Assembly: GCA_018333995.1 (NCBI GenBank) | Contig: JAGXSG010000002.1 | Location: forward strand, 1-64,000 | Direction: 5' to 3' | Origin: Clostridiales bacterium | Lineage (GTDB): Bacteria > Actinomycetota > Coriobacteriia > Anaerosomatales > SLCP01 | Length of the DNA stretch: 64,000 nucleotides | Shown: piece by piece, positions 1 to 64,000 of the stretch | Numbering within the stretch: position 1 is the stretch's first letter | How the letters are laid out: each line of letters starts with the position of its first letter | Notes under the pieces: generated by a model | Told to the model about the DNA's origin: nothing | Seen by the model: only the letters and a program-made list of their open reading frames with translations | Databases searched by the model: none | Translations under genes and position numbers: made by a program

Positions 1-415
1 CGAGTCCCGCAGCCTTCGCCGCGTACATCCCGCCTGCGTCCGCGACAAGCCGCAACTCCCCCGCATTCACGCGAGGTTGCAGCGCCTCGACCGCCGCCCG
101 CATGAGGGCCATGACCGGCTGAAGGTAGTGAAAGGAAAGTACCGTTGGCCTGATGCGATCGACGTCGTCCATAAGGCGCTCGTAGACGGCACGCGTGCCC
201 TCTCCACGTCCCCGATCGCCTCCAAGAACCGTCCACGGCGCCTCGGTGCCGAGGTACTCAGTCACGGCCAGTGCCGCCGAGAGCATCGCGGCCGAGCCCT
301 GGCACGACGGGATCTCGACGTTGCCGACGCGCAGAACGCCGTTGTCGCGCTCGACCTGACCGCACACCGTCTCGCCGATGCCGGTAGGGATCGTCGCTGC
401 AACGAGTAGTCTCAC
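1..415 (-). CDS. Partial protein of unknown function at the edge of the selenium cluster
   Basis: The GTG start at 413-415 overlaps the stop of the DUF3343 gene (GTGA). The frame stays open for 138 codons to the window edge, so the 3' end is missing. The N-terminus begins VRLLVAATIPTGIGETVCG and the visible end reads ADAGGMYAAKAAG, which loosely resembles ribokinase-fold or YjeF-type proteins; I do not recognise the family with confidence. Translational coupling to DUF3343, TusA and YedE genes suggests a role in selenium or sulfur handling, but that is only inferred from the neighbours. Confidence 0.7.
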   Translation of the reverse strand, partial: MRLLVAATIPTGIGETVCGQVERDNGVLRVGNVEIPSCQGSAAMLSAALAVTEYLGTEAPWTVLGGDRGRGEGTRAVYERLMDDVDRIRPTVLSFHYLQPVMALMRAAVEALQPRVNAGELRLVADAGGMYAAKAAGL

Positions 416-1047
416 CGGCCAGCACCCGCCTCACACGGAGCGAGTGTCTCGTCCGCGTTGAACGCTCGCACACCCTCGACCGAGTCCGGCACGGCGGTCC
501 CGTCGACCATTGAGCGCGCTTCAAGAAACGCGCGATCGAGCATGAGGCCGCAGAGCGTATAGCCGAGCTCCCGCGGTCTGCGGCCGTTATGCACGGTGTC
601 GCCCACCAACTCGAGGTTCAGGAACGGGATGTCGGGACACCCTCCGCCCGACGTGTTAACGATACGACCTGTATCCTTTTCCACAGTGATCTTCATGTTG
701 CCGGCTCGCACCATCAGGTGCTCGCCGAAGTCAACCCATGTCACGATGTCGGCGAGCTCAAGCGTACCCTCAAGCGTGTCCGCCCATCCGCGCGGCTCGA
801 CGTCACGCGACGCCAATTCACGCTCGGCTCCGGGACGTTCGACGGCGGCAATCGCAATTGCGAGGTCGCATCCCGCTCGCAGGCGCTGCGGAGGCGCGAC
901 GAGCTCAATATCGTAGCCCGCGGCCTTGAGTACCTTCTCCGCCTTCAGGGCAGACGTCACGTCGTCGAAGAGAAAGATGCCGACGGCCTCATCGACAACC
1001 GCACGTGCGACCGCGCCCTTCTGAGCTTTGCCAAACAGCCATTTCAC
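412..1047 (-). CDS. DUF3343-containing Se/S carrier-like protein
   Basis: A 211-residue protein. The first ~90 residues fit the DUF3343 (putative Se/S carrier-like) family, seen in FLFDDVTSALKAEKVLKAAG followed by GCDLAIAIA. The remaining ~120 residues are a longer extension with a single GGGCPD motif. DUF3343 genes commonly sit with yedE and tusA-like genes in organisms that use selenium. The GTG start at 1045-1047 overlaps the TusA stop (GTGA) and the stop overlaps the next GTG, so four genes form one operon. The role as a chalcogen carrier is a family-level inference; no enzymatic motif is visible. Confidence 0.8.
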   Translation of the reverse strand: MKWLFGKAQKGAVARAVVDEAVGIFLFDDVTSALKAEKVLKAAGYDIELVAPPQRLRAGCDLAIAIAAVERPGAERELASRDVEPRGWADTLEGTLELADIVTWVDFGEHLMVRAGNMKITVEKDTGRIVNTSGGGCPDIPFLNLELVGDTVHNGRRPRELGYTLCGLMLDRAFLEARSMVDGTAVPDSVEGVRAFNADETLAPCEAGAGR

Positions 1048-1253
1048 GATCGCTTCGCCTCAATCGTGAATCCGTCCGGCCCTTCGGCCACGTTGACGGT
1101 GTAGCCTTCGTCAGAAAGCAGGTTCGTGACGTTAGCCTTGGCGGTTCCCGAGTCAACGAGCACCCTCAGCGATTCAGGGTTGCTATCGAGCGCCTTTTTG
1201 GCCCGCATGAGCGGGAGCGGGCACGACAGGCCCCGAGCGTCCACCTCTACCAT
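1044..1253 (-). CDS. TusA/SirA-family sulfur (selenium) carrier protein
   Basis: A 69-residue protein starting at ATG 1251-1253, behind an AGAAGAG ribosome site. It shows the hallmark VDARGLSCPLPLMRAKKAL, whose Cys in the CPxP motif is the persulfide or perselenide carrier site of the family. It is encoded directly behind the YedE-type transporter and overlaps DUF3343. TusA-like proteins adjacent to YedE are associated with selenium trafficking in many anaerobes, so a selenium role is more likely here than thiouridine synthesis. A longer upstream extension of this frame has no start signal and was not used. Confidence 0.9.
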   Translation of the reverse strand: MVEVDARGLSCPLPLMRAKKALDSNPESLRVLVDSGTAKANVTNLLSDEGYTVNVAEGPDGFTIEAKRS

Positions 1254-1264
1254 CTCTTCTCCTC

Positions 1265-2500
1265 TCACACAACGCGTTCGCGCTTGATGAACAGAATCGC
1301 GGCAAGCACCACGGCCATCACGCCGAGCGCCAGCCACGCGTTTGGAGCGAGGCCCGCCGGTGACGACGCGAGTCCCTGCCAGTGGGCGAAGCCAGCGCCC
1401 GCGATCATGCCCACGACCGCCATGGTCGCATCCGCGTCACCTTCGCCCGACATGATGACCTGCCTAAACGGGCAACCGCCCATCATAATCGCAGTCAAGC
1501 CCGCGACCACCATCGCCGCGAAGTTGCCAAGCGCGTTGGTGTGCGCGACGGGCTGGCCGAGAAATCCGAGATTGAACTGACCGAAGGCCAGGTTGGCGAC
1601 GGTCGCCCCAATCAGCAGCCCCGCTACGCCGACCATAAGATCGAACCTGCGCACGAGCAGCACGTCACGGATGCCTCCTACCGTGCAAAATCTGCTGCGC
1701 TGCGCAACTATCCCGAACGCGAGGCCAGCGACAATCGAAATGAGGAAGGGGGCGCGCAGTCCGCCGGGAGCGGGCCGCGCCGCGGTTAGCTTCTCGGCTT
1801 CAACGAGCACCTCGCCGTCCGCTGCGACCACAGCACCTTCGACGATGCTCGCGCCCTCAGGCCTTAGCACATTTTCGCCCTGCACCACCGCGACGCCGGG
1901 GAATATCTTGGCCTTCTCGGGAGTGACCGTGAACGCGCCGAGAGCCGTGCCTGACGCCCACAGGGCCGCCAGCACGAATAGCACAGCGGCAATCGCCGGA
2001 CCCGTCCACCCAAACCCTGCGCCGAGCTTCTTCGCGCGTCCGAGGTTGTAGCCGCCCTTGAGCATAAGCGAGCCAACGCTCACACCGGCGATGATTCCTG
2101 CGATGCCATACAGCGCGTTCAGGTCGCCGCCGCCGAGCCTCAGCCATGCGCGAACCGTACAGCCGAGAAAGATGAGCGACGAGACCATGAAAATGAACCC
2201 AAGCACGAATCTAAGGATCGTCGCCGAGCCGCCGCGAGGACGAAACTCCCTCGTAAGAAGCGCCGCGCCGAGCGCCCCGCCGATTAGGCCGATAATCTCC
2301 GGCCTGATGTAAGCGACACCGCCCATGTTGGCGTTAGCACCCAGGAAAAAGCCCGCAATATCCCGGTTGAAGCATGCGATACACAACCCCATGTTGCCAG
2401 GATTCCCCATGCTCACGAGCCATGCGGCCCCCACTCCCAGCACGAGTCCCGCAGCACCGATGATCCACGCCGAAGGTCCGATCAAGCGATGTTTGAACAT
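1265..2500 (-). CDS. yedE: YedE-family putative selenium transporter
   Basis: A 411-residue polytopic membrane protein of the YedE/YeeE (PF04143) family, in the form linked to selenium metabolism. About ten hydrophobic segments are visible. Conserved Cys-containing stretches include GNMGLCIACFNRDIAGFF, QRSRFCTVGGIRDVLL and GGCPFRQVIMSGEGD. The start is ATG 2498-2500 after a purine-rich AAGAAGGGGG tract. The open frame extends upstream to 2941, but that part is low-complexity and crosses the promoter region. It is the first gene of the yedE-tusA-DUF3343-unknown operon. The substrate, a selenium or sulfur species, is inferred from family and context. Confidence 0.88.
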   Translation of the reverse strand: MFKHRLIGPSAWIIGAAGLVLGVGAAWLVSMGNPGNMGLCIACFNRDIAGFFLGANANMGGVAYIRPEIIGLIGGALGAALLTREFRPRGGSATILRFVLGFIFMVSSLIFLGCTVRAWLRLGGGDLNALYGIAGIIAGVSVGSLMLKGGYNLGRAKKLGAGFGWTGPAIAAVLFVLAALWASGTALGAFTVTPEKAKIFPGVAVVQGENVLRPEGASIVEGAVVAADGEVLVEAEKLTAARPAPGGLRAPFLISIVAGLAFGIVAQRSRFCTVGGIRDVLLVRRFDLMVGVAGLLIGATVANLAFGQFNLGFLGQPVAHTNALGNFAAMVVAGLTAIMMGGCPFRQVIMSGEGDADATMAVVGMIAGAGFAHWQGLASSPAGLAPNAWLALGVMAVVLAAILFIKRERVV

Positions 2501-2551
2501 GCGCGCCCCCTTCTTTGATGCACCCCGAGAGTGAACATGACTATAGCTGAC

Positions 2552-2569
2552 ATAATATCTACTTATTAT
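2552..2569. promoter_or_regulatory. AT-rich palindrome upstream of the selenium operon
   Basis: ATAATATCTACTTATTAT is an imperfect inverted repeat (ATAAT...ATTAT) in otherwise GC-rich DNA, about 50 bases upstream of the YedE start and between divergent transcription units. It could contain promoter elements for the minus-strand operon and an operator for a dimeric repressor. No regulator can be assigned. Confidence 0.35.
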
Positions 2570-2750
2570 CAACCACGTCAACCGACAACCCCTAGCCGAG
2601 GATCCCCGGGAGGTAGCTCGCGGCCTACTGGCCCGGAGCAGGGGCCTGGAGGCAAGATACAGGCATGCGCTCGCCTGCGTCGCGTGAACCGTGCGAGCCA
2701 CGGGAACGTCATATTGCTTGTGAGATCCACAGTCGACCGAGGGAGTGACG

Positions 2751-3200
2751 ATGAGCATCCGTGTATCGAGTGGGCGCGCCCGGCGCGCGATCCTGCTGAC
2801 AGCATTGTTCGCGCTTGTGCTGTCTCTGGTAGCCGCGTGCGCCGGGGCCGGCGGGCCGGATGAGTTGGATGGTACGGCGTGGCAGCTCGTCGGGTGGGCC
2901 GAGGAGGCGACCGATCCCGCTGCGCATACCGTCACGATCATCTTCGATGGAGATCAGGCGGGTGGCCAGGCGCCGGTGAATTCGTACGGCGGCACGTTCT
3001 CCACGGGGCGCGGCGGCGCGTTCGCGACGAGCGAGATCGCCCAGACGCTCATGGCGGGATCCGAGCCGGCCATGGAGGCCGAGGCAACGTACTTCCGGCT
3101 CCTGGCTGAGGCGGCATCCTACGAGGTGACCGCGGAGCGGCTGGCGCTCTCCAACGCCGGGGGCGACGAGGTTCTCGTGTTCGAACCGCTGGCCCGCTAA
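2751..3200 (+). CDS. META-domain lipoprotein
   Basis: A 149-residue secreted lipoprotein. A signal peptide (RRAILLTALFALVLSLVAAC) ends in a lipobox with Cys near residue 29. The remainder matches the small META/HslJ-like domain, with LDGTAWQLVGW, VNSYGGTFSTG and a closing VFEP strand. ATG 2751 is chosen because GAGGGAG lies just upstream; a GTG six bases earlier has no ribosome site. HslJ-like proteins sit at the membrane and have been linked to heat-shock and antibiotic tolerance, but the molecular role is unknown. It is the only plus-strand gene before 29 kb. Confidence 0.85.
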   Translation: MSIRVSSGRARRAILLTALFALVLSLVAACAGAGGPDELDGTAWQLVGWAEEATDPAAHTVTIIFDGDQAGGQAPVNSYGGTFSTGRGGAFATSEIAQTLMAGSEPAMEAEATYFRLLAEAASYEVTAERLALSNAGGDEVLVFEPLAR

Positions 3201-3377
3201 GAGCGAGGGTCCGCCGCCGACTCGAGGGAGATGTCGATATCGAGGCCGGAGCGCTAAATCACATCAACTCTCCGGGCAAACTGTGTCACTCGACGAGAAC
3301 GTGTGAGGCCCGAGTCCGTTCGCGATCAGCCGCAGCTCGAACTCGGCGTGCCTTTCGCGGAGGCTCGCGGCCTCCTA

Positions 3378-3776
3378 CTACGTCAACGCGTTGACTGCCC
3401 GCGCGTCGTCCTCCGTCTTGACGATGGCGAGTGCTGTGCCAGCGCCGGAAGCCACCGACGCGTACGCCCAGCGCATGTCGATGCCTGCCTCGGCGATCGC
3501 GCGCGCGACGGATTCGAGCGCGCCGGGCTCGTCGCTCAGCTCCACGGCCACCGCGGTATGCTCCGTCACGTCGGCCTGCAGGCGCTCGAGGGCGGCAGCA
3601 GCTGCCGCGTTGTCGCTCGTCACCAGCATGAACTCGCCGCGGTCTTCCTTGCGGTACGCTCCGATCGCGATGATGTTCACGCCTGCTTCCCGGATGACCT
3701 CGCCGACATCGGCGAGCAGTCCGATGCGGTTCGGGAGCTTCACGACGAGCTCGTGCGTGAGGTGTGCGCGTGTCAT
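3378..3776 (-). CDS. Tandem ACT-domain protein
   Basis: A 132-residue protein made of two ACT domains: residues ~6-65 (HELVVKLPNRIGLLADVGEV, a ligand-binding glycine-rich start) and ~72-130 (VAVELSDEPGALESVARAI). There is no catalytic domain, so it is probably a stand-alone amino-acid-sensing regulator. An AAGGGG ribosome site precedes the ATG. It lies downstream of hgcB with a ~100-base gap, so co-transcription with hgcAB is possible but not shown. Confidence 0.85.
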   Translation of the reverse strand: MTRAHLTHELVVKLPNRIGLLADVGEVIREAGVNIIAIGAYRKEDRGEFMLVTSDNAAAAAALERLQADVTEHTAVAVELSDEPGALESVARAIAEAGIDMRWAYASVASGAGTALAIVKTEDDARAVNALT

Positions 3777-3877
3777 ACGAATCGCCCCTTCGTTCGTGCG
3801 TGACTTACGCTAGAATTCATACCCGCCGAGGCGCGTACTCCCGCATGCTTCGGAGCCGGGACGTCAGTCAGTCGCCG

Positions 3878-4165
3878 TCAGTCGCATCCGCACGAGGGCT
3901 CGGAGCCGGTCAGCCACCCGTGGATGACGGCGGCGGCACATCCCACGCCCGCATCGACGCTGATGGCTGCCGCCGGGCAGTTGCGTGCACACGCGCCGCA
4001 CTCGATACAGCGGTCTCGGTCTGTGAGGGTCGCGCGACCGTCGGGCGACATCTCGAAGACACCATGAGGGCAGACAACGGTGCACATGCGGCACCCGGTG
4101 CACGCCGACCGGTCGAGTGCGACGGTCGTCACGCCGTCGATGTAGCGCAGGTCGCTCGTACTCAT
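3878..4165 (-). CDS. hgcB: HgcB, mercury methylation ferredoxin
   Basis: A 95-residue ferredoxin with two CxxCxxCxxxCP [4Fe-4S] motifs: Cys22, 25, 28, 32 (CTGCRMCTVVCP) and Cys53, 56, 59, 63 (CIECGACARNCP). It also has an isolated Cys76 and a C-terminal Cys pair in SCGCD (92, 94). The extra internal Cys and the terminal Cys pair separate HgcB from ordinary 2[4Fe-4S] ferredoxins. In the established model it reduces the HgcA corrinoid and may hand over Hg(II). Start ATG 4163-4165 lies two bases after the hgcA stop, so the pair is translationally coupled. Confidence 0.95.
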   Translation of the reverse strand: MSTSDLRYIDGVTTVALDRSACTGCRMCTVVCPHGVFEMSPDGRATLTDRDRCIECGACARNCPAAAISVDAGVGCAAAVIHGWLTGSEPSCGCD

Positions 4166-4167
4166 CG

Positions 4168-5244
4168 TCAGACCACCGCCGACACGGCGAGGGAGACGAG
4201 CGTCGCGGCCGCGAGGGCCAGCTGCACGGGGATGGCGCGGCGCATCTCCCACAGGACGCCGGAGGGCGAGGTGAACGTCGAGGAACCGGTGAAGTTCATC
4301 GCGGTGTAGGACGACACGGCCGTCATGCCGAGGAACACCGCGGCCATGCCCGCCGGGTCGAGCCAGCGAGCCGTCACTCCGAGGAAGACGGCCGCAAGCG
4401 CAGTGCCTACGAGCGCGCCTTTGACCGCGAACATCCTGCCAGGGATAGCGGGTAGTGCGGCCGGCACCACGAATCCTCCCGCCACAACAGCGAAGATGCC
4501 CGCGGCCAGTGCGACGAGCACCGGGGGCCAGGTCACGAGTCCGAATGCTGCGAGAGCGATGAGCAGCCCCGCAGCGACGAGTACGCGTCGGTCCCGCAGC
4601 GCGGACAGCTCGACGCCGGTGAGGACGAGGCGGTCTGCGAGTCCGAAACGGACTCGCCGCATCTCGGCGGTCGCACGCATCTCGGCGTCGAGGAATGCTG
4701 GCAGGTCAGAGGCCCGGATCGGACCGTAGACGACGCGGAATCCGGTCGCTTCGCGTACCTCGTGTGCGGCCACTCCCGGAGCACCGAGTTGGGGCAGTAC
4801 GAGCGTGCGATGTTCGGTGAGGTGCTCGATGCCGCACTCGCGGACGCGGAAGATAACTTCGGACGTCCCGAACGTGCCCTTTCCCGCGGCGCACCACACG
4901 TTGACGCCGTGCGTGTTGAGGGCGATCAGCCAGGCGGATCGCCCGGTGAGCGCGAAGCGCACGGCGTCGAAAGAGAGCGTGTAGTTGGCTGTCACCAAGA
5001 CGGGGGAGCGCTCATCGGGCTCGCCGATCGCGTAGAGCCCCGGGCGTACACGTCTGCCCGAGCGACGGAACCCCAGTCGTGCGCCGATCGCCTCGAATCG
5101 GTCGTGCCGGGTGATGCTGGTGGTGACCCGCGGCACCGGACCGAACAGAGTGTCGACCTCCCCATCGATGGAGGAGGGGCGTCCGTATTCGTAGGTGTCG
5201 GGCGCAGGCCCGCAACAGGTGCTCGGTCCGCAGCAGCCGCTCAT
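4168..5244 (-). CDS. hgcA: HgcA, corrinoid mercury methyltransferase
   Basis: A 358-residue protein. The corrinoid-binding domain carries the diagnostic cap-helix motif NVWCAAGKGTFGT, with Cys118 as predicted lower-axial cobalt ligand. Further family blocks are VLPQLGAPGVAAHEV, VVYGPIRASDLPAFL and AMNFTGSSTFTSPSGV. Four to five membrane helices fill residues ~220-357. The start is ATG 5242-5244 behind GGAGGG. HgcA moves a methyl group to Hg(II) to make methylmercury and is necessary with HgcB for the activity. An unusual Cys-rich head (GCCGPSTCCGP, residues 3-13) precedes the corrinoid domain. Identity is secure; activity is inferred. Confidence 0.97.
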   Translation of the reverse strand: MSGCCGPSTCCGPAPDTYEYGRPSSIDGEVDTLFGPVPRVTTSITRHDRFEAIGARLGFRRSGRRVRPGLYAIGEPDERSPVLVTANYTLSFDAVRFALTGRSAWLIALNTHGVNVWCAAGKGTFGTSEVIFRVRECGIEHLTEHRTLVLPQLGAPGVAAHEVREATGFRVVYGPIRASDLPAFLDAEMRATAEMRRVRFGLADRLVLTGVELSALRDRRVLVAAGLLIALAAFGLVTWPPVLVALAAGIFAVVAGGFVVPAALPAIPGRMFAVKGALVGTALAAVFLGVTARWLDPAGMAAVFLGMTAVSSYTAMNFTGSSTFTSPSGVLWEMRRAIPVQLALAAATLVSLAVSAVV

Positions 5245-5308
5245 GTCACGACCCTCCATCCGGTCTGCGCTCGGCGGCCGGGTGTCGAAGACAGAAGCCC
5301 TGTCATGC

Positions 5309-5336
5309 AGTATACGCAGCTGGCTCACTGGATCAA
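5309..5336 (-). promoter_or_regulatory. Sigma70-like promoter of hgcAB
   Basis: On the minus strand TTGATC (-35, 5331-5336) and TATACT (-10, 5309-5314) are separated by 16 bases. Transcription would start near 5302, giving a ~60-base leader before hgcA. No mercury- or arsenic-type operator palindrome stands out around it. Confidence 0.6.
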
Positions 5337-5408
5337 CTAGCGACCCGACGGTAGCGCTCTCGATCCGGGGTGGGGCACTGAAGCTTTCGCCGAACGCAGG
5401 TCTGAGAC

Positions 5409-7313
5409 TTACCCCCTGCGCAGCACTCTCGCGTCGCCCTCGCGCCTGGTCAGTCCGGTCGCATCGAAGTACTCGAGGAGCGGCAACGTGTACTTCCGGC
5501 TCACGCCGAGCACATCACGCAACTCGGCGGGAGACGCGCTCCCCTTCTCGCGCAGGTGCCGCTCGACACGCGCCGCCGCGTCCGCGATCGCTTCGGCGTC
5601 GAAGTGCAGCAACACACTGAGCCGAACCACCGCGCCCTCGGCGGCCATGCGCCCGAGGATCCTGGCCGCTGTCTTCTCGTCGATCCCGACTTCTTGTCCC
5701 CACTGTCTCGGGGTCGCCGGAGCAAGCCCGTCCCGCTTGACTAGAGCCGCGAGCGCTCTGGCCGCGGCATCTTCAGCCGCGATCGCTGACACCGCCGCAG
5801 CCGGGTGGCGCACCTCACCCTTCTCGGCCCGAGCGACTTTCCGCTCCACCGCAGCTTCGATGAGCGCGTCGAACACCTTGGGTTCGATCCTTCGGTCAAC
5901 CCGGTAGCGAAGCGCCGATGTCGCGATGCCGGTCGCCTTAGGTTCTGCCTCGTGAAACGCGAGCAATTCGCGTTCGATCGCCTCGCACAGTCCGTCAAGC
6001 GCCTCGGCGGTGACAAAGAGTGTCTCCCCGCCCGCCTTCAGGCGCTGGAGCTTGGCGCGGTTGAGCTCATCGGCGACCTCGGCACGCGGCACTCCCAGCG
6101 CGGCGGCCACCTCGGCGGAGGTCATCGGGATCGCTCGCGACGCGAGGAGCCCTATCGCGGCCTTCGAAAGATCACCCGCCAGAAGCGCTTCGAGCAACTC
6201 CCGTTCATGCGTGCGCAGGGTCGTGCGGCGAGGCGGCAACGCGTCGAGAACCACCCCGCCACCGATCGTATACACCGGCGAGTACGACCGCACGATGAAG
6301 CGGTCACCGTAGCGCGGAGCGAGCGGCTCGTCGAGACGGATCTGCGCGAACACCGACTCGCCCCTTGCGAGTCGCGCGCCCTCGGTGAGCAACACCCGCC
6401 CGATGACTTCCCGTGTCCCGTGGTGCACGTGCACGCGAGCTCCCGACACGAAGGGCTCATCGCCGCCGGGCATGCCGAGGTAGGTGAACCGTGCGTCGAA
6501 CCGGTCGGTCACGGTGAGGGTTCCGGGCGCGGCAACCGTGTCTCCACGTGAGATCTCACTCTTCTCAAGCCCAGCAATGTTGATCGCGACGCGCTGACCC
6601 GCCGACGCCGCCGATACCTGCTCGGAGTGAACCTGTACACCACGCACCCGGCCCTGTACGCGCGAGGGCAGCAGCTCAACCGCGTCGTCCCTGGCGACCT
6701 TGCCTGACCACATCGTGCCGGTCACCACGGTGCCAGCTCCCGTGATCGTGAACACCCGATCGACGGGCAGCCGCATCGGCAGGTTGGCGTGGCGCGCCGG
6801 AGCCTCAACGGCGACCCGGTCAAGCTCTGCGAGAAGCTCAGGGATGCCCGAACCCGTCACCGCCGACACCGGCACGATCGAAGCGCCGGCTATCGAGGTG
6901 GCGTCGACGAGCGCGCGCACCTCTTCGGTGACAAGCTCGATCCACTCGGGATCGGCAAGGTCGGCCTTCGTGAGCGCGACCACCCCGCTCTCCACGCCAA
7001 GCAGGTCGACGATCGCGAGGTGCTCACGGGTCTGAGGCATAATGCCGTCGTCGGCCGCGACCACGAAGAGCACGACATCGATCCCGGTCGCTCCGGCGAC
7101 CATGTGTCGCACGAACCGCTCATGGCCGGGCATATCGACCACACCCATCGATCTGCCGCTTGGCAACGTGAGGCGCGCGAAACCGAGCTCGATGGTGATG
7201 CCGCGCGCTTTCTCTTCCGCGAGACGGTCGGGGTCGGTGCCGGTGATCGCCTTGACCAGCGTGGACTTGCCGTGGTCGATGTGCCCGGCGGTACCGAGTA
7301 CCAGCGAAGGCAT
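5409..7313 (-). CDS. selB: Selenocysteine-specific elongation factor SelB
   Basis: A 634-residue translational GTPase. G1 is [13 protein letters not shown] at residues ~6-18, with DMPGHE (G3) and TKAD (G4) following, then EF-Tu-like barrels. The C-terminal third contains the winged-helix repeats that bind SECIS RNA. The start ATG 7311-7313 lies four bases after the selA stop; the longer open frame overlaps selA and is not real. SelB delivers Sec-tRNA(Sec) to UGA codons with a SECIS, including the one in selD of this window. The gene for tRNA(Sec) was not found here. Confidence 0.97.
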
Positions 7314-7317
7314 CTGC

Positions 7318-8718
7318 CTACCCCGCTCCGAGAAGCACCGATGCGACCCTGTCGACGATGCCGGACTCATCGGCGACCGATAGTGTCCGCGGATCGAGCA
7401 GCACGCGATCGTCCTTGATCCGGGCCACCACCGGCGGCTCGGCGCGCCGCATCCGCCGTTCGAGTTCGACGGCAGAAACGCCGTTCGGCTTGATGCGCAC
7501 GACCACCGAGGGGATATCGGCGAGAGGCAACGCGCCGCCTCCCGCACGCGAGACGTCGTCGGCGATATCGAGTATCGCACGATCCCCCACACGCTCGGCG
7601 ATCCGCTCGGCGAGCGCCGCGGCACGCACCCCAATCTCGTCTTTGGATGCCGAGAGCATGCGGAGCACGGGGATCTCGGCGAGCGCGGCCTCCGGATCGA
7701 TGTACGTGCGCAACGTGACCTCGAGTGCGGCGAGCGTTAATTTGTCGAGGCGCAGGGCGCGGGCCATGGGGTGCTTTTTCAGACGGCGGATGACGTGCTC
7801 GCGTCCTACGAGGATGCCGGCCTGCGGTCCGCCGAGCAGCTTGTCGCCAGAGCACGACACGAGGTCGGCGCCAGCCGCGATCGACTCGGCCACCGTGGGC
7901 TCGTGCGGCAGTCCCCACTGGCGAACGTCCACGAGCACTCCGGATCCCTGGTCTTCGAAGACCGGCACACCGTGGGCCGCCCCCAGCAAGACGAGCTCGT
8001 CGAGGCCGACCTCCTGCGTGAATCCGACTACACGGAAGTTGCTCGAGTGGACCTTGAGAATCACCCCGGTACGCTCTGTGAGCGCACCCTCATAGTCCGC
8101 GAGGTGGGTCTTGTTAGTCGTGCCCACCTCGACCATCGTCGCGCCGGACTCCCGCATGATGTCGGGTATGCGAAAGCTTCCGCCGATCTCTACAAGCTGA
8201 CCGCGGCTGACAATCGCCTCTTTGCCGCGCGCAAGCGCGGCGAGCGCGAGCATGACCGCTGCGGCGTTGTTGTTGACGGCCATCGCCGCCTCGGCCCCCG
8301 TGATCTTGCAGAGCAACTCCTCGCAGTGCGTGTGACGGCTACCTCGTTCTCCGGTCACGACGTCGTACTCGAGCGTGGAGTACGACCCGGCGACCTCCGC
8401 GACCGCCGCTGTCGCCCGCTCAGAGAGGATCGAGCGCCCGAGGTTCGTGTGCACAATGATCCCGGTGGCGTTGATCACGCGACGCAGCGAGCGCTGCGAC
8501 TTGAGCGCGACCCGGCTCGTCGCGTCGGTCAGCAGCCCACTCTCGTCATACTCGATCCCCGCATCCGAAAGCAGCCGCGCGCGCCAGACGTCGATCGCCT
8601 CACGCAACGCGTCGAGTACGAGCGGCCGTGGGTATTCTTCGAGCAGCGCGGCGACTGTTGGGTGACGTAGCAGATCGTCGACCTTCGGCAGGCGCCTCAA
8701 CCGTTCCTGGGTGTCCAT
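7318..8718 (-). CDS. selA: L-seryl-tRNA(Sec) selenium transferase SelA
   Basis: A 466-residue PLP enzyme converting Ser-tRNA(Sec) to Sec-tRNA(Sec) with selenophosphate. Visible are the N-terminal domain ([14 protein letters not shown]), the glycine/asparagine-rich cofactor region ([14 protein letters not shown]) and the PLP lysine in [14 protein letters not shown]. The start is ATG 8716-8718. It lies between selD (55 bases upstream) and selB (4 bases downstream), forming selDAB. Length fits the bacterial family (~460). Confidence 0.97.
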
Positions 8719-8773
8719 ACGCGTGATTCTACCTGTTCGCTGAGGTGTTTGTGAGCACATGCACAGCACGAGA

Positions 8774-9805
8774 CTACACGACGACGATCCTGCCTGGCTC
8801 TCCGTGTTCCATCTCGCCCACGACCGAAGCCGACTCTCCACGTGCTGCGAGCGCCGCGAGGAGATCACCGGCTCGCGCCGGATCGACCGCCATGAGCAGT
8901 CCTCCGCTCGTCTGCGGGTCGCACAGCGCGTCCTTCCATTCCCGCTTGATCCCGCCCCACTCCACAAACGGGTCGAGCGCGGTGATCACGTCGAGCGTAC
9001 GGCCGGGCTTGACCCCGTCGCGGCCGTACTCCAACGCACCCGGCCACACCGGAACCGCACGCGTCTCGACACGTGCCGCGCACCCGCTTGCGAGCGCCAT
9101 CTCCCTTAAGTGGCCGATCAGCCCGAAGCCAGTGACGTCGGTCGCGGCGTTCACTCCCACCTCGACCATCGCTTCGGCGGCGGCCTTGTTGAGGTGCGCC
9201 ATCGACTCGATCACTTCACTAAGCGACTCTTCAGTCTCAAGACCGGCCTTGAGCGCGGTGTTCATGATGCCCACGCCAATCCGCTTGGTCACGACGAGCG
9301 TATCACCAGGACGGGCGCCTGCGTTGCGTACGACTTTTCCTGGCTCGGCCTCGCCCATCACGGCCAATCCGAACTTGGGCTCCTTGTCGTCGATCGTGTG
9401 CCCCCCCGCGACGAGCACCCCAGCGAGCGCGCACGTATCAGCGCCGCCCTTCAAGACTTGCGCCACCACCCCGGGATCCATCGAGCAGGGAAACGCGAGC
9501 AAGTTAAGCGCGACGAGCGGGCGGCCACCCATGGCGTAGATATCGGAAAGCGCGTTGGCCGCAGTGATGCGGCCAAAATCGTACGGGTCATCGACCATCG
9601 GCGTGAAAAAGTCGACGGTAAGCAAGATGGCACGATCGCCGAGCAGGTATACCGCGGCGTCATCGCTAGTCTCGAAGCCCACCATGAGCTGTTCGGATTC
9701 TTGCGGAGCGAGTGTGGAAAGTACCGCTGCGAGATCCTCCGGACCCCACTTGGCAGCTCAACCGGCTTTGCTCGACAGCTGCGTCAAACGTACAGGCTCA
9801 CCCAT
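8774..9805 (-). CDS. selD: Selenide, water dikinase SelD, selenocysteine-containing
   Basis: SelD makes selenophosphate from selenide and ATP. Conventional calling would begin at residue ~41, but the frame continues upstream to ATG 9803-9805 through one in-frame UGA at 9758-9760. The upstream residues read LTQLSSKAGUAAKWGPEDL, matching the conserved SelD head whose catalytic residue is Cys or Sec, so UGA encodes Sec16. The full 343 residues match normal SelD length (~340). A hairpin directly after the UGA fits a bacterial SECIS. Downstream are selA and selB; the GGDEF/EAL gene ends seven bases upstream. Confidence 0.95.
9726..9757 (-). promoter_or_regulatory. Candidate bacterial SECIS element in selD
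   Basis: Immediately 3' of the Sec UGA, GCTGC pairs with GCAGC at the base. Inside it GGTCC pairs with GGATC (one G-U), closing a short GGA loop 18-20 bases after the UGA. Guanines in an apical loop at this distance are typical of SECIS elements read by SelB. The fold was drawn by eye. Confidence 0.75.
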
Positions 9806-9811
9806 GAAAGC

Positions 9812-11185
9812 TTACGACCTCACTCCGTTGACGTGGGCGTACTCGGTGTCATCCGGGAACGGCTCGACCGGTCTGCCAAAGTAGAAGCCTTGACCGTACC
9901 GTACGCCGAGTGAGCGCACCATAGCGAGTTCCTCGGCGGTCTCGATCCCTTCTGCGACGAGCTTGACGCTGGCGGAGTCGGCGAATGTCACGAGACTCGT
10001 GATAAGGGATCGGCGAATATCGTCACCGTCACAACCGCGCACAAGCGACAGATCGATCTTAAGCCACTCTGGATTGACCTCCGCAAGGCACTGGAGGGAG
10101 GCGTATCCCGCGCCGGCGTCGTCGACGGAGATCGAGAAGCCGAGCGCCCTGAGCAGCTCCAGTGTCGCCCTGAACGCGACGAAGTCGTTGATGGCGGCGC
10201 GCTCGGTAAGCTCAAGCACGATGCTCTCGGGCTCGATCCGGGCGTGATCGAGGATGCTGCTCTTAACCATGTCGCGCAGGTGAGGGTCGCCTACCGCCTC
10301 GGGCTCGACGTTTATGAACAGGAGTCTGCCCTCGGGCAGGCCAGCGGCTGCCTCGATGGCGCGCGTGCGGCACAACCGTTCCAAACGCATAACGAGATCG
10401 GTATCGTACGCGACCTTGAACAGCTTGTCAGGATGCTCGAACTCGGTGCCAGCCGGTCCGCGCGAGAGCGCCTCGTATCCTACTACCGACATGTCCCGCA
10501 GGTCGAAGACCGGATGCACGAGCGTGCGCACATCCCGCGTGTCGATGATGTGCCGCAGGTGATCGGCTCGCTTCTCGGCATCGAGAGCTTCTCTGCTCGC
10601 TGACTCTTGCATCGCCGCGTCGAGAGCCCGGTGCACAAGGCGCTCGCTTCGCACATTGGGATCGGCAGCGACCGTCGCCGAGCCGACGTAGCACCCAAAC
10701 TTGCTGTAGACGGTCGGCTCGATTACGTGCGCAAGGCGCTCTCGCACGACTCGCTCGACCCGCTCGACGATCATCTGGCGTGCGCCGGAATCCATATGAA
10801 GGGTGGCTCGCGGCGGTGAGAGGATGATGACGAACGCGTTTCCCGCGACCATGAGCTCGGCGACGATGTCCGCGTCACGCAGGGTCGTGCCTGTGATGTC
10901 GGTGAGCGTCTCGGCGACGTTGCGCATGACACCGTCGAAGACCTTCCAACCGTAGATCTCCTCGATCTTCGAGTAGCGGACCACGTTGAGGCAGAGCAAA
11001 GAGACCTCGCCGCGCTCTTCGAGCAAGCAGTTGATCCGGGGAAAAAGGAGCGGCGTGGTGGGCAACCCTGTGACCGGGTCGAAGAGAAGCCGCCGAACCT
11101 CGGGATGGGACTCGATCGCCTCGGCGAACTCAAGCCATGACTCCAGCAGATGGTCGTAGTCCGCGTGCTCCCTTGGATACTTCAT
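9812..11185 (-). CDS. Degenerate GGDEF - EAL cyclic-di-GMP phosphodiesterase
   Basis: A 457-residue cytoplasmic protein with no membrane segment. Residues ~35-205 are a GGDEF-like domain whose signature is replaced by AGNAF (114-118), so cyclase activity is unlikely. Residues ~215-450 are an EAL domain with EAL at 238-240, LELTE, DDAGAGYASL, LKIDLSLVRG and AEGIE, consistent with an active phosphodiesterase. The start is ATG 11183-11185 after GGGGG; a GTG five codons upstream lacks a ribosome site. It is probably the first gene of a transcript reading into selDAB. Confidence 0.88.
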   Translation of the reverse strand: MKYPREHADYDHLLESWLEFAEAIESHPEVRRLLFDPVTGLPTTPLLFPRINCLLEERGEVSLLCLNVVRYSKIEEIYGWKVFDGVMRNVAETLTDITGTTLRDADIVAELMVAGNAFVIILSPPRATLHMDSGARQMIVERVERVVRERLAHVIEPTVYSKFGCYVGSATVAADPNVRSERLVHRALDAAMQESASREALDAEKRADHLRHIIDTRDVRTLVHPVFDLRDMSVVGYEALSRGPAGTEFEHPDKLFKVAYDTDLVMRLERLCRTRAIEAAAGLPEGRLLFINVEPEAVGDPHLRDMVKSSILDHARIEPESIVLELTERAAINDFVAFRATLELLRALGFSISVDDAGAGYASLQCLAEVNPEWLKIDLSLVRGCDGDDIRRSLITSLVTFADSASVKLVAEGIETAEELAMVRSLGVRYGQGFYFGRPVEPFPDDTEYAHVNGVRS

Positions 11186-11226
11186 GTCCGTGTCCCCCAC
11201 CGCCGCGTCTCGAGTTGCCTTTCGTC

Positions 11227-11255
11227 CTTATACTTGTGCGTCACGCGTATGTGAA
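11227..11255 (-). promoter_or_regulatory. Promoter for the EAL-selDAB transcript
   Basis: Minus-strand TTCACA (11250-11255) and TATAAG (11227-11232) with a 17-base spacer, about 40 bases before the EAL-protein start. It overlaps the last codons of the glycosidase gene. Confidence 0.45.
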
Positions 11256-13253
11256 GTGCATGACCTTGACGCCGCCGCCTTCGAGCGGCACGCCAACAGC
11301 GGTATCGTATACCCGCACGCGAGGTCCGCCCCTCACATCGGCTATATCGGCGACTGCACGCTCAAACGAGAGTGTGGCGGTAACGGGTTCCCGTCCGTGA
11401 TTGAGCGTGACCACAACGCCGTCGTCCTCGCCAGTGAACAGCGCGAGCTCGACCGCTGGCTGGTCGCATCCCACCGGCGAACCGCACCCCGCCGACCGCG
11501 CGACAGCGCCGTAGACGGTCCGGAGGAGATGTGTGATCGCAGCCGGAGCGGCCCACGGGTCGCCCTGGGCGATTGCGCGCTCCAGCGGCGCGGCGCACAG
11601 CACCGCTCTGCCCTGCCCGTGCTGATCGAGCGTGAGGAGCGGGGATCCCGTCGCGTCGGTTGCCACGATCGTCGCACCCGCCTGACCAAGCAGCGCGAAA
11701 GACGGCGTCTCGAGAGTCGCATCGAACGAGACAAGCTGGCCGAGTAGATCCGGCTGAGCCACCCTGCACGAGAGGCGGGAACGGGGCCCGTCATCGCCGA
11801 GGAACTCGACCCCAAAGAGCTCGCGGGCCGCAGCGTCGATATCACCGCCTCCATACGAGCAGATGAGCGATCCCCCGCCCTGAACAAACGAAGCGAGCCG
11901 CTCCCAGGTGACCTCATCGAGCCGGAAAGCGGACGGGACGATGAGAACCGTGTACGGGGCAAACGTCTCGGACTCATGGACAACGGTGACCGGCACATGC
12001 GCCTGCTTGGCGGCGACAAAGGCTTGCAGGCACGCGCGTGGATCGTAAAGAGACGCGAGATCAGGCAGCGGATTGTACCGCTCGGCTGGGATGACTATCG
12101 CCGTGCGCTCCTGTGTGAGCGAGTATCGCGTAAGATCGATGTGGGCGACCGTGCGGGCGAACTCACGCAGCTCCCCCATCGTCGGCTTCTCGGCGCCGTG
12201 CGTGTCGTGCACACCGACAAGCACCTCGAATGGGTCCCGGAAGTACGGCTCCCTGCGCTCCGCGTCAAGATCGCGCCACCGCCGCACCAACACCCCCGCC
12301 GCGCGGTTCATCAGTCCCGAGTAGAGCGCGCACCGCAGGTGAACGGCTTCTTCAGCGTGTGACTGGTCGAGGGAGTGAACGCCCGCGTCATCTAAGATGA
12401 TCGGGGCGGCGCGCGACGCCGAGTGGAGCAGGAACGCGTCGAGATACGTCGATGGTCCTGACGTAGGCGGCCCCTCAGCGGCGTAGGCGCGGTATGCGGC
12501 CGTCACGTGGCTCACGCCGATCTCGCAACCGGCGAGCGTCTCTTTAGCGTCCACACCGGTCAGCCGGAAGAGCGTCTCCGGTTCGGTCGACACCATGACC
12601 GGCCGCCTCTGATCGATCTCGCGAACGGCGTCGCGCAGGGTCGAGACCCACTCGCTCATCTGCTCGGCTGAGGTGAACCCGGCGCAAAACGCTTCGTTGG
12701 CAAGGTCCCACGCGAAGATCGTCTCCTCTGCGCGGTACCGGTTCACGATGCGCTGGACGAGCGCGGCCTGACGTTGGATTAGATACTGATCACCGCGAGG
12801 ATCGCGCCGCTTGCCCCACATGACGTCGAGCATGTCGGCGAGGCGATCGTCGGCGAAAAAGCAGACGATGAGCTTTACCTGATTCGCTCGGGCCGCGTCC
12901 ACGATCTCCTGTAAGCGCTCATCGGCGAGGTCCGAGTACTGGCCTACCTGCGGCTCAAAGTACTTCCACGAGACGAACACCCGTGCCAGGGTGAGGCGCT
13001 CACGGGCAAACGCCTCGAAGTCAGCGGCCACGTCGCCGGCGTACCAGTCGTCCCACCCTTGTGTCTCAGCGTCAAGCGGATAGTAGTTCACACCAATGGG
13101 GAATCCGGGATTGCGTCGCGGTGGACGGGTGGCCGCCGTTGTGACGGCTGCCGTCTCCCCGGTCGGCGTCTCGACCTCGCCTGTTGCTGCGGCGACCGGC
13201 TCTGGTGCCGGATCGGGCAGTCGAATGCGCGTGTGTGGACGTTTTGTGGGCAC
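11241..13253 (-). CDS. GH5/GH42-like glycoside hydrolase
   Basis: A 670-residue protein. Residues 1-55 are Pro/Thr-rich and low-complexity. A TIM-barrel-like domain follows from IGVNYYPLDAETQGWDDWY, with the acid/base Glu in WDLANEAF and a possible nucleophile Glu in MVSTEPETL. A glutamine-amidotransferase-like fold comes next (TVLIVPSAFRLDEVTWERL, FVQGGGSLICSYGGG), as in the trimerisation domain of GH42-type enzymes, then a short beta-rich tail. No signal peptide is visible, so the substrate should be intracellular. GTG 13251-13253 is preferred, with GGGGGAGG upstream. It is the third gene of a corrinoid protein-TPR-glycosidase operon; the substrate is unknown. Confidence 0.75.
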   Translation of the reverse strand: MPTKRPHTRIRLPDPAPEPVAAATGEVETPTGETAAVTTAATRPPRRNPGFPIGVNYYPLDAETQGWDDWYAGDVAADFEAFARERLTLARVFVSWKYFEPQVGQYSDLADERLQEIVDAARANQVKLIVCFFADDRLADMLDVMWGKRRDPRGDQYLIQRQAALVQRIVNRYRAEETIFAWDLANEAFCAGFTSAEQMSEWVSTLRDAVREIDQRRPVMVSTEPETLFRLTGVDAKETLAGCEIGVSHVTAAYRAYAAEGPPTSGPSTYLDAFLLHSASRAAPIILDDAGVHSLDQSHAEEAVHLRCALYSGLMNRAAGVLVRRWRDLDAERREPYFRDPFEVLVGVHDTHGAEKPTMGELREFARTVAHIDLTRYSLTQERTAIVIPAERYNPLPDLASLYDPRACLQAFVAAKQAHVPVTVVHESETFAPYTVLIVPSAFRLDEVTWERLASFVQGGGSLICSYGGGDIDAAARELFGVEFLGDDGPRSRLSCRVAQPDLLGQLVSFDATLETPSFALLGQAGATIVATDATGSPLLTLDQHGQGRAVLCAAPLERAIAQGDPWAAPAAITHLLRTVYGAVARSAGCGSPVGCDQPAVELALFTGEDDGVVVTLNHGREPVTATLSFERAVADIADVRGGPRVRVYDTAVGVPLEGGGVKVMHFTYA

Positions 13254-13261
13254 CTGAGCCT

Positions 13262-14428
13262 TCACCTCCCCCGGGAATACGCGTCGTACAGTGTCCAGAA
13301 CAAGCCCTGCCGACGGGTGTCGTGGTATGCCGCGCGGCGGATCTCCCACTCGGCCTCGGCGTGGCGGCCCTCGGTGAGCAGCGCGGCGGCGAGTCCGAAC
13401 CGGGCGCGCACGCAGGCAGGATCGAGCGCAACAGCGACACGATAGGCATCCTGCGCCGCGCTGAAGCGCTGCAGAGCGAGGAGCGACTCGGCGTAGAGCA
13501 CGTGCGGGATGGGATGATCGGCCACCGCCTTCGCAAGCGCTGAAAAGACCCTAGCGGAGTGGCGAGCGAGTCCCGGCCGCTTCGCGAATGCCACGCCAAG
13601 GCAGTAGACCGCGGTAGGTGTTCGTGCAGAGATCGTGAGCGCGCGCAGGGCGCACGCCATCGCCTCGTTGACCGCTTCTTGCTTCAGATACAGGTATGCG
13701 GCCAGTCCGAGCGCTTCGGCGTCATCGGCGTCATCGTCGAGCACGAGACGGATCAGGTCCGCTGCCAAGAAGAAGTCCTCCTCAAACGCGACCGCGTACG
13801 CCGCCCCGAGGCGGCTTGCGCGGTCGGGAGCGACATCCGCTGGATCGGGAGCGGGCTGTCCGTCGTCGTAGACGCCAGCGAGCGCGAAGAACAGCTCGTC
13901 TTGACTCGGATCGAGCTCTCCGGCCTTCCGGAAGCCGGGAAGGGCGGTGGCCACCCCCTCACGCTTGAGCGCGGCGACCGCAAGGTTGTACATCGCTCGC
14001 GCCTCAGCCGGATCGAGCTCGAGCGCCCTGCGCCACGACGCGATCGCCTCCTCCTCAAACGCGGCCGCCGAGAACGCCTCGCCGAGCTGGACGTGTGCGG
14101 TTACGAGGTCTGGCACCACCTCGGCAAGCTCGTGCCACACGAGGATCGACTGGTCCCACATCCCGCCGCGACGGTCGTACGCGAGCCCGAGCGCAAGGTA
14201 CGCCGGGGCGCACCCCGGGTCGATCTCGATGGCGCGCGACGCGAAGCGGATAGCCTCATCGTAGAAGTCCCCCGACAACATGAGCTCGGCGAAAAGACAG
14301 TGTGCTCGCGCGTCCGCCCCGTCAGCGCGCATCGCAACGAAGCACGCGTCGGCGGCAGGTTGAACCTTGCCCTCCCTCGCGAGTCCTTCGGCAAGCGCGA
14401 GCTGTGAGCCGCGGGTGGGAACCGTCAT
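13262..14428 (-). CDS. Tetratricopeptide-repeat protein
   Basis: A 388-residue protein composed almost wholly of helical TPR units, clearest at AIRFASRAIEIDPGCAPAYL, AIASWRRALELDPAEARAMY and FRKAGELDPSQDELFF. No signal peptide or enzymatic motif is present, so it is probably a protein-protein scaffold. Its ATG overlaps the stop of the upstream corrinoid protein gene (ATGA), and the glycosidase start lies nine bases downstream, so the three are expressed together. Confidence 0.85.
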   Translation of the reverse strand: MTVPTRGSQLALAEGLAREGKVQPAADACFVAMRADGADARAHCLFAELMLSGDFYDEAIRFASRAIEIDPGCAPAYLALGLAYDRRGGMWDQSILVWHELAEVVPDLVTAHVQLGEAFSAAAFEEEAIASWRRALELDPAEARAMYNLAVAALKREGVATALPGFRKAGELDPSQDELFFALAGVYDDGQPAPDPADVAPDRASRLGAAYAVAFEEDFFLAADLIRLVLDDDADDAEALGLAAYLYLKQEAVNEAMACALRALTISARTPTAVYCLGVAFAKRPGLARHSARVFSALAKAVADHPIPHVLYAESLLALQRFSAAQDAYRVAVALDPACVRARFGLAAALLTEGRHAEAEWEIRRAAYHDTRRQGLFWTLYDAYSRGR

Positions 14429-15087
14429 GTGACGCTCCCCGGCGCCAGATGATCGCGCACGACCCTGCCGAGCAGCCTCAGAGCGCTCTCCGCTCCCTTC
14501 ACGACCCCATTCGCGCCCACACTTCGAGCCAGGTGGGGATCGGCGGTGAAGGGACCGCCCGAGACAAGCAAGACGAGGCCGTCGCGGCCGCCCGCTTCGA
14601 ACATCTCGCGGATTCGCGAAACCGAGCGTGCGGTCGCGATCATCTGAGCGGAGACGATGATGATACGCGCGCCGGTCTCCTCGGCACGCTCGAGGAACTC
14701 CGCGGGGCGCACGTCCACGCCGAGGTCCACCACGCGGTAGCCCTCTTCTTTGAGCGCGGCCGCGATGATGTTCTTGTCCATGGCGTGGCGGTCATGGTGC
14801 ATCGTCCCAATGAGGACTGTCACGCCCGTGTCGCGCGCCGCCGCGGGAGGAGTGACAAACGACGCGACCTGCTCGGCGACGACCGAAGCTTGCGTGAAGG
14901 CGTACTCATCAATGGCACCGCTCGCCCACGCCCCGCCGAGCATCGCCATGGCGGGGGCGAACACCGTGTCGAAGAGGGACGCCTGGCCGACGCCGGTAAA
15001 ACGGGCTTCCTCGATTACCGAGATCGCCGCCGCTGGATCGTGGTCGGCGAACGCCTGGTAGAGACGTGCGACTGCGTCATGTGCCAT
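14425..15087 (-). CDS. Cobalamin-binding (corrinoid) protein, MtaC/MetH-B12 type
   Basis: A 220-residue protein. Residues ~1-85 are a helical B12-binding cap (MtaC/MetH type). Residues ~90-215 are a Rossmann-like cobalamin fold with the His ligand motif in HDRHAMDKNIIAAALKEEGY and VSGGPF later on. Such proteins carry a methyl-corrinoid for methyltransferases or act as B12-dependent sensors. No methyltransferase is adjacent; the partners here are TPR and glycosidase genes, which favours a sensory or accessory role. That is inference. A purine-rich ribosome site (GGGGAGGCG) precedes the ATG. Confidence 0.82.
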   Translation of the reverse strand: MAHDAVARLYQAFADHDPAAAISVIEEARFTGVGQASLFDTVFAPAMAMLGGAWASGAIDEYAFTQASVVAEQVASFVTPPAAARDTGVTVLIGTMHHDRHAMDKNIIAAALKEEGYRVVDLGVDVRPAEFLERAEETGARIIIVSAQMIATARSVSRIREMFEAGGRDGLVLLVSGGPFTADPHLARSVGANGVVKGAESALRLLGRVVRDHLAPGSVT

Positions 15088-15203
15088 GCGTCACGCCTCC
15101 CCTTTCATCGGCTGTGCCGTATCCGATGGTTCTAACGCCAGTCCAGTATCGCAAAGCCGGAGCTCCGCGGGCAAAACGCGCCGCGCACGTCGGCTGGAGC
15201 AGG

Positions 15204-15290
15204 TGGTAGCGGTGGTGGGACTCGAACCCACACGGCCTTGCGGCCAGAGGCTTTTAAGGCCCCCTCCTGTGCCAATTCGGATACACCGCC
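15204..15290 (-). tRNA. tRNA-Leu (UAA anticodon), CCA encoded
   Basis: An 87-base class II tRNA. The acceptor stem GGCGGTG/CACCGCT (one G-U end pair) is followed by a D arm. The anticodon loop CTTAAAA gives anticodon TAA. A long GC variable arm (GGCCGCAAGGCC) and a TTCGAGT T-loop follow, ending in A73 plus an encoded CCA. It reads UUA leucine codons. Its position beside ppx and DUF501 matches actinobacterial gene order. Confidence 0.95.
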
Positions 15291-15293
15291 TTA

Positions 15294-16268
15294 TCAACCG
15301 GACTCTCCGTCTCCGGCGCGCGCAAGCCGCGCCCCAACGTCGAGTACGATTCCATATAGTATGTCGTGCTCGCTCACGATGGTCGAATCCAGCCCCGCTC
15401 CTTCTAAAACGGCGTCAAGCACGAGACCGCCGCCTACGATCACGCCCGCGCGCTGCGGGTGCACTCCGGGAAGCATCCGGCGCTCTGCGAGCGTCATCGA
15501 CGCGAGGCTTGCTGTGATCGCCTCGAGCCGCTCGCGTGCGAGCACGACGCCATGCACACGCTCTGCGTCGTAGACCTCGAGGCGTTGGTCGATCGCGGCG
15601 AGGGTCGTAGCGGTTCCCGCGAGGGAGATCGAAACTGATGGTGGACCCGGCATCGCCGAGAAGAACGGTGCGAACCGCTCGCGCACCCAGCGGCGCGCCC
15701 GTTTCAGCTCGAGCGCATCGGGCGGGTCTGAATGAAGATAGGTCTCGGTCACCCTCCGCGAGCCCACGTCGATCGACGCGGCGTGGCGGATCGCGACCCC
15801 CGTGCCGCCCGAATCGCCCCAGACGAGCTCGGTCGAACCTCCGCCAACGTCGTTAACGAGCACACCGTCGCCCTCGATGCCCCACAGGGCGCCCGAGAAC
15901 GCAAGCCTCGCCTCCTCGTATCCGGATACGATCTCTGGCGCCACACCCAGCGCTGAGAGCCGCGCCGCGAACTCAAAGCTGTTGGCGGCGTCGCGTGACG
16001 CGGAGGTCGCCACGCAGCGGTACTCCTCCACGCCCAGGCGGATCATCGTGGCGGCGTATCGCGCGATGACCTCCTCGACACGCTCCATCGCCTCGGCGGA
16101 AAGAACTCCGGACTCAACGAGGCCCTCGCCGAGGTGTGTGACATCGGTCGATCGCTCAACCTCGGTGATCTTACCGGCGCTGACATCGGCAACGAGAAGG
16201 CGCGCCGTTATGGTGCCGATATCCACAGCCGCCACACGACGTGAATCCGCACCAAGCACGCCGCTCAC
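15294..16268 (-). CDS. Ppx/GppA-family exopolyphosphatase or pppGpp phosphatase
   Basis: A 324-residue ASKHA-fold protein. It begins VAAVDIGTITARLLVADV (phosphate-1 loop), carries GDGVLVNDVGGGSTELVW and the tail motif HPQRAGVIVGGG. The length of ~320 is the short actinobacterial form lacking the C-terminal HD region, so polyphosphate or pppGpp hydrolysis is expected. GTG 16266-16268 with GGGGGTGG upstream shares one base with the stop of the DUF501 gene. It is the last gene of the eno-ftsB-DUF501-ppx neighbourhood. Confidence 0.9.
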   Translation of the reverse strand: MSGVLGADSRRVAAVDIGTITARLLVADVSAGKITEVERSTDVTHLGEGLVESGVLSAEAMERVEEVIARYAATMIRLGVEEYRCVATSASRDAANSFEFAARLSALGVAPEIVSGYEEARLAFSGALWGIEGDGVLVNDVGGGSTELVWGDSGGTGVAIRHAASIDVGSRRVTETYLHSDPPDALELKRARRWVRERFAPFFSAMPGPPSVSISLAGTATTLAAIDQRLEVYDAERVHGVVLARERLEAITASLASMTLAERRMLPGVHPQRAGVIVGGGLVLDAVLEGAGLDSTIVSEHDILYGIVLDVGARLARAGDGESG

Positions 16269-16795
16269 TACGTCGCCACCCCCGAAGCGGTTCGTGCGCC
16301 GCATGCGGCGGTTCGGCACTCGCGTTCGAGCAGCGCACACACGCCCTCACCCACCGCGTCATCGATGTCCGCGAGGTAGGCCGCCACGTGCGCGTGGAGA
16401 CACTTGGTTGCGAGCGGATCACGCTGCCCAGCCATGCCCACGCCTACGCACGGGTCGAAACCGCCACCCTCGGCACTGCGCGCGGCGCGGTACGCGTCGT
16501 CAGCCGCCATCTGTCGACGCGCAAACGATGCGTCGCTCGCGAGGCGCTCAGCCCAGCGCGCGGCATCTCCCGCCGCTTCGCATGCGCTCACCTGACGCGC
16601 CAGGGCAGGACAGGTGAGCCAGAAGAGCGTGGGAAACGGTGTCGTGGCTTCTATCGTCGGCGCGGTAGCGATGACCTGCGGGAAGCCGTGACCGCACCGT
16701 ACCACTGTCCGCCACTGGCCCCGGGGCTCGCGACCCATCTGAACCAGGAGCGTCTCGGCATCGCGTGCTCGAAGCCGTGTGCCAGCAGTGACCAT
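16268..16795 (-). CDS. DUF501 family protein
   Basis: A 175-residue protein matching DUF501. Visible family blocks are LVQMGREPRGQWRTVVRCGH, VIATAPTIEATTPFPTLFWL and the C-terminal CLHAHVAAYLA. Conserved Cys and His residues suggest a small metal site, but no function is established. It sits between the FtsB-like gene and ppx, the usual actinobacterial arrangement. Confidence 0.88.
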   Translation of the reverse strand: MVTAGTRLRARDAETLLVQMGREPRGQWRTVVRCGHGFPQVIATAPTIEATTPFPTLFWLTCPALARQVSACEAAGDAARWAERLASDASFARRQMAADDAYRAARSAEGGGFDPCVGVGMAGQRDPLATKCLHAHVAAYLADIDDAVGEGVCALLERECRTAACGARTASGVAT

Positions 16796-16801
16796 CGTGC
16801 G

Positions 16802-17350
16802 CTACCGTGCGCCGAAGACGAAATCGAGGATGTCGCGCCAGAACGGAGTGTTCGCATCAGCCGCCGGCTCCACACCCGCCTCGGCGGTCATCGTGTTCTC
16901 ATCGGCATCGATCACGACGTAGAGGTTCTCGCCCTCCCTCACGAAGCCGAGGCTCGTGCGCGCAACCTCTTCCACGCCCTCAGGCGTCTTGAGCCGCTCG
17001 ACCTGCTCGCGCAGATCGCGGTTGCGCTCCTGAAGATCTGCGAGCTCCGCCTCCAGGCGGTGCTGCTCGCGAGTCTCCGTGTAGCGCATCTTGAGCGGCT
17101 CGTAGAGTGACCACACGAGAACGAGAAGCATCGCTGTGACCACAAATGGCAGGAACCACCGGGGCCGCTTGACCCGCGCGGGGCGGCGCGGGGCGGCGCG
17201 ACGCGCGGAAGCGGGGGTGCGGCTGCGGGAGCGAACGTCGCGCGAGCCGGTGCGCCCGCGCGACGTCGCGCCGGTTGCGGTACGCCCGCGTGCGGCGGTT
17301 CGTCTGTTGTTCGTTATGGCCCCTTGCCGCGTCGATTTCTTCGATGCCAT
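16802..17350 (-). CDS. FtsB/DivIC-like septum formation initiator
   Basis: A 182-residue single-pass membrane protein. Residues 1-65 are a very basic, Arg/Ser/Thr-rich cytoplasmic tail. One helix spans ~69-88 (FLPFVVTAMLLVLVWSLY). A coiled coil (LEAELADLQERNRDLREQVE) then leads to the conserved PEGVEEVARTSLGFVREGE. The family joins the FtsL/FtsQ divisome complex outside the membrane. ATG 17348-17350 is chosen with AGGA upstream, although a TTG nine codons earlier is open. The last ~30 residues, acidic with FWRDILDFVFGAR, are an extension. Confidence 0.88.
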   Translation of the reverse strand: MASKKSTRQGAITNNRRTAARGRTATGATSRGRTGSRDVRSRSRTPASARRAAPRRPARVKRPRWFLPFVVTAMLLVLVWSLYEPLKMRYTETREQHRLEAELADLQERNRDLREQVERLKTPEGVEEVARTSLGFVREGENLYVVIDADENTMTAEAGVEPAADANTPFWRDILDFVFGAR

Positions 17351-17436
17351 AGCTCGGACATCCTGTGAGAAGGCCAACGATCATCTATTGCGGACTTGGG
17401 ACAAGCCGCGGCTCATGATAGCACAGCGTCCGTATC

Positions 17437-18900
17437 TCAGTCATCTAGACCTGACGTAGAGGTTGAGGGAGTAAACGGGTTCGCCGTCACATCCCGTCCG
17501 ATCTCTCTGACGAGGATGAAATCGGTCGCACCCGCGGCCCTGGCCGCGACCCCCGCAGTGATGGCGACCCGCTCGCCGGCGCGCGCATGGCCCGCCTCGA
17601 CAACAGCGCGGAGCACGTCGCCGAGCATGAGGTCGGTGTCGTCGGCCAGGGGCACAACGAGGGGGCGCACACCCCACACGACCTGCAGCCTTCGCGCCAC
17701 ACTCGCATGGGGCGTCACCGCGATGATGGGCACACGAACCCGGTGGCGCGCAACCGCGCGGGCGGTCGCGCCCGACTGCGTTGCCGTGACGATCGCCGCG
17801 AGATCGAGGTCCTCGGCCAGATCACACACGGCGGCACTCACCGCTTGCGTCACGTCGCCGTTCTCTCCCGCACTCCTCCTGTCGCCCACCGGCTCGCCGA
17901 GCGACGCTTCCTCTGCGCGGACGATGATCCTTGCCATCGTCGCTACGGACTCCGTCGGGTAGGCGCCGACGGCGGTCTCGGCGGAAAGCATCACCGCGTC
18001 GACACCGTCGAAGATGGCGTTGGCCACGTCACTCGCCTCGGCCCGTGTCGGGCGTGGCGAGGACGTCATCGACTCGAGCATCTGCGTAGCGACGATGACC
18101 GGGACACCCGCGCTGCGGCACGCGCCAATGATCCGCCGCTGCAGCACCGGCACCGCCTCCGCCGAAGTCTCCACTCCCAGGTCCCCACGAGCGACCATCA
18201 CCACGTCCGTGGCGTCCACGATCGCTTCGATATCCGCGATAGCCTCGTGTTTCTCGATCTTCGCCACCACAGGAACGTCCGTCTCGCCGAGAAGCCCCCG
18301 CAACTGCCCTATGTCTGAGGCCGATCGCACGAATGACATCGCCACGAGGTCGACCCCCGCCGCGATACCCCACTCGATCGCCTCCCGGTCTCGCTGGGTT
18401 ATAGGATCGATGCCGAGCGTCGTGCCCGGCACGTTGACTCCTTTGTTGGACCCAAGAACACCGCCGGTCGTGACCCGTGTCTCCACCACGCCGTCTCCGA
18501 TCGCGGTGACTGAAAGCTCGAGCCGCCCGTCATCGAGCAGGAGTCTGTCGCCAGGTCGCAGGTCGCGCGCAAGACCGGGATAGTTAACGCACGCGCGGGA
18601 GGAGTCGCCCTCGCACTCCCCGGCGACGAGCATGAACGGCTCGCCGGAAGCGAGCACGGTGTCCCTCGCCATCACGCCGACGCGCAACTTGGGTCCCGCG
18701 AGATCGAGCATCACTGCCACCGCCCGCCCGGAACGCTCCGCGGCCGCCCGGACCGCGGCGCACCGTGACTCGAGCTCGGGCAAGCCGGAGTGAGACGAGT
18801 TGAGCCGCGCGACGTCCATGCCTGCGGCGATGAGAGCGTCGAGCCGCTCAGGGGCGTCGCTTCCCGGTCCGATCGTCGCGATGATTTTCGCCCGCCTCAT
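17437..18900 (-). CDS. pyk: Pyruvate kinase
   Basis: A 487-residue glycolytic enzyme (phosphoenolpyruvate + ADP to pyruvate + ATP). The N-terminus is KIIATIGPGSDAPERLDALI and the catalytic signature VPVVAKIEKHEAIADI contains the active Lys. Metal ligands fall in MVARGDLGVE, followed by ATQMLESM and a C-terminal allosteric domain. Length is normal. It is encoded alone, in the same direction as enolase and upstream of the FtsB-like gene. Confidence 0.96.
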   Translation of the reverse strand: MRRAKIIATIGPGSDAPERLDALIAAGMDVARLNSSHSGLPELESRCAAVRAAAERSGRAVAVMLDLAGPKLRVGVMARDTVLASGEPFMLVAGECEGDSSRACVNYPGLARDLRPGDRLLLDDGRLELSVTAIGDGVVETRVTTGGVLGSNKGVNVPGTTLGIDPITQRDREAIEWGIAAGVDLVAMSFVRSASDIGQLRGLLGETDVPVVAKIEKHEAIADIEAIVDATDVVMVARGDLGVETSAEAVPVLQRRIIGACRSAGVPVIVATQMLESMTSSPRPTRAEASDVANAIFDGVDAVMLSAETAVGAYPTESVATMARIIVRAEEASLGEPVGDRRSAGENGDVTQAVSAAVCDLAEDLDLAAIVTATQSGATARAVARHRVRVPIIAVTPHASVARRLQVVWGVRPLVVPLADDTDLMLGDVLRAVVEAGHARAGERVAITAGVAARAAGATDFILVREIGRDVTANPFTPSTSTSGLDD

Positions 18901-18985
18901 CGGTGCCGCCCTTCAATCGAACGGCCCGCTGCGGCCACGCGATCCCGTGGCCGTCAAGCAGCATGGGCCTGGGCTACTCGTCCGC

Positions 18986-19921
18986 CTACTGTGCGCCTTC
19001 GTGTCCGCCAGGCAGGCGGACGATGTGGATCGTGGAGCCGTCCCGACGCACGGTAAGCAGGTCGCGCGCGAGCCGGTGAACCGCCGTGCGCACGTTGCCG
19101 TAGAGCCGCTCCGCGCCCTCCGGCTCCGTCACGACCTTGAGCGCGCGGTCCCCGCCCGCGAGCATGTAGCGCACCAGGCGCGTAGCCGCACCGCGCGGCA
19201 TCGGGTAGGGTACCGCGATCTCGCGCGCGTCACCCGCCCACTCGTCGACGTCGAACAGCGCGGTGTCGCCGGCCTTGGCGGAGAGCTCGCAAAAACGCGC
19301 TACCTCGGCTACGAGGATGACCGCCCTGGGACGCTCGGCATGACCGTCTTGGCGGGGAGCTCCGCTTACGAGCCGCAAGTTCACGTCGAGACCGCGCATG
19401 GCGGCAGTACGGCCGAGATACGCCCAGTCGAGTGCGCCGTCGTCATCGAGGAGCATGACGACGCGGTCCCTGACGCGGCACGTTAATCTGAAGAGCAGCC
19501 GAGCGAGACCGAGGCCCCGCCGAGGCGTGAACGTGACGACAGCGACATCGAACACGTCATCCGCCGCAAGATCCTCAACCATCCCCTGGCGTGTCGTCAG
19601 GTTTGGCGCCGCGGCTACATCGCTCGCGAGCAGGCGGCGCAACATGCCCTCCGACGGCTCAAGCGCGGTCAGTTGCCGGGCGCGGCGCAACAGCGGACGA
19701 GTCATCAACCCGGTGGCTGCGCCTACCTCGAGCACGTCGACACCTTCGGGCACCTCGGCCAGGAGCGCTTCGACAAGCTCCGGGAATACGCGCTCTTGCC
19801 CAAAGTCCATGTCGAAGTTGTTCGCGAGCCGTTCCCTGCGCGCGAGCACACTCTCAAGCGGCACACCGAACTCGTACGGGATGACCGGGGGCTTACTCAC
19901 GGGGCTGGGGGATCGATTCAT
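18986..19921 (-). CDS. Class I SAM-dependent methyltransferase
   Basis: A 311-residue protein. The SAM-binding loop is VDVLEVGAATGLMTRPLL (motif I), with ALEPSEGML (acidic post-I) and QGMVEDLAADDVFDVAVVTF following. The C-terminal half is unlike named families and has Arg-rich segments. The ATG at 19919-19921 is preferred to the upstream GTG extension. The substrate is unknown. Its position between pyk and eno, in the same direction, does not identify one. Confidence 0.75.
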   Translation of the reverse strand: MNRSPSPVSKPPVIPYEFGVPLESVLARRERLANNFDMDFGQERVFPELVEALLAEVPEGVDVLEVGAATGLMTRPLLRRARQLTALEPSEGMLRRLLASDVAAAPNLTTRQGMVEDLAADDVFDVAVVTFTPRRGLGLARLLFRLTCRVRDRVVMLLDDDGALDWAYLGRTAAMRGLDVNLRLVSGAPRQDGHAERPRAVILVAEVARFCELSAKAGDTALFDVDEWAGDAREIAVPYPMPRGAATRLVRYMLAGGDRALKVVTEPEGAERLYGNVRTAVHRLARDLLTVRRDGSTIHIVRLPGGHEGAQ

Positions 19922-19949
19922 GTTGGGAGCATACCCCCATCGCATCGAC

Positions 19950-22666
<2,717 letters not shown>

Positions 22667-22727
22667 GGCGTCCCCCTGTCCGAACCGTTCGCACCGAGGG
22701 CCACCGGCACGAGACCGGTATCCGGCG

Positions 22728-23699
22728 CTACTCTCCAGCAGGCGCTTCTCCAGCAGGCGCTTCGGTCTGCTCAAGTTCGGGAATCACGTACTCGATCTCA
22801 GCGGCCGCACGAAGCTCCGCGACGAACTCCTGGAACACCTCGGTGTTGCGGTCCTGCAAGATCATTTGCTCGATGAGAGTGGTTACCTCGGTGAGCGGCT
22901 GCACGCTCGCCTCGCGCGTCCCTAGCAGCTTGATGATATGCCACCCGAACTCGGACTCCACGAGGTCCGAAACCTCGCCTTCCTCAAGCTTGCCGAGCGC
23001 GTCTTTGAACTGTGGCACGTACTGGTTGGGATCCGCCCAGCCCAGATCGCCGCCGTTGGCGCCTGAGCCGTCCTTGGAGTGCTCCTTGGCAAGCGCCGCG
23101 AAGTCACCACCCGCACGAATCTCTGCGAGCACGCGCTCTGCAGTCGCCTTGTCAGCGGCGTCAAATAGAATGTGGGCGGCGTTAGTCGCAGCTGCCTCCG
23201 TAAACTGATCGGTGTTCTCCTCATAGTACGCGGCGATCTCTTCGGCGGTGACGCCCTCGCTTCCCGCGATCTCCTCGATGAGCTTCTGGGCGACAAGCTG
23301 GTCGCGAAGCTGATCACGAAGGTCTTCGAGGGTCATGTTCGCCTCGGTCAGCGCGGCGTCAAAATCCTCGATGCCGGCCTTGATGCCCTCGACCTGCTCA
23401 TCGATCTCAGCATCGGTGACTGATATGCCACGCTCCTCGGCGGCCTTACGCATCAGAATCGCGTCGATCATGCTGGCAAGAAGGCTGCGCTGGAAATCGA
23501 GCAACAGCGCGTCTCCGTTCTCGCCCTCAAACATGTCGCCGTACTGGACTCTGAGCCGCTCAACCTGGGCGTCAAGCTCGGCACGGGTGATCTCTTCACC
23601 GTTGACGCGAGCCGCGATATCTTCCGAGCCGCACGCAGCAACTCCGGTAAAAAGCGCCACGGCCACAACGGAAGCAAGAACGGTGCGGGTGAACCTCAT
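22728..23699 (-). CDS. SurA/PrsA-like peptidyl-prolyl isomerase lipoprotein
   Basis: A 323-residue secreted foldase. The signal peptide ends at the lipobox TGVAAC (Cys23). A SurA-N-like helical domain spans ~30-185. A parvulin rotamase domain spans ~190-280, with AAHILFDAADKATAERVLAE, DGSGANGGDLGWADPNQYVP and SEFGWHIIKLL. The C-terminus contains a tandem EAPAGEAPAGE produced by a 15-bp duplication. It should assist folding of exported proteins at the membrane. Its ATG overlaps the mfd stop (ATGA). Confidence 0.92.
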   Translation of the reverse strand: MRFTRTVLASVVAVALFTGVAACGSEDIAARVNGEEITRAELDAQVERLRVQYGDMFEGENGDALLLDFQRSLLASMIDAILMRKAAEERGISVTDAEIDEQVEGIKAGIEDFDAALTEANMTLEDLRDQLRDQLVAQKLIEEIAGSEGVTAEEIAAYYEENTDQFTEAAATNAAHILFDAADKATAERVLAEIRAGGDFAALAKEHSKDGSGANGGDLGWADPNQYVPQFKDALGKLEEGEVSDLVESEFGWHIIKLLGTREASVQPLTEVTTLIEQMILQDRNTEVFQEFVAELRAAAEIEYVIPELEQTEAPAGEAPAGE

Positions 23700-26600
23700 C
23701 GATCCTCCAGGGGATTCGTGTGAACATGCAACCGCGACAGTATAGCACCGATGAGCGCCTCGGCAGTGGCGGTCACAGAAGCTCCACGATTGACGGCAAG
23801 GGCCACCGAGCGATCCCGCTCGAACACGATCGCGCCCATCGCCGCGAGCGGCCCGCGCGACTCGGGCGCAAGCGTGACCGGACCAGCCGTCAGGCGATTG
23901 CGCGCGAAGGCCACCCGGCGAAGCCCGGCCTCGGCGGCGAGTGCGCGGATACGCGCGATCGCCACGAGATCTGCCACCTGCTCAGGGGCCGGGCCATACG
24001 CCTCGAACATCCCCGCAGCGACCTCGTCGACATCGCCTGCGGTCTCGGCACCCGCGAGACGCCGGTAGATGCGGATGCGCTCATCAGCAGCTGGGATGTA
24101 CGTTTCCGGCACGAACGCGGGAACCGGCAGGTCGACAGTGATCTCGGGGTGCGCGACTTCTGGTTCACCGCGCACTTCGGCAACGGCCTCGCGAATCATC
24201 CCGGCGTACAGATCGAATCCCACAGCGGCGAGGTTGCCATGCTGCTCCGCACCGAGAAGCGAGCCGGCGCCTCGAATCTCAAGATCGCGCATCGCCACCT
24301 TAATACCGCTGCCGAGATCCGCGTGGTCGCGTATCGCGGTGAGCCGATCGACGGCCTGTTCAGTCAATGGAGCCGCGGCAGGGAAGAGGAAGTACGCGTA
24401 CGCATGCACGTGGGAACGCCCAACGCGACCCTTAAGCTGGTAGAGCTGCGCGAGGCCGAGGCGCTGAGAGTCCTCGATGATGAGCGTGTTGGAGTGCGGG
24501 TTGTCGATTCCGCTCTCCACGATGGTGGTGGCCACAAGCACATCGATCTCGTTGGCGGCAAAACTCTCCATCACCGCTTCGAGCTGTCTTTCGCCCATCT
24601 GCCCATGCGCGACCGCGACTCTCGCCTCCGGCGCCGCTTCGCGTACGCGCGCAACCGCGTCATCGATCGAGCGAACGCGGTTGGAGACGTAGTAGATCTG
24701 TCCACCCCGCGCAAGCTCGCGGCGGATAGCCCCGCTCACGATGTCCGGGTCCCACTCACCCACGTGCACCCGCACGGGAAACCGGTTGGGCGGCGGCGTG
24801 TCGATGACGCTCATGTCACGCACGCCCGAGAGCGCCATCTGCAGCGTCCGAGGAATCGGCGTGGCCGAGAGTGTGAGCACGTCGATCTGCTCCCGCAAAT
24901 TCTTGATGTGCTCTTTGTGCTCGACTCCAAACCGCTGCTCTTCATCGACGATGACAAGTCCGAGGTCCTTTGGCGTCACATCGGCCGAGAGCAACCGGTG
25001 TGTTCCGATGAGCACATCGACCTCACCTGTGGACAAGCCCTCGAGCGCCGCCTTCTGCTGCGCCTCGGTGCGAAAACGGGAGAGCACTTCGACCCGCAGC
25101 GGAAACGGTGCGAAACGCTCGGAAAACGTCGTGAAGTGCTGCTGCGCGAGGATGGTAGTCGGGCACAACACCATCACCTGCGTGCCGTCCTGCGTTGCCT
25201 TGAACGCGGCGCGGATCGCCACCTCCGTCTTGCCGTAGCCAACATCGCCGCAGATAAGCCGGTCCATCGGTGTCGCGGCCTCCATGTCGGCCTTCACGTC
25301 GGCGATGGCGGCGAGCTGATCGGGGGTCTCCTCAAACGGAAACGCCGCCTCCATCTCGAGCTGCCACGGAGTGTCCGGCGAAAACGCGCGCCCGGTGACC
25401 GCGGAGCGTCGCGCGTACAAATCGACCAGGTCGAATGCGAGAGCTCGGGCGGCCTTCCGGGCCTTGGCGGTCGCGCGCGACCAGTCGGCGGTGTTCAGCC
25501 GGGTGACACGTGGGGCGCCTCCTTCGGCACCCACGTACTTGGTAACGCGCTCGATCTGGTCGACCGGCAGGTAGAGACGGTCACCCTTCGCGTACTCGAG
25601 CACGAGGTAATCGCGCTCAACCCCTAATACCTCTTTGCGCTCAAGCGCCGTGAAGTGCGCGATTCCGTGCGCCGCGTGCACGACGTAGTCTCCAGGGGCA
25701 AACGCGAAGGTCGTGCGCGTCGCGTCAGCGGTGCGCGCTCGCCTCCGGGCCGCTCGGCGGGGATAGATGTCGCTCACGCTCACGACCGCGAGGCGAGCTT
25801 CGTGTACGACGTATCCAGAGGGCACATCGGCGTCGTCGAGATGCAGCACGCCAGCCGTAAGACGCGTCCGCACCGCCTGCTCTGGCAAGGCTGTCGGCCC
25901 TGCCGCGGGAACCTGCCCGCCGTTCTCGGTACCGGAAGCGGTGTGCGGACCGCGGCGCTCGGCCACGAGGTCGACGAGCGCCACACCCGCGGCGGCAAGC
26001 GTGTCGGCGATGCGGCGGCGGGTGCGGCGGTCCGGGACTGCGAGCACGACCGCGTGACCGGTCGCCAGCAGCTCCCGGATGCCTGCGACGAAGCGCTCCT
26101 CGCCTCCCGCGACCTGCGGCCTTTGCGCGCTGATCTCCGCGTCAACCACGCCGTCCGCCCGCAAGAGCGCAAGCAGGGTGAGCCGCTGCCGGCCACCGCC
26201 AACGTCGAGACGCGCTGGCGGGACGACGAGTCCTTCCGCCGAGACGCCCGCTTCGCGCGCCGCCTCCACGAGCTCGTCCGCGCGGCGGGTCACGTCATCG
26301 AAGAGCGAGCGCGGCTCGGCGACGGTAACGAGAACCTCGGGCGCGAGGTAGTCTGTGAGCACGCCGACCTGGCGGTAGAATACCGGCAGGTAGCGCTCGA
26401 CGCCGTTGAAGTAGATGCCCTGTTCAATGAGCTCGAGGTGGCGTGCGATATCGGTCTTGCGCAGTGACTTTTCCTCGAGCGCGCGCCGAGCGGCGGAGGC
26501 AGCCCGGGAGCCAAGCACCACCTCACGGCATCCGAAGATCTCAGCGCGTCCCGCGTCTCCGATCGTCTGCCCAGTCGAGGGGATGAAGCGGCGCAAGGTC

Positions 26601-27208
26601 TCGATCTCGTCGCCAAACAGTTCGGCGCGCACGGGAGCGGTAGCGTCTGACGGATAGACGTCGAGTACGCCACCGCGCACTGCGAAGGTGCCGGGCTCGT
26701 CAGCCGCATCCCGGCGCTCGTAGGCCATACGGGCGAGCCGTACCGCCGTCTCCTCAAGATCAATCTCCGCACCAGGCTCGAGCACGAGCGGCTCGAAGAC
26801 GTGCGAACCCTGCGGCGGAAGCGCCCGCACAAGCGCGCGCGTCGACGCAACGACCACCACGTCGCGTCCGGTGCTCAACGCGTGCAGAGCGCGGGCTCGT
26901 GCGCCCACAACACCCGGGTCCGGCGCCTCGTCCGACCACGGGGCGTCCGCGCGCTCGGGAAAGCGCAACACCGTCCCGGGACCCAGATACACCGCGGCTT
27001 GGCGCGCGTATCGCTCGGCGGCCTCCTCCCCCGCGACCACCACGAGCGTGGGGCGGGGAGCGGCCGAGAAGAGAGCCGCTGTGAGCAACGGACGAACGAG
27101 GCCCGGAGCGGCGACGGTCACGTCCTTGCCCAATGCGAGCGCGTCGCGAACCGTCGTGTAGGCTTGCCCGCTCTCGAGTGCGGTTCTGATGGGGTCGAGC
27201 AGGGACAT
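23696..27208 (-). CDS. mfd: Transcription-repair coupling factor Mfd
   Basis: A 1170-residue protein. The order is UvrB-homology region, RNA-polymerase-interacting domain (FAPGDYVVHAAHGIAHFTAL), RecG-like SF2 motor (RLICGDVGYGKTEVAIRAAF, VIVDEEQRFGVEHKEHI, TLSATPIPRTLQMAL) and C-terminal TRCF domain. It displaces stalled RNA polymerase and recruits UvrA. ATG 27206-27208 behind GAGGAG is used; upstream extension is not supported. It marks the core-genome side of the accessory island. Confidence 0.97.
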   Translation of the reverse strand: MSLLDPIRTALESGQAYTTVRDALALGKDVTVAAPGLVRPLLTAALFSAAPRPTLVVVAGEEAAERYARQAAVYLGPGTVLRFPERADAPWSDEAPDPGVVGARARALHALSTGRDVVVVASTRALVRALPPQGSHVFEPLVLEPGAEIDLEETAVRLARMAYERRDAADEPGTFAVRGGVLDVYPSDATAPVRAELFGDEIETLRRFIPSTGQTIGDAGRAEIFGCREVVLGSRAASAARRALEEKSLRKTDIARHLELIEQGIYFNGVERYLPVFYRQVGVLTDYLAPEVLVTVAEPRSLFDDVTRRADELVEAAREAGVSAEGLVVPPARLDVGGGRQRLTLLALLRADGVVDAEISAQRPQVAGGEERFVAGIRELLATGHAVVLAVPDRRTRRRIADTLAAAGVALVDLVAERRGPHTASGTENGGQVPAAGPTALPEQAVRTRLTAGVLHLDDADVPSGYVVHEARLAVVSVSDIYPRRAARRRARTADATRTTFAFAPGDYVVHAAHGIAHFTALERKEVLGVERDYLVLEYAKGDRLYLPVDQIERVTKYVGAEGGAPRVTRLNTADWSRATAKARKAARALAFDLVDLYARRSAVTGRAFSPDTPWQLEMEAAFPFEETPDQLAAIADVKADMEAATPMDRLICGDVGYGKTEVAIRAAFKATQDGTQVMVLCPTTILAQQHFTTFSERFAPFPLRVEVLSRFRTEAQQKAALEGLSTGEVDVLIGTHRLLSADVTPKDLGLVIVDEEQRFGVEHKEHIKNLREQIDVLTLSATPIPRTLQMALSGVRDMSVIDTPPPNRFPVRVHVGEWDPDIVSGAIRRELARGGQIYYVSNRVRSIDDAVARVREAAPEARVAVAHGQMGERQLEAVMESFAANEIDVLVATTIVESGIDNPHSNTLIIEDSQRLGLAQLYQLKGRVGRSHVHAYAYFLFPAAAPLTEQAVDRLTAIRDHADLGSGIKVAMRDLEIRGAGSLLGAEQHGNLAAVGFDLYAGMIREAVAEVRGEPEVAHPEITVDLPVPAFVPETYIPAADERIRIYRRLAGAETAGDVDEVAAGMFEAYGPAPEQVADLVAIARIRALAAEAGLRRVAFARNRLTAGPVTLAPESRGPLAAMGAIVFERDRSVALAVNRGASVTATAEALIGAILSRLHVHTNPLEDR

Positions 27209-27277
27209 CGGGACTCCTCGGCACCTTCTGGACACGGCAAGAACCCGCTCTCGGCGTACCGGGGCGGGGTGTCTGAG

Positions 27278-27304
27278 AGTATAGGCGGATATCTCGGCGG
27301 TCAA
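27278..27304 (-). promoter_or_regulatory. Promoter upstream of mfd
   Basis: Minus-strand TTGACC (27299-27304) and TATACT (27278-27283), spacer 15, about 70 bases before the mfd start. The spacer is short but both hexamers are strong. It could drive mfd and the coupled foldase gene. Confidence 0.5.
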
Positions 27305-27444
27305 GGTGCTGGCGTTTGCGGTCACCGGACAAGTCGTGTCCTCGCCCAGATCACGAGCTTGAACCGGGTGAAAGGCAGAGTATCCCCCAGGACTGCCAGC
27401 TCCACGGGTCGCCAGCCGTGCCGTCGTGCCGCAGGTGCCGAGAC

Positions 27445-28413
27445 TCAGTCGAGCTGTAGCCTGCTTGCGTACTCATAGGGAATGGTCTCGCGGTCGCTCG
27501 TCTCAGACCACGCAGGTTCCCGATGCGAAAACGCAGTGATGTCAGAAGCGGTCCAGTGAGCGAACTTCGAAGCGACGTCCTTCAGGGTCTGAAGCTCTTG
27601 CGCATCGAAGACTCCCGTGTCGGCTGGTCTGAGCGCTCTGAACACCGTGCCGGTGCAATCGCCGGCATCGAGACACTCCTCGCTGAGCGCGGCCTGATCG
27701 ACGAGCGACGCCTGAAGGGTGTAGAAATCCGCAGGTACCGGTCCAAACTGCATGTGCACATAACGGCTGCCGGAGATTGCACGTCCGTGGCGCCTGTGGT
27801 GGAGGAAATCCGCGTAGAACAACAGCTTATTCAGCTTGGTTCGCCACGTTTGGGCTTGGCCAGCGAAGTACACCATCATCTCGCCCAGCTTCTTGACGTC
27901 TTTGCCAGCAGCGTAAGCTGCGGAATCCTCCTGGACGAGCAATGCCTCGTGCTCATCTGAAAGCGAGATGAGGCACTCCTCCACGGTACGTCGCTGTTCC
28001 TGCGTGACCCGCTCTCCGCTGCGTTCGAGTAGCTGGCGCATGTTGGCGGGCTGCTGCGCCAATCGAAGCATCTGGTCATGGGCAGCCGACTGGATGGACC
28101 CCGTCTCGTAGCGAGCAAGCGTCACCTCGCCCCATCCGAGGAGGCGAGAGAAGGCCTTCTGGCCGAGACCGTACATAGACCGGATCGCACGGATCTCCTG
28201 TGGTTGGAGCAGTCCGTGACGCGAACGGTAAATCGCGTAGGCGTCGGTGAGGGTCTGGTCGTCGAGGGCGACATCGAGCATGTCGGTGCCGCACACTTCG
28301 CAGACAGCAACCTGCGCCTCGACGGTGATCTCTTCACCCTTGACTGGATACGTCTCGGTGCGCTTCTCAATACGCGATTCGGTCTCGCGCATGCATTCTC
28401 CGCAGAACGGCAT
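27445..28413 (-). CDS. Antitoxin: MqsA-like zinc finger, HTH and Panacea (DUF4065/SocA) domain
   Basis: A 322-residue protein with three parts. Residues 1-45 are a CxxC...CxxC zinc-finger head (FCGECMRE, VAVCEVCGTDM). Residues ~65-115 are a Xre-type helix-turn-helix (IRSMYGLGQKAFSRLLGWGE). From ~170 comes a Panacea/SocA-like domain with WRTKLNKLLFYADFLHHRRH and HMQFGPVPADFYTL. Panacea proteins act as antitoxins for many unrelated toxins, and the MqsA-like head fits an MqsR-type partner, which lies 46 bases upstream. AGGGAG precedes the ATG. The HTH implies autoregulation. Confidence 0.85.
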   Translation of the reverse strand: MPFCGECMRETESRIEKRTETYPVKGEEITVEAQVAVCEVCGTDMLDVALDDQTLTDAYAIYRSRHGLLQPQEIRAIRSMYGLGQKAFSRLLGWGEVTLARYETGSIQSAAHDQMLRLAQQPANMRQLLERSGERVTQEQRRTVEECLISLSDEHEALLVQEDSAAYAAGKDVKKLGEMMVYFAGQAQTWRTKLNKLLFYADFLHHRRHGRAISGSRYVHMQFGPVPADFYTLQASLVDQAALSEECLDAGDCTGTVFRALRPADTGVFDAQELQTLKDVASKFAHWTASDITAFSHREPAWSETSDRETIPYEYASRLQLD

Positions 28414-28459
28414 GAGTGTGTCTCCCTGCTTTCTGTTATGTCTCTTCTGCTGTCGTTCG

Positions 28460-28822
28460 CTACTTCGTGAAGGGGAAGGTGAAGGGCCTCTCCTGACGAT
28501 GGAAGGAGATAACGCAGCCGACTGGTTCTTCGTCAGCTATTCCGATGGTGACCTTGACGTAGATGCCGTGCTCTTCGATGTAGATTCCGAAGTCGCACGT
28601 TAACTCATCGGAGAACTGCGGGTGTACATTCTCCCATGGGAGGTTCAGTGCTTGAGTCGGCTCTAAAGCCGCAACCCGATCGAGCATATCTGTGACCGAG
28701 AGACCTAACTCAGCAAGCGTATCCATACTGACCTTGCGGCCGTCTCGGCGGTAGCCTAGGCGTCCTAGAGATCGGGCCTCACGAACAAGACCGAGGAAGC
28801 ATATGAGTTGGTGTGGAGCCAT
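28460..28822 (-). CDS. MqsR-like toxin
   Basis: A 120-residue protein. The C-terminal half (YVKVTIGIADEEPVGCVISF) has the short beta-strand pattern of MqsR/RelE-fold ribonuclease toxins, and the gene order toxin-then-MqsA-like antitoxin matches mqsRA. ATG 28820-28822 is used, with GGAAGGA upstream. The target would be mRNA cleavage during translation if the family call is right. Sequence similarity is weak and the call depends partly on the partner. Confidence 0.65.
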   Translation of the reverse strand: MAPHQLICFLGLVREARSLGRLGYRRDGRKVSMDTLAELGLSVTDMLDRVAALEPTQALNLPWENVHPQFSDELTCDFGIYIEEHGIYVKVTIGIADEEPVGCVISFHRQERPFTFPFTK

Positions 28823-28895
28823 ACCGGCACGTCCTTCCAAACAACCTCACCATACCGGCCTCCTCTCGGTCTCGGTGCCGGAGCACCGAAGCGGT

Positions 28896-28911
28896 GGTAT
28901 CAAATGATACC
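28896..28911. promoter_or_regulatory. Palindromic operator upstream of the MqsR-like/Panacea operon
   Basis: GGTATCAAATGATACC is a perfect 7+7 inverted repeat with a 2-base centre, 74 bases upstream of the toxin start. It is the strongest palindrome near this promoter and a likely site for the antitoxin's HTH. Confidence 0.55.
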
Positions 28912-28943
28912 GCCATCTTCGCAAAGGCGCAACCCCCCCCCCT

Positions 28944-29402
28944 CTCCCGCCATCCTCACCTGGTATCCTGCTCTCACACAACTGCGCGAGCAGCTCGAAG
29001 AGGCGCGCGGGCTGAAGTTCGGAATCCCTCGGCCTGCCTGCGGAACAGGCGATCGGGCTCCTCGGCGAGACGTGTCACGACGTGTACCTGAACGACGTCG
29101 CGTGCTGGCGGTGCGTGCCTGCAAACGTGTGGCGCTACACGATCGGCGGGTACCTGGTGATTAAGAAGTGGTTGTCGTATCGGGGGCGCTACTCGGGCGA
29201 GATCTGCGGCCGGAAGAGGCGCGCTACGTCGGGGAGATGTCGCGTCGGATTACCGCAATCGTGCTTATGGGCCCTGAACTCGACGCGAACTATAAGCGCG
29301 TGAAGGCGGATGTGTGGGAGTGGTAGTCTTGCCGGAGACGGAGTGCGGTGGCCGCTGACCCCCGATATGGCGGTCATGCAGATTGCTCATTCAGGGGTTA
29401 GA
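28944..29402 (+). pseudogene. Remnant of a type ISP restriction-modification enzyme, copy 1
   Basis: About 459 bases encode only the C-terminal part of a type ISP-like R-M protein. Recognisable stretches are DVYLNDVACWRCVPANVW and WRYTIGGYLVIKKWLSYR. Indels after that point break the frame, and no start, helicase or methylase portion is present. The segment is repeated in direct orientation at 38783-39239 with high identity. A run of ten C lies just upstream. Homology between the copies ends at GGGGTTAGA, where a cassette-like junction begins. Confidence 0.7.
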
Positions 29403-29403
29403 C
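29397..29403 (+). other. Possible cassette junction (core site GTTAGAC)
   Basis: GTTAGAC fits the integron core site GTTRRRY. It ends an inverted repeat (CTGACCCCCGA ... TCAGGGGTTAG, 10 of 11 pairs, 29355-29401) and is the point where the two R-M remnant copies diverge. Too short and simple to call attC with confidence. Confidence 0.3.
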
Positions 29404-29443
29404 AAACAGCTGGCGTACGAGTGTGATGCAACAGGGAGGCGGC

Positions 29444-30070
29444 GTGGATCCACGCGGCGGTGCATATTCCGATAAACGTGTCGTGGCTGAGAAACTCGCC
29501 CGTGTAGGAATTGGTCCTGCGGCACCCATTAATGCTTTCGTTGACTCTCTGCGCAAAGCGAGACCATCGTCCTCAGTCCCGTACGTTGATCCCGACTGTG
29601 GCGGAGTTGAAGCTCGAGTGCTGATGTTGTTCCAGGATCCTGGACCAATGGCGGCCCAACCCAAGGGCAGCGGCATGTTGTCGATAAGTAACGATGACCC
29701 GTCCGCAAAGACCTTGTGTCAGGTGCTCGCGGAGGCGGCTATTCCTTGGAGTGAGGTGGTTCCGTGGAACGCTATTCCTTGGTACACCGGTGGAGCCAAT
29801 TCCGCGGCTGACAAGTTGCAGGGACTGCTCACCCTTGGCCCTTTGACCGCCTTGCTGCCTCGTCTGTGTGTTGTGGTCACATTTGGTGGCACGGCAGCGC
29901 AGTCATGGCATCGTGCTGTCGCACAAGTTCCGGAGCTGTCGTGCTACACGCATATTTCCACACTGCATCCAGGAGTCGGGGGATTGACCAACGGATATCG
30001 GCAGAAAGCCCCGGTCGGTCGCACACAGCTGCTTCGCGACCTTGTCGAAGCACGCTCGCTGCTGACATGA
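29444..30070 (+). CDS. Uracil-DNA-glycosylase-like protein
   Basis: A 208-residue protein resembling the UDG superfamily. It has an N-terminal helix, LMLFQDPGP in the position of the catalytic water-activating loop, VPWNAIPWY resembling the uracil-binding Asn strand, and THISTLHPGVGG near the end where families 1-5 have an HPS/HPG loop. GTG 29444 is chosen because GGGAGG lies four bases upstream; earlier starts at 29423 and 29426 lack this. It may excise damaged or modified bases. Its stop lies eight bases before an attC-like site, as in a gene cassette. Confidence 0.65.
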   Translation: MDPRGGAYSDKRVVAEKLARVGIGPAAPINAFVDSLRKARPSSSVPYVDPDCGGVEARVLMLFQDPGPMAAQPKGSGMLSISNDDPSAKTLCQVLAEAAIPWSEVVPWNAIPWYTGGANSAADKLQGLLTLGPLTALLPRLCVVVTFGGTAAQSWHRAVAQVPELSCYTHISTLHPGVGGLTNGYRQKAPVGRTQLLRDLVEARSLLT

Positions 30071-30077
30071 AGCTGTT

Positions 30078-30171
30078 ATCTAACCCGGGCGTCGAGCAGA
30101 AAGCGCCGTGTGAGTTAGGCTCAGGTTCGGATCGGGCGTAGGCGCTTCAGCTCACGCCAAAGACGTTAGCG
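30078..30171 (+). other. attC-like recombination site 1
   Basis: R'' ATCTAAC (30078-30084) is a perfect RYYYAAC box; R' GTTAGCG is at 30165-30171. Inside, L'' GGCGTCGAGC pairs with L' GCTCACGCC, leaving one extrahelical base on the left arm, and AAGCGCC pairs with GGCGCTT. Size (94 bp), box order and the bulged base are the defining features of integron attC sites. Confidence 0.7.
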
Positions 30172-30241
30172 GGAGAGCGCATAGGGTTCGTGTACGAGGG
30201 CAATCTTCAAACCGTACGCCCTCTGACAGTTAGGAGGCAGG

Positions 30242-31267
30242 ATGCATGAGCGCAAGGTCCACCTCGACGGGCGTGAGCTCACGATTCGTGAGGGCCGACT
30301 CGAGTTAGGCGACGTCTCTTTCGATCCGACCAATCCTAGGATCCAGTTCCAGCTGGACACCTCCTTGTCCGACAAGGAGCCAACCCAAGAGCAGCTTGGG
30401 TTTGCTCTAGTCGTCGGCAACGACAGCTACGCCAAGCTCCGCGAGAACATCGAAAGCAACGGCGGCATCGTCAACCCGATCTGGATCGCGCCCGTCGATG
30501 ACGGATTCGTCGTTGTCGAGGGGAACACACGCCTTCAGGTCTACCTCGACTTGCACGAAAAGTACCCGAACGACGACAAATGGAAGTCGATTCCGGCCTT
30601 CCTGCTGCCGGAGCAGTTCACCAGAGATCAGATTAACTTCATTCGTCTAGAGGCCCATCTGTTTGGGACTACCCCCTGGGACGCTTACGAGAAGGCACGC
30701 TATCTCTACCGCCTGAACGAGGAGGAGGACTACTCGGTCGAACGGCTGGCCCGAATGACCAAGCTGACTCCCTCGGACATTCGCAGTAGCATCCAGGCTT
30801 TTCGCGACATGGATGAATACTACTTGTCCCGATTCGGCGATCCGGGTGAGCATCAGAAGTTCAGCTACTTCGTGGAATTCCGGAAGAACGCAGACCTCAA
30901 GCGGCTGGTCAAAGAGGGTCAGCTCAATATTGTCGACTTCTGCACGTGGGTCGGTGAGGGCAAGTTCAGCCGAGGTGAGGATGTTCGCCGCCTCGGCACA
31001 GTGCTGAAGGACCCCCAAGCCCGTCAGGCTTTGATCGACTACGACTTCGAGACTGCGTTGGAGCAGCTGGGACAGGTCAACCCGGCCGCAACCAGCCCGC
31101 TGTTCGACAAGATCCAGGACGTCTCGATCGGGATTCGAAAGATGCCATTCTCCGAGATCGAGGGCATCCGGCGCGGACAAGAACCTGCCAAGGTTGCCTT
31201 GCTGGAGGAGCTGGCCGCCACTGTCAACTCGTTCATGGCCAGCCTCAAGGATCGCAGTGCCAACTAG
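30242..31267 (+). CDS. ParB/Srx-like protein A of a five-gene operon
   Basis: A 341-residue protein with a ParB/sulfiredoxin-type N-terminal domain: NPRI at residues 31-34 and the core motif VVEGNTRL at 91-98. A helical region with an HTH-like segment follows (VERLARMTKLTPSDIRSSIQ), then an all-helical tail. ParB-like domains of this kind bind or hydrolyse nucleotides (CTPase/ATPase) or nick DNA. AGGAGG lies four bases before the ATG. It is paralogous to the protein at 33093-34142. It starts the operon, 70 bases after attC-like site 1. Confidence 0.8.
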   Translation: MHERKVHLDGRELTIREGRLELGDVSFDPTNPRIQFQLDTSLSDKEPTQEQLGFALVVGNDSYAKLRENIESNGGIVNPIWIAPVDDGFVVVEGNTRLQVYLDLHEKYPNDDKWKSIPAFLLPEQFTRDQINFIRLEAHLFGTTPWDAYEKARYLYRLNEEEDYSVERLARMTKLTPSDIRSSIQAFRDMDEYYLSRFGDPGEHQKFSYFVEFRKNADLKRLVKEGQLNIVDFCTWVGEGKFSRGEDVRRLGTVLKDPQARQALIDYDFETALEQLGQVNPAATSPLFDKIQDVSIGIRKMPFSEIEGIRRGQEPAKVALLEELAATVNSFMASLKDRSAN

Positions 31268-31664
31268 GCAGCATCAGCGAATTCTCGCCATCGTGCTCAA
31301 GGCCATGAGCCAGCGGGGCTTCTCGCTGGTTGCAGTCGACGGTAAGACCGAAGGCTGGGATCAGCTCGGGCTGGGCCGCCCAGGCGATTTCGGACGCCAT
31401 CGACCCGATGCGGTCGGTATCCAAGCTGACGGCACTATCGGCATCGCTGAGGCCAAGACGGCCGATGATGTTGCGTCCCCCCGGACTCGCGAGCAGCTCG
31501 AGGATTTCCTGGCTCCTTCTGACGTCGACTATGCCGCTGTCTTCTTCGGCTACCCTCGCAGCGCTGATGGTGTCGTCAAGAGTTTGCTCATGTCCATCGG
31601 AGCAATCAACTGTCCACAGCTCGAGCTAATCCCCGTCCCAGACGAGTTGCTCGATGCGAAGTAG
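31257..31664 (+). CDS. Small PD-(D/E)XK nuclease-like protein
   Basis: A 135-residue protein from GTG 31257, overlapping the previous stop by 11 bases. The segment RHRPDAVGIQADGTIGIAEA continuing into K67 places Asp51 and Glu65-x-Lys67 as in the PD-(D/E)XK nuclease core. An alpha-helix with REQLEDFL and a beta strand YAAVFFGYP follow, consistent with the fold. It is close to the minimum size for such a domain. Context with a SNF2 helicase and ParB-like proteins suggests DNA processing. I do not recognise a closer family. Confidence 0.6.
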   Translation: MPTRQHQRILAIVLKAMSQRGFSLVAVDGKTEGWDQLGLGRPGDFGRHRPDAVGIQADGTIGIAEAKTADDVASPRTREQLEDFLAPSDVDYAAVFFGYPRSADGVVKSLLMSIGAINCPQLELIPVPDELLDAK

Positions 31665-33096
31665 GACCCCGCAGGACTTCACGCCGCGCACCAAGCCGCT
31701 TCCGCATCAGCGCGAGGCGATCGAGTACGTGATCAAGACCCCTGAGGCGGCGCTTTTCGACGAGCAGGGTCTTGGCAAGACCAAGATCATCATCGACGCC
31801 TTCTCTGAGTTGATGCGTCGGGGCGACATCGACGCTGCACTCGTTGTGGCGCCGATGGGGCTGGTCTACAACTGGGAAGCCGAGATCAGCAAGCACTCTC
31901 ACCTCGTACCGGTCGTGCTTCGAGGCAACGGTCGTCAACGCAAGTACCGTTTTCTGTCGGGGGCCAATTTCTATCTGGTCAACTATGAGGGAGTCGTCGC
32001 CCAGCGGGATGTCTTTCGCAAGATGATCCAGACGCGCCGCTTCGCCATCGCGCTGGACGAGGCTACTCGCATCAAGGATCCGCATACCGAAACTGCCAAG
32101 GCGCTCTTCGCGATCGGCGAGCATGCCTCGCACAAAGTAATCATGACCGGGACGCCCATCGCCAATCGGCCGGTCGACCTGTGGTCTCAGTACTTCTTCC
32201 TGGACGGCGGACGACTGCTCGGAACTGATCACAGATCTTTCGCCAGTACCTACGACCCCGACTGCGAAGGCGTCGAGGATCGGCTTGAGGATCTGTCGGC
32301 CCTCATTCGGGCCAACTCGATTCGTCGCCTCAAGAACGACGTACTCGAGTTGCCGGATAAGGTCTTCATAGTCCACGAGATCCCCCTGGCCGGACCACAA
32401 GAGCAGATGTACCGCGACTGTGCCGATGAGCTGATCGTTCAGTTGCGCTCCATGTCAGGGCAGGCATACATCCGCGAGATCGACAACGTTCTCGAGCGCC
32501 TGCTTCGCCTGGTGCAGATCGCCAGCAATCCTGGGCTCTTGGACCCCATGTTCGCTGCACCAGTGGCCAAACTCAACTATCTGGATGAACTGGTCGACCG
32601 CCTGCTTGACCAGCATGAGAAGTTAATAGTCTGGTCGGGTTTCGTCGACAACATTGAGACCGTCGTACAGCGACTGAAGCGCTACCGGCCGCTAAGGATC
32701 CACGGTGGTGTGGGAATCGAAGAACGTGCCGAGATCGTCGATGCGTTCCAGGAGCGAGATACTAACCGTGTACTGGTCGCCAATCCGGCCGCCGCGAGGG
32801 AAGGGCTGACTCTCACGAAGGCTAGCGCGGTGGTCTACCTTGACCGCAGCTTCAACCTTGTAGACTACCTGCAGTCGCAGGACAGGATTCACCGGATCGG
32901 CCAGACCCGAGAGTGCGAGATTCACAAGTTGATCGCCTCTGGAACGGTCGATGAGTACGTCGATGCCGTCATTGAGTTGAAGAGCAGCGTGGCCGGGTTC
33001 GTCTACAGCCCGAGCGACGCAGGCAAGGCGCAGATGACACAGCTGCGTGATGAGAAGGACGAGATCCTTCGGTTCCTAGAGGAGGGCGAGGCGTGA
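31654..33096 (+). CDS. SNF2-family DNA helicase/translocase
   Basis: A 480-residue SF2 motor of SNF2 type: motif I DEQGLGKTK (36-44), Walker B-like DEAT (135-138), motif III TGTPIAN (165-171) and C-terminal motifs ANPAAAREGLTLTKA and QSQDRIHRIGQ. No accessory DNA-binding domain is present, so the partners may supply specificity. It overlaps the nuclease-like gene by 11 bases and the second ParB-like gene by 4 (GTGA). SNF2 motors of this size occur in phage, R-M and DNA-modification defence clusters. Confidence 0.9.
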   Translation: MRSRTPQDFTPRTKPLPHQREAIEYVIKTPEAALFDEQGLGKTKIIIDAFSELMRRGDIDAALVVAPMGLVYNWEAEISKHSHLVPVVLRGNGRQRKYRFLSGANFYLVNYEGVVAQRDVFRKMIQTRRFAIALDEATRIKDPHTETAKALFAIGEHASHKVIMTGTPIANRPVDLWSQYFFLDGGRLLGTDHRSFASTYDPDCEGVEDRLEDLSALIRANSIRRLKNDVLELPDKVFIVHEIPLAGPQEQMYRDCADELIVQLRSMSGQAYIREIDNVLERLLRLVQIASNPGLLDPMFAAPVAKLNYLDELVDRLLDQHEKLIVWSGFVDNIETVVQRLKRYRPLRIHGGVGIEERAEIVDAFQERDTNRVLVANPAAAREGLTLTKASAVVYLDRSFNLVDYLQSQDRIHRIGQTRECEIHKLIASGTVDEYVDAVIELKSSVAGFVYSPSDAGKAQMTQLRDEKDEILRFLEEGEA

Positions 33097-34142
33097 CTGA
33101 CAACACACTGAGTGTACAAGGGCGACAGATCCCGTATGAGCTCAAGATTCTAAGCATATACGACCTGCGCTACTACGCAGAGAACCCTAGGATCAACTAC
33201 ATTATCTCGACCCATGACGGCGAGGTAACGCAGGAGATCATCGAACAGAAGCTGCTGGCTCTCGATACGACCAAAGACCTCGTTAGGGACATCGAGGAGA
33301 ATCAGGGGCTGATCGAAGAGGTGCTGGTAATCGGCGACGAGGTCGTCGAAGGCAACACGCGTTTGGCGGTCTACAGGCGGCTGGCCAAGAAGCACCCCAA
33401 CGACCCACGCTGGAAGACGATCCCGGCGAAGGTGCTGTCTTCCGAGATTCGGCCGCAAGAGCTCTTCTTCATCCTCGGCACGCTCCACATCAAGGGCAAG
33501 AACGAATGGAGTGCCTACGAGAAGGCGGCCTACATCTACCGGATGGTTCGCGAGCTGGACTACTCACCGCAGGATGTTGCTAAGCAGCTTGGACATCAAG
33601 CTGGCACGGTCGAAGCCATGCTCAAGTCCTATGAGACGATGCGAGACATCTACCTCCCTCAGGCAACCAAGGATTCCGACGATTTCGAGACCCAGGATGC
33701 GCTTCGCAAGTACAGCTACTTTGAGGCCTTCTATCGTCAGAAGGATCTGGCACTTCGGGCACGAGAGACGCCGCTATTCGTCGAGGAGTTCTGCGAGTGG
33801 GTCATCGCCGACGTATTCCCCAAGGCCGACAGCGTCCGAACCGAGTTGCCGAAGATCCTGAACAACAAGCGTGCCTCCAGGACCTTCTACGCCCTCGTCG
33901 ATACCGAGCCGGAAGCTGCGTTTGAAGAGGCCGAACTGGTTCTGCATGAAAGCAAGCCTGAGCAGATGGATCCCTTCTACATGGGTGTGAAGGAGTTCCG
34001 CGACTTGCTCCAGAACGCGTCAGTCGAGGAGATCAAGGCCGACCTCGAGGCGGACGGCCCACGCGCAAAGGCGTGCCGTGACCAACTGAAGCGATGCCAC
34101 AAAGAGCTCGTCCGCTTCTGCCACCTGCTTGGCCTGGAATAG
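33093..34142 (+). CDS. ParB/Srx-like protein B, paralogue of protein A
   Basis: A 349-residue protein with NPRI at 31-34 and VVEGNTRL at 84-91, the same landmarks as the first ParB-like protein. Both also share HPND/YPND, WKTIPA/WKSIPA, SAYEKA/DAYEKA and KYSYF/KFSYF. Overall they are diverged, suggesting an old duplication and two subunits. GTG start overlaps the helicase stop. A helical HTH-like segment (PQDVAKQLGHQAGTVEAML) follows the ParB core. Confidence 0.8.
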   Translation: MTDNTLSVQGRQIPYELKILSIYDLRYYAENPRINYIISTHDGEVTQEIIEQKLLALDTTKDLVRDIEENQGLIEEVLVIGDEVVEGNTRLAVYRRLAKKHPNDPRWKTIPAKVLSSEIRPQELFFILGTLHIKGKNEWSAYEKAAYIYRMVRELDYSPQDVAKQLGHQAGTVEAMLKSYETMRDIYLPQATKDSDDFETQDALRKYSYFEAFYRQKDLALRARETPLFVEEFCEWVIADVFPKADSVRTELPKILNNKRASRTFYALVDTEPEAAFEEAELVLHESKPEQMDPFYMGVKEFRDLLQNASVEEIKADLEADGPRAKACRDQLKRCHKELVRFCHLLGLE

Positions 34143-34158
34143 CGACGGAGTCCATTAA

Positions 34159-35490
34159 GTGCAGTCTGTCCTGCTGGTCGAACCTGACTACAAGAATAAG
34201 TTCCCGCCGCTCGGACTCATGAAGCTCGCCACGTACTTCCGTGAGCAAGGCGTTCTCGTTGAGTTCGTCAAGGGCAAGTCGCTGACGCACCGTCAGCGGC
34301 GATGGGACGCCGTCTTCGTGACCACCCTCTTTACATGGGAGTGGAAGCGGACGGTTGAGACGATTCGCTACTACGAGAAGTCGACCGGAAGCCCGACCGT
34401 CTACGTTGGGGGCATTGTCGCGACCCTGATGCCCGACGAGCTTCGCAAGGAAGCTGGTGCGACCGTAGTGACCGGACTGCTGGACCAGCAGGGCAAGCTC
34501 GGCTTGCCTGGGGACGACCGTATCGACTCGATGGTCCCTGACTACTCGATTCTCGACGACATCGAGTACAAGTACCCAGTGGAGGACGCCTACTTCATCC
34601 ATGCCACGCGTGGATGCGTCAACCGATGCGCCTTCTGCGCCGTTCCTAAAGTGGAGCCAACGTACAAGAGCTATCAGCCGATAATCGACCAGATCACAGC
34701 GATCAAGGAAGCCCACGGCGAGAAGCGCGACCTGGTTCTCATGGACAACAACACGGTCGCCTCGCCCAAGTTCGACAAGATCATCGACGAGATCATAGAA
34801 GCTGGGTTCGGCGCTGGTGCGCGATTTGGAGCCCGCAAGCGGCACGTGGACTTCAACCAGGGGCTAGATGCGCGGCTGCTGACCGAAGCGAAGATCAAGC
34901 GTCTTGCGGAGACCTCCATCTGGCCGCTTCGGATTGCGTTCGACAGCCTCGACGTTCGTGATGACTACGAGCGAGCGGTGCGTTGGGCGGCGAGAAGCGG
35001 GCTTACCCGGTTGTCGAACTATGTCCTGTTCAACCACGAGGACACCCCTCAGGACTTCTACGACCGGCTTCGGCTGAACGTTGAACTCAATGAAGAGCTC
35101 GGCACCAAGATCTACTCGTTCCCAATGCGCTACAGCCCGGTGATGCGAACCGACCGCCGTTACATAGGCGAGCACTGGACTTGGCGCTACGTGCGTGGGG
35201 TGCAGTGCATCCTCAACGCCACGAGAGGGGTGGTTGGTGTCAAGAGGGAGTTCTTTCTTCGGGCCTTTGGCGCCAACTCTGATGAGTTCGTCGAACTGAT
35301 CAGCATGCCTGAGGACTACATCATGAATCGCGAGGCGCATGAAGATTCAGACGCGAGAGAGTGGAGAGAGTGTTACCGTAAGCTGTCACAGTCCCAGCTG
35401 GCAGACTTCAAGTTGCGAGCACTGAACGGAAAGCTTACTGTGCTTGGCTCGGGTGACCAAGACGTGGAGCGCTTGCTTGCGCACTACTAG
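34159..35490 (+). CDS. Radical SAM protein with B12-binding-like N-terminus
   Basis: A 443-residue protein. Residues ~1-125 resemble the cobalamin-binding domain of B12 radical SAM enzymes (FPPLGLMKLATYFREQG, VYVGGIVATL), though no clear DxHxxG is seen. The radical SAM core carries CVNRCAFC (Cys153, 157, 160; CX3CX2C) for the [4Fe-4S] cluster. The start is GTG 34159 after CGGAG. It closes the operon, 16 bases after ParB-like B. A modifying reaction such as methylation, thiolation or rearrangement of a nucleic-acid base is possible; the substrate is unknown. Confidence 0.85.
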   Translation: MQSVLLVEPDYKNKFPPLGLMKLATYFREQGVLVEFVKGKSLTHRQRRWDAVFVTTLFTWEWKRTVETIRYYEKSTGSPTVYVGGIVATLMPDELRKEAGATVVTGLLDQQGKLGLPGDDRIDSMVPDYSILDDIEYKYPVEDAYFIHATRGCVNRCAFCAVPKVEPTYKSYQPIIDQITAIKEAHGEKRDLVLMDNNTVASPKFDKIIDEIIEAGFGAGARFGARKRHVDFNQGLDARLLTEAKIKRLAETSIWPLRIAFDSLDVRDDYERAVRWAARSGLTRLSNYVLFNHEDTPQDFYDRLRLNVELNEELGTKIYSFPMRYSPVMRTDRRYIGEHWTWRYVRGVQCILNATRGVVGVKREFFLRAFGANSDEFVELISMPEDYIMNREAHEDSDAREWRECYRKLSQSQLADFKLRALNGKLTVLGSGDQDVERLLAHY

Positions 35491-35520
35491 CTCAGCCACT
35501 CTCGAGATGGTGGCGCTCCA

Positions 35521-35598
35521 CGCCAACCCGCGCGTCCAGCAGACTCGAGCACGGGAGCGTCCGCCGCGCCTCGTAGATGACGCGCAAAAACGTTAGTC
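35521..35598 (+). other. attC-like site 2 (weak)
   Basis: CGCCAAC (35521-35527) and GTTAGTC (35592-35598) enclose GCGCGTC ... GACGCGC, a perfect 7-bp stem. The R'' box departs from RYYYAAC and pairs imperfectly with R', so this is weaker than sites 1 and 4. It lies 31 bases after the radical SAM stop and just before a toxin-antitoxin module. Confidence 0.4.
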
Positions 35599-35614
35599 GT
35601 AGCAAGAATCCGGT

Positions 35615-35644
35615 TTGGTTCTGGTAAGGCCGGGGGCGTATCAT
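35615..35644 (+). promoter_or_regulatory. Promoter of the addiction module
   Basis: TTGGTT (35615-35620) and TATCAT (35639-35644), spacer 18. Transcription would begin close to the ATG at 35651, so the message may be leaderless, which is common in actinobacteria. Confidence 0.45.
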
Positions 35645-35650
35645 CGAACC

Positions 35651-35863
35651 ATGAACACGCCAGCGATCGACATCAACAAGCTCGCGCCTGAGGAGCGTCT
35701 CGCCTTGATCGGAGACCTGTGGGACAGCCTCCGCACCAAGCCCGAGGTGTTGCATATCTCTCCAGCGCAGCAGAAGGTGCTTGACCGGAGGCTCGACGAG
35801 CTCGACAGCGGCGACGCCGCAGTCATCTCCTGGGACGACGCCAAGCGGCGGCTTCGCGACTAA
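35651..35863 (+). CDS. Addiction module antidote protein (TIGR02574-like)
   Basis: A 70-residue acidic protein of the addiction-module-component type. It shows the usual LAPEERLALIGDLWDSL helix and the C-terminal VISWDDAKRRLRD, which docks on RelE/ParE-fold toxins. Its partner starts six bases downstream. A 53-bp piece of this gene recurs at 40122-40174 with one mismatch. Confidence 0.88.
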   Translation: MNTPAIDINKLAPEERLALIGDLWDSLRTKPEVLHISPAQQKVLDRRLDELDSGDAAVISWDDAKRRLRD

Positions 35864-35868
35864 TCGGC

Positions 35869-36228
35869 GTGCGCAGCGCCTGGTTCCTTATATCGGCAGT
35901 CTCGGACGTGGCGGAGGCGCGCGACTGGCATGAACTCCAGCGGCCGGGACTCGGCGACGAGTTCATTGATGCCGTGGATTCGGCGGTGGACTCCGTTCTC
36001 GGTTTCGCTGCAGCACATCCCGTTGTCTACCGCAGATCTCGCCGCTTCTTGCTGCCGCGCTTCCCATACTGTCTGTACTACCGCGTCGATGACGCCGGGA
36101 TCATCGTGGTCGCCTGCCTACATGCGGTTCGCGATCCGGAGCATCATCGGCGTCGGTCGCGTGCTAACACGCGCTTCGTGACGCGCGAGAGGTTGGCGTA
36201 TCCTGTAAGCGCAAGCCGCGCAAGTTAG
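35869..36228 (+). CDS. RelE/ParE-family toxin
   Basis: A 119-residue RelE/ParE-fold toxin: ARDWHELQRPGLGDEFIDAV, the YRRSRRFLLPRFPYCLYYRV strands and IIVVACLHAVRDPEHHRRR, which is the family C-terminal end. The last ~20 residues are encoded by the attC-like site that follows, so the native protein probably ends earlier or carries a neutral tail. It pairs with the antidote encoded six bases upstream. Confidence 0.88.
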   Translation: MRSAWFLISAVSDVAEARDWHELQRPGLGDEFIDAVDSAVDSVLGFAAAHPVVYRRSRRFLLPRFPYCLYYRVDDAGIIVVACLHAVRDPEHHRRRSRANTRFVTRERLAYPVSASRAS

Positions 36229-36246
36229 GCGCCAAACACGTTGGTC
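36162..36246 (+). other. attC-like recombination site 3
   Basis: TGCTAAC (36162-36168) and GTTGGTC (36240-36246) bracket CACGCGC ... GCGCG arms. The middle, from AGGTTGGCGTATCC through to AAGCCGCGC, is identical to the middle of site 4, so the two are paralogous recombination sites following different genes. Pairing of the arms is less regular than in site 4. Confidence 0.55.
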
Positions 36247-37006
36247 GCACAGGTAGACCCGCAGTTCAGCAACTCTTCATATCAGGACCGAGCAATGCTG
36301 ATGTGTCGGCGGCTCGTGTTGCAACGCCTGTACAACGCGGCGTGGTTCATTACTGGCGACGGCCAAGGCACCGTTCAGGGTATTCGGGAGCCAGTGCGGG
36401 ATCTGTCCTGGGTGAAGTTCGAGGCATCAATACGCGGGCGCGTAGCAGAGATCCTCGCCTGACGACAAGATCGACGTTATCGTGGGGGCACGCTCCATTC
36501 GCCCGTACCTGGAGCAACGTCCCGATATTTGTATCCGGGAACGACTCTGACCAGCAGGGATAGCCTTGGAGGCCTGATCGGGAAGATCAAGAACGCGTCA
36601 AGAGACTCGCGTCTCAAGGAACTTGAGCCGACACTCCGAGACCTCGAGGAGCTCGACGACGCTTCCCTTCCGTCCGCTCATGCTTCAGATGACGTGCCAG
36701 ACATGCCTTTGCCTGGCAGAAACGAAATACGTCGCTACGCGAACATGGCGTTGTCATTCAGCTAGCGCTAACAGTCGCGGGATTGGGCTAGCTCTTGGAG
36801 ATGAGCGGCGAGCGAAGTGAGTCAGATGCGCGTGTTCGGTGCGCGGACGTTCGCCTCCTAGAGGCTACCTCTCTACCGCGGTTTGTCGGTGTCGATGCCA
36901 TTGTTAGGCTCCATCGGGCGACGCCAGGCTACTCCGCACAGCATCTAGGCTACCATGGACGTCCACGATTCGAGTCTCGACGAGCAACCGCGATGGGAGT
37001 CAGAGA
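36247..37006 (+). pseudogene. Degenerate region with frameshifted coding remnants
   Basis: No intact gene is convincing in these 760 bases. A frame open from TTG 36241 (FSNSSYQDRAMLMCRRLVL) stops at 36462. Coding-like text continues one frame over (DDKIDVIVGARSIRPYLEQR) to 36550. A third piece (GLIGKIKNASRDSRLKEL) runs in the first frame to 36765. This looks like one gene of unknown family broken by indels, or overlapping remnants. GCTAAC at 36767 and GTTAGGC at 36903 could belong to a longer attC, but the arms do not pair. After 36765 I see nothing else. Confidence 0.35.
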
Positions 37007-37516
37007 ATGCACCAGCCAATGCGACGCAGGCGACAGCTTCTCCCGGAAGAGGAGACCGTGGCCATGCTCGATGCCGCAACCTCGGGCGTTCTTGCCGTAA
37101 TGGGCGAGGATGGATATCCGTATGCCGTACCCCTGAGCTTCGCCTACGAAGACGGCAGCCTCTACTTCCACTCGTCGAGGGCCGGGCACAAGCTCGACGC
37201 CATCGCCCATAGCGATAAGGCATCGTTTTGCGTGATCGCCGACGACGACGTGGTCCAGAGCACGTTCACCACGCATTTCCGCAGCGTGATCGTGTTCGGT
37301 CGCATTGGCGTGCTTTCCGATGACGAGCGCAGACGTCACGCCCTCATGCTGCTCGCCGAGAAGTACTCGCCCGACTACCTCGATGACGCCGCCGCGGAGA
37401 TCGAACGCAGCTGGAACCGCATGTGCGTGCTCGAACTGGTAGTCGAGGAGATGACTGGCAAGGCCGCGATCGAGATCATCGAGGAGCGCGATCAGAAGGC
37501 GAAGGCCGCCGAGTAG
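37007..37516 (+). CDS. Pyridoxamine 5'-phosphate oxidase-fold (NimA-like) flavoprotein
   Basis: A 169-residue split-barrel flavin protein. It opens MRRRRQLLPEEETVAMLDAA, followed by GVLAVMGEDGYPYAVPLSFA and LYFHSSRAGHKLDAI, the FMN-binding pattern of the NimA/5-nitroimidazole-reductase-like group. FVIADD and SVIVFGRIG strands follow. The start ATG 37007 has GGGAG upstream. It may reduce nitro-compounds or bind haem or FMN. Such genes are common in anaerobes and often lie on mobile cassettes. Confidence 0.88.
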   Translation: MHQPMRRRRQLLPEEETVAMLDAATSGVLAVMGEDGYPYAVPLSFAYEDGSLYFHSSRAGHKLDAIAHSDKASFCVIADDDVVQSTFTTHFRSVIVFGRIGVLSDDERRRHALMLLAEKYSPDYLDDAAAEIERSWNRMCVLELVVEEMTGKAAIEIIEERDQKAKAAE

Positions 37517-37518
37517 AA

Positions 37519-37534
37519 CGACGCCTTCGCGTCG
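37519..37534. terminator. GC hairpin between convergent genes
   Basis: CGACGC-CTTC-GCGTCG, a perfect 6-bp stem with a tetraloop directly after the NimA-like stop, between convergent genes. There is no T-tract on either side. Confidence 0.35.
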
Positions 37535-37588
37535 GCCATCCGCTTGGATGTGCCCAACATGGTGCGGTTGAGCCGCAACCAATAACGC

Positions 37589-38119
37589 TCAGGTCAGTGT
37601 ACCTTGCATTGTCCGATCAAAACGCTTGTCAGGTGGCGCGAGCGGCTTGGCCATGAACAGCGCACCCCCGGCCTCTGGCAGATACGTGGCCTGCGCGAAG
37701 CCGGCGGCCTCGTAGACGAATCGAGCACGGACGTTGCTCTCAAGCACCTCCAACGTTAGCTTGCAGCACCCGTCCGTAATGGCGCGGTCAGACACCGCGT
37801 CTAAGAGTGCGCGACTCACACCCCTGCCCCGCGCGTCCGGCACCACGTAAAGGTCGTGGATGTTGATCAGTGGCGCCGCCGCGAAGGTCGAGTAGCCGAA
37901 GAAACACACCGCGACACCGATGGGTCGCGCGCCGTCGTAGGCCAGGAACACGAGGGTCGTCGGATGATCGCGCAGACCCGAGGCAAGCCGGTCGCGTACG
38001 TCAGCGGCGAGGGGGGCTCCGTCCGCAAGAGGATCCTGGGAGTACGCGTCGATCAGATCGACGATCGCGGATGTGTGCTCCCGGTCACCCAAGTCGGCCT
38101 CGATGACCTCAACGGACAC
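37589..38119 (-). CDS. GNAT-family N-acetyltransferase
   Basis: A 176-residue acetyltransferase: FLAYDGARPIGVAVCFFG (beta 2-3), LINIHDLYVVPDARGRGVSR (motif A; acetyl-CoA pyrophosphate loop with RGRG) and KLTLEVLESNVRARFVYEAA (motif B). GTG 38117-38119 is used; ATG 38143 is an alternative. The substrate is unknown. It is transcribed against the NimA-like gene. Confidence 0.88.
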   Translation of the reverse strand: MSVEVIEADLGDREHTSAIVDLIDAYSQDPLADGAPLAADVRDRLASGLRDHPTTLVFLAYDGARPIGVAVCFFGYSTFAAAPLINIHDLYVVPDARGRGVSRALLDAVSDRAITDGCCKLTLEVLESNVRARFVYEAAGFAQATYLPEAGGALFMAKPLAPPDKRFDRTMQGTLT

Positions 38120-38231
38120 GCCCTTCACCTGTTCTCCGTCCATCCAACGTGTGGCGGATGAGCGGCGGCTCACCCGCTTGCTTGATTGTAGCGCTCGCGA
38201 CCGTCCGATCCGCTTGTTCGAGAGTTACGGG

Positions 38232-38492
38232 CTACAGCTGCGGTCGTATCCGCACCCTTCCCGCAGAGACCACAGTGAACGCGCCCTGCATCTCGTCAGC
38301 ATGCTCTCGAATCGCCGCCGCAACGAAATCCGACTTCTGAGCGGGCGTGAGACCAGCGAGCCGTACCAGGAGAACACCGGAGACCACGCGTCGAAGGCGG
38401 AACACGAGCTCACCGAAGTCCTTATCGACGGTGATGAGAATCCGACCCGCGGCATTGGCACGGTCGACGCCCTCGTCAGCAAGCAACCTCAC
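38232..38492 (-). CDS. DUF5615 PIN-like toxin, internally deleted
   Basis: An 86-residue protein from GTG 38490-38492, overlapping the antitoxin stop (GTGA). It keeps the two ends of DUF5615 PIN-like proteins: VRLLADEGVD with the first catalytic Asp, and GRILITVDKDFGELVF with the DKDF acidic site. The ~30 residues usually lying between them (first helix and the HDV...EEVL segment) are missing and the joint is in frame. The C-terminal half is intact (GAFTVVSAGRVRIR). The product is probably inactive. Confidence 0.75.
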   Translation of the reverse strand: MRLLADEGVDRANAAGRILITVDKDFGELVFRLRRVVSGVLLVRLAGLTPAQKSDFVAAAIREHADEMQGAFTVVSAGRVRIRPQL

Positions 38493-38722
38493 GCGACGGA
38501 CTTGGGAAGTGGATAGGCGACGTCTGCGCGAAGGACCTCGGCGCCGAAGCGCACAGCGGCGAGCACGTCGTCGCGGGTCAGACAAGGGTGGGCCTCGAGG
38601 ATCTGCTCAATCGACTCGCCGGCACCAAGCTCGTCAAGGATGGTCTCGACCGTCACGCGGGTGCCTTCGACAACTGGCTTGCCCATCATGACGTTTGGGT
38701 CAGACACGATACGAGATGACAT
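38489..38722 (-). CDS. DUF433 antitoxin
   Basis: A 77-residue protein matching DUF433: RIVSDPNVMMGKPVVEGTRV, then an HTH-like TVETILDELGAGESIEQIL and HPCLTRDDVLAAVRFGAE. DUF433 proteins are VapB-like antitoxins commonly paired with DUF5615 toxins, as here. AGGAGG lies upstream of the ATG. The toxin next to it is truncated internally, so the antitoxin may survive as a lone repressor. Confidence 0.9.
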   Translation of the reverse strand: MSSRIVSDPNVMMGKPVVEGTRVTVETILDELGAGESIEQILEAHPCLTRDDVLAAVRFGAEVLRADVAYPLPKSVA

Positions 38723-38782
38723 CTCAAGAACACCTCCTTGGACTCTCTACGAAGATACCCCGACAAGTGGAGTCGCCGCCGC

Positions 38783-39239
38783 CTCCCGCCACCCTCGCCT
38801 GATATCCCGCTCTCACACAACTACGCGAGCAGCTCGGAGAGGCGATCGGGCTGAAGTTCGGAATCCCTCGACCTGCCTGCGGAACAGGCGATCGGGCTTC
38901 TCGGCGAGACGTGTCACGACGTGTACCTGAACGACGTCGCGTGCTGGCGGTGCGTGCCTGCAAACGTGTGGCGCTACACCATCGGCGGGTACCTGGTGAT
39001 TAAGAAGTGGTTGTCGTACCGCGGGCGTGCGCTGCTGGCGCGGGATCTGCGGCCGGAAGAGGCGCGCTACGTGACCGAGACGGTGTGTCGCAGCGCTCGT
39101 GCTGATGGGGCCGGAGCTCGATGCAAACTACGAGCGCGTGAAGGCGGATGTGTGGGAGTGGTATTCTGCCGGAGACGGAGTGCAGCGACCGCTGACCTCC
39201 GATATGGCGGTTATGCAGACTGCTCATTCAGGGGTTAGA
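38783..39239 (+). pseudogene. Remnant of a type ISP restriction-modification enzyme, copy 2
   Basis: Direct repeat of the segment at 28944-29402, ~457 bases. The frame is better preserved here: DVYLNDVACWRCVPANVW, WRYTIGGYLVIKKWLSYR, ALLARDLRPEEARYV; a frameshift precedes LMGPELDANYERVKADVWEW. As in copy 1 nothing upstream of the C-terminal domain remains. The two copies bracket 9.4 kb holding the cassettes, the five-gene operon and two toxin-antitoxin modules. Homology ends at GGGGTTAGA in both. Confidence 0.75.
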
Positions 39240-39391
39240 GCGACGGGATGCCTGGCCTGGATTGCCAGCGCGATCCGTCCCGGGAGGCAGGGGCTTAAGG
39301 GCTCCTCGGCAGGAAGCGGGCCAGCGCCAGCCGGGGGTGTACGGAAGCGGGGGAGTGGGGCCGCCGGTGCCTGAAGGGTGTCAGCCGCGTG
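39240..39391. other. Non-coding GC-rich segment before attC-like site 4
   Basis: About 150 bases with no plausible gene, GC-rich with several short inverted repeats (for example GCCTGG...CCAG). I cannot assign it; a decayed cassette or structured RNA are possibilities without specific support. Confidence 0.3.
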
Positions 39392-39478
39392 CTCTAACAC
39401 GCGCTTCAACTCGACGCGCAGGAGGTTGGCGTATCCTGTAAGCGCAAGCCGCGCGAGTTAAGCGCTACTACGTTAGCG
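39392..39478 (+). other. attC-like recombination site 4
   Basis: R'' CTCTAAC (39392-39398) and R' GTTAGCG (39472-39478). The left arm ACGCGCTTCAACTCGACGCGC pairs with the right arm GCGCGAGTTAAGCGC. In that helix GAGTTGAAG faces GAGTTAAG, leaving a single extrahelical base as in genuine attC sites. Length is 87 bp. The central ~30 bases match site 3. The brnTA module begins right after it. Confidence 0.7.
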
Positions 39479-39519
39479 GTACAGCCAGGTCACCCTCACT
39501 TGGCGGAAGCTCCAAAAGG

Positions 39520-39534
39520 GTATACATTCTATAC
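39520..39534. promoter_or_regulatory. Promoter/operator of brnTA
   Basis: GTATACATTCTATAC is a perfect 5+5 inverted repeat with two TATAC-type -10 sequences, 22 bases before brnT. It is a likely site for BrnA autorepression. Confidence 0.5.
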
Positions 39535-39555
39535 TGGAGCCGAGCGAGGGATGCG

Positions 39556-39825
39556 ATGCCGTACACGTTCGAGTTCGACGAGGCCAAGAACTGTGCCAAC
39601 AAGGTCAAGCACGGTGTCGACTTCGTCGAGGCGCAGGAACTTTGGCACGACGACAACCTGCTACTCGCAGCTAGTCGCTCGGAGACCGAACCGCGATTCT
39701 TGATCATCGGGATGATCGACGGCAAGCACTGGTCAGCGATCGTCACCTATCGCGGCGAGACGATTCGGATCATCTCCGTGAGGAGATCGCGGGTACGGGA
39801 GGTGGAAGCGTATGAAGGCCAGTGA
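39556..39825 (+). CDS. brnT: BrnT-family ribonuclease toxin
   Basis: An 89-residue DUF497 protein: FEFDEAKNCANKVKHGVDFV with the family's KxxKHGVxF motif, EAQELWHD, then RFLIIGMIDGKHWSAIVTYR and IISVRRSRVREVEAYE. BrnT is a RelE-fold ribonuclease toxin. GAGGG precedes the ATG. The antitoxin gene overlaps its end by 14 bases. Order toxin-antitoxin is that of brnTA. Confidence 0.93.
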   Translation: MPYTFEFDEAKNCANKVKHGVDFVEAQELWHDDNLLLAASRSETEPRFLIIGMIDGKHWSAIVTYRGETIRIISVRRSRVREVEAYEGQ

Positions 39826-40039
39826 GCTGGACAAGAAGTTCGACGAGGGTGTCGAGGACGTCATCGACGAGTTCGACCTGTCGACAGCGATGCGGCCCAA
39901 CCGCGAGCAGAAGCGCGTAAACGTCGACTTCCCACTGTGGATGGTCGAGTCGCTTGACCGCGAAGCCAGCCGTCTTGGGGTGACCCGGCAGTCAATCATC
40001 AAAGTATGGATCGCGGAGCGGCTCGAGAAGGCCGGCTAA
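39812..40039 (+). CDS. brnA: BrnA-family antitoxin
   Basis: A 75-residue protein with an acidic N-terminal toxin-binding half (LDKKFDEGVEDVIDEFDLST) and a ribbon-helix-helix C-terminus (KRVNVDFPLWMVESLDREAS, RLGVTRQSIIKVWIAERL). It neutralises BrnT and should repress the brnTA promoter through the palindrome at 39520-39534. Confidence 0.92.
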   Translation: MKASELDKKFDEGVEDVIDEFDLSTAMRPNREQKRVNVDFPLWMVESLDREASRLGVTRQSIIKVWIAERLEKAG

Positions 40040-40382
40040 CCCCTGATTTCAAGTCCTGAGTTCAAGTTTGAATCGCAACACACGGCCTTCCTGAGCAACT
40101 CCCTACGATCATGCATAGCCCAAGCCCGAGGTGCTGCATATCTCTCCAGCGCAGCAGAAGGTGCTTGACCGGAGTGGTTGTACCGTAGGAGGTGCACCCA
40201 ATGCCGCTACTACTCCGAATCCGCAAGCACGGCGGCGAGCATCTCCGCCGGTAATTCGTCGCCGCCGGTGCCCCGGCGTCGCTCGGCGCTCGCGCTTCGC
40301 TGAGCCGCGCCGCGCCGCGTGAAGCGCCTGGTAGTATCATCATCTGGCCGAGAAAACCGCTCGCGACCCGACGGAGGCAGCG
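40040..40382. other. Island edge with a 53-bp antidote-gene fragment
   Basis: No gene in 343 bases. Positions 40122-40174 repeat 35738-35790 of the addiction antidote gene with one mismatch, a leftover of a duplicated or lost toxin-antitoxin module. The rest is GC-rich and unassigned. Core gene nth follows. Confidence 0.7.
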
Positions 40383-41042
40383 ATGCAACGCGCCGAGCGC
40401 GCACGCGTCATCATGGACCGGCTCGCCAAGATCTACCCCGACGCGCACACCATGCTCGAGTACGACACGCCGTTCCACCTGCTCATCGCGGTGATCCTCT
40501 CGGCGCAGACCACCGATGCCGGCGTCAACAAGGTCACTCCGGCGCTCTTCGAACGCTTTCCCCAACCCGGCGACCTGGCAGGTGCCGATCCCGCGGAGGT
40601 CGAGGGCCTCATCCGATCCACCGGCTATTTCCGCAACAAGACCAAAGCGATCATCGGCGCGGCCCAGCGCATCGTCGTGGAGTTCGACGGGCAGGTGCCC
40701 GACACCATGGAAGGTCTCATCAGCCTGCCCGGCGTCGCACGCAAGACCGCCAACATCGTCATCTCAAACGCGTTCGGCATCGTCGAGGGCATCGCGGTTG
40801 ACACCCACGTCCTGCGACTCGCGCACCGCTTTGGGCTGTCGACCGAAAAGGATCCCGATAAGGTTGAGCGTGACCTGATGGAACTGTTCCCGCGCGACGT
40901 GTGGTTCCACGTCAACTACCGGTTCATCGACCACGGACGCGCGATCTGCACCGCCAAACGCCCAGCGTGCGGCTCGTGCGCGCTCAACGACGTGTGCCCG
41001 AGCGCGTTCGCGATCACGGGGTGGCGCGAGACGGTCGCCTGA
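40383..41042 (+). CDS. nth: Endonuclease III
   Basis: A 219-residue bifunctional DNA glycosylase/AP lyase for oxidised pyrimidines. The helix-hairpin-helix LPGVARKTANIVISNAFG carries the catalytic Lys, and AVDTHVLRLAHRFGL the catalytic Asp. The [4Fe-4S] loop is CTAKRPACGSCALNDVC (C-x6-C-x2-C-x5-C). Length is normal. It is the core gene on the far side of the accessory island from mfd. Confidence 0.97.
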   Translation: MQRAERARVIMDRLAKIYPDAHTMLEYDTPFHLLIAVILSAQTTDAGVNKVTPALFERFPQPGDLAGADPAEVEGLIRSTGYFRNKTKAIIGAAQRIVVEFDGQVPDTMEGLISLPGVARKTANIVISNAFGIVEGIAVDTHVLRLAHRFGLSTEKDPDKVERDLMELFPRDVWFHVNYRFIDHGRAICTAKRPACGSCALNDVCPSAFAITGWRETVA

Positions 41043-41045
41043 ATG

Positions 41046-42536
41046 TCATCCGGCGATGTCAGGCGGCGGATGCGGCAGACGGTGCGCCACACGAAACGTG
41101 ACGATCGAGCCACACCCCGGACTGCTCCGTACACTGATCTCCCCGCCGAGCAGACCGGCCAGCGTCCTGGAGATCATCAAGCCGAGTCCCTGCCCCTTCA
41201 GACGCGGCAGGCCGCCATCGAGGCGGTGCGCATGCGCGAAGAGCGCGTCGGCTTCACCGGGAGTGATACCTGCGCCTGTGTCTTCAACGACAAAATCGAC
41301 TCCGTGTTCACCCGTCACGACCGCGAGCGCGACGAAACCGCTGTCCGTGTACTTGACGGCGTTGGCGGCAACGTTGATGAGCACTTGTTCGACTCTCCTG
41401 CGATCGCTGTAGAGCACAGCCTCACCTGCCGCCGGAGCCACCCGCAATGCAAGACCGCGTTCCTCGGCGAGCGGACGCACGATCCCTGCGACCGAATCGA
41501 GGACCTCGTTAGCGTCGAACTCCTCGGCAACTAAAACGATGCGGCCCGCCTCGAACTTCGACAGATCGAGGATGTCGTTGATCAGGGCAAGCAGGTGTTT
41601 GCTTTCGCTGTTGATGATGCCGACCTGCGTGCGCTGTTCGGGAGTGAGTGTTCCGGCCAGGCCCATGGAAAGGATCCCTGAAAAGCCGATGATCGAGTTG
41701 AGGGGCGTGCGCAACTCGTGGCTCACCGTCGCAAGCAGCTGCGTCTTGGCAGCGCTCTGTTCTTCGAGGACGTCGACCGCCCGCTCAAGCGCATGGTTGC
41801 TCGCGCGCAACCGCCGCTCCGCCACAAGCGCCATCCCGCCAAGCGCCACCGTCATTCCGGTGGCAAGCAGGCCGAGCAGCCCGATCTGAATCCACGAACG
41901 CCTGATGAGCTCCGATGCGCTCACCGCGAATGGACCGTATGGCATCGTCACGCTCAGCGCGCCCCTAATCGACCCGACGGCCCCTGCCCACTCGTCATGG
42001 CAGTTGACACACGCCGCCTCCACCGCAAGGGGCCTCGCAAAACGCAACACCTCAGCGCCGTCGCGCTCGGTGAGGAGATGGCGCTCGTCGTCAGTGGAAG
42101 CGGCACTCTCGATCGCCTCGCGCTCCCACCTGTCGGCTGCATTGTCCGGATTGAGCGGCTCCAGGCCGACGACCCGCGCCGAGATGCCCGTCTGTCGCAC
42201 GAGCCACTCATCGGTCAGGCGCACGAAGTAAGCGGGGTTGACACGCACGAGCACCGTGCCGTCAGGCAGCTCTAGTGTCCGCTCGTCCTCGGGCAGATAC
42301 GGGTTGGGCGTCACGTCTGCGCTCTGTAGTACGTAGACGCCAGCGTGTTCGCTCACCCATCTTCGCGTCACGACTATCTTGTCCACGTACGACGAGGCGA
42401 CCGAAAGTGCGAGATGACGCTGCTGGACGCGGATCGTGTCGGCAGACTGCACTCCCGCGAAGGCCACGGTCACGATGAGTATGGCGAGCGTGGCGACCAA
42501 CACCTTACCGGTGATGGTGGAAAAGACTCCGCCCAT
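41046..42536 (-). CDS. Membrane sensor histidine kinase with a DUF3365-like haem-motif sensor
   Basis: A 496-residue kinase. TM1 spans ~11-30. An extracytoplasmic sensor (~31-210) of DUF3365 (Tll0287-like) type ends with ACVNCH (Cys176, Cys179, His180), a CxxCH c-type haem signature. TM2 spans ~213-235, then HisKA with the phospho-His in VSHELRTPLN (His273), and HATPase motifs (NVAANAVKY, DTGAGI, GQGLGLMIS). Redox or gas sensing at the cell surface is inferred. The start overlaps the response-regulator stop by one base (TGATG); the regulator gene is upstream. Confidence 0.9.
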   Translation of the reverse strand: MGGVFSTITGKVLVATLAILIVTVAFAGVQSADTIRVQQRHLALSVASSYVDKIVVTRRWVSEHAGVYVLQSADVTPNPYLPEDERTLELPDGTVLVRVNPAYFVRLTDEWLVRQTGISARVVGLEPLNPDNAADRWEREAIESAASTDDERHLLTERDGAEVLRFARPLAVEAACVNCHDEWAGAVGSIRGALSVTMPYGPFAVSASELIRRSWIQIGLLGLLATGMTVALGGMALVAERRLRASNHALERAVDVLEEQSAAKTQLLATVSHELRTPLNSIIGFSGILSMGLAGTLTPEQRTQVGIINSESKHLLALINDILDLSKFEAGRIVLVAEEFDANEVLDSVAGIVRPLAEERGLALRVAPAAGEAVLYSDRRRVEQVLINVAANAVKYTDSGFVALAVVTGEHGVDFVVEDTGAGITPGEADALFAHAHRLDGGLPRLKGQGLGLMISRTLAGLLGGEISVRSSPGCGSIVTFRVAHRLPHPPPDIAG

Positions 42537-42907
42537 CAGCGCGGAAGGTGCCGTCGGACCTCGGCTACAAGACCATCGTTGGAAAACGGTTTGGTGATGT
42601 AGCCGGCCGCGCCTGCCTTCTCGGCGGTTTCACGATCGTGCGCGCCGCCAAGGGCGGTGACAAAGACCACGGGAATCGCGGCGGTAGATGCGTTCTCGCG
42701 CAACGCCTCACACAGCTGCCATCCATTGACTCCCGGCATCATTATGTCGAGGAGGACAACATCTGGCTGGATGCGTGCGATTGTCTTCATGCCCTCGAAG
42801 ACGCTCGGCGCTGTCTCAACGATGAAACCCGCGGTCTCCAAAACCATCTCCATGAGACCGGCCATCTCAAGATCATCGTCTATGGCAAGCACCACGGCCC
42901 GCCGCAT
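42536..42907 (-). CDS. Single-domain response regulator
   Basis: A 123-residue REC domain only: AIDDDLEM acidic pocket, phospho-Asp in PDVVLLDIMMPGVNGWQL, Thr in VVFVTALGG and Lys in GYITKPFS. No output domain is present, so it may act through protein contacts, as in phosphorelay or motility control. It is coupled to the haem-motif kinase. Confidence 0.93.
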   Translation of the reverse strand: MRRAVVLAIDDDLEMAGLMEMVLETAGFIVETAPSVFEGMKTIARIQPDVVLLDIMMPGVNGWQLCEALRENASTAAIPVVFVTALGGAHDRETAEKAGAAGYITKPFSNDGLVAEVRRHLPR

Positions 42908-43010
42908 CCGCGCTCCTCCCCGTATGGCCCGTACTCATTTCATAGTATCGGTTTGCGGCACAGATCGGGTGAGTCTCACAAGATCCATTAGTCGGAAGAC
43001 TCGTGGCCGT

Positions 43011-43766
43011 TCACGTCAGAAACCCAGTCAGCACCGCTGCGATAATGATCGCTGGAAGCATGTTGCCAACAGGCAGGCGCTTGATGCGCGCGAGATCGAG
43101 ACCTATCGCAAAGATGAGTGCGCCTCCGGTAGCCTGGATCGCGTTGATGACCGCCTCGGTGACGAAAGGCTCGATCGCGTGCGCGCCCAGCGCGACGCTC
43201 CCCTGGATGACAAGGATCGGGATCGCTGAAAGTGCGACACCTACTCCGAGCGTGGTCGCGAGCGCGATCGCCGCGATCCCATCGAGCAGGGCCTTGAGGT
43301 ACAGCAACGACGGGTCGCCGAGGCCGTCTTTGATCGAGCCCAGAATCGTCATTGCTCCCACGCAAAACAGCAACGACGCGGTCACGAACCCTTCGACAAG
43401 CGTGTGCGCCTTCTCTCCGGGCTGCTCGGCCCGACCGGGCGCGAGGAACGGCACACGATGCGCGATCCTTTGGAGGAAGTGGCCGAAGTGCTCGAGTCTG
43501 TGCTCGATACGCAACGCTTCGCCGAGCAATGCGCCAACGACAAGCGAGCCCACTAGGACGAGGGCCGCGTATGGTCCCATTCCGTTTGTGCCAAGATCGG
43601 CAAGCCCTCCGATAGCCATGCTCGCGCCGATCACGATCGTCGCCAGCCCTATCCCGGAAAACGCGATAGCGCGAAACCTCTCGGTGATGACTCCACCAAA
43701 CATAAGACCTATAGCCGAACCCACAAGAACCGCAAGCACGTTGACCAGAACACCGGAACCGAGCAC
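43011..43766 (-). CDS. DUF554 family membrane protein
   Basis: A 251-residue protein with seven or so hydrophobic helices, beginning LGSGVLVNVLAVLVGSAIG, with LVEGFVTASLLFCVGAMTIL and a closing LPVGNMLPAIIIAAVL, all typical of DUF554 (YdfK-like). Function is unknown; transport has been proposed. GTG 43764-43766 with GAGGAG five bases upstream is chosen over two earlier starts. It begins just after the stop of the NYN-domain gene. Confidence 0.88.
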   Translation of the reverse strand: MLGSGVLVNVLAVLVGSAIGLMFGGVITERFRAIAFSGIGLATIVIGASMAIGGLADLGTNGMGPYAALVLVGSLVVGALLGEALRIEHRLEHFGHFLQRIAHRVPFLAPGRAEQPGEKAHTLVEGFVTASLLFCVGAMTILGSIKDGLGDPSLLYLKALLDGIAAIALATTLGVGVALSAIPILVIQGSVALGAHAIEPFVTEAVINAIQATGGALIFAIGLDLARIKRLPVGNMLPAIIIAAVLTGFLT

Positions 43767-43768
43767 GT

Positions 43769-44275
43769 TCACTCCTCGCTCTCTTCGGTCAGCCATAACT
43801 CCTTGAGCTCGGCGGTTATGGCGTTGCCGCCAGCGGGGATGCCCGCGCCTGAAGCAGGGTACCGCTTTGGACCAATTCGCGCACGTCCTCGGCCGCCGGC
43901 GTCGAAAACCACGTCACGTGCGCGGATCCGCACGCGGCCTCCACCGTGCGTGCGTGCCCGTGCGACAAGCGCATTGTCGGAGGTCACGACCGTGACCGTC
44001 TCACGCGCTGCGGCCCCCTGTATGATTCGCACAATCTCATCATCAGCTGAGCCTCGTCGCGCGAACACGACTTCTACCGGCTCCATGTTCGGTGCCGCAG
44101 GCGCCCCGGTTGCTCGCTCGGCGTCAAAAACGACCACGATCCGGCCCCGCCCGAGAAGCTCCGCTCCGCGCGCCCTAAGTCGCGCGATGAGCGCGTCGCG
44201 TTGTCGATCGAGCGGGAGGTCCCGGGTGGCGGGATCGGATCTTGTGACGTTGTAGCCATCGATCACGTAGAGCAT
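43769..44275 (-). CDS. YacP-like NYN-domain ribonuclease
   Basis: A 168-residue NYN/PIN-fold protein: LYVIDGYNVTRSD with the first acidic site, GRIVVVFDAERATG, VVFARRGSADDEIVRII and VTVVTSDNALVARAR, with acidic residues as in YacP/Rae1-type ribosome-associated mRNA endonucleases. The C-terminal tail is basic. It lies upstream of the DUF554 gene in a two-gene unit. Confidence 0.88.
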   Translation of the reverse strand: MLYVIDGYNVTRSDPATRDLPLDRQRDALIARLRARGAELLGRGRIVVVFDAERATGAPAAPNMEPVEVVFARRGSADDEIVRIIQGAAARETVTVVTSDNALVARARTHGGGRVRIRARDVVFDAGGRGRARIGPKRYPASGAGIPAGGNAITAELKELWLTEESEE

Positions 44276-44441
44276 GGCGCGTCCTCACCGCATATATCCA
44301 CCAAATACATTGTACATGCGGTTTGCGACACCCAGGCCCCACCTCCCAGGCCCCACATCCCTCTCGCAAGAATTGGGGACGTACTAACTGCAGGCACAAG
44401 ACGACCGTGCACGCTAACGAGTGAAACCGGGGTAGCTGCTC

Positions 44442-45665
44442 GTGCCACATGTGATACGTGCGATCCTGACCACAGCGCTCTTCGCCACGCTACTAGGGTG
44501 CGCCGGCCCGGCGGAGCCGCCGACCATCGTCGACCCCAGCACCCCATCGGCCCCAGAAGGGCCATCCACCCCTCCGGAGAGCTCTCGTCTTGAGGACTTG
44601 AAAATCGACTTCGTTCTCGTCGCTGACGGATTCGACCAGCCGCTCTACGTCACGGGAGCGGGCGACGGATCCGGAAGATTGTTCGTGGCCGAGAAGACCG
44701 GCGCGCTTTGGACGGTGCGCGACGGCGAAATCGACGACACGCCCTTCCTCGATCTGCGCGGCCGGGTGAGCACCGAGTCGGAGCTCGGGCTTCTCGGCGT
44801 AGCGTTCACGCCCGATTTCGCGGCGAGCGGAGTGGTGTATGTGAGCTACACCGACCTCAGCCATGCAAGCGTTCTCTCGCGCTTCGACTCTGATGGCGTC
44901 ACAGCCGACCCAAACAGCGAGCGCGTTTTGCTGCGCGTCGAGCAACCCTACGCTAACCACAACGGTGGAGGGATAGCGTTCGGACCCGACGGGATGCTCT
45001 ACCTCGGGCTCGGCGATGGCGGCTCAGCAGGGGACCCGCTGCGCGCCGGCCAGGATCTCTCGACACCGCTCGGCAAGATGCTGCGGATCGATGTCGGCGC
45101 GACAGGTGCGTGGAGCACACAGGCTGGCGTCCCGGCGGACAACCCCTTCGTCGATGTCGCCGGTGCCGATCCGCTCATCTGGTCGTACGGACTTAGAAAC
45201 CCGTGGCGCTTCAGCTTCGACCGTGAAACCGGCGACCTGTGGATCGGGGATGTGGGCCAAAACGCGTTAGAAGAGGTGAACTTCCAGCCCGCGGCGAGCC
45301 AAGGAGGCGAGAACTGGGGATGGAGCCTCTTCGAGGGCACCGACCCCTTTCCGCCAGACCGCGATGTCACCGAGAACCGGGACGCCTTCGCGTGGCCGCT
45401 CGTTGAGTACCGCCACCCTACCGGCAAATCCGTGACCGGCGGCTATGTCTACCGGGGCGACGCTTTTCCGCTCATGCGCGGCGTCTACCTGTACGGAGAC
45501 TTCGTGACCGGACGCGTGTGGGGGGTCGCACGCGGCCCCGATGGTCCTGAAACCAGAGAGCTCGCCACAACCGAGATGGCCATCTCGTCGTTCGGTGAGG
45601 ATGACGAAGGGGAGCTCTACGTGGTCGATTTCCAGGGAGGGTTATATCGGGTCGAGGCGCGATAG
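44442..45665 (+). CDS. PQQ-dependent-type soluble sugar (aldose) dehydrogenase lipoprotein
   Basis: A 407-residue exported beta-propeller protein. The signal peptide ends at the lipobox LLGC (Cys ~20), followed by a Pro/Ser-rich linker. The GSDH propeller runs from FDQPLYVTGAGDGSGRLFVA, with ELGLLGVAFTPDF, NHNGGGIAFGPDGMLYLGLG, SYGLRNPWRFSFD and GDVGQNALEEVNF. Such proteins oxidise aldoses with PQQ and pass electrons outward, but many homologues lack proven cofactor use. GTG 44442 or GTG 44451 could be the start. Neighbours give no pathway. Confidence 0.88.
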   Translation: MPHVIRAILTTALFATLLGCAGPAEPPTIVDPSTPSAPEGPSTPPESSRLEDLKIDFVLVADGFDQPLYVTGAGDGSGRLFVAEKTGALWTVRDGEIDDTPFLDLRGRVSTESELGLLGVAFTPDFAASGVVYVSYTDLSHASVLSRFDSDGVTADPNSERVLLRVEQPYANHNGGGIAFGPDGMLYLGLGDGGSAGDPLRAGQDLSTPLGKMLRIDVGATGAWSTQAGVPADNPFVDVAGADPLIWSYGLRNPWRFSFDRETGDLWIGDVGQNALEEVNFQPAASQGGENWGWSLFEGTDPFPPDRDVTENRDAFAWPLVEYRHPTGKSVTGGYVYRGDAFPLMRGVYLYGDFVTGRVWGVARGPDGPETRELATTEMAISSFGEDDEGELYVVDFQGGLYRVEAR

Positions 45666-45697
45666 CGACCTGCGGCCTGCGACCTGCGCCCTACAGA

Positions 45698-46861
45698 CTA
45701 CCCGCCCGCAGGTGCGCCAAAGAGCCGATCGCACTCGGCGACGTACGCCTGAAGGGGCGGGGGAAGCGCTTCGACCGGACCCGCGGGCGGCATCGGCCCA
45801 GAGTGGTATGTGTCCCAAAACAGCACGTGGTCACGAGCTCCTTGGAGGCGGCCGCTCTTCGTGTCCGCCATGAGCGCCGCGAACGCCTTGCCCGTATAGG
45901 TGGTCTCGAGTTTCACTCCGGCCGCGCCAGCGAGCTTGACCGCTTCGATGCTCTCGGAGGTCGGCACACCGTAGCCGGGATCGAAAAACTCGTGGCGCAG
46001 CTCTAGGCGCAAGTCTGCGAAGGTGAGTTCGGGAAAGGCCGAGTCGAGCGAGCGCATCAACATGATCGTCTCGGCAGCGAGCTTCTCGGCGAACGGCTCG
46101 TTGGCGACCTCGCCGGGCGTGACACGGATCGCGAGTACCTGTGGCGCCATACGCGCACCGGCGCGCTCGAGCGCGGCAAACCCAATCGCGAGCCCCACCG
46201 CCGTGCCGAGCGTCCCGCCGGCGACGTAGACGACATCTGGCGCGACGAAGTCTCCGAGCGCGAACGCAATCGCGCCCAAGTCGAGCTCCCTGACCTGCGC
46301 GGCAACCTCGAACGCCGCGTTCACGTAACCAATCGTGCCGAGCGAGTTGGTACCGCCCATCGGGATGACGTAGGGCTCAACACCGTCTCGCCGGGCGAGC
46401 CCCCGCCGGGCGAGCACCGCTTCGCGGCGACCGTCCCATCCGTCGATGGGGTGGATCACCGTGCCGAGCGCCGCATGGGCACGCAACGTCGCTGCGGCGA
46501 ACGGTCCCGGGGCCTGCGGCGAAAGCACAACGTGCGGCTCGAGTCCGAGCGCGCGGGCGTGCACCGCGGTGGCGAGCGCGTGGTTCGAACCGTACGCGCC
46601 AAACGTGAGTACCGCCGCGCGGCCCTGCGCCTTCGCTTGGCCGAGAAGGAACTCGAGCTTGCGAACCTTGTTCCCGCCGTAGATCGCATTGGTGAGGTCG
46701 TCGCGCTTGACCCAAAGGCCGTGGACGGGCCAGATCTCCTCGGCGTCCTCATCGAGCGGGAGGATGTCCGCGCCGTTGGCAACCGGCGTGGGCAGATCGC
46801 AAAGCTCGACGCGAGGCAATGCGGCGATACCCGGGAAGCGCTCGAACAACGGCAGCTTCAT
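45698..46861 (-). CDS. D-cysteine desulfhydrase / ACC deaminase-family PLP enzyme
   Basis: A 387-residue fold-type II PLP enzyme. KRDDLTNAIYGGNKVRKLEF holds the PLP Lys, GAYGSNHALATAVHARALG the substrate loop, and VYVAGGTLGTAVGLAIGF the phosphate-binding glycines. Family members deaminate 1-aminocyclopropane-1-carboxylate or release H2S from D-cysteine. In an anaerobe the desulfhydrase role is more likely, but the residues seen do not decide. It is probably monocistronic, set off from the ABC permease by a hairpin. Confidence 0.88.
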   Translation of the reverse strand: MKLPLFERFPGIAALPRVELCDLPTPVANGADILPLDEDAEEIWPVHGLWVKRDDLTNAIYGGNKVRKLEFLLGQAKAQGRAAVLTFGAYGSNHALATAVHARALGLEPHVVLSPQAPGPFAAATLRAHAALGTVIHPIDGWDGRREAVLARRGLARRDGVEPYVIPMGGTNSLGTIGYVNAAFEVAAQVRELDLGAIAFALGDFVAPDVVYVAGGTLGTAVGLAIGFAALERAGARMAPQVLAIRVTPGEVANEPFAEKLAAETIMLMRSLDSAFPELTFADLRLELRHEFFDPGYGVPTSESIEAVKLAGAAGVKLETTYTGKAFAALMADTKSGRLQGARDHVLFWDTYHSGPMPPAGPVEALPPPLQAYVAECDRLFGAPAGG

Positions 46862-46894
46862 CGGTTCAAGCCTCCCCGACCGTCAGACAGGATT

Positions 46895-46918
46895 CCTGCT
46901 ACCGCAAATGGTAGCAGG
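46895..46918 (-). terminator. Strong hairpin after the ABC permease gene
   Basis: CCTGCTACC-gcaaat-GGTAGCAGG, a perfect 9-bp stem with a 6-base loop, 40 bases past the permease stop and upstream of the PLP-enzyme gene. No T-tract follows, as is common for actinobacterial terminators. Confidence 0.5.
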
Positions 46919-46957
46919 GCGCACCCGGATGGTCGCGCGCTAGCGCCCAGTGCTGCG

Positions 46958-49378
46958 CTACTCGTAGGCGATCGCGTCGCGCACGCTTACCTGGGCCGCT
47001 CGAAACGCCGGCAGGAGGCTTGCTGCCACCGCGATAACCGTGACCGCCACCAGCCACACAACCACACCCTCCCACGAGTACTCGAAGGTGAGCGGCAGCG
47101 CCATCGCCCTCTCAAGCATCGTGAGCAGCGCCAGGCTCATCGGATACGAGGCCAGCGCGCCGAGGAACCACGCGATGAGCGCAATGACGACCCCCTCTGT
47201 CACGAATATCTGGTAGATCGAGCGGTGCGACGCCCCGATGGCACGCATGACGCCGATCTCGCGGGTCGACTCGAGCACGTTGATGGTCATGGTGCCCGTG
47301 AGTCCGATTACGCCAACGAGTGCGAGGATCGCCCCCATGATCGCGAGGAACGTCACGAGTATGCCGAGTTGGCTTGCGACCTGGTCGCGCTGCTCCGTCG
47401 CGGTCTGTGAGAACGCCACCGGGACTCCTCGCTCTTCGAGCTGTCGCTCAACGAGGCGCGCTACGCGAGTCTGTTCGGCCTCGTGCGCCGACGTGGTGCG
47501 CACCTGCAACCTCATGATCGCACCGTGCGCACCAGTGATGGCTTCAAGGTGTTCCAGCGGCGTGAACGCGACCGGGCCCATGAGCCCCGCGCTCACGACG
47601 CCCACGACCTCGAAGACACGATCGTCACCAATCACGTTGAACGTGGCGCGTGACCCTGAAGTGAGCCCGGGTTCGCTCTTAACAACGTCAGCGTTGAGTA
47701 CGATCGCGTTACTGTCGTCTGCGGTAAGCCACCGCCCTTCGGTGAGGCGCGGCACGATGAAGTCTGAGCCGGGACGCACCCCGATGATGTCGATCGGTTC
47801 TGATTCTGTGCCGTCGGGACGGGCGAAGACGGCACGATACTCCGGCATCCCTGAAACCGCGACCACGCCTTCTACGCGCGACGCGACACGCGTGACCGTC
47901 TCGGCGCTCTGCGGGCGCGCGAACCACAACTGGGCGTCGTAGTCCCACATGTCGATCTCGTCCACGGTAGCAAGGATCGAGCTCTGCACGCTCGTCACCG
48001 ACATGATCACCGAGGATGCAAGCGAGAGCGTGATGAGCGTCAATGTGAGACGTCCCTTGCGTAGAAACGTGTTGCGCAGCGACAGTGCGACCGGTCGCGG
48101 CAGCCCGCGAACGAGACCCAGCGCGCGATCGAGCAACCCGTGCCCAAACGACGTGCCGCTCATCCCCGTCGCGTTGAGCGCCCGAACCACGCTCGTACGT
48201 GTCCCGAGACGCACCGGGACCACTGCCGCGAGCAGGGGCACGGCCAACCCCACCAGCACGCCTAGCAGCACCACGTACGGCGGCGGCGCGAACGAGGTGA
48301 TGCGGAAGTTCAGCAAGTCAGCGGCGTACCCCGTGAACCACCAACCAGCGAGCGCGCCGGCGGGCAGCCCCACGGCGACCGCGCCTGACCCGTAGACCGC
48401 GACCATCGCGAGGTACATCCACGTGACCTGGCCGGCTCGCCCGCCCACAGCCTTCATGATGCCCACTTGTCTCACCTGTTGCGCCATGATCGCTTGCACC
48501 GTTGTCACGACAAGAAAGCCCGAGAGCGCAAGCGAGAGCAGTCCGAGCGCGAGCAGCAGCAGCGAAACCGCCTTGAAGATGTCTCCGAGAAAGTGACTGC
48601 CCGGCTCGGGCACGCTGGTCTGCACGACCTGCACGCCGCGCGGGAGCAGCACGTCGTCGCGGATGGCCGTTGCGAGTCGGCTCGCTTCGGCCCTGTCGGG
48701 TGTGCCCGCAGCGACAACCTTAAGCTCGTTGTAGCTGCGTGGCTCGTCGAGCAGGCGCAGGGTATCCATCGAGACGTAGCCGGTGGCGGCGTTCACGAAC
48801 GTCGCAGGAAACGCGTTGATGTCGTGGACGATGCTCGTCACGCGCAGCCGCACACGTGTGCCGCCGGGTGTCTCGGCTGTCACCACGTCTCCTACAGCGT
48901 GCGGGGCGACCAGATTGACCGAGCGCTCCAGCACAAGCTCCCCGGCCGCGGGAGGCCACGTGCGCGCCGACTCCACCGTCACGACATCGATCTGCCCGCC
49001 CTCGAGATCGGGCACCGCGCGCAGCTGCATGGTGTCCCACCCGGCGGAGGAGACAGCGTCGCTTTGCTCTCCCTTTTCGTAGCGAATCGCGAGCGTTCGC
49101 GCGCCCTCGGCAAAACGCACTCCCTCAAACCGCTCGACAGCGCGCACCACGCTTTCATCCAGATCGGACACCGCAAACGTGATGGTGGCGGGCATCGACG
49201 CCGAGTAGACCGCGTCGAACTCGCGAATGAGGATGCCGCGTCCGCCCATCACGACAGTGATCGCGAACACGCCCACCGCGATCGAGAGGACCACGAGCAG
49301 AGTGCGGAACCGGTGTCCGGCGAGGTCTCGCACGACCTTGCGCCACCGGGGAGCCAGAGCGGCAAGCGGCCCTCTCAT
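46958..49378 (-). CDS. FtsX/MacB-type ABC transporter permease
   Basis: An 806-residue protein with two FtsX-like permease units. TM1 near residue ~30 is followed by a large extracytoplasmic MacB-PCD-like domain. Helices at ~270-400 carry the first FtsX core. A second domain with [20 protein letters not shown] then precedes the C-terminal FtsX core ([20 protein letters not shown]). The double-core layout is typical of lipoprotein or peptide exporters and of bacitracin-type systems. Its ATG overlaps the stop of the ATPase gene, its functional partner. Confidence 0.92.
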
Positions 49379-50118
49379 GGACCGGAACGCGCGGTCCGTG
49401 GGCGGTGCGTCGTCTCCTCGACTATCTCGCCGTCGCTTACCGTGAGTGAACGCCGGACGCGCGAGGCGATATCGGCGTCGTGGGTGACCATGATGATTGT
49501 CTTGTGAGCGTCCACCAACTCTTCGAACAGGTGAAACACCGCGTCAGCGGTTTTTGAGTCGAGATTGCCGGTGGGCTCATCGGCAGCCAGGATGGGCGGG
49601 TCGTTGGCGAGCGCGCGAGCGATTGCGACGCGCTGTTGCTGACCTCCAGAGAGCGCCGAGGGCAACTTGTAGGCCTGGTCGGTCATCTCGACCTGTTCTA
49701 AGAGGCGCATCGCTCGTTCGGGGCGCTCGGCCGGGGAGTGCATCGCGCAGAAGTCCATCGGCAGCATGACGTTTTCTATGGCCGTGAGCGTGGGCAACAG
49801 CTGGAAGAACTGAAACACTACGCCGATCGTGCGACCGCGCCACATCGCGAGCTGGTTCTCGTTTAAAGCATGCACAGAAACCCCGTCGATGACCACCTCG
49901 CCCGACGTTGGATGGTCGATGCCGGTGATCATGTTGATGAGTGTTGTCTTGCCCGATCCGGACTTTCCCACCAGCCCGATGAACTCGCCGCTACGCACCT
50001 CGAGGTCGACACCGCGCAGCGCGGTGAACGGAACCCCTCCGGTGTCGTAGACCTTCACCACACCGCGGAGCGAGACGAGCGGCGTTTCACGGCCGTGGGG
50101 TGCATCAGGGACGTTCAC
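49375..50118 (-). CDS. LolD/MacB-type ABC transporter ATPase
   Basis: A ~247-residue ATPase: Walker [11 protein letters not shown]-loop FQFFQLLP, signature [18 protein letters not shown], Walker [14 protein letters not shown] and H-loop VTHD. It powers the FtsX-type permease encoded next. The start is uncertain. GTG 50116-50118 avoids overlap with the upstream gene and has GAGGGAG at a distance; GTG 50202 would overlap by 43 bases and has no ribosome site. Confidence 0.92.
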
Positions 50119-50159
50119 GTGCGCAGAAGTCACTCCCTCAAAGGCAGATGCGCCAGACG

Positions 50160-50684
50160 TCAGATCATCCGGCGGTCGCGGCGCATACGGTACAGCCACC
50201 ACAATCCGTATGCGAAAACGAGGCCGACTCCGCCGATTACGCCTTTCATCGGCTCGATGTCTTGCGGTCGCGGCTCGCCCCTGGAGATGATCTCAAGTGA
50301 CGTCGCGTGCACGTCGAACTCGCCGCCGTGCTCCTCGCAGGCGATGTTCACGATACCGGTCACGCGCACGATGTCGCCTGTGTGCCGGTAGTCGCCAAAG
50401 TGCTCTATCCTTGCCGCCATCTCATCCGTGACCCAGATGCCGAGACCGACCTCGTCGCCAAGGATGTTCACCCACCTGCCGCCGCCCATCGCTCGCAAGT
50501 GCTCGCCTATCGCCTCACCCTCGACCACGATCTCGTGACCGTCGAGCGCGCGGTCTATCTCGACCACCTCGGCAGGGCTGAGTGGGGCATCGAACATGGT
50601 GGTCGCCAACGCCGACTGGACGCTACCCAATGTGGCGAGCGCGGCAACAAACGCCAATACACACGCTAACGGCCACCGCATCAT
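50160..50684 (-). CDS. Exported OB-fold-like membrane-anchored protein
   Basis: A 174-residue protein with a signal peptide or N-terminal anchor ([18 protein letters not shown]) and a C-terminal helix ([17 protein letters not shown]). Between them [30 protein letters not shown] and [20 protein letters not shown] suggest an OB-fold. The function is unknown. ATG 50682-50684 overlaps the TrkH stop (ATGATG). Placement between a K+ transporter and an ABC exporter suggests an accessory surface role at most. Confidence 0.75.
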
Positions 50685-52195
50685 CGCGAACGCCACCTCC
50701 TCACGTCAAACGCCAAGACCACCTGCGACACGAGCACGAGTACCGCGATAAACTCAAGCCGCCCGGCCCACATCTGAAACATGTACACGAGTTTGAGCCC
50801 CGTGGGCATCGTCGCGGACGTAATACCAATCGAAAGTCCCGAGTTCGCCGTTGCGGAGATCGATTCGAACATCGCCTCGGAAGCTCCGTACCCATATGCC
50901 GCACCCGCGACACCGCCCACGACGTACGTCACGAGGTAGAGGATGAATACCGTCGCGGCAGCGCCCACCACTTCCGGCTTGAGGACCCTCATGCCGAGAT
51001 GATGGTAGCGCACCGTCATTGCGGCGCTCTTCGGTGCGATCGCCTGCTTGACGTGAAGAACGATCGATTTAGCGATCACCCCTACGCGCAAAGCCTTGAT
51101 GCCGCCACCTGTCGACGAGAGCGAGCCCCCTACGGCCATGCCGAGCATGATCGCGATCAATCCCACACCGCTGAAATCATGAATGAACTGGCTCCCGTAC
51201 ACTGTCTGGTGCCCCGCGCTATGTCCCGAGATGACCTGGAACACCCCTTTACGGAAGACCCCATATGCGCTGGTGAAGGTATCCGCGTACGTGAGTCCGA
51301 TTGCGACAAGCGCCGACCACGCTGTAATGACGAACGCAAGCACGCGAGTCTCGATGTTCTTGCGCAGCTCCCTGCGTGATCCACGCCAGATCTGCGCATG
51401 GAGGGCGAAGTTGATCGATCCTGCCATCATGAGAATGAGAGCAAGAGCCTCGATCAGGTAGTGGTGGTAGTACATGAGATTCATCCGCTGCGGCGCGAAC
51501 CCTCCCGTGTCGAACGCCGCGGCGGCTATCCAGAATCCGTGCAGGAGACTCCTCGCCGGCGACATGCCGATAAACGACATGATCGCGAAGAAGGTTGCCG
51601 TACCGAGTGCGACGTAAACCGCGGTAACAACCCAGATGAACCGCGCGGTGTGAACGATGTTGGGAAGAATCCGCTCGTCACGGCCCTCGGCGACGTAGAG
51701 TGAGAACGCGCCGCCACGAAGTCCCACCGCGAGCGAGAGGGCGGCGACGACGATCCCCTGTCCTCCGATAAGCTGCATCAGATGCCGCCACATGTTATGG
51801 GCGTAGGACATGTGATCGAGGTCGACCGCGACAGTCAGCCCTGAGACCGTCAAACCGCTGATCGCGTCGAAGCACGCGTCGAGGTAGCTCGGATAGTTGT
51901 CCGAAAACGCGAGGGGCAGCGCTGCGGCCATAGCGGCGGCGATCCACCCCAGCGCGGTGATTGCGAGCGCGTGCGTGTGATTCATGCGTGAGGGGCGCAC
52001 CTCGGCGTGCATCAGCGCCATGCCGACGGCGCACGACACTCCAGCTCCCAAGGCGAAATCAAGTGCCGCGTCCCACTCCCGCGCAAGCACTCCCACCACA
52101 AGCGGGATGATCATCGCGAGGCCGATACCCGTGACGAGAATCCCAACGAAGTGGAGTATCGTGCGCATGTCCGGGGAGTACAGCCGCACCCACAT
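50681..52195 (-). CDS. TrkH/KtrB-type potassium uptake channel subunit
   Basis: A 504-residue membrane protein with ~10-12 helices and the four pore-loop pattern. SGLTVSGLTV and FDTGGFAP are the first filters, SSTGGGIKALR follows the third repeat, and ISATANSGLSIG is the fourth. It takes up K+ (or Na+) across the membrane and normally needs a TrkA/KtrA RCK subunit, not seen in this window. The start is ATG 52193-52195; ATG 52168 is an alternative. A 42-codon membrane gene ends nine bases upstream. Confidence 0.92.
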   Translation of the reverse strand: MWVRLYSPDMRTILHFVGILVTGIGLAMIIPLVVGVLAREWDAALDFALGAGVSCAVGMALMHAEVRPSRMNHTHALAITALGWIAAAMAAALPLAFSDNYPSYLDACFDAISGLTVSGLTVAVDLDHMSYAHNMWRHLMQLIGGQGIVVAALSLAVGLRGGAFSLYVAEGRDERILPNIVHTARFIWVVTAVYVALGTATFFAIMSFIGMSPARSLLHGFWIAAAAFDTGGFAPQRMNLMYYHHYLIEALALILMMAGSINFALHAQIWRGSRRELRKNIETRVLAFVITAWSALVAIGLTYADTFTSAYGVFRKGVFQVISGHSAGHQTVYGSQFIHDFSGVGLIAIMLGMAVGGSLSSTGGGIKALRVGVIAKSIVLHVKQAIAPKSAAMTVRYHHLGMRVLKPEVVGAAATVFILYLVTYVVGGVAGAAYGYGASEAMFESISATANSGLSIGITSATMPTGLKLVYMFQMWAGRLEFIAVLVLVSQVVLAFDVRRWRSR

Positions 52196-52204
52196 CGCTG
52201 TCGC

Positions 52205-52333
52205 CTACCGCACCCACGCCACGAACAACACCACGAAGAACATGGCCGCGATGAAGGCGCTCAAAGCCGCAAGTTCGAGTAGCAACCCGCTCAACCAGTG
52301 CTGAAGCGGGCTGTGGAAGCGATGTACCCTCAT
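52205..52333 (-). CDS. Small single-pass membrane protein upstream of trkH
   Basis: A 42-codon frame from ATG 52331-52333 to TAG 52205-52207. The N-terminus is polar (MRVHRFHSPLQHWL) and residues ~17-41 form one hydrophobic helix (LELAALSAFIAAMFFVVLF). It lies nine bases before the TrkH start, in the same direction, as a translationally linked partner might. It could be a small regulatory subunit by analogy with KdpF, but no family is recognised. Ribosome site is weak (GCGGATC). Confidence 0.55.
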   Translation of the reverse strand: MRVHRFHSPLQHWLSGLLLELAALSAFIAAMFFVVLFVAWVR

Positions 52334-52419
52334 GATCCGCTTTCGCCGCGCGGAACGGTCACGACCTGTTCAGAGTAGCGCACGTGAGGCCGTTGGCGCA
52401 CGTGGACTCGGTTCCGGCC

Positions 52420-53493
52420 CTAGCCGCCGCGTCCGTCACGCCTGTGACGGGAGCGGCCTCTGTCTTGCCGCGTCTCAACGTGCGCCGCCTCATCTTTGAG
52501 CGCACGGTAGCTCGCCAGGCGTCTCTCGGACAACCTGCCATCCTCGACCGCCTCCCGCAGCGCGCAACCGGGTTCCCGAACGTGACGGCAGTCCGCGAAG
52601 CGGCACCGCTCGGCAAGCTGTTCGACGTCAGGAAACGCCGCCGCGATCCCTTCGCCGCCGCTCAGGAGTGCGAGCGCCCTCATCCCCGGCGTGTCGATGA
52701 GGATGCTCCCGTCCGCCAGAAAGAACATCTCGCGGGCGACGGTCGTGTGGCGCCCCTTCCCATCCGTTTCGCGCACCGCTGCGGTCTGCTGCACCTCGTC
52801 CCCAACCAAACTGTTCACCAGCGTCGATTTCCCAACTCCCGAGGCGCCAAAGAACGCGCCGGATTTGCCCCTTCCAAGGCAAGCCGTGATCGCATCAACG
52901 CCCTCTCCCGTAATGGCGCAGGTTACAAGCGTTTCGATACCCAGTGCGACCGCCGAGACCTCGGCGCGCGCAGTCTGAACGTCAGTCGCGAGGTCGGACT
53001 TGGTCAACACGACGACCGGCTGCGCGCCGCTCTCCCACGCCAGCACGAGTTCGCGTTCGAGCCGAGCGATGTTGGGCCCTGGACTGAGCGCCTGCACCAC
53101 GAATGCGACATCGACATTAGCCACCACAACCTGCTCAACCCCTTGCTCACCAGGGTCTTTGCGCGAAAACGCCGAGACGCGCGGTATGATCGCCTCAACT
53201 ATCGCCAGGTCGTGCCCTTCCGGACGCGCCAGCGCGACCCAGTCGCCGACCACGATCCTCGCGTCACCCAAGTCCCGCAGGTGAGCGGCGGGCTCCGCAC
53301 GCAGCGGCCCGGTCTCGGTAAGCACCAGCGGCTGTCCTCGATCGACCCGGCTCACGCGACCGGGCACGAAGCCCTTCTCGGCAAGGTGGACGAACAGCTC
53401 CTCGAAGTGTCCCGAGAAACCGAGCGCGCTAAGATCACGGGGCGGCTCGGCCCGGGACGCGAGGCCGCCAGGCGCCCCGCTTGCATGTGGCAT
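52420..53493 (-). CDS. rsgA: Ribosome small-subunit-dependent GTPase RsgA
   Basis: A 357-residue circularly permuted GTPase. An N-terminal OB-fold (~50-115) is followed by G4 TKSD, G1 GASGVGKSTLVN, G2 GKGRHTT and G3 DTPGM, in the permuted order that defines the family. A zinc knuckle (CRFADCRH...GC) and a basic C-terminal tail complete it. It acts in late 30S maturation. ATG 53491-53493 with GGAGAAG upstream is chosen over a longer frame. The N-terminal ~20 residues are a Gly/Ala/Pro-rich extension. Confidence 0.95.
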   Translation of the reverse strand: MPHASGAPGGLASRAEPPRDLSALGFSGHFEELFVHLAEKGFVPGRVSRVDRGQPLVLTETGPLRAEPAAHLRDLGDARIVVGDWVALARPEGHDLAIVEAIIPRVSAFSRKDPGEQGVEQVVVANVDVAFVVQALSPGPNIARLERELVLAWESGAQPVVVLTKSDLATDVQTARAEVSAVALGIETLVTCAITGEGVDAITACLGRGKSGAFFGASGVGKSTLVNSLVGDEVQQTAAVRETDGKGRHTTVAREMFFLADGSILIDTPGMRALALLSGGEGIAAAFPDVEQLAERCRFADCRHVREPGCALREAVEDGRLSERRLASYRALKDEAAHVETRQDRGRSRHRRDGRGG

Positions 53494-53525
53494 GATCTTC
53501 TCCGGCACATGGGATAGGATACCCG

Positions 53526-54143
53526 TCACGCCCTCGCCACCAACACCACTGCTGTGTCCGCTCGCAGGTTGGGCCACAGTCGCGCAGAGCGCACGCCACC
53601 CACCCGGACATCTGTGATGAGCGGGATTTCGCGCTCTATCGCCCCGCCGTTCCCGGCGACAAAGTCGCGGAAGTCGGTGATCGTCGTGTGATGGATATTG
53701 GGCGTGTTGTACCACGTGAACGGTATCGAGCGAGAGACCGGCATGCGGCCCCTCAGGGCAAGGTAACCGCGCACCCGCCAGTGCCCAAAGTTGGGAAACG
53801 TCACGACTCCCCGGCGCCCGACTCGAAGCATCTCGCGCAACACGAACGCGGGGCGCCTGACAACCTGCAGTGTCTGGGAGAGCACAACGAAGTCGAATGC
53901 GTCGTCACGGTAGCCAGGAAGTCCTTCGTCGAGGTCGATCTGCACCACCGACAGTCCCCGTGCAAGAGCGTTCGCGATGTCTGGCGAACTAAGGTCAACA
54001 CCGCGCACCGTGCATCCCTTCTCATCGCGAAGGTGCGCCATGAGCGACCCGTCCCCGCAACCCAAATCAAGCACTCGGCTTTCCGGAGGAATCATCTCGC
54101 TGATCAGGCGAAGGTCGGACCGGAGCAGCTCTGCCGCGGTCAT
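53526..54143 (-). CDS. metW: MetW, methionine biosynthesis methyltransferase-like protein
   Basis: A 205-residue class I SAM-fold protein: SRVLDLGCGDGSLMAHLRDE, GVDLSSPDIANALARGLSVV, SQTLQVVRRPAFVLREMLRV and the family segment SIPFTWYNTPNIHHTTITDF. MetW is encoded next to MetX and is needed with it for homoserine acylation in several bacteria. Start overlaps the metX stop by one base (TGATG). Confidence 0.95.
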   Translation of the reverse strand: MTAAELLRSDLRLISEMIPPESRVLDLGCGDGSLMAHLRDEKGCTVRGVDLSSPDIANALARGLSVVQIDLDEGLPGYRDDAFDFVVLSQTLQVVRRPAFVLREMLRVGRRGVVTFPNFGHWRVRGYLALRGRMPVSRSIPFTWYNTPNIHHTTITDFRDFVAGNGGAIEREIPLITDVRVGGVRSARLWPNLRADTAVVLVARA

Positions 54144-55348
54144 CAGGCACCACCTCTTCCCTGCGTCTTACGCGCGCGCTCCTCAGCCACGATGCGGGCG
54201 AGAAACGGCTCCAAGTAACGTCGCTGCTGCTCTGGCTCGAGCAGAAACGCATCGTGCCCGTACGGGCTTTGAATCTCTGCGAACGAGACTTCCGCATCAG
54301 CGGCCTTGAGTGCGTCGACAAGCTCGCGCGCCTGGTACGTGGGGAAGAGCCAGTCGCTTGAAAACGACAGAACGAGCACCCGTGCGCTCATTCCCGCAAG
54401 CGCATCGGCCAGCGACGGGTAACCCGCCGAGAGATCAAAATAGTCCATCGCCTTGGTCATGTAGAGATACGTGTTGGCATCGAAGCGCTCGACGAACTTG
54501 CGCCCCTGATACGCAAGGTAGCTCTCGACCTCGAACTCCGTGACGAACTCAAACGCGTGCTCCGCGCGATCGCGCAAACGCCGTCCAAACTTGGCGCGCA
54601 TCGAATCGTCCGAGAGGTACGTGATGTGCCCGATCATGCGCGCGACGGCGAGTCCATGGCTCGGCTGACCGCGTTCATAGTAGTCGCCGTCAGTGAACCC
54701 CTGATCGCCAAGAATCGCTGTCCGCCCGACTTCGTTAAACGCTATCGCCTGTGCGGCAAGCCGCCACGTGGTCGCTATCACCGCGACCGAGGCCACCCGG
54801 TCAGGGTGCCGTTGCGCCCACCTGAGCGCCTGCATCCCGCCCATCGAACCGCCCACGACACACGCGAGCCGCTCTATGCCAAGCGAATTGAGGAGCGCCG
54901 CTTGGACGTCAACCATGTCTTCGATCGTGACGAGCGGGAAACGCAGGCCGTACGGCGAATTGGTGGCGGGATCCGTCGAACCCGGCCCAGTGGTGCCTGA
55001 GCACCCTCCGAGAACATTCGCGCAGATCACGAAGTACCGCTCCGTGTCGATCGCCTTGCCGGGGCCAACAACCGGTTCCCACCAGCCCGGACGCACCTCG
55101 CCGAAGCGGTCCGGACCGTTCGCGACGTGAGCGTCACCGGAAAGCGCGTGACACACCAAGACGGCATTCGCTCTCATCTCGTCAAGCGTGCCAAATGTCT
55201 CATACGCCACCGCCACGTGTTCGAGCCGATGGCCGGATACGAGATCAAAACCGCCGGAAAGCTCGATTATGCGCGGACCTGACGCGGGCGGCTCAGACGC
55301 GTGCGCCGACGCACCCCCGCCGCCCACGGCACGCTCATCCCGGATCAC
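54143..55348 (-). CDS. metX: Homoserine O-acetyltransferase MetX
   Basis: A 401-residue alpha/beta-hydrolase-fold acyltransferase: FVICANVLGGCSGTTGP, the nucleophile Ser in VVGGSMGGMQALRW, then SSDWLFP (Asp region) and GHDAFLLE (His). It acylates homoserine in the first committed step of methionine synthesis; acetyl versus succinyl use is not settled by the motifs seen. GTG 55346-55348 starts four bases after the metY stop; the longer open frame overlaps metY. The first ~25 residues are a Gly/Ala/Ser-rich extension. Confidence 0.95.
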   Translation of the reverse strand: MIRDERAVGGGGASAHASEPPASGPRIIELSGGFDLVSGHRLEHVAVAYETFGTLDEMRANAVLVCHALSGDAHVANGPDRFGEVRPGWWEPVVGPGKAIDTERYFVICANVLGGCSGTTGPGSTDPATNSPYGLRFPLVTIEDMVDVQAALLNSLGIERLACVVGGSMGGMQALRWAQRHPDRVASVAVIATTWRLAAQAIAFNEVGRTAILGDQGFTDGDYYERGQPSHGLAVARMIGHITYLSDDSMRAKFGRRLRDRAEHAFEFVTEFEVESYLAYQGRKFVERFDANTYLYMTKAMDYFDLSAGYPSLADALAGMSARVLVLSFSSDWLFPTYQARELVDALKAADAEVSFAEIQSPYGHDAFLLEPEQQRRYLEPFLARIVAEERARKTQGRGGA

Positions 55349-55352
55349 GGCG

Positions 55353-56696
55353 CTACACCCGCTCCAGCGCTTGCTCGAGATCGGCGATGATGTCGCCGAT
55401 GTCCTCGATGCCCACCGAGAGGCGCACGAACTCCTCCGAAATGCCCGCGCGCTCGAGCTGCTCGGCAGACAGCTGGCTGTGCGTGGTCGTGGCCGGGTGG
55501 ATGATGAGCGACTTCGCGTCACCCACGTTGGCGAGGTGGCTGAACAGCTCAACGCCGTCGATAAGCGCGCGGCCTGCCGCTTTGCCGCCTTTGACGCCGA
55601 ACACCACGATGCCGCCGTAGCCGTTCTCCAAGTAGCGGTCGACGTTCACCTTGCTCGGATGGGTGTCGAGGCCTGGGTAGGTGACCCACTCCACCTTGGG
55701 GTGCGCTTCGAGGTAGCGCGCGACGGCAAGGGCGTTGTCAGAGTGGCGTTGTACCCTCAGCGACAACGTCTCGATGCCGAGGAGGAACTGCTGTGAGTTG
55801 AACGGGGAGAGCGAGGCGCCCAAGTCGCGCTGGAGTTGCACGCGCGCCTTGATGCCGAACGCGACATTGCCGAGACCGGGAAAGTCACCGAACACATCCC
55901 AGAACTTGAGCCCGTGGTAGCTCGGGTCGGGCTCGGTGAACCACGGGTGGCGTCCGCCGCCCCAATCGAAGTTGCCGCCGTCGACGAGGATGCCGCCAAT
56001 CGAGGTGCCGTGCCCGCCGAGCCACTTGGTGAGTGAGTGGATGACGACCGCTGCGCCATGCTCGATAGGTCGGCTAAGGTACGGGGTCGCAAACGTGTTG
56101 TCGACGAAGAGCGGGATGTTGAGCGCGCGCCCCGCCTCGGCCAGTCCTGCGATGTCGGGGACATCGAGGCGCGGGTTGCCGATCGTCTCGACGAACCACG
56201 CCTTGGTAGTCGGATCGCTCGCCTCGGCGAACCCGTCGGTGTCCGCGGTGTCCACGAAGCGTACGTCGATGCCGAGCTTACGGAACGTGTGCAGGAAGAT
56301 GTTCCACGTGCCGCCGTAGAGCGACGTCGAGCTCACGATCGAATCGCCCGCACCGGCGACGTTTAGCAGCGCGATCACCTCGGCCGAGTGGCCCGAGGCG
56401 GTGGCGAGCGCCGCCGTGCCGCCCTCAAGCGCGGCGACGCGCTGCTCAAGCACGTCGTTGGTGGGGTTCATGATGCGCGAGTAGATGTTGCCGAATTCGC
56501 GCAGGCCGAAGAGGTCGGCGGCATGATCGGTGTCGCGGAAGTTGTAGGCGACGGTCTGGTAGATCGGAACCGCGCGCGACCCGGTCGTAGGGTCCGGCGT
56601 GGCGCCGGCATGGATGGCACGCGTGTCGAATCCGGGGGTACGAGGGGCGGTGGCGTCGGGCGTGGAGCCCGTCTCAGATGCGGTGTGCTCGCTCAT
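55353..56696 (-). CDS. metY: O-acetylhomoserine sulfhydrylase (aminocarboxypropyltransferase) MetY
   Basis: A 447-residue Cys/Met-metabolism PLP enzyme: PIYQTVAYNFRDTDHAADLF, YSRIMNPTNDVLEQRVAALE, and the PLP Lys in IHSLTKWLGGHGTSIGG. It uses O-acylhomoserine and sulfide to make homocysteine (direct sulfhydrylation), matching the downstream metX and metW. The first ~20 residues are Ser/Thr/Pro-rich. No SAM riboswitch of a class I know was seen upstream. Confidence 0.95.
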   Translation of the reverse strand: MSEHTASETGSTPDATAPRTPGFDTRAIHAGATPDPTTGSRAVPIYQTVAYNFRDTDHAADLFGLREFGNIYSRIMNPTNDVLEQRVAALEGGTAALATASGHSAEVIALLNVAGAGDSIVSSTSLYGGTWNIFLHTFRKLGIDVRFVDTADTDGFAEASDPTTKAWFVETIGNPRLDVPDIAGLAEAGRALNIPLFVDNTFATPYLSRPIEHGAAVVIHSLTKWLGGHGTSIGGILVDGGNFDWGGGRHPWFTEPDPSYHGLKFWDVFGDFPGLGNVAFGIKARVQLQRDLGASLSPFNSQQFLLGIETLSLRVQRHSDNALAVARYLEAHPKVEWVTYPGLDTHPSKVNVDRYLENGYGGIVVFGVKGGKAAGRALIDGVELFSHLANVGDAKSLIIHPATTTHSQLSAEQLERAGISEEFVRLSVGIEDIGDIIADLEQALERV

Positions 56697-57032
56697 GGTC
56701 GTCTCACTCTCGTGTCGTATTCGCTGAGGATAGATGTACCCGACCTAGCGTCCGGCCGGGTGGCCGAGGCGCCCAGACCCGTCGCATGCACGACAAGACC
56801 CGGGCTGGGCCATCAACTCCATCATCATCGCGAACACGGTGACGTGAACCATGGTTGTAGCTTCCGCACCTCCTTGCGCAACTCGTAGTGATTCAGTGAA
56901 TCCTGCCACCGCCTCGGGTTCTCGTCAAGCTCACGCAAACCTGCACAGGCATTCGTCGCTACAGTACACTCGGAGGGTACCGCTTCATCGGACCGCGCTC
57001 GGTGCCCACGATTTTGCCCCGAGAGGAGCCTC
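56697..57032. other. Divergent promoter region between metY and the DUF438 gene
   Basis: These 336 bases separate divergent genes. On the minus strand a 35-codon frame (ATG 56850-56852 to TAG 56745-56747) contains SCRACDGSGRLG, a CxxCxGxG zinc-ribbon-like motif; an AAGGAGG lies 16 bases upstream, too far for a standard site. It could be a leader peptide for metY or chance. No riboswitch fold was recognised. Confidence 0.4.
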
Positions 57033-58499
57033 ATGCGGATCACACGCGAAACCAAACTTCACGGCCTGCTCGAAACCTACCCCTTCCTCCTCGAGTACCT
57101 CGCCGGACTCAAGCCGGAGTTCGCAAAGCTCAAGAACCCCGTTCTCCGCAACACTGTCGCACGCGTCGCGACCTTATCGGCCGTCGCGGAGATGGGCGGC
57201 ATGAGCGTGGACGATCTCATTGAGTCGATCTCGAGCCAAATCACTCTCCATGCAATCCACGAGGAGGATGCCGCATCCGCGGCAACCCCGCTCGACGAAG
57301 CGTCACGTGCGCGCCGTCAGGAGGCGCTCAAAGAGATCATCCGCAAGCTTCACGATGGCGCGTCTGTCGATGAGGTCAAGGCCGAGTTCGAAGCACTCAC
57401 CGCCGAGATCGACGCGGTCGAGATTGCCGCGATGGAACAAGCGCTCATCGCGGAAGGGATGCCCGTCGAGGAGGTCCAGCGGCTTTGCGACGTCCATGTG
57501 AGCGTCTTTCGCGCGGCGCTAGAATCGAGCCAGTCGGAAGAAGACCTCGCCGTGGCACCGGGCCATCCGGTCGACACGTACCGCCGGGAAAACGCGGCCG
57601 CCGGCGAGATCGTCGCTGAGCTGCGCTGCGCTGTAGAGGAACTCGGGCCCTCGCTCGCCGAGGATCCGGAGGCGGCGCTAGGCGCGCTCGAATCAGGACT
57701 CACTCGCCTGCTCGACGGGCTCGCCACACACTACGCGCGCAAGGAAAACCAGCTGTTCCCGATGCTCGAGCACCACGGCATCGAAGGTCCCACCAAAGTG
57801 ATGTGGGCGCTCGATGACGACATCCGTTCCCGCATCAAGACAGATCTCGCCGCCGTGCGTGCGGGAGATACGGGAGCGCTCGCAAACTCGCTCCCGGAAA
57901 CGCTCGGCATGGTCGAGGACATGATCTACAAGGAAGAGAAGATCCTCTTTCCCACGGCGCTTGCGGCACTCAACGAGGCCGAGTGGGAGGCAATGGCCAC
58001 CGGCGAGGCCGAGATCGGCTTCGCATGGATCGAGCCGCCGGTAAACGCCGCGCACCCTGGAGCGGGCGTGGCCGCGCACAGCGGGACCGCCGGGGCGGCG
58101 GCGCTCCCCCTCACCACCGGCGCGCTTACGCTCGAGCAGATCGACCTCATGGTGCGCGCGCTCCCGTTCGACGTCACGTACGTCGACGAGCACGACCGCG
58201 TACGCTTCTACTCGGAAGGTGACCGGGTCTTCCCGCGCTCGCCCGCGGTCATCGGTCGGGAGGTGAAGAACTGCCATCCGCCCGGAAGTGTTGCTGTCGT
58301 CGAGCGCATCCTCGACGATTTCAAAACTGGGTCGAAGGATCTCGCCGAGTTCTGGATCGAACTCAATGGTGTCTTCATTCACATCCGCTACTATGCCCTC
58401 CGCGATCTTGACGGCACATATCGCGGCTGCCTCGAGGTTGTGCAAGACGCGACGTGCGTGCGCTCGCTCAAGGGGGAAAAGCGTCTGCTCGACTGGTAA
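57033..58499 (+). CDS. DUF438 protein with hemerythrin and PAS domains
   Basis: A 488-residue protein. Residues ~1-65 resemble DUF1858 (LHGLLETYPFLLEYLAGLKP). ~85-155 is DUF438 (EALKEIIRKLHDGASVDEVK), ~165-315 a hemerythrin-type four-helix bundle with metal-ligand-like HYARKENQLFPMLEHHG and IYKEEKILFP, and ~365-480 a PAS_10 domain (FDVTYVDEHDRVRFYSEGDR). The di-iron and PAS modules suggest oxygen, NO or redox sensing. GAGAGGAG precedes the ATG. No DNA-binding or kinase output is visible. Confidence 0.9.
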   Translation: MRITRETKLHGLLETYPFLLEYLAGLKPEFAKLKNPVLRNTVARVATLSAVAEMGGMSVDDLIESISSQITLHAIHEEDAASAATPLDEASRARRQEALKEIIRKLHDGASVDEVKAEFEALTAEIDAVEIAAMEQALIAEGMPVEEVQRLCDVHVSVFRAALESSQSEEDLAVAPGHPVDTYRRENAAAGEIVAELRCAVEELGPSLAEDPEAALGALESGLTRLLDGLATHYARKENQLFPMLEHHGIEGPTKVMWALDDDIRSRIKTDLAAVRAGDTGALANSLPETLGMVEDMIYKEEKILFPTALAALNEAEWEAMATGEAEIGFAWIEPPVNAAHPGAGVAAHSGTAGAAALPLTTGALTLEQIDLMVRALPFDVTYVDEHDRVRFYSEGDRVFPRSPAVIGREVKNCHPPGSVAVVERILDDFKTGSKDLAEFWIELNGVFIHIRYYALRDLDGTYRGCLEVVQDATCVRSLKGEKRLLDW

Positions 58500-58526
58500 G
58501 CGTGGCTGTGCCCGCCACCAGAGCAC

Positions 58527-59687
58527 TCACCCCTTGACCACCCCGATCGGTCGCAAGCGCACGAGTGGCTCGACCAAGTCGCGCTGGTGACGCATCACGT
58601 CTTCGATGTCCTTGTAGGCGGCCGGGGCCTCCTCGGCCACGTCGTGCTTCTTCGCCTTGAAGAGGCGGATGTTTCGCTCTCGCAGGTCGGCGAGCACCTT
58701 CTCGCGCGGGAACGCCCGCTTCGCCGCCTTGCGCCCCATCGCCCGGCCCGCCCCGTGACTGCACGACTCGAACGACTCGGGATTCGCGAGCCCGCGGCAG
58801 ACGTAGCTCGCCGTGCCCATCGAGCCGGGCACGAGCACGGTCCCCACCGCGTGCACCGCACCTTTGCGGTGCACGATGACGCTCTCGCCGAAGTGCTCTT
58901 CGGCGGCCGCGTAGTTGTGGTGGACGTCGACCTCACCGGTCGCCTCCAAGCCCGGGAACTTCCGCTCGATCGCGCGCCGGACAGCCCCGGCCATGAGGCG
59001 CCGGTTCTCGCGCGCGAATCGCAGGCAGAACCCCATCACCTCGAGGTACTCGCGCCCGGCCTCGGAGTCTGCCGCGAGGTGCGCGAGTCCCCACTCCGGC
59101 GGCACGGGCGAGCCCGACGCGCGGTTCTCGGCCTTGGCGACGGCGTCGTAGTGCTCGGCCATCTGCTTGCCGAGGTTCCGGCTGCCCGAGTGCACCATCG
59201 CCCACACCGTATCGTCGGGATCGACCTGCAACTCGATGAAGTGGTTACCGCCGCCGAGCGTGCCGACCTGCCGCACGGCCTTGTCGACCTCGGCGCGCAG
59301 CGGAGCGATGCCGGGCACGTCGTCGAAGAGCGACGTGCGGTCTGTCTGCGGCGAGCGGTGCCACTCGAACCCGGTGGGCACGGAGCGCTGGATGTCGTTC
59401 AAGATGCCGTCACGGGCCGAGGCGAACTCGCGATGCGCGATCCCCGTCGACCACGCCCTCACGCCGCACCCGATGTCGAGGCCGACCGCGTGCGGGATCA
59501 CCTGGCCGAGCGCCGCGAGCACCCCTCCGATAGGCATTCCGTACCCGACGTGCGCGTCGGGCATGAGCGCCACGTGCCGATGCGCGAACGGCAGCTGTGC
59601 GAGGTTGCGCGCCTGGGCGAGCGTGGGATCGTCGAGGTCGGCGCCCCAGACCTTGACCGGCACCCCGGATGTCGGGATCTCGTACAC
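58527..59687 (-). CDS. rtcB: RtcB family RNA ligase
   Basis: A 386-residue GTP-dependent RNA ligase: VALMPDAHVGYGMPIGGVLA, GLDIGCGVRAW with the metal Cys, LGGGNHFIEL, MVHSGSRNLGKQ and CSHGAGRAMGRKAA with the guanylylated His. It joins 2',3'-cyclic phosphate and 5'-OH ends in RNA repair or ribosome rescue. The size is the compact bacterial form. It converges with the DUF438 gene and lies downstream of the response-regulator genes with a small gap. Confidence 0.94.
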   Translation of the reverse strand: MYEIPTSGVPVKVWGADLDDPTLAQARNLAQLPFAHRHVALMPDAHVGYGMPIGGVLAALGQVIPHAVGLDIGCGVRAWSTGIAHREFASARDGILNDIQRSVPTGFEWHRSPQTDRTSLFDDVPGIAPLRAEVDKAVRQVGTLGGGNHFIELQVDPDDTVWAMVHSGSRNLGKQMAEHYDAVAKAENRASGSPVPPEWGLAHLAADSEAGREYLEVMGFCLRFARENRRLMAGAVRRAIERKFPGLEATGEVDVHHNYAAAEEHFGESVIVHRKGAVHAVGTVLVPGSMGTASYVCRGLANPESFESCSHGAGRAMGRKAAKRAFPREKVLADLRERNIRLFKAKKHDVAEEAPAAYKDIEDVMRHQRDLVEPLVRLRPIGVVKG

Positions 59688-59697
59688 GGTTGACCAG

Positions 59698-60150
59698 CTA
59701 CTCGTGCTCCCTGTGCATGATCGTGACCATCATGCGCAATCTGCTCAGTTGCGACTGGCGGCGGCGCGCGCGCTCCGCCGCGTTCGCCGGGTCGAGCATC
59801 GTCTCGACCTGATCGGCCAGTTCCTTGGGCGAAAACGGCTTGGTCATGTACTCGGCTTCGCCCATCTCGACCGTGTCAAGCTGACTCGCGAACTCGCCGA
59901 TCGCCGAGAGGAACAGCACTGGTATATCCTTCGTGCCCGGATCGGCGGAAAGCCTCCTGTAGACGTCCCGGCCGTCCAGCCCGGGCATCATGATGTCGAG
60001 CACGATGAGATCGGGCTTCTCCGACTTCACGATCGCCAGCGCTTCGACACCAGAGTGCGCTCCTGTGACCTCATGTCCGCGCGCAGTGAGCGTCGCGCTC
60101 ACCAACCGAACGATAGACGGCTCGTCATCGACGGACAGTATCTTCGCCAT
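59698..60150 (-). CDS. Response regulator, REC only
   Basis: A 150-residue receiver domain: ILSVDDEPSIVRL, phospho-Asp in DLIVLDIMMPGLDGRDV, LFLSAIG and YMTKPFSPKEL, with a ~30-residue helical basic tail (RARRRQSQLSRLRMM). AAGGAG is upstream. It is the third gene of the hybrid kinase-regulator-regulator set; output by protein contact is likely. Confidence 0.92.
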   Translation of the reverse strand: MAKILSVDDEPSIVRLVSATLTARGHEVTGAHSGVEALAIVKSEKPDLIVLDIMMPGLDGRDVYRRLSADPGTKDIPVLFLSAIGEFASQLDTVEMGEAEYMTKPFSPKELADQVETMLDPANAAERARRRQSQLSRLRMMVTIMHREHE

Positions 60151-60182
60151 GTCGACCGCACTCCTTCCGTTCGTGTAACACC

Positions 60183-60551
60183 TCAGGGCCCATCAAGGAA
60201 CCGGGAAACCTGTTCGACAAGTTCTCTCGGCGTGAACGGCTTGCAGATATAGCAGACCGCTCCGCAATCGATGCCCTTCTCCCGCTCGTAGAGCTGGCTT
60301 TTGGCCGATAGCATGATGACCGGTATGTCAGCTGTGGCAGGCTCAGCCTTAAGGCGCTCGACCGTCTCGTAGCCAGTCATGACCGGCATCATCACATCCA
60401 TGAGGATGAGGTCGGGCGCCTCATCGCGCGCCGCGCTTATGGCCGAGATCCCGTCTGTCACCGCAACTGTCTCGTGCCCCGCTTTTTCGAGCGAAAAGCA
60501 TATGAGTTTCACGATGTGGGGCTCGTCATCGACGATCAGGATGCGCGCCAC
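60183..60551 (-). CDS. Response regulator, REC only
   Basis: A 122-residue receiver domain: ARILIVDDEPHIVKLICFSL, phospho-Asp in DLILMDVMMPVMTGYETVER, IMLSAKS and YICKPFTPREL. GTG 60549-60551 is preferred because it yields the usual start; a TTG two codons earlier has better ribosome spacing. It follows the hybrid kinase stop immediately. Confidence 0.9.
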   Translation of the reverse strand: MARILIVDDEPHIVKLICFSLEKAGHETVAVTDGISAISAARDEAPDLILMDVMMPVMTGYETVERLKAEPATADIPVIMLSAKSQLYEREKGIDCGAVCYICKPFTPRELVEQVSRFLDGP

Positions 60552-60557
60552 CGCCAA

Positions 60558-62711
60558 TCACCCCTCCTCGGCGAGTAGTGACTCGACGCGTTGGGCAAGT
60601 TCTTCTGCCGAGAAGGGCTTGGGCACCTGTCCGGCCGCCATGTCAATGACGCCGATGCGCGAATGGTCGATCCGGTGGGCGGTCATCACGACGATGGGTA
60701 TGTCAGACAGCCCCGGATCCGTCTTGATCTCCTGGATGACCTGGTAGCCGTCCATCTCGGGCATCTTCAGGTCGAGCAGCACGAGATCGGGACGTGAGCG
60801 GGCGATCGCCGCCATCGCTTCCTTGCCGTCGTACGCCGGCATCACCGCGAAACCCTTAGCCTTAAGCACCCGGCTGATCGAATCGACGATGTCGCGGTCA
60901 TCGTCGGCGACGAGCACGAGCGGGGAGGCGACGGAGCCCACAAGGCCGTCGATCACGCTCACCAGACGCCTCTGATCGACAGGCTTCTCCAGATAGTTCG
61001 CCGCGCCAAGACGCATGCTCTTGCCTTCGTCGCAGACCACTGAGAGCACGAGCACCGGGATATCGGCGGTCTCGGGATCGTTCTTGAGCCGCTGGAGCAA
61101 ATCGAACCCGTCACCGTCATCGAGCATCACGTCGAGGGTAATCGCGCGCGGAAGGTGTCTTACGGCAAGCTCCGCCGCGGCCTGGGCGGTGTGGGCGATG
61201 AGCACATCGTACCCTCGCTTGGTCAGGTAGGTCTCGATGAGGCTCGCGACACAGGGGTCACGGTCTACGACGAGCACGGTCCCTCCGGTCACGTCGGGTC
61301 CTTCGACGGCAGGAGTGCGCACAAGGCGTGACGAAGCCACCGGCAACGAGAAGGCGAACGTGCTTCCCTCGCCGAGCACGCTTTCCACCCACACGCTCCC
61401 GCCGAGCAGCTCAACGATGCTCTTGCAGATCGAAAGCCCCAAACCCGTACCGCCGATGTCGCGGGTGAGCGAGGAGTCGACACGATAGAACTTAGTGAAG
61501 AGCTGCGCTTGGTCTTCCGGCTTGATACCGATGCCTGCATCCGTCACGTCCACGACTATCATCTCCCCGTCGTGTCGCGCCTTGATCGTCGCCCGGCCGC
61601 CGCCGGGCGAGTATTTGATCGCGTTGCTGACGAGATTCATGAGCACCTGGCCGACCCGGTCACGGTCACCAGCGGCGCGCGGGAGACCGTCTGCCACCTC
61701 ACACACGAGTTCGACGCCGGACTTCTCGGCCATGGTCTTGAAGGTCTCGGCTGTGCTCATGATGAGGTCGGGGATCTCGATTGGCTCCACCTTGAGGTGG
61801 ATTCGTCCAGATTCGATGCGCGAGATGTCGAGCATGTCGTTGATCAAGCTGACGAGACGGTCGGAGTTCTCCTGTACGATCTCTAGAAACTCGCGCTGAA
61901 CTTCGTTGATCTCGCCTGCTTCACCGTCGACAATGAGGTCGACGTAGCCTTTGATGGATGTCAGCGGCGTGCGAAGCTCGTGGGAGACAGTGGAGACGAA
62001 CTCGTTTTTCATGGTCGCCATCTCGCGCTCTGCTGTGATATCGCGCATGGTGGAGACCGTGCCGATCACCGCGCCTCCCCGATCAAGCACCGGATTGGTG
62101 CGAATCTGCACGACCCTGTGATCCGGTTCGGAAAGCGTACCCTCCCAGACCGCATCGATCGGCTCCGCACCGTGCGGTGACGGCTCTACCCCGAGAATCT
62201 CGGCCACGGTCACCATCTCGCCGAGAAACCCGTCGAGCCGCGGACCGCACATCTCCCGCGCCGACGGGTTGAAGAACGTCAGGCGCCCATCAGGCGCGAA
62301 GACAAACACTCCGTCGCCGGTAGCCGCGAGTATCGCCTCTGCACGCTCAAGTTCGTCAGCGGCCCCCGTCTCATCGCGCATGACCACGGCCACACTGTCG
62401 CCTCCCGGACAGTCGGGATCGGCGAAAGGAACAAGCGTGCATGAAATGTCACGCCCCTGCGCCGCCACGGTGGACCGCGCTCGCGCGCCTCCCTCAAGGC
62501 GCGCCTCCTCGAGAGCGGCGGTAAGACCCTGCACGCCGAGCAGGCCAACGCCGCCGTACATCACAGCCACGCGTTCCACTCCGAGCAGGGATTCCGCCGC
62601 CTCGTTCAAGATCCGGATGCGGTCTTGAGCGTCAACGATGAGCAACCCTTCGCGCGAGGTGGCCAGGAGCGTGCGAACTCGTACGTCGCGCCTGCGCTCT
62701 TCGTTCGTCAC
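60558..62711 (-). CDS. Soluble hybrid histidine kinase, PAS-PAS-HisKA-HATPase-REC-REC
   Basis: A 717-residue cytoplasmic kinase. PAS 1 spans ~15-120 (GLLIVDAQDRIRILNEAAES) and PAS 2 ~130-235 (GVFVFAPDGRLTFFNPSARE). HisKA has SHELRTPLTSIKGYVDLIVD and the HATPase has NLVSNAIKYS, DAGIGIKPED and GGTGLGLSICK. Two receiver domains follow, with LDVMLDDGDGFDLL and VLLDLKMPEMDGYQVI. No membrane helices, so intracellular sensing is expected. GTG 62709-62711 with GGGGGTG upstream. Together with the two REC-only genes it may form a branched phosphorelay. Confidence 0.94.
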   Translation of the reverse strand: MTNEERRRDVRVRTLLATSREGLLIVDAQDRIRILNEAAESLLGVERVAVMYGGVGLLGVQGLTAALEEARLEGGARARSTVAAQGRDISCTLVPFADPDCPGGDSVAVVMRDETGAADELERAEAILAATGDGVFVFAPDGRLTFFNPSAREMCGPRLDGFLGEMVTVAEILGVEPSPHGAEPIDAVWEGTLSEPDHRVVQIRTNPVLDRGGAVIGTVSTMRDITAEREMATMKNEFVSTVSHELRTPLTSIKGYVDLIVDGEAGEINEVQREFLEIVQENSDRLVSLINDMLDISRIESGRIHLKVEPIEIPDLIMSTAETFKTMAEKSGVELVCEVADGLPRAAGDRDRVGQVLMNLVSNAIKYSPGGGRATIKARHDGEMIVVDVTDAGIGIKPEDQAQLFTKFYRVDSSLTRDIGGTGLGLSICKSIVELLGGSVWVESVLGEGSTFAFSLPVASSRLVRTPAVEGPDVTGGTVLVVDRDPCVASLIETYLTKRGYDVLIAHTAQAAAELAVRHLPRAITLDVMLDDGDGFDLLQRLKNDPETADIPVLVLSVVCDEGKSMRLGAANYLEKPVDQRRLVSVIDGLVGSVASPLVLVADDDRDIVDSISRVLKAKGFAVMPAYDGKEAMAAIARSRPDLVLLDLKMPEMDGYQVIQEIKTDPGLSDIPIVVMTAHRIDHSRIGVIDMAAGQVPKPFSAEELAQRVESLLAEEG

Positions 62712-62786
62712 CGCACCCCCGTACGCCGGACATCGCTACCTGGGTACTTCGTCACATGTACCGCATACCCTGTTCGCCGACGTTCC

Positions 62787-63377
62787 TCACGTGCGCGCCG
62801 CGTCGGTCTCGTTTGCCCAGATCCGCACCGATTCCGCCTCGATCTCCGGTCTCATCTGCGGAGTTATCGAGGAGAGTGGCCCCGCCTGAACCCGCCTGCC
62901 GAGAATGCCCTGCAGGTAGATCTCCGAGTCGATCATGGCGGTAATTGTGGGCCGGGCGAGTTCGACGATGAGTCCCACAAAACACGTATCGTCCTGTTCG
63001 CCACGGGCAAACGTGCCAAACACATCGATGGTTCTCACTCCGTACCGCTCCGACAACACCGTGCCGTGCGCCCGCACGCGAGCCGCAATGTCATCGAGCG
63101 ACCGGACGGGGCCGTCACCCAGACCGGCCACGCCGCGACCGGTCTGGGTGATTCCCCCTGAATCTCTATCTGCCGGTGACCCGACACGTCCGCCCACACC
63201 AAGCACATCAGCCACCCGGCTGAGCCGCTCAAGTGACGCGGTCCGATACTCGCACGCCTCCCAGCGAGCGATCTGTTGCTGCACCACTCCAAGCCGCTCG
63301 CCGAGCTCGCGCTGGGAAAGACCGCGCGCGGTGCGCGCCCTCACAAGTAGCGGCCCGATGTCGAGAAGTCCTCCCAC
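62787..63377 (-). CDS. HTH - degenerate MNT-type nucleotidyltransferase protein
   Basis: A 196-residue protein. Residues ~8-60 are a Xre-type HTH (ARTARGLSQRELGERLGVVQ). Residues ~90-185 follow MNT nucleotidyltransferases (YGVRTIDVFGTFARGE), but where active members have an S-D-x-D metal site this one has CFVGLIVEL, so both catalytic Asp are gone. It may be a pseudo-enzyme or repressor related to MNT/HepT antitoxins. The start (GTG 63377) is weakly supported. Confidence 0.7.
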   Translation of the reverse strand: MGGLLDIGPLLVRARTARGLSQRELGERLGVVQQQIARWEACEYRTASLERLSRVADVLGVGGRVGSPADRDSGGITQTGRGVAGLGDGPVRSLDDIAARVRAHGTVLSERYGVRTIDVFGTFARGEQDDTCFVGLIVELARPTITAMIDSEIYLQGILGRRVQAGPLSSITPQMRPEIEAESVRIWANETDAART

Positions 63378-63450
63378 GGTAGAGATACTACCCGGGTGAT
63401 GTCGCGAAACACAACATCTGCGTTGTTAGCACCGCGTCTGTGCTCGCGAG

Positions 63451-63909
63451 CTACTCGCCGCTTCCGATCGCGATCTTGGTGGTCTTCGGCCTTGCCGCCT
63501 CAAGCGCCTTGGGCACGTGCACCTCGAGGATGCCGTCAACATACTCGGCCTTGATGTCTTCGGCCGAAACACCTTCCGGCAAGACCATCGAGCGCTCGAA
63601 GGTGCCGTGACTCGACTCGCGGATGAGCCAGCCCTCGCCCTCTCGCTCATCTTCTGCCTTGCGCTCGCCCTTGATGGTGAGCACGCCATCAGTGACCTCG
63701 ATGTCGACCGCGGCCGGATCGATGCCCGGTAGCTCGGCGCGCACCACGATGTCATCGCCCTTGGACTTCACATCAATCTTGGGCATCCACGCGACGGTCG
63801 AAGCGGTCTCGCCCCGGCCCTCGGCACTGCCGATCCGCGAGAAGATGCGGTCCATATCCCGCTGCATGCGCAGCATCTCTCCGAACGGGTCCCAACGCAT
63901 GATCGCCAT
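63451..63909 (-). CDS. Hsp20/alpha-crystallin small heat-shock protein
   Basis: A 152-residue chaperone. The N-terminus MAIMRWDPFGEMLRMQRDMD is typical. The alpha-crystallin domain spans ~45-140 (IVVRAELPGIDPAAVDIEV, GVLTIKGERKAEDE, GTFERSMVLPEGVSAEDI). An IAI motif closes the C-terminus for oligomer assembly. ATG 63907-63909 is chosen with GGAGGTGA seven bases upstream. No CIRCE or HAIR operator was recognised in the 90 bases available upstream. Confidence 0.95.
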   Translation of the reverse strand: MAIMRWDPFGEMLRMQRDMDRIFSRIGSAEGRGETASTVAWMPKIDVKSKGDDIVVRAELPGIDPAAVDIEVTDGVLTIKGERKAEDEREGEGWLIRESSHGTFERSMVLPEGVSAEDIKAEYVDGILEVHVPKALEAARPKTTKIAIGSGE

Positions 63910-64000
63910 GGTCACATCACCTCCGTTGTGTCCCGGCCCGCCGACGTCATGGCGAACGAGCGGCGTGCCGTCGGTCGCACCTACGCGAGTGCGCCCTTAC

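Follow-up and report, generated by a model that had tools for sequence, protein, structure and literature searches.

A mercury-methylation hgcAB gene pair in an inferred Coriobacteriia genome, with a cysteine-rich HgcA N-terminus that likely carries selenocysteine in some relatives

The hgcAB locus

Microbes that make methylmercury are known to do so by means of the gene pair hgcA and hgcB. Both genes were found in the window (the whole stretch of DNA analyzed, 64,000 nucleotides, which is the first 64 kb of its contig), at the positions 3878-5244 given in the initial annotation; the strand, which that annotation did not state, is the minus strand, with hgcB after hgcA (Table 1). As had been described, the genes are two bases apart (4166-4167). 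The hgcA start is an ATG at 5244, preceded by a GGAGG ribosome-binding site, and the promoter proposed ahead of it agrees with the single sigma-70-like site found by scanning this region (5336-5309, against 0.1 expected in shuffles). The order hgcA-hgcB-ACT is also present in a relative of the same family (L044/L002), whose ACT protein is 89% identical. At five other loci (L047, L048, L049, L050 and L056) a gene for a small ArsR-like regulator lies directly upstream of hgcA; it is absent in the window.

Table 1. Positions of the hgcAB genes and of associated features in the window
Feature	Position	Strand	Description
hgcA	4168-5244	-	358 aa, putatively membrane-bound corrinoid protein; NCBIfam NF040863
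hgcB	3878-4165	-	95 aa, two-[4Fe-4S] ferredoxin; NCBIfam NF040864
HgcA N-terminal Cys tail	5206-5244	-	MSGCCGPSTCCGP; outside the NCBIfam match
Cap-helix motif NVWCAAGK, cobalt-ligand Cys118	4879-4902	-	HgcA residues 115-122
Sigma-70-like promoter match, upstream of hgcA	5309-5336	-	TTGATC-16-TATACT; consensus match only
ACT-domain protein gene, downstream of hgcB	3378-3776	-	PF01842
selD	8774-9805	-	Begins upstream of the listed ATG; in-frame TGA (LSSKAGUAAKWGP)

Identity of HgcA and HgcB

Searched against the curated NCBIfam equivalogs, both proteins passed the family cut-offs: HgcA reached 395.9 bits (cut-off 275, E = 1.3e-118), the match spanning residues 37-356 and profile positions 1-323 of 325, and HgcB reached 117.6 bits (cut-off 99, E = 1.6e-34). 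On these E-values, chance is excluded as the source of the hgcAB match. The motifs on which the initial annotation had based the names are also present. In HgcA, the diagnostic NVWCAAGK contains Cys118 (codon TGC), and N115, V116, W117, C118, A119, G121 and K122 are invariant across 22 homologues; the TSPSGV block was found as well. With respect to the C-terminal region, the match to the family, whose membrane domain has five helices, runs to residue 356, and a simple hydropathy analysis marked segments at 242-260, 272-295 and 340-358 only.

It could be argued that this HgcA is instead the corrinoid iron-sulfur protein (CFeSP/CdhE) of the Wood-Ljungdahl pathway, or a protein that resembles it, given that PF03599 gives a partial match of 55 bits and that solved CFeSP chains match at 1e-9. 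However, the match is confined to the C-terminal corrinoid domain (residues 65-189 only for the solved chains), the CFeSP gamma-subunit model (CdhE/AcsC) scores 78 bits (cut-off 306) against the 396 of the HgcA equivalog, and HgcA has the cap-helix cysteine and a region that aligns with the membrane domain of its family. On the profile scores and the cap-helix motif we rejected the CFeSP reading, to which we attach almost no probability.

In HgcB, the two [4Fe-4S] motifs (CxxCxxCxxxCP, with Cys 22/25/28/32 and 53/56/59/63) were recovered, and so was the additional Cys76, which sits in GVGC and is the equivalent of the strictly conserved Cys73 of ND132. The claim of a terminal cysteine pair stands only in part, since HgcB has two terminal cysteines in its ending SCGCD (Cys92-Gly-Cys94-Asp95), but a glycine separates them and the vicinal pair of ND132 HgcB is absent from this sequence end. 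It should be noted that the vicinal pair is not universal in the family; at least two tail cysteines are present in 1317 of 2432 HgcB (PMC7305189). A reading of the terminal TGA of hgcB as selenocysteine was rejected, as the frame beyond it is unconserved, the closest relative has TGA and a second stop, and several relatives end at the same place with TAA or TAG.

Other HgcB proteins present different ends. Those of L066 (8686-8949, minus strand) and L061 (5270-5539, minus strand) have long Cys-rich C-terminal tails with several CC pairs. At L056 (7780-8989, minus strand), and also at L042, hgcB continues in one open frame, with no stop, into an arsenite methyltransferase; in L056, from a 99% complete genome of the order of the window's host, this second part scores 348 bits (cut-off 263), and the frame is an apparent HgcB-ArsM fusion or fused reading frame.

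Host genome and distribution of hgcA

The host genome has 1.95 Mb, with 98.9% completeness and 2.3% contamination. The nearest named HgcA, 78% identical, belongs to a Coriobacteriia MAG (SKMN01000006.1) of the same family as the host, from which we infer that the host is an actinobacterium of the class Coriobacteriia; following McDaniel et al., the order would be OPB41. This agrees with the actinobacterial host proposed in the initial annotation, and the rest of the contig points in the same direction: the enolase of the window, taken as a control, shares 88-91% identity with the enolases of the host's family and 77-86% with those from elsewhere in the order.

Beyond Actinobacteria, Desulfuromonadales and other Deltaproteobacteria account for most of the best named relatives of HgcA (44-52% identity), as would be the case if hgcAB lay on a contaminating deltaproteobacterial contig in the bin. 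Against this stand the 78% identical HgcA of a named family member, whose locus has the hgcAB-ACT order too, and the identities of the flanking enolase, which together make contamination unlikely; the GC content of the hgcAB stretch (68%) also resembles that of its surroundings (62-68%). Accordingly, we consider a deltaproteobacterial contaminant extremely improbable, and hgcAB appears to belong to the Coriobacteriia lineage.

Of the 69 genomes of the order, 36 contain a full hgcA above the family cut-off, as do six of the nine from the host's family and 10 of 396 drawn across the phylum. In a tree of 59 HgcA cores, the protein of the window grouped with its family (6 rows, 100/97); this group is nested in larger ones with 12 rows (100/99) and 17 rows (98/96) that contain only members of this order. 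HgcA from further members of the order sit elsewhere in the tree, in clades apart from this one, consistent with earlier accounts of horizontal transfer of hgcAB (PMC7438021; PMC9948709). One genome (G034; loci L063 and L064, named records L003 and L007, UBA7524) carries two different hgcAB pairs.

The N-terminal cysteine tail of HgcA

Ahead of the family match, which begins at residue 37, HgcA has an N-terminal tail that was not mentioned in the initial annotation. It holds CCGPSTCCGP, with cysteines at residues 4, 5, 10 and 11. When CCGP is compared with CUGP, the position of Cys5 is that of selenocysteine in some relatives: Cys-UGA-Gly-Pro was found at this site in nine HgcA of the window's order (L024, L025, L029, L035, L051 and L089-L092) and in two elsewhere in the phylum (L069 and L077), and C-UGA-P-P in the deltaproteobacterial L016 and L018. 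Ten other deltaproteobacterial HgcA (L005, L006 and L008-L015) have a long N-terminal tail with repeated CCPP motifs.

In the 11 actinobacterial hgcA with this UGA, a 7-bp hairpin always lies nine bases past it. In the alignment, 89.6% of the cells pair, against 75% in shuffles, and both partners vary in six of the seven base pairs; for four of the five measures only 0-1 in 500 shuffles did as well, and the slid controls collapse, although the hairpin was chosen from folds of the same sequences and some bias towards it remains in these values. The covariation gives good grounds to regard the hairpin as a SECIS element and to read the UGA as selenocysteine in the HgcA of these relatives, in agreement with the selenoprotein HgcA (motif CU) already listed in a review (PMC13188914) and credited to Haft and Gwadz 2023 in PMC11588087. 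At the tail of the window's hgcA there are Cys codons and no in-frame UGA, and no hairpin was found above chance (z = -0.16). Our search of titles and abstracts found no work dealing with an N-terminal cysteine extension of HgcA.

Selenium is also present in the neighborhood of hgcAB. A cluster of selenium genes (412-9805: Se/S-carrier, YedF-like, YedE, selB, selA and selD) flanks the pair, which is situated between the YedE transporter (352.9 bits), YedF-like and Se/S-carrier genes on the one hand and selB-selA-selD on the other. SelD itself is probably a selenoprotein; its in-frame UGA and a tRNA-Sec in the genome (74 bits) suggest that the host has the capacity for selenocysteine synthesis. 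This location, together with the Sec-containing HgcA encoded by some relatives, could indicate a functional tie between hgcAB and the surrounding selenium locus. Nevertheless, such genes were not found near hgcAB at any other locus examined, including the 78% identical relative with the same hgcAB-ACT order, and the HgcA of the window itself uses cysteine. We rejected the linkage on its absence in other members of the order and regard it as very unlikely; the adjacency, private to the host genome among those examined, is best read as a chance placement.

The tails of HgcA and HgcB were then compared, with their states assigned by hand from likely start codons and chiefly in Actinobacteria. Within the order, and leaving out the Sec forms, all 13 HgcA with a CC tail are accompanied by an HgcB without a terminal CC, and 11 of the 12 tail-less HgcA by an HgcB ending in CC, the start of the exception (L038) being uncertain. 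The association has a Fisher p of 2.7e-6, uncorrected for kinship, and p = 0.003 with the Sec forms included or p = 0.0013 with all rows. On the tree, the tail state changes about 8 to 10 times for HgcA and 6 times for HgcB; since kinship leaves too few independent changes (3-4 supported pairs), a sign test was not significant. In Desulfuromonadales the two tails occur together, so that the trade is not general. A shift of the Hg-loading dithiol from HgcB to HgcA is thus a tentative proposal, less likely than not, which so small a number of independent changes cannot prove.

Discussion

The initial annotation had expected the range of methylators to be extended by an actinobacterial host. This was already out of date, because McDaniel et al. 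reported in 2020 17 hgcA+ Actinobacteria, of which nine were Coriobacteriia, all nine of the order OPB41 (PMC7438021). The hgcAB of the window is a well-supported, unremarkable member of an established family, from a host group known since 2020, and what it adds is a near-complete genome to that group. With hgcA in roughly half of the genomes sampled from the order, its members deserve consideration as potential methylators; the literature searched contained no demonstration of mercury methylation by an actinobacterium. Less familiar is the Cys-rich front end of HgcA, apparently built with selenocysteine in some related bacteria, and the chemistry of this tail is the part worth following.

Regarding the mechanism, the two proteins very probably form an HgcAB complex that operates in the usual way; the cofactor, SAM and Hg(II) as the substrate are taken by analogy from the biochemistry of ND132, in which cobalamin is attached to HgcA by a cobalt-thiolate bond, two [4Fe-4S] clusters are found in HgcB and the methyl donor is SAM (PMC11588087). 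The N-terminal domain of HgcA, anchored through the C-terminal membrane domain, would carry the corrinoid, with the cap-helix Cys118 as ligand of the cobalt. HgcB, a two-cluster ferredoxin, would reduce the cobalt; the reduced corrinoid would be methylated by SAM, as shown for the HgcAB of ND132, and the methyl group would then pass to Hg(II) held on cysteine thiols, giving methylmercury. SAM would be the simplest methyl source, as the host lacks a CFeSP: PF03599 above its cut-off finds only HgcA in the genome. MerB had no match in the host genome, but the control genomes were equally silent, so that this blank is no sign of its absence.

The absence of the vicinal pair from HgcB could be raised against such a complex. 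In ND132, the double mutation of Cys94 and Cys95 of HgcB costs 95% of the activity, although either single mutation is without effect (PMC7305189); one C-terminal cysteine would then suffice, and two are present here. Because HgcB keeps only a CxC, the CCGP-CC tail of HgcA may have taken over the capture of Hg(II) in this lineage, wholly or in part, a speculative role. An exchangeable Cys/Sec tail on HgcA offers a testable idea on the transfer of Hg(II) to the corrinoid, and on the possible importance of selenium to some methylators.

Another aspect to mention is the substrate. The pair could be a true HgcAB homologue that acts in the cell mainly on something other than mercury, such as a different metal or metalloid, with the activity on mercury a side effect. 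This would be in line with the view that HgcAB does not serve to detoxify Hg (PMC7305189), with the open frame that joins HgcB to an arsenite methyltransferase in L056, of the same order, and with the ArsR-like gene upstream of hgcA in some relatives. On the other side, Hg methylation is the known activity of the family and nothing in the window points to another substrate, for which reasons we hold this alternative to be rather unlikely and maintain mercury as the probable substrate.

Compared with known systems, the pair is the same as the OPB41 HgcAB of McDaniel et al. (PMC7438021), which are known from genomes only, and comes from the same class and, as inferred, the same order; the window represents another genome, unmatched to a specific MAG of that work. 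With the HgcAB of Pseudodesulfovibrio mercurii ND132 (PMC11588087, PMC7305189) it shares the cap-helix cysteine (118 here and 93 in ND132), the corrinoid domain, a probable membrane domain and the two clusters of HgcB, including the correspondence of Cys76 with Cys73; it differs in the end of HgcB, CGCD instead of the Cys94-Cys95 pair, and in the Cys-rich N-tail of HgcA before the family model. The HgcAB-like fusion protein (NF043039) has corrinoid and ferredoxin parts homologous to HgcA and HgcB, but it is one protein, whereas in the window there are two separate genes, and the score against that model is 200 bits, below its cut-off of 285. From the large subunit of the CFeSP (CdhE/AcsC), HgcA differs in lacking the full-length architecture, as it covers only profile positions 266-386 of the 387 of PF03599. 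Finally, the selenoprotein HgcA, as read from the relatives, has in common with that of the window the N-terminal C-[C/U]-G-P site, with selenocysteine in the former and Cys codons without a hairpin in the latter.

Follow-up and report, generated by a model that had tools for sequence, protein, structure and literature searches.

In the Dnd and Pbe defence systems (CxC-ABC ATPase/DndE, PbeABCD), an SF2 motor and a nuclease are coupled to a DNA mark. The Dpd 7-deazaguanine system is a multi-gene mark-and-restrict system that contains the ParB-superfamily protein DpdB and the SNF2 helicase DpdE. In a 2024 reappraisal of the CxC/DndE and Dnd systems, radical SAM enzymes are mentioned only where DndC is discussed (PMC10853773). 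Radical SAM enzymes can themselves take part in anti-phage defence, as prokaryotic viperins do via nucleotide analogues (PMC12926258).

Here we analyse a five-gene operon located in a window of 64,000 nucleotides, the whole stretch of DNA studied. It combines two ParB-superfamily proteins, a small nuclease, an SNF2 motor and a radical SAM enzyme. Our literature search, which most subscription papers and preprints lay outside, returned no description of this combination; the papers with matching terms were unrelated or concerned Dnd or BREX. Neither PADLOC nor the literature searched contains the module, which most likely represents an undescribed system.

A conserved five-gene operon in an accessory island

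The five ORFs overlap or adjoin in the order ParB-A, PD-(D/E)XK, SNF2, ParB-B, radical SAM (Table 1). ParB-A overlaps the nuclease ORF by 11 nt (counted from the GTG start), and the nuclease ORF overlaps the SNF2 ORF by the same length. The SNF2 and ParB-B overlap is 4 nt, and a gap of 16 nt separates ParB-B from the radical SAM gene. A preliminary description of the locus had proposed a unit of five touching or overlapping genes within an accessory island. All five ORFs are present, with their families checked independently, and the island is supported by a GC content of 58-60% inside versus 63-68% outside and by direct repeats of ~465 bp on both flanks. A uracil-DNA-glycosylase-like ORF (29423-30070) lies just upstream of the operon. 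We ruled it out as a sixth gene because it is absent from all other loci.

Table 1 Features of the operon (30242-35490) and its flanking repeats
Feature	Position	Strand	Length	Evidence and remarks
Left flanking direct repeat	28937..29402	+		Remnant of type ISP restriction-modification C-terminus; Pfam Type_ISP_C 4e-6 on 29082-29300
ParB-A, ParB/Srx superfamily	30242..31267	+	341 aa	NPR...GNTR motifs; PHROG ParB-like partition protein 1.5e-6
PD-(D/E)XK nuclease (predicted)	31257..31664	+	~135 aa	Start GTG 31257 inferred (ORF listed from TTG 31194); motif conservation, AF2 fold
Single-chain SNF2 ATPase/translocase	31654..33096	+	480 aa	Pfam SNF2-rel_dom 2.4e-31, Helicase_C 1.8e-15
ParB-B, second ParB-superfamily protein	33093..34142	+	349 aa	NPR...EGNTR motifs; AF2 pLDDT 92.5; Foldseek PDB
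Radical SAM enzyme, N-terminal B12-binding-like domain	34159..35490	+	443 aa	Pfam B12-binding 1.1e-9, Radical_SAM 9.4e-8
Right flanking direct repeat	38776..39239	+		Same type ISP C-terminal remnant; Pfam Type_ISP_C 4e-6 on 38921-39235

The operon is a real, conserved system that behaves as one unit. With the radical SAM protein as bait, the loci of the best 80 of its 256 relatives include 45 distinct ParB-module loci from at least nine phyla; 42 of them carry all five genes, with plasmids and viral contigs among them. Median gene gaps in the ParB-module loci are -1, -8, -1 and +18 nt, corresponding to overlapping or touching genes, and the same genes recur in the same order in many phyla. While the radical SAM block can stand upstream, downstream or divergently, its linkage is retained, which argues for a functional link and not mere co-transcription. 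Catalytic motifs are intact in nearly all copies.

Independent baits gave the same result. With ParB or SNF2 as bait, a radical SAM gene was present in 17/17 examined module-carrying records. The ParB-B bait returned seven plasmid records, with a radical SAM gene within 10 kb in all six that were examined. A search of 396 genomes from the phylum to which the window belongs, with ParB as bait, gave only two genomes with the ParB pair, both with the full operon. All parts were present in 9/9 distinct viral contigs with close matches to ParB-B and SNF2, the ParB scan being run with a narrow alignment, as the 9-row ParB alignment was too diverse; six distant SNF2 matches in viral contigs were accompanied by no other module parts. 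The preliminary description had proposed a search for co-occurrence of all five families, and the 42 complete loci and three independent baits bear it out strongly. Neither of the outcomes that it had named as refuting occurred: the genes are found together elsewhere, and no known module with an assigned function was matched.

Many copies are carried by megaplasmids of rhizobia or by contigs predicted to be viral, close to integrases or serine recombinases; other copies are chromosomal. Cultured carriers include Rhizobium leguminosarum WSM1325, Mesorhizobium sp. NZP2077 and Nitratireductor sp. ZSWI3. Among the loci of the best 80 of 256 relatives, most have a GHKL ATPase gene next to the radical SAM gene, and 12 of 45 other ParB-module loci include a DndB-like PF14072 gene. 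No PF14072 match is present anywhere in the window's genome, and a genome search run without a positive control found no GHKL ATPase in the operon or elsewhere. Since the window form lacks both genes, this minimal form may be incomplete or act differently.

Predicted functions of the five proteins

Searches of the operon proteins against Pfam, NCBIfam, PHROGs and PADLOC pointed to no assigned system. They gave generic SNF2 and radical SAM matches, as well as weak ParB-like ones (PDC-M38A and PD-Lambda-5_A). ParB-A and ParB-B are homologous, with 30-33% identity. The GNxR motif is kept in 48/48 ParB-A homologues (G94-N95-x-R97) and in 46/46 ParB-B homologues. A profile search of the PDB yielded weak ParB matches only, and the fold assignment comes from the ParB-B model: its 33 top PDB matches in Foldseek are all ParB, Noc, KorB or Spo0J (best E 1.5e-5), with a predicted ParB N-terminal domain and a central helical/HTH region. 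Together with the GxxR nucleotide motif, this predicted ParB/Noc/KorB fold places the pair in the ParB superfamily.

The small ORF between ParB-A and the motor has no profile match in Pfam, NCBIfam, PHROGs or PADLOC. Numbered from the GTG start, it contains P50-D51, E65-A-K67 and Q80, a PD-x13-ExK motif followed by Q, which 42-44 of 44 homologues retain. The AF2 model (pLDDT 93.5) has its best PDB matches in NucS/EndoMS, SfsA, YaeQ, the LlaBIII nuclease domain and also XPF, mostly PD-(D/E)XK nucleases with weak E-values (4e-3 to 6e-2). The modelled core fold and the motif identify the protein as a predicted PD-(D/E)XK nuclease.

The motor carries the Walker A lysine K42, the DE pair at 135-136 and the motif VI QDRIHRIGQ; K42 and DE are kept in 47/47 homologues. 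Among solved structures, the Snf2/Rad54-family helicase 1z63 comes closest to the motor (2e-49). Its best PADLOC match is the SNF2 domain of ZorD (1e-54), and it matches DpdE models at 4e-47, just as it matches many other SNF2 proteins. We rejected both matches as signs of Zorya or Dpd, as they reflect the shared SNF2 domain only.

In the radical SAM protein, both Pfam domains score above the cut-off, and the CxxxCxxC cysteines C153, C157 and C160 are kept in 48/48 homologues. The combination of this motif with a B12-binding domain identifies a B12-dependent radical SAM enzyme, with cobalamin binding predicted from sequence. It is 43-45% identical to the radical SAM proteins adjoining rhizobial ParB modules, and a profile search of the PDB found no solved close relative. 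We know of no B12 radical SAM enzyme that marks genomic DNA. Of the catalytic residues named in the preliminary description, C153 and the nuclease D51 (in GTG-start numbering) are correct, and the Walker A lysine given as K43 is K42.

Partner modules of the radical SAM enzyme

Relatives of the radical SAM enzyme also adjoin other DNA-handling proteins: PbeA (1e-218), PbeC (1e-167) and clade-2 DndE; DrmA (2e-178) and DrmB (1e-58); DndB/DpdB-like proteins (PF14072, 4e-14); and HerA/NurA. Twelve distinct PbeA-PbeC-DndE loci were found among the best 80 of 256 relatives. The radical SAM tree requires 31 changes of partner module, compared to a minimum of 6. The radical SAM enzyme, often accompanied by the GHKL ATPase, is a portable half, exchanged between several modules of defence type.

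The 12 radical-SAM Pbe loci yielded no DNA methyltransferase or DndC, whereas 7/8 Pbe loci without the radical SAM gene have one or the other (Fisher p 1e-4). Methyltransferases were sought with a small set of seed proteins and motifs, some of the radical-SAM contigs cover only a short stretch, and two control loci have their methyltransferase several kb away, beside transposases. Radical-SAM DrmA/DrmB loci (L016, L053 and L069) likewise yielded neither enzyme. A Pfam scan of the genes around the radical SAM gene, covering the Pbe and DISARM loci, showed mostly housekeeping genes, and no DNA methyltransferase was among the 25 families listed, with 73 more beyond these. In the ParB-module loci, phmmer with the Ruegeria DndC as query found no DndC, and one of 47 loci contains a possible methyltransferase. 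Because neither a methyltransferase nor DndC was found in the radical-SAM Pbe and DISARM loci, the radical SAM enzyme probably fills the slot of the modification enzyme.

It is possible, although we place the idea slightly on the doubtful side, that this B12-dependent family is a portable DNA-marking enzyme that takes the place of methyltransferases or DndC in five or more types of defence module: ParB pair/PD-(D/E)XK/SNF2, PbeA-PbeC-DndE, DrmA-DrmB, HerA-NurA and DndB-like. The window operon would then be the minimal five-gene form of a new class of mark-and-restrict immunity, based on an unseen radical chemistry of DNA modification.

Proposed function and comparison with known systems

We propose, with confidence evenly balanced for and against, that the operon constitutes an undescribed mark-and-restrict system against invaders, in which the radical SAM enzyme would apply the mark, the ParB proteins would read the sites and SNF2 would drive the nuclease. 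Both the defence activity and DNA as the substrate are what we infer. The system would consist of a reader/nuclease half (ParB-A, PD-(D/E)XK, SNF2 and ParB-B) and a marking half (the radical SAM enzyme, paired with GHKL in many relatives). The ParB-fold pair would recognize particular DNA sites or be loaded onto them, probably acting as clamps that depend on a nucleotide. Host DNA would receive some chemical mark at or near the ParB sites from the radical SAM enzyme, which probably works with the help of cobalamin. On unmarked DNA, the ParB complex may instead engage the SNF2 translocase, enabling the small nuclease to degrade or nick the invader. The preliminary description had suggested base modification coupled to restriction. 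The coupling gains indirect support from the radical SAM relatives in Pbe and DISARM loci where neither methyltransferase nor DndC was found, while "base" is too specific, as the target of this putative mechanism could be a base, a sugar or the backbone.

Defence could also operate without a DNA mark. The radical SAM enzyme would then make a modified nucleotide or small molecule, or modify a partner protein, while the ParB, SNF2 and nuclease proteins sense and cut invader DNA. Viperins offer a chemical precedent in a different setting, and a diffusible product would account for the portability of the enzyme among very different DNA-handling partners. However, the protein matches no viperin or other PADLOC model, its partners are nearly all DNA machines, and the Pbe and DISARM loci without methyltransferase or DndC fit DNA marking better; we regard this explanation as unlikely. 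Somewhat less probable still is a role in sensing modifications or processing lesions, with the radical SAM enzyme erasing or altering a DNA modification or lesion and the other proteins acting on marked DNA, including modified phage DNA. DNA repair through radical SAM chemistry is known from spore photoproduct lyase, SNF2 translocases have repair roles, and the mismatch endonuclease NucS/EndoMS is among the nearest folds to that of the nuclease. The upstream uracil-DNA-glycosylase-like ORF would also fit, but it does not accompany the system elsewhere. The patchy, mobile and rare distribution (2/396 genomes of its phylum) is unlike that of housekeeping repair, and homologous radical SAM enzymes stand in loci of Pbe and DISARM, both of them established defence systems.

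The predicted ParB/Noc/KorB fold of ParB-B, along with the many copies on megaplasmids and viral contigs, would be expected if the ParBs bound centromere-like sites and the motor and nuclease served transfer, resolution or competition of a mobile element. We consider such a maintenance or partition role improbable: the module is without ParA, chromosomal copies exist, and partition has no need for a radical SAM enzyme, the same family of which serves Pbe and DISARM modules. A chance neighbourhood of five unrelated families, of which the window's phylum has just two copies in 396 genomes, has a negligible likelihood, because the same five genes occur in the same order in many phyla, with order and linkage kept in the 42 loci and borne out by three independent baits.

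If DNA marking by the operon is correct, prokaryotes possess a further way of discriminating self from foreign DNA, one that relies on radical SAM chemistry instead of transferring methyl groups or exchanging sulfur or bases. Plasmids, viruses and islands would have carried such immunity into many phyla, with its cutting half exchanged along the way, and paired site reading would be a new role for ParB-fold proteins in immunity. It would also predict a new DNA modification, which mass spectrometry could detect in cultured carriers. The marking claim aside, a conserved multi-phylum system that is missing from PADLOC and the searched literature is a useful target.

The earlier claim that the composition matches no described system holds, as no named module with an assigned function matches it, including in the literature searched. 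The operon does not belong to the Dnd, Dpd, DISARM, Zorya or viperin families, whose signature proteins have no match among its five proteins, and classical restriction-modification does not apply, since Pfam detects no DNA methyltransferase among the five genes. Chromosome and plasmid ParB, Noc and KorB share the predicted fold of ParB-B, a nucleotide-pocket-like (E)GNxR motif and the HTH region. They have GERR where the operon ParBs have GNTR, and the operon contains no ParA partner and has two unequal ParBs around a nuclease-motor pair. Compared to viperins, the operon radical SAM enzyme has a B12-binding-like domain and sits amid multi-gene DNA machinery. The SNF2 domain is shared with ZorD of Zorya, but PADLOC detects no ZorA/ZorB membrane motor pair in the operon, whose nuclease and motor are two distinct proteins, and Zorya has neither a ParB pair nor a radical SAM enzyme. 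DISARM is similar in that some radical SAM relatives stand in DrmA/DrmB loci without methyltransferase, whereas the window operon is without DrmA, DrmB and the DrmM methyltransferase; PADLOC finds no DrmA/DrmB match, only SNF2-domain similarity to DrmD.

Dpd and Dnd/Pbe are mark-coupled systems whose signature enzymes DpdA and DndC had been described as absent here, and indeed neither has a match among the operon proteins (PADLOC and Pfam for DpdA, PADLOC for DndC). Differences from Dpd extend to DpdC and the preQ0 pathway genes, which the operon does not contain, and its ParBs are of the ParB/Noc type, not DpdB. Compared to Dnd/Pbe, the operon is without DndA, DndC, DndD/PbeC, DndE and PbeA; it holds no DndD/PbeC ABC ATPase with DndE, and the PbeC model matches nothing in the genome of the window. 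The SNF2 motor of the operon is short and lacks an HKD nuclease. A PD-(D/E)XK protein encoded separately is the predicted nuclease, and the ParB pair and the radical SAM enzyme are further differences.

The operon and its island

All five tightly packed ORFs that the preliminary description had placed here are present, and a good ribosome-binding site (TTAGGAGGCAGG) lies in front of ParB-A. The proposed accessory island between recombination-like sites is likewise borne out: the operon region has a lower GC content than its surroundings and is flanked by two direct repeats of ~465 bp, 9.84 kb apart. Since both repeats carry a type ISP C-terminal end, remnants of another defence gene border the island that holds the operon. 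This island may have inserted into copies of the older gene, or have recombined between them.

Features of the operon and its flanking repeats
Feature	Window position	Strand	Description
Left direct repeat	28937-29402		type ISP restriction-modification C-terminus remnant (PF18135)
ParB-A	30242-31267	+	ORF, tightly packed with the next genes
PD-(D/E)XK	31257-31664	+	start inferred from overlap
SNF2	31654-33096	+	ORF
ParB-B	33093-34142	+	ORF
Radical SAM	34159-35490	+	ORF
Right direct repeat	38776-39239		type ISP restriction-modification C-terminus remnant (PF18135)

From its sequence, the window motor is unambiguously assigned to SNF2. Its nearest solved relative is the Snf2/Rad54-family enzyme 1z63, and the catalytic positions K42 and DE are invariant in 47/47 homologues. 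The radical SAM protein matches the Pfam radical SAM and B12-binding domains, each above cut-off, and its CxxxCxxC motif is invariant (48/48 homologues). The top structure matches of the ParB-B AlphaFold model (37 sequences, pLDDT 92.5) are all ParB, Noc, KorB and Spo0J, and ParB-A is homologous to ParB-B by sequence comparison. The small protein, our PD-(D/E)XK candidate, has no profile match. Its motif PD-x13-EAK...Q is near-invariant (42-44 of 44 homologues), and its model (pLDDT 93.5) resembles PD-(D/E)XK nucleases with weak E-values.

A 215-aa ORF at window 29423-30070, ~170 nt upstream of the operon, looks uracil-DNA glycosylase-like by eye (FQDPGP, NDD, PWNAIPWY); it has no Pfam match and is not conserved with the operon. 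Toxin-antitoxin type genes surround the operon at window 35615-36228, 38232-38722 and 27445-28413 (Unstab_antitox with a ParE-like toxin, a DUF433/DUF5615 pair, a SocA/Panacea-MqsA-like antitoxin).

Co-occurrence of the five genes

Scanning 84,980 species genomes with a radical SAM profile yielded 256 relatives. We retrieved the loci of the best 80, along with 14 viral contigs, and ran iterated HMMs on every ORF. Within this set, the ParB module is found in 45 distinct loci, and the co-occurrence of all five families, named as a check in the preliminary description, is seen in 42. The loci span Pseudomonadota, Bacillota, Nitrospirota, Planctomycetota, Chloroflexota, Thermodesulfobacteriota, Spirochaetota and the candidate phyla Binatota and Latescibacterota. 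Gene order divides the system into two blocks, ParB-PD(D/E)XK-SNF2-ParB and radical SAM-GHKL ATPase, which are mostly in line, the latter sometimes being upstream or divergent. GHKL is present in 33/45 ParB-module loci and a DndB-like gene in 12/45; a minimal form with neither is seen in the window and in G060, a relative from its phylum. Downstream of the rhizobial copies (L002, L003, L004, L127) lies a PIN-like protein, in most cases joined by a second GHKL ATPase, possibly an extra effector pair.

Because the 45 loci had been found via the radical SAM, we used independent baits. ParB-B tblastn returned seven plasmid records, all alphaproteobacterial. The six opened each contain ParB-A, small protein, SNF2, ParB pair and radical SAM together; the seventh (H13) duplicates the Mesorhizobium plasmid already among these six. 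In the window's phylum (396 genomes), the ParB pair occurs in two genomes and the radical SAM in three; the other ParB-pair genome has all five genes, ordered as in the window. In viral contigs, every part is present in 7/7 close matches to ParB-B and 9/9 to SNF2 (nine distinct contigs together), while six distant SNF2 matches have none of the other parts. The radical SAM thus accompanies all 17 examined records found by ParB or SNF2 (6 plasmid, 2 genome, 9 viral).

The radical SAM beside other modules

Radical SAM relatives also adjoin PbeA, PbeC and clade-2 DndE of the Pbe (CxC-ABC ATPase/DndE) systems (13 loci among those fetched, 12 distinct), HerA-/NurA-like proteins and GHKL (10, Marinitoga camini virus 1 among them), a long, N-terminally extended DndB-like protein with GHKL (6), DISARM DrmA/DrmB with NERD-helicase (4) and a PD-Lambda-5_A-like protein with methyltransferases (3). 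Mapped onto a maximum-likelihood phylogeny of 95 radical SAMs, the partner labels require no fewer than 31 changes, versus 6 if each had a single origin, and one small Bacillota clade holds ParB, DISARM and Pbe partners. Judged from sequence relationships, the radical SAM is portable among modules. By computation, the operon is a conserved mobile unit of proteins with assigned folds and intact motifs, its radical SAM linked to several known defence modules.

Virus-borne radical SAMs with HerA and NurA-like genes occur at L007 (Marinitoga camini virus 1) and L006; the short, stand-alone radical SAMs of phages (phrog_9298) are distantly related. Radical SAM proteins are identical under different phylum names at L017/L018, L044/L045 and L088/L090, and the flanking genes match pairwise too, which suggests that MAG contigs were mis-binned or that transfer was very recent.

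A methyltransferase is normally part of DISARM. A seed-based search detected no DNA methyltransferase or DndC in 4 radical-SAM DISARM loci, nor in 12 distinct radical-SAM Pbe loci, some on short contigs. The identical search found DndC or a methyltransferase in 7/8 Pbe loci without the operon-type radical SAM (Fisher p 1e-4 against the radical-SAM Pbe loci, at modest numbers). Coupling to Dnd or methylases is common among Pbe systems (PMC10853773). By guilt by association, this points to the radical SAM filling the modification slot. With the ParB pair, motor and nuclease in the other half, a mark-and-restrict system is the simplest reading of the operon. We infer a role in defence, with DNA as substrate, a mark, clamp behaviour and restriction.

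DISARM-like loci L016, L053, L069 and truncated L029 (DrmA, DrmB, NERD-helicase, UvrD-like helicase) carry the radical SAM, a methyltransferase was not found in them, and they apparently represent a radical-SAM variant of DISARM. PbeA-PbeC-DndE with radical SAM is seen at L017, L020, L021, L024, L026, L027, L032, L038, L066, L067 and L077, where DndC or methylase was not found; this is an apparent radical-SAM variant of Pbe, also present in a Methanomethylovorans archaeal MAG. In L121 (one of the seven Pbe loci with DndC or methyltransferase) and L122 (the eighth), both from the window's class, the Pbe genes are preceded by B12 radical SAMs of another, distant family (512 and 642 aa).

Comparison with known systems

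The claim that no described system has such a composition stands for the literature searched, where we found no description of the five-gene combination. The 2024 reappraisal of Dnd/CxC systems names radical SAM only in discussing DndC (PMC10853773). Membership in Dnd/Pbe, Dpd, DISARM, Zorya or viperins was rejected because their defining genes are absent. Whether the operon is a new category of system depends on the marking step, or on the absence of an unseen earlier description. Its novelty would lie in the composition and the core enzyme, the marking-plus-restriction logic itself being familiar: the operon would work like the mark-and-restrict systems while being a member of none.
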